Source: J088 sp003695505 [NCBI: Candidatus Dadabacteria bacterium]
Lineage (GTDB): Bacteria > J088
DNA length: 5,759 nt
Assembly: GCA_003695505.1 (NCBI GenBank)
Contig: RFIY01000010.1
Span: forward strand, 1-5,759
Direction of reading: 5' to 3'
Below the pieces are notes generated by a model. It was given only the letters and a program-made list of their open reading frames with translations, had not been told where the DNA came from and ran no database searches. Positions 1 through 5,759 of the stretch are shown in pieces (position 1 is the first letter of the stretch; every line of letters starts with the position of its first letter). The position numbers were made by a program, and so were the translations under genes.

Positions 1-416
1 AGAAAGACGAACACATTGAACGCGTCTCCGGTCACGCTCATCCCGTACAGCCCGGCCGTCATCAGCAGCAGCAGGGCCGAAAAGACATGCTGGCGGCGTC
101 CGGGAATCTCCTGCTCCGCCGCCGACAGAGACCACGGGCCAACGATGGCGCCGATCAGGGCGAGCAACAGGACGATCAGCGCATTGAGTGGGTCGACAAA
201 CAGCTCGATGCCCCACGGCGGTGGCCAGTTCCCGATCGGGTAGGAGATGACGCCCGATTCGAAGACGCGGCCAACGAGCTGAACCGCAACGACGAGCTGG
301 TGCAACAGAACCAGGCTGACAAGCGTCTGGACCGCAGTGCTGCGCCGCAGCAATAGCGCAAGCGGCGCTGCGAGCAGCGGCACGATCACCAGGAAGACTG
401 GCAGATGCGTCATCAT
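1..416 (-). CDS. mnhD: Mrp/Mnh cation:proton antiporter subunit D (NuoN/NuoM-like), 3' end cut by window edge
   Basis: N-terminal 138 residues of a large antiporter-like subunit, normally about 480-520 residues with some 14 helices, homologous to the proton-pumping subunits NuoL/M/N and to MbhH. The frame was read directly from the sequence and has no stop before the window edge. Helices lie near 5-23, 30-50, 76-93 and 112-128. Family features are GNWPPPWGIELFVDPLNAL (62-80), the usual GW-P-GI-L-D-L-AL block, and GDAFNVFVF (130-138), matching GDLFNLFVF just before the truncation. The key lysine and glutamate residues of the proton channel lie further on, outside the window. The start overlaps the mnhC stop as ATGA. 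MnhD and the N-terminal part of MnhA are related, so the exact paralogue cannot be fixed from this fragment; position after mnhC supports D. Confidence 0.9.
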   Translation of the reverse strand, partial: MMTHLPVFLVIVPLLAAPLALLLRRSTAVQTLVSLVLLHQLVVAVQLVGRVFESGVISYPIGNWPPPWGIELFVDPLNALIVLLLALIGAIVGPWSLSAAEQEIPGRRQHVFSALLLLMTAGLYGMSVTGDAFNVFVF

Positions 417-760
417 TCAACGAGCTCCGCGCGGACGATGTCGTCCTCTTCAATCGAGCCGTACGACTCCCAGATGCGCACGATCAGCGCCAGTGCGACG
501 GCAGTCGTCGCGACGCCGACGACGATGGCCGTCAGCATCAGAACATGTGGCAGCGGGTTGGAATAGATTTCGAAGCGCTCGTCGAGGATCGGCGCGGTAC
601 CGCCATGCACCTTGCCGAAGGACACATAGAACAGGATCACGGCGGTCTGTACGACATTCAGTCCGATGACCTTCTTGACCAGGTTTCCATGCGCGATCAT
701 GATGTACAGCCCGATCGCGAGCGTCGCGATCACCGTCCAGTAGCCAAACAGCCCCGTCAT
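413..760 (-). CDS. mnhC: Mrp/Mnh cation:proton antiporter subunit C (NuoK-like)
   Basis: Integral membrane subunit homologous to NuoK of respiratory complex I and to MbhG. The protein has 115 residues with three helices near 5-23, 30-49 and 72-96. The signature IGLNVVQTAVILF (32-44) lies in helix two and NPLPHVLMLTAIVVGVATTA (68-87) opens helix three, typical of MrpC. The C-terminus (97-115) is acidic and hydrophilic. Length matches the usual MrpC (about 110-125). The start overlaps the mnhB stop as ATGA and its own stop overlaps the mnhD start the same way; no good ribosome site precedes it, again suggesting coupling. Confidence 0.95.
   Translation of the reverse strand: MTGLFGYWTVIATLAIGLYIMIAHGNLVKKVIGLNVVQTAVILFYVSFGKVHGGTAPILDERFEIYSNPLPHVLMLTAIVVGVATTAVALALIVRIWESYGSIEEDDIVRAELVE
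425..428 (-). promoter_or_regulatory. Shine-Dalgarno site for mnhD
   Basis: GGAG on the minus strand lies 8 bases before the ATG at 416-414, inside the end of mnhC. A second ATG follows directly at 413-411; the spacing favours the first. Confidence 0.5.
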
Positions 761-1191
761 GATTGACCGTCCCGCCGCAGTTTGTGGCTGGTAAAACTGT
801 AAAACAGCCAGAGCATTGTCGACGCGACGCCAATGCCGACGCCAAGCTCGACCATGAAAATGCCGAGATGCTGGCCATGAACCGGGTCATGCGCGAGCGC
901 ATTGTAGTCGAGGTAGCGGGCACCGCGCAGTAGCGAAACGACCCCTGTCCCTCCGTAAATCATCACGCCGATGGCCGCGCCAATCTGCGTCGCGCGCATC
1001 GGAACGATTCGAAAGGACGCCGCGACCCCGAAAACGAGCGCATACAGAATAATTCCCGCGGCAAGGATTACACCTGCCTGGAATCCGCCTCCGGGGCTGA
1101 AGTCGCCATGAAATTGCACATAGAACGCAAACAGCAGGATGAACGGGATCAGAAATTTGCTGACGACGCGCAGGACAACATCACTCTGCAT
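757..1191 (-). CDS. mnhB: Mrp/Mnh cation:proton antiporter subunit B (MnhB domain)
   Basis: Integral membrane subunit of the Mrp antiporter, equivalent to MbhF. The protein has 144 residues and four predicted helices near 8-25, 38-57, 66-87 and 108-132. The hallmark GDFSPGGGFQAGVILAAG (29-46) matches the PGGGFxxG motif of the family, and the C-terminal helix starts with a conserved-looking block containing Glu115 and Gly117. The ATG at 1191 was chosen because the first helix begins right after it; an in-frame ATG at 1239 would add 16 residues read from the other frame of the upstream gene. The ribosome site is weak, so coupling to the upstream gene (11-base overlap) is likely. Its stop overlaps the mnhC start as ATGA. 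Confidence 0.95.
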   Translation of the reverse strand: MQSDVVLRVVSKFLIPFILLFAFYVQFHGDFSPGGGFQAGVILAAGIILYALVFGVAASFRIVPMRATQIGAAIGVMIYGGTGVVSLLRGARYLDYNALAHDPVHGQHLGIFMVELGVGIGVASTMLWLFYSFTSHKLRRDGQS

Positions 1192-1735
1192 CCTGCCCCC
1201 GCTTTCGTCGCACGCCGGCCAGCAGCGCATAGACGGCAAGGCCGGCCGTGAAAATCACGTTGGTTTCGCCGAGCGTATCGTAGCCACGGTAACTGGCAAG
1301 CACGCTGGTGACGATATTGGGCACGCCGATCTCTTTGCCAGACTGGTGCACATAGCGCCAGGCCGGACGATCAGGCTGGTTGACGGGTGACGTCGGATCC
1401 CCGTAAGCGGGCATGTCGGGTGTGGCGTAGAGCATCATCGCGGCAACCGCCAGCGCGGCGGACAGCGCGCCAATCCGGTTGCGGACACGGCCGGTCTCGA
1501 CCCGCTCATCGAGCAGACTCAACGCGCCGAGCATCAGCACCGTCGACAGTCCGGCGCCGACGGCCGCCTCGGTAAAGGCGACATCGACGGCATCGACAAT
1601 CGTGTAGTAGACGGCGCAGAGCAGACTGAAAAAACCCGTCAGCATCGCCGCGGCAAACAGATCACGCAACCGGGCGAGGTCCAGCGCAACGACAACGAGC
1701 GCGATCAGCAGGACAAGGTGCAGCCAGTCGGTCAT
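1181..1735 (-). CDS. Stand-alone MrpA C-terminal homologue: fused MbhD (DUF4040) and MbhE domains
   Basis: Membrane protein of 184 residues equivalent to the C-terminal tail of MrpA/MnhA and to the separate MbhD and MbhE subunits of Mbh hydrogenases. Helices lie near 4-22, 26-46, 55-73 and 87-104, with a last one near 157-175. The MbhD part contains DVAFTEAAVGAGLSTVL (51-67) with Glu56; the MbhE part contains SVLASYRGYDTLGETNV (144-160) with Asp153 and Glu157, matching the RGFDTLGE block of MrpA. Between them is a polar loop (105-136). In canonical Mrp operons these domains are attached to a large NuoL-like pump of about 600 residues in front, which is absent here. Automatic annotation may label it subunit B or a hydrogenase subunit. 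It starts with an ATGA overlap with mnhG and overlaps mnhB by 11 bases. Confidence 0.9.
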   Translation of the reverse strand: MTDWLHLVLLIALVVVALDLARLRDLFAAAMLTGFFSLLCAVYYTIVDAVDVAFTEAAVGAGLSTVLMLGALSLLDERVETGRVRNRIGALSAALAVAAMMLYATPDMPAYGDPTSPVNQPDRPAWRYVHQSGKEIGVPNIVTSVLASYRGYDTLGETNVIFTAGLAVYALLAGVRRKRGQDAE

Positions 1736-2100
1736 TGCACCTCCTCCGTGTTGTCGCCGTCCTCATCGCGGTGGAACGGATCCGGGCCTGCACCGAGGAC
1801 CGGCTCGATGCCACGGATCCAGGCGGCCTGGACGAGTGCGTGGGTTGCCGTCGGGCCACTGATCCAGAGAAAACCAAGCACCATCAGCAATTTGATGCCA
1901 ACGCCAAAGCTGGGCGCCTGCAGCAGCAGTCCGGTCAGAATCGCCAGCACCCCGAGCGTGTCGCTGACGCCGCTGGCATGTGTGCGACTGTAGACGTCGG
2001 GGAACCGGTGCAGACCGATTCCGGCCAGTACACAGGCCGCGCTGCCGATCAGCAGCAATGCCCACGACAGGATGTCAAGGATCAGCGCGGCGGTTTCCAC
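1732..2100 (-). CDS. mnhG: Mrp/Mnh cation:proton antiporter subunit G
   Basis: Integral membrane subunit of the Mrp antiporter, equivalent to MbhC. The protein has 122 residues with three hydrophobic helices near 6-29, 46-60 and 66-86. Family hallmarks are GIGLHRFPDVYSRTHASG (28-45) after the first helix and SGPTATHALVQAAW (81-94) after the third. The final stretch (107-120) is rich in Asp and Glu and is not part of the conserved core. The start is GTG, with a purine-rich ribosome site. Its last codons carry the strong ribosome site of the next gene, and its stop overlaps that gene's ATG as ATGA. Confidence 0.95.
   Translation of the reverse strand: METAALILDILSWALLLIGSAACVLAGIGLHRFPDVYSRTHASGVSDTLGVLAILTGLLLQAPSFGVGIKLLMVLGFLWISGPTATHALVQAAWIRGIEPVLGAGPDPFHRDEDGDNTEEVQ
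1740..1747 (-). promoter_or_regulatory. Strong Shine-Dalgarno site for the MbhD/MbhE-like gene
   Basis: GGAGGAGG on the minus strand ends 4 bases before the ATG at 1735-1733 and encodes the Glu-Glu near the end of MnhG. It is the strongest ribosome site in the window, so this subunit may be initiated independently as well as by coupling. Confidence 0.75.
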
Positions 2101-2399
2101 GGAAACATCTCTTCCTGATGGCGTCGTTCGAGGCCGCCGTCGAGACCCAGATTGCGATAACGGATGAACTTGAGTACGGCAAGCGTGCCGATAAAATTGA
2201 GCAGCGCATAGATCAGCGCCAGATCGAGCCAGTCCGGTCGCCCCGTCAAAAAACCACTGACAGCGATCAGCAGTACGGCAATCGTCCCCATGGCGTTGAC
2301 CGCGAGAATCCGGTCAAAGGTGGTCGGTCCGCGCACCGCTCTCATCAGCGCCAGCAGCAACGCAACAACAAGGGCGATCGCGGTCACTTCGTACTTCAC
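2082..2399 (-). CDS. mnhF: Mrp/Mnh cation:proton antiporter subunit F
   Basis: Integral membrane subunit of the Mrp antiporter complex, equivalent to MbhB. The protein has 105 residues with three hydrophobic helices near 4-20, 35-52 and 57-78. The family motif RGPTTFDRILAVNAMGT (23-39) contains the conserved Asp29, and a second conserved block, DLALIYALLNFIGT (59-72), lies in the third helix. The C-terminus is hydrophilic (79-105) and includes a proline-rich end. Translation starts at GTG. The last 19 bases overlap mnhG in another frame, so the two are probably made together. Subunits E, F and G form a peripheral part of the complex in Mrp structures; how each contributes to ion movement is not settled by the sequence. 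Confidence 0.95.
   Translation of the reverse strand: MKYEVTAIALVVALLLALMRAVRGPTTFDRILAVNAMGTIAVLLIAVSGFLTGRPDWLDLALIYALLNFIGTLAVLKFIRYRNLGLDGGLERRHQEEMFPWKPPR
2109..2116 (-). promoter_or_regulatory. Shine-Dalgarno site supporting the GTG start of mnhG
   Basis: AGGAAGAG on the minus strand lies 8 bases before the GTG at 2100-2098, inside the coding region of mnhF. It supports a GTG start 19 bases before the end of mnhF. Confidence 0.6.
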
Positions 2400-2400
2400 G

Positions 2401-2877
2401 TCAGTCCACCTCGAGTGCCGCGACGCGACGGTTCATGTCGTCGCTGAGCAGACCATCTGCCGCCGCGGCATCGACGGCGTGTACGAGCAGCGTGCGACCC
2501 GCGACATCGACGGTCACGGTGCCAGGTGTCAGGGTAATGCTGTTGGCGAGGATCGCGAGGGTCTCGTCGTGGTGTTGTCGCCCGTCGACGACCACCCAGC
2601 GCGGGCTGATCGCGCCGCGACCGCGGATGATCAGACCGATCACGGCCCAGTTGGCAAGTAGAATCTCACGCAGCAACCATGGCACATACAGCAGAAAACG
2701 CCACGTCAGATGCAGCGGAGCACTTTCGCGGTCGAGCAGTTGCATGCGCAGGCTGAGCCAGATCGTGATCGCGACGCTCACCGCACCGAGGCTGAGCAGC
2801 AGCGGCTCGAAGTAGCCGGACCAGAGCAACCAGATGCCCGAAAACAGTACAACAAGAGTCGCGAGTCGGAAGGTCAT
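2401..2877 (-). CDS. mnhE: Mrp/Mnh cation:proton antiporter subunit E
   Basis: Small membrane subunit of the multisubunit Mrp (Mnh, Sha) antiporter, which exchanges cytoplasmic sodium or another monovalent cation for external protons; equivalent to MbhA of Mbh hydrogenases. The protein has 158 residues: two hydrophobic helices near 5-22 and 25-44, a hydrophobic stretch at 61-84, then a cytoplasmic C-terminal domain with the family hallmark NSITLTPGTVTVDVAG (112-127) and a following LVHAV. The start at 2877 overlaps the FolK-like stop as ATGA, with only a weak ribosome site, so translation probably depends on the upstream gene. The in-frame ATG at 3024 would sit deep in the FolK-like gene and adds a non-homologous, hydrophilic N-terminus. 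One base separates its stop from the next start. Confidence 0.95.
   Translation of the reverse strand: MTFRLATLVVLFSGIWLLWSGYFEPLLLSLGAVSVAITIWLSLRMQLLDRESAPLHLTWRFLLYVPWLLREILLANWAVIGLIIRGRGAISPRWVVVDGRQHHDETLAILANSITLTPGTVTVDVAGRTLLVHAVDAAAADGLLSDDMNRRVAALEVD
2409..2412 (-). promoter_or_regulatory. Shine-Dalgarno site supporting the GTG start of mnhF
   Basis: GAGG on the minus strand lies 9 bases before the GTG at 2399-2397 and overlaps the last codons of mnhE. It supports a GTG start, since no ATG lies at the beginning of the conserved region. Confidence 0.55.
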
Positions 2878-3368
2878 AGCTGATGCCGATTCCCAGAGGC
2901 CGTGGGGACCAGTTGCGACGGCGGTTGTTCGAGGCGTGCCAGCGGGATCATCACGAAGGGTCGGTCTCGGGCGCGTGGGTGCGGCAATGTCAGCCGCCTG
3001 TATTTCAGTGTACGCCAGCCCCATGATTCACGCCAGCAGATCAGGTCAATATCGGCGGGACGGTTGCCACCGGGATGTCGGCGTCCGAGGCGCCGTTCGA
3101 TGCGTTTGACGCGGTCAAGCAGGCGGATCGGCGCCAGATCCGTTTCGATACGGGCACAGGCATTCCAGAAGCGGCCGGTGACGCCCGGGCCATGGGCAGG
3201 GTTGCGCAGTACGGGGCTGACTTCACAGAGTCTCGTGCGCGGCAGGCCGTCCAAGGCGCGAATCAGTCGTTGCCAGCGCCAGCCGTGCGGTGGGACGTTG
3301 AGTCCGATGGCCAGCCAGACGGTCGCGCGGCGGTCAGTCGATGCGCGCGTCAGACCAGCCGAGCACAT
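2874..3368 (-). CDS. folK: Divergent FolK-like 6-hydroxymethyl-dihydropterin pyrophosphokinase (HPPK)
   Basis: HPPK moves pyrophosphate from ATP to 6-hydroxymethyl-dihydropterin in folate synthesis. From the ATG at 3368 this protein has 164 residues, normal for the family. Family landmarks: AIGLN (20-24, for the usual AIGSN), Asn69, IERRLGR (90-96) with Glu91 and Arg96, NRPADIDLI (102-110) with the magnesium-binding Asp106 and Asp108, and RLTLPHP (125-131) with His130, then Arg136. Differences from E. coli: TPPL is NPAH (56-59), Tyr53 is Phe67, and loop 3 between Arg96 and Arg103 is three residues shorter and lacks the equivalents of Arg84 and Trp89. The start is uncertain: no ATG, GTG or TTG lies closer to the conserved core, 3368 has no clear ribosome site, and it overlaps dapB by 35 bases. 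The stop is coupled to mnhE by ATGA. The fold is convincing; the substrate could differ from the standard pterin. Confidence 0.8.
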   Translation of the reverse strand: MCSAGLTRASTDRRATVWLAIGLNVPPHGWRWQRLIRALDGLPRTRLCEVSPVLRNPAHGPGVTGRFWNACARIETDLAPIRLLDRVKRIERRLGRRHPGGNRPADIDLICWRESWGWRTLKYRRLTLPHPRARDRPFVMIPLARLEQPPSQLVPTASGNRHQL

Positions 3369-4113
3369 CGAACATGTCGTAGAGGCCGGGTGGTTGATCG
3401 ACAACCCAGCGCGCGGCGCGCAAGGCCCCGGCGGCAAACGTATCGCGGCTCCCGGCGCGGTGGCCAAGTTCGATGCGCTCGCCGATGCCGGCAAGGATCA
3501 CGGTGTGGTCGCCAACGACATCTCCGCCTCGCAGTGCGAACACACCGATCTCGTCATCGCGTCGGGCGCCGGTCATGCCTTCGCGGCCGGTCACGACGTG
3601 TCCGGTGTCACCGCGCGCCTGCTGCACGCTGCGCAACAGCGCCTTTGCCGTACCCGAGGGCGCGTCTTCTTTCCAGCGATGATGCATTTCGATGATTTCG
3701 GTATCGTAGCCCGGCCCGAGTGCGCGTACCGCATCGTAGACCAGCTTGCGAAGCAGGGTGACGCCGATGCTCATGTTGGGCGCCCAGACAATCGGAATGC
3801 GTCTGGCTGCATCGGCGAACAGCTCGGGCACCGGCTGTTCGAATCCGGTCGTTCCAATGACCGCCGCGACGCCTCGTTCGGCAGCGGCGGCAAGGTGCGC
3901 CAGTGTAGGTTCCGGACGGGTGAAATCAATGTAGACGCGCGCGTTTGCAATTGCCGGTTCAATCGCACCGACGATGCCGTCTCGGCCAACGGCCGGATGG
4001 CTGGGGGATTCCCAGAGACCGGCCACGGCGAGCTGGTCATCCTGCTCGGCCAGGGCGCGCAGCCGCTGACCCATGCGGCCAGCAGCGCCGGCGATCGCGA
4101 TCGGTACAGTCAT
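3334..4113 (-). CDS. dapB: 4-hydroxy-tetrahydrodipicolinate reductase (DapB)
   Basis: Cytoplasmic NAD(P)H-dependent enzyme that reduces the DapA product to tetrahydrodipicolinate. The protein has 259 residues, slightly shorter than the usual 265-275. The N-terminal Rossmann fold carries GAAGRMG (residues 9-15). The substrate domain has DFTRPEPTL (63-71), GTTGF (87-91) and the signature HHRWKEDAPSGTA (144-156), with the catalytic His144 and Lys148 and the substrate-binding SGT loop (153-155). The C-terminal domain has RGGDVVGDHT (195-204) and ends in a typical GLYDMFDVLG. At the end of the second Rossmann strand Glu35 is kept, but the position of E. coli Arg39, which contacts the NADPH phosphate, appears to be Ser36, hinting at weaker NADPH preference. 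Start set by the GGAGG site. The 3' end overlaps the FolK-like gene if that gene starts at 3368. Confidence 0.97.
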   Translation of the reverse strand: MTVPIAIAGAAGRMGQRLRALAEQDDQLAVAGLWESPSHPAVGRDGIVGAIEPAIANARVYIDFTRPEPTLAHLAAAAERGVAAVIGTTGFEQPVPELFADAARRIPIVWAPNMSIGVTLLRKLVYDAVRALGPGYDTEIIEMHHRWKEDAPSGTAKALLRSVQQARGDTGHVVTGREGMTGARRDDEIGVFALRGGDVVGDHTVILAGIGERIELGHRAGSRDTFAAGALRAARWVVDQPPGLYDMFDVLGWSDARID

Positions 4114-4119
4114 GGGCAT

Positions 4120-4124
4120 CCTCC
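4120..4124 (-). promoter_or_regulatory. Shine-Dalgarno site that fixes the dapB start
   Basis: GGAGG on the minus strand, in the 16-base dapA-dapB gap, lies 6 bases before the ATG at 4113-4111. An in-frame ATG at 4119-4117 directly abuts the site and another at 4167 lies inside dapA, so both are rejected as starts. Confidence 0.8.
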
Positions 4125-4129
4125 GTGGA

Positions 4130-5020
4130 TCAGCGTTCGGGTTCCAGGCCGGCGGCGAACAGCGCATCCCGAATCAGCGAACGATGAACGACATCGGGTC
4201 GCACCAGCGGCAGGCGTAACTCGGGATTGGGCAGATGTCCGAGCATGTACATGGCCTCTTTGACCGGACCCGGATTGGTCTCGATGAACATGGCGGCAAT
4301 CAGGGGCTGCAGGTGGTGATGCAGGCGACGCGCCTCCCGGAAATCGCCATTGCGCCAGGCGTCGCGCAGGCCGAGCATGGCGACCGGGCAGACCTGTGCG
4401 ACGACGCTGATGACGCCACGACCGCCGATCGCATATAACGGTAACGTCAGGCCGTCGTCGCCAGCGAGGACAACGAAATCATCCGGACAGCGCCGAATGA
4501 CGTCCGTTGCAAAGCCGAGATCGCCGGTGGCTTCCTTGATGCCGACGATCCTGTCGTGCTCCGCCAGTCGTCTGATCGTCTCGGCTGACATGGAGACGGC
4601 CGTGCGTCCGGGAATGTTGTAGAGGATCTGTGGCAGATCAATCTCGTCGGCAATCGTCGCGAAGTGGCGGTAGAGTCCTTCCTGCGTTGGTTTGTTGTAG
4701 TACGGTGCGATCAGCAAGGCCGCATCGGCGCCGGCGTCGGCCGCCTCACGGGTCAGCCGGACGGCCTCGGCCGTCGCGTTCGATCCCGTGCCGGCGATGA
4801 CGGGCACGCGGCCGGATGCGACATCGACGACCGTGCGAATCACATCGATATGTTCGGTGTGCGACAGCGTCGCGCTTTCACCGGTCGTGCCGCAGGGCAC
4901 CAGACCATCGACACCGCTGTCGATCAGCCAGGTGCAGAGCGCGCGCAGCGTATCGTGATCGACCGCGCCCTGCTCGGTGAATGGGGTGACCAGGGCCACA
5001 TAGACACCATCAAGTTGCAT
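4130..5020 (-). CDS. dapA: 4-hydroxy-tetrahydrodipicolinate synthase (DapA)
   Basis: Cytoplasmic class I aldolase-type enzyme that condenses pyruvate with aspartate semialdehyde, the first committed step to diaminopimelate and lysine. With the ATG at 5020 the protein has 296 residues, close to the E. coli enzyme (292), and forms a complete TIM barrel. Visible active-site residues: GTTGES with Thr45 and Thr46, Tyr108 in the YYNKP segment, Tyr134 in YNIPGRT, Arg139, and the Schiff-base Lys162 in GIKEATGD. Each is offset by one from E. coli numbering. The residues lining the E. coli lysine allosteric pocket also match (Ser49, Ala50, His54, His57, Asn81, Glu85, Tyr107), so feedback inhibition by lysine is predicted. 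The start was chosen over an in-frame GTG at 5026 because of Shine-Dalgarno spacing. Overlaps dapF by 11 bases; 16 bases separate it from dapB. Confidence 0.98.
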   Translation of the reverse strand: MQLDGVYVALVTPFTEQGAVDHDTLRALCTWLIDSGVDGLVPCGTTGESATLSHTEHIDVIRTVVDVASGRVPVIAGTGSNATAEAVRLTREAADAGADAALLIAPYYNKPTQEGLYRHFATIADEIDLPQILYNIPGRTAVSMSAETIRRLAEHDRIVGIKEATGDLGFATDVIRRCPDDFVVLAGDDGLTLPLYAIGGRGVISVVAQVCPVAMLGLRDAWRNGDFREARRLHHHLQPLIAAMFIETNPGPVKEAMYMLGHLPNPELRLPLVRPDVVHRSLIRDALFAAGLEPER

Positions 5021-5759
5021 TGTCACGCTCCTGCCAGACTGTATACGCGGCTGGTTCCAGCGTACCCGAAAAGACGTGTACGGCTTCGCCAGTCATCCAC
5101 AATATATCGGCTCCATCCCAGTCGATGTCGAGCGGGCCGCCGGGTAGTTGCACGGTCACCGGCGAGGCCGCGCGGCCTGTCGCAATCGCGGCCGCCGCCA
5201 CTGCGCAGGCACCCGTCCCGCAGGCCTGAGTTGCTCCGGCGCCTCGCTCCCACACGCGCGTGTGCAATGTCTGATCCTGCAGAACCACGAACTCGACGTT
5301 GATGCGCGACGGGAATGCGGGATCCCGCTCGATCAGCGGCCCGATCGATTCGATCGGTAAGGCGTTCAGATCGGTCCGGGTGGGCAGGAACAGAACCAGA
5401 TGCGGGTTGCCCATCGAGACGGCATGTGCGGCTTCGACATCGGCCATGGGCCAGTCGCCGCGTACCAGGTTGTGCAGCGGCGCATGCGACTCGTCCGGGA
5501 AATGGGCGAGGTTGGCGCCGACGGCCGACAGCCCGAACGCCGGTACCCCCATGTCGACGCGGACGCGATCCTCGCTGTCGGTCGGTGTACAGGTGCGGAT
5601 GCCCGCAAGCGTTTCCACGCGCAGAGGAGCTCGCTCGAATCGGCCACTGTCCCAGAGGTGGCGGGCAAACGCGCGAATCCCGTTGCCACACATCTCGGCC
5701 CGGCTGCCGTCGCCGTTGTAGATGTCCATGCGGATATCGGCTTCCGGCGTGGACGCAGG
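5010..5759 (-). CDS. dapF: Diaminopimelate epimerase (DapF), 5' end cut by window edge
   Basis: Cytoplasmic PLP-independent racemase that converts LL- to meso-diaminopimelate, the peptidoglycan cross-linking residue and direct lysine precursor. The frame is open to the window edge, leaving about 249 C-terminal residues of a family usually near 270-280; the missing part is the first N-terminal strand region. Both catalytic cysteines are visible: the first in the NGDGSRAEMCGNG motif (Cys codon 5690-5688), the second in ERGAGATQACGTGACA (Cys codon 5222-5220). The substrate-binding SMGNPH segment and the conserved Glu-Arg before the second cysteine are also present. The family's usual Glu in GAGET is Ala here, a position that varies in other DapF proteins. 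The stop overlaps the dapA start by 11 bases. The ATG at 5729 is internal, since homologous sequence continues upstream of it. Identification is secure. Confidence 0.97.
   Translation of the reverse strand, partial: PASTPEADIRMDIYNGDGSRAEMCGNGIRAFARHLWDSGRFERAPLRVETLAGIRTCTPTDSEDRVRVDMGVPAFGLSAVGANLAHFPDESHAPLHNLVRGDWPMADVEAAHAVSMGNPHLVLFLPTRTDLNALPIESIGPLIERDPAFPSRINVEFVVLQDQTLHTRVWERGAGATQACGTGACAVAAAAIATGRAASPVTVQLPGGPLDIDWDGADILWMTGEAVHVFSGTLEPAAYTVWQERDNAT
5028..5032 (-). promoter_or_regulatory. Shine-Dalgarno site that fixes the dapA start
   Basis: AGGAG on the minus strand lies 7 bases before the ATG at 5020-5018. A GTG two codons further upstream (5026-5024) is in frame but only one base from this site, so it is a poor start. 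The site is embedded in the last codons of dapF. Confidence 0.7.
5341..5357. repeat. Perfect 8+1+8 inverted repeat inside dapF
   Basis: The sequence is a perfect palindrome with eight-base arms (ccgatcga and tcgatcgg) around a single T. It lies in the codons for Ile-Glu-Ser-Ile-Gly of DapF. The one-base centre makes a stable RNA hairpin unlikely without opening inner pairs. It may be chance in GATC-rich coding DNA. Confidence 0.6.

What the first reader, a model, noticed from the sequence alone, without database searches (positions are those of the whole stretch)
1..2877. Bacterial Mrp cluster in the gene order of an archaeal Mbh hydrogenase membrane module
The order E-F-G-(MrpA C-terminal domains)-B-C-D equals mbhA-B-C-(D,E)-F-G-H of membrane-bound hydrogenase clusters, not the canonical mrpABCDEFG order. 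Seen directly: the order and the family motifs. Known: Mbh, Mbs and Mrp share this membrane arm. Inferred: this belongs to the alternative (group 2-like) Mrp type, or to the membrane arm of a larger redox complex. Clusters of this type are known, so the novelty lies in which variant this is.
Basis: partly seen in the sequence, partly recalled or inferred. Interest (0 to 1): 0.6.

Follow-up and report, generated by a model that had tools for sequence, protein, structure and literature searches.

The report
Ordinary bacterial group 3 Mrp antiporter
This is one end of a common kind of bacterial sodium/proton exchanger operon whose gene order matches that of archaeal hydrogenase membrane arms; the order is already in print, but the operon carries a small conserved membrane protein that I found in none of the protein family collections I searched.

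Summary
On the minus strand the window reads mnhE-mrpF-mnhG-(fused MbhD+MbhE)-mnhB-mnhC-mnhD, cut at base 1. The continuation is very probably contig C127 of the same genome: the rest of D1, then D2, a small frame 'X', D3, and radC. This is a published type: a group 3 Mrp antiporter (no mrpA gene, several mrpD genes). It is not group 2-like, and I found no sign of a redox partner. Pyrococcus furiosus has mrpEFGBB'CD with the same D+E fusion, and E-F-G-first clusters are in print for several bacteria. I found the order in 78 of 80 named loci (the other two have genes broken into pieces, in the right order). Trees of B and C place the window with other E-F-G-first clusters, apart from canonical Mrp and Mbh/Mbs; deep branches are weak. 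Best explanation: a stand-alone, pmf-driven Na+(K+)/H+ antiporter with three proton-channel subunits, D3 being the MrpA/NuoL-like one. New to me is X, a two-helix protein found between D2 and D3 in all 58 loci holding both, without a Pfam, NCBIfam or PDB match; it stays with D3 even where the operon is split. The finding is ordinary; X is the lead worth following.

The parts
2401..2877 (-). mnhE/mrpE (MbhA equivalent)
   Evidence: PF01899 9.7e-28 (given as 2401-2880); its start overlaps the folK stop by 4 bases
2082..2399 (-). mrpF (MbhB equivalent)
   Evidence: PF04066 1.9e-17
1732..2100 (-). mnhG/mrpG (MbhC equivalent)
   Evidence: PF03334 1.1e-22
1181..1735 (-). fused MbhD+MbhE protein (MrpA C-terminal domain equivalent; MrpB of P. 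furiosus stand-alone Mrp)
   Evidence: PF13244 1.9e-14 and PF20501 2.9e-8; NF009159 over cut-off, 191.6 of 141 bits; Glu56/Gly60 of the MbhD/MbsD type
757..1194 (-). mnhB/mrpB (MbhF equivalent)
   Evidence: PF04039 6.2e-28; NF009162 over cut-off, 188 of 120 bits
413..760 (-). mnhC/mrpC (MbhG equivalent)
   Evidence: PF00420 1.9e-22; best solved relative MbsG, 6.1e-21
3..416 (-). mnhD (D1, MbhH equivalent), first 138 aa, runs off the contig end
   Evidence: NF009305 2.3e-28; aligns to residues 10-145 of a 499 aa D1; probably continued on contig C127 = L028:3-788 (residues 238-494), leaving about 92 residues in the gap

Best explanation
A stand-alone group 3 Mrp cation/proton antiporter operon, E-F-G-(D+E)-B-C-D1-D2-X-D3, split over two contigs. 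E, F, G, B and the MbhD-like domain form the Na+ (or K+) module; Glu56 of the D+E protein sits at the place of MbsD Glu58 / MbhD Glu69. C links it to D1, and D1, D2 and D3 are three proton channels in a row. D3, with a C-terminal helix and last TM, takes the part of the MrpA N-terminal half/NuoL. The pmf drives cation export against proton import. Shown here: gene content, order, homology, residues, a D3 fold model. Inferred: that the two contigs are one operon, assembly into one complex, antiport, its direction and its ion.
For: Families. The held genome's only MnhB match is in the window and its only three Proton_antipo_M matches are on C127, whose edge continues D1. Same order in 78 of 80 named loci, 59 of them holding both E and D3. 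P. furiosus mrpEFGBB'CD, with MrpB = MbhD+MbhE, is called a stand-alone group 3 Mrp (PMC8415708, passages). Residues at MrpD E137, K219, K250 and K392 are kept in 66 of 66 D1 and 55 of 55 D2 rows (frames of 440-540 aa only; others dropped); D3 (480-620 aa) keeps three in 55 of 55 and K219 in 42 of 55; own D2 and D3 have all four. D3 model: pLDDT 90, helix 494-532 and terminal helix 542-564; best Foldseek match MrpA of B. pseudofirmus, 4.9e-23. No redox genes beside it.
Against: No function was tested. The genome is 84.5% complete, so a redox partner elsewhere could be missing, and PF00346 and PF00374 are only two possible partners. The join C118-C127 rests on homology, not on reads. Own D1 residues E137 and K219 fall in the gap and were not read. 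By sequence D3's best solved relative is an MrpD, with MbsH' and MrpA close behind, and VIA-align ties MrpD with NuoL chains.
Confidence: 0.9

Rival explanations
1. Membrane arm of a larger redox complex (Mbh, Mbs or complex I-like) whose catalytic genes lie elsewhere or were not assembled.
For: C has MbsG as best solved relative and the D1 of G006 has MbsH; the D+E protein has the MbhD/MbsD-type Glu.
Against: No PF00346 or PF00374 in the held genome; folK and radC border the operon; 80 of 81 relatives' loci show no redox-module hit, and L039 only far from the cluster. The trees do not nest the cluster in Mbh or Mbs.
Confidence: 0.05
2. Canonical mrpABCDEFG operon locally rearranged in this lineage.
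For: Same families; MnhB is closest among solved chains to a canonical MrpB, and in the B tree three canonical MrpB lie nearer to the E-F-G-first rows than the other canonical rows do.
Against: The order is shared by loci whose titles name many phyla; B and C trees place the window with E-F-G-first rows; all eight A-first comparators have Q...E where all E-F-G-first ones have E...G. One-clade tests were not significant (p-AU 0.306 for canonical C rows, 0.122 for E-F-G-first B rows), so neither arrangement is excluded at depth.
Confidence: 0.02
3. The complex moves K+, or serves bicarbonate uptake or osmotic balance, rather than exporting Na+ for pH homeostasis.
For: Mrp systems differ in ion (PMC5703873, passages); in 'Ca. 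Nitrospira alkalitolerans' a group 3 Mrp lies with bicA (PMC7784846, passages).
Against: No gene that I identified in the window or on C127 points to it; the Glu at the proposed Na+ site is kept.
Confidence: 0.2

Closest known systems
Stand-alone group 3 Mrp of Pyrococcus furiosus, mrpEFGBB'CD (Pf1147-53; PMC8415708, passages read)
   Same: Same gene order; the same MbhD+MbhE fusion; no mrpA; no redox module.
   Different: P. furiosus has one mrpD; here, with C127, three D genes plus X.
Bacterial E-F-G-first or group 3 Mrp in print: Solemya velum symbiont MrpEFGBBCDD (PMC4287430), Unc8 MrpEFGBBBCD + MrpDD (PMC6305446), 'Ca. Nitrospira alkalitolerans' group 3 (PMC7784846), Verruconatronum MrpEFGBCD1D2D3 (PMC13274419); passages only
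   Same: E-F-G-first naming (not stated for Nitrospira in the passages) and extra D genes.
   Different: None of the passages I read mentions a small protein between D genes; I did not check those genomes for X.
Haloarchaeal plasmid clusters (Haloterrigena, L118 and L142)
   Same: E-F-G-DUF4040-B-C-D-D-D; L118's D1, D2 and D3 group with the bacterial D1, D2 and D3.
   Different: No X in L118; D2 and D3 are longer (651-657 and 617 aa).
Mbh and Mbs of P. furiosus
   Same: Membrane-arm gene order; MbhD-type Glu.
   Different: They carry a catalytic module (J-N; PMC8415708); none found here. The cluster is not nested in them in my trees.
Canonical Mrp groups 1 and 2
   Same: Same subunit families.
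   Different: A-first order with a large MrpA, Q...E motif.

Membership tests
Group 3 Mrp antiporter | Subunit families B, C, D, E, F, G present | tested here: met
Group 3 Mrp antiporter | No mrpA gene, only mrpD-like genes, sometimes several | tested here: met
   Three Proton_antipo_M matches in the held genome, all separate genes on C127; genome 84.5% complete
Group 3 Mrp antiporter | Gene order unlike ABCDEFG | tested here: met
Group 3 Mrp antiporter | Cation/proton antiport activity | not testable with these tools
   needs expression
Mbh/Mbs redox complex | NiFe-hydrogenase-like or 49 kDa-like catalytic subunit with the membrane arm | tested here: not met
   No PF00346 or PF00374 in the held genome (they were found in 11 and 5 of 14 control genomes); none in 80 of 81 relatives' loci. 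Limit: genome 84.5% complete
Mrp group 1 | mrpABCDEFG with a full-length MrpA and separate mrpB | tested here: not met
   The MbhD+E protein stands alone, 184 aa, between G and B
Mrp group 2 | mrpA fused with mrpB, no separate mrpB | tested here: not met
   Separate mnhB

The most novel reading that the evidence does not exclude
X is an undescribed dedicated subunit (or assembly factor) of three-channel group 3 Mrp complexes: a two-helix membrane protein that docks the MrpA/NuoL-like D3 to the rest, so that X-D3 is a detachable third-channel module that is swapped between operons and, in one clade, has lost the central TM7 lysine of D3 (Lys to Asn).
Probability: 0.5. Interest if true: 0.5.

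Novelty: new member of a known kind. Interest (0 to 1): 0.25.

Why it matters
The cluster shows that an Mbh-ordered, three-channel arm without redox genes beside it is common in bacteria, which bears on how Mrp, Mbh/Mbs and complex I were put together from modules: the D1, D2 and D3 types occur in both bacteria and a haloarchaeon. If X is a real subunit, these complexes have a part for which no solved relative was found, and X-D3 would be a natural plug-in channel in which the need for the TM7 lysine can be tested.

Tried and rejected
Single-sequence scan of genome contigs with the D+E protein: no relative found; a three-sequence alignment worked. X against Pfam, NCBIfam and PDB: only scattered weak matches, best 0.0012, no family shared by more than 4 of 28 members. 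X fold: pLDDT 69, two PDB matches, E 6.9 and 9.1: uninformative. Idea that X is fused into the longer haloarchaeal D2 or D3: no match. Idea that X Arg/Gly and D3 Lys/Asn coevolve residue by residue: 56 of 56 loci agreed in the first set, but Asn is one clade on the D3 tree and a second set gave four exceptions, L158-L161, Lys with Gly, so I read it as lineage plus linkage. One-clade tests: canonical C rows held together p-AU 0.306, E-F-G-first B rows held together p-AU 0.122: neither rejected, so the deep order is open. Several reference rows have long branches (NuoK, MbhG, L119, L035). The folK, dapB, dapA and dapF proteins and RadC had no relative in the flanks of 81 loci. I could not name the genome: the other genomes offered as relatives were all 'same domain' only. 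One search's first motif pattern was defined and not used.
Full report
What is there. On the minus strand it reads a frame I take for dapF (recalled, not scanned), dapA, dapB, folK, mnhE, mrpF, mnhG, a 184 aa protein with MbhD and MbhE domains, mnhB, mnhC and the first 138 aa of a subunit D. From folK on, neighbouring genes abut or overlap by up to 19 bases.

The missing half. The held genome has one MnhB match, in the window, and three Proton_antipo_M matches, all on contig C127. C127 (L028, 6445 bases) begins inside a subunit D gene, followed by a complete D2 (487 aa), a small frame X (87-105 aa by start choice), D3 (567 aa) and radC. The window's D1 piece aligns to residues 10-145 and the C127 piece to 238-494 of a complete D1 of genome G006, so about 92 residues fall in the gap. 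I infer one operon E-F-G-(D+E)-B-C-D1-D2-X-D3. Reads to prove the join were not available.

How common it is. Hits sorted by stop position follow the order in 78 of 80 loci; the other two (L076, L113) have genes broken into pieces, in the right order; 59 of the 78 hold both E and D3, the rest mostly being cut by contig ends. In 24 of 80 loci a single frame over 290 aa suggests that D+E and B are fused. Record titles include Rhodospirillales, Gammaproteobacteria, Myxococcales, Planctomycetota, Acidobacteriota, Gemmatimonadetes, Nitrospirae and Latescibacteria, and named strains such as Shewanella atlantica, Thiohalocapsa marina, Caenispirillum bisanense and Magnetovibrio blakemorei. Two haloarchaeal plasmids carry E-F-G-DUF4040-B-C-D-D-D and a Peptoclostridium plasmid E-F-G-D-E-B-C-D-D-D.

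Trees. Subunit C (38 rows): the window lies with 18 other three-D rows (79/88), inside a group of all 24 E-F-G-first rows (93/94), apart from MbsG, MbhG and the 11 canonical rows; the canonical rows themselves fall in two sets, five of them with MbhG. Subunit D (62 rows, quick method; the own D1, being in two pieces, was left out, own D2 and D3 are in): 20 bacterial D1 and the D1 of L031, L035, Peptoclostridium and two haloarchaea form one group (SH-aLRT 99), apart from canonical MrpD, MbsH and MbhH; D2 groups with D2 of L118, L035 and Peptoclostridium (100), D3 with D3 of L118 (97). Against a simple picture: the third D of L035 and of Peptoclostridium do not join D3, and the second and third D of L031 group with E. 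coli NuoL and NuoM (100 each). Subunit B (30 rows): the 15 three-D rows are one group (93/90), but three canonical MrpB (S. aureus, 6z16, 7qru) lie nearer to them than five other A-first rows, and Peptoclostridium lies with the latter on a very long branch. Deep branches are weak and two one-clade tests were not significant (p-AU 0.306 and 0.122).

A residue that goes with the order. PDB alignments show Glu in MbhD and MbsD where B. pseudofirmus MrpA has Gln, with MrpA's Glu four residues on. By my counting in those alignments these are MbsD E58, MbhD E69 and MrpA E687; the papers name E58 in MbsD (PMC7684303), E69 in MbhD as the homologue of MrpA E706 of Anoxybacillus (PMC7419157) and Glu687 of MrpA as strictly conserved and tied to sodium transfer (PMC9568556), all read as passages. 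E...G occurs in 82 of 82 (window, L030, 80 loci) and in 5 of 5 other E-F-G-first comparators; Q...E in 8 of 8 A-first comparators. Caveat: the 80 loci were fetched with two patterns, one of which holds this Glu, and L030 and L031 were in the query alignment.

Redox partner. The held genome has no match to PF00346 or PF00374, which were found in 11 and 5 of 14 control genomes. In 81 loci (1.21 Mb; flanks of unequal length) ten E. coli Nuo and Hyf subunits matched only L039, away from the cluster: a hyfA-like protein at 18082-18564 on the other strand (1.3e-10) and a weak hyfH hit at 2348-3301 (2.1e-4).

D3. The model of a relative (L065; 36 rows) has pLDDT 90 and shows, after the usual core, a 39-residue helix (494-532; block means about 63-86) and a last helix (542-564; about 65-81). 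The 39-residue helix has mean hydrophobicity 0.17, the lowest of 15 helices compared, and moment 0.26, shared with one other. Foldseek ranks MrpA of B. pseudofirmus first (E 4.9e-23, rmsd 7.3); VIA-align ties MrpD of the same species (Z 44.2) with several NuoL chains, some aligned into the terminal helix at rmsd 6-8. PMC7684303 (passages) says helix HL holds the antiporter-like subunits together and is longer in complexes with more of them. I infer that D3 takes the place of the MrpA N-terminal half.

X. All 58 loci with D2 and D3 over 250 aa (57 named plus L030) hold X between them (in L054 my start-codon rule listed no frame, but BLAST and the profile found X). The X profile, at E 1e-3, found X in 65 of 91 loci searched; 46 of these and the own X were its seeds, 18 were not. 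Of the 82 three-D loci (80, L030, L028), 17 lack it: the gene lists show that 14 end before X, L106 has a run of N, and L117 and L099 have no D3 either. None of nine comparators (L031-L037, L118, L119) has X. The consensus over 65 rows has two hydrophobic stretches and ends in R-x-E-D-Y-Y-D, its two Tyr kept in 94 and 98%. No Pfam, NCBIfam or PDB match above scattered noise. Fifteen named genomes, 13 of them chosen among those already known to have X, all have it, at 16 places; with two places, all 18 have D3 beside X and 17 also D2. The exception, L131, is the Oleiphilus MAG whose E-F-G-(D+E+B)-C-D1-D2 (L117) lies on another contig: X went with D3. Among 398 genomes of the phylum of Teredinibacter (L058), 23 have a match; of 25 new places 23 have a D3-like match beside X (one, L165, weak), L149 is 1802 bases long and shows only a D2-like match, and L166 has none and is probably chance.

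D3 subtypes. D3 has Asn for the TM7 lysine in 13 of 55 rows; D1 (66 rows) and D2 (55 rows) never. These Asn rows are one side of a branch on the D3 tree with that column removed (SH-aLRT 100), but need 8 changes on the D1 tree (52 rows; 4 independent pairs on supported branches, sign test p 0.125) and 4 on the D2 tree (46 rows, at least 2 forced). This fits exchange of X-D3 between operons, though these trees are poorly resolved. In the first set X has Arg with Lys (43) and Gly or Ala with Asn (12 and 1); in the second, read by eye, 12 Arg-Lys, 6 Gly-Asn and 4 Gly-Lys, with three loci not scored (L149, L165, L166).

What is known. Ito et al. (PMC5703873, passages) and PMC8415708 (passages) define group 3; the latter gives the stand-alone mrpEFGBB'CD. 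E-F-G-first clusters are in print for bacteria in PMC4287430, PMC6305446 and PMC13274419 (passages), and PMC7784846 (passages) describes a group 3 cluster with two NuoM/NuoL-like genes after mrpD. That X is undescribed rests and on paper searches, none of which could ask for X by sequence; most subscription papers are not held.

Verdict. A correct observation of a known type; group 3, not group 2-like; a stand-alone antiporter is by far the likeliest. X is the part I would follow.

Noticed in passing
L028:2197-2514 (ATG at 2245), relatives in 64 further loci: Small two-helix protein X between D2 and D3, consensus ending R-x-E-D-Y-Y-D, without a known family; beside D3 at every place where this could be read, save one chance-like match (L166).
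   Followed up: yes
L117 (13350 on) and L131: In an Oleiphilus MAG the operon is split: E to D2 on one contig, X-D3 on another.
   Followed up: partly
L099:5206-7307: A Gammaproteobacteria MAG has E-F-G-(D+E)-B with no C or D genes after it; the same genome has D2-X-D3 elsewhere (L133).
   Followed up: partly
D3 of L042, L059 and 11 other loci: The TM7 lysine of D3 is Asn in 13 of 55 rows, one clade; this channel may not pump in the usual way.
   Followed up: partly
   Followed up: no
window 2874-2877: folK and mnhE overlap by 4 bases, so folK and the mrp genes may share a transcript; none of 81 relatives' loci has dap or folK relatives in its flanks.
   Followed up: partly
genome G000: No Proton_antipo_M match besides the three on C127 and no PF00346 match: no sign of complex I in the held genome; and the other genomes offered as relatives were all only of the same domain, so its phylum may be unsampled.
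   Followed up: no
L143:3497-12603: Rubrobacter tropicus plasmid with a compact complex I-like operon (nuoA, a 720 aa protein annotated 'heavy metal-binding', a complex I subunit 1 family gene, J, K, L-like, M, N).
   Followed up: no
L028:4961-6109: 382 aa frame after radC on C127 without a Pfam match at E 0.1.
   Followed up: no
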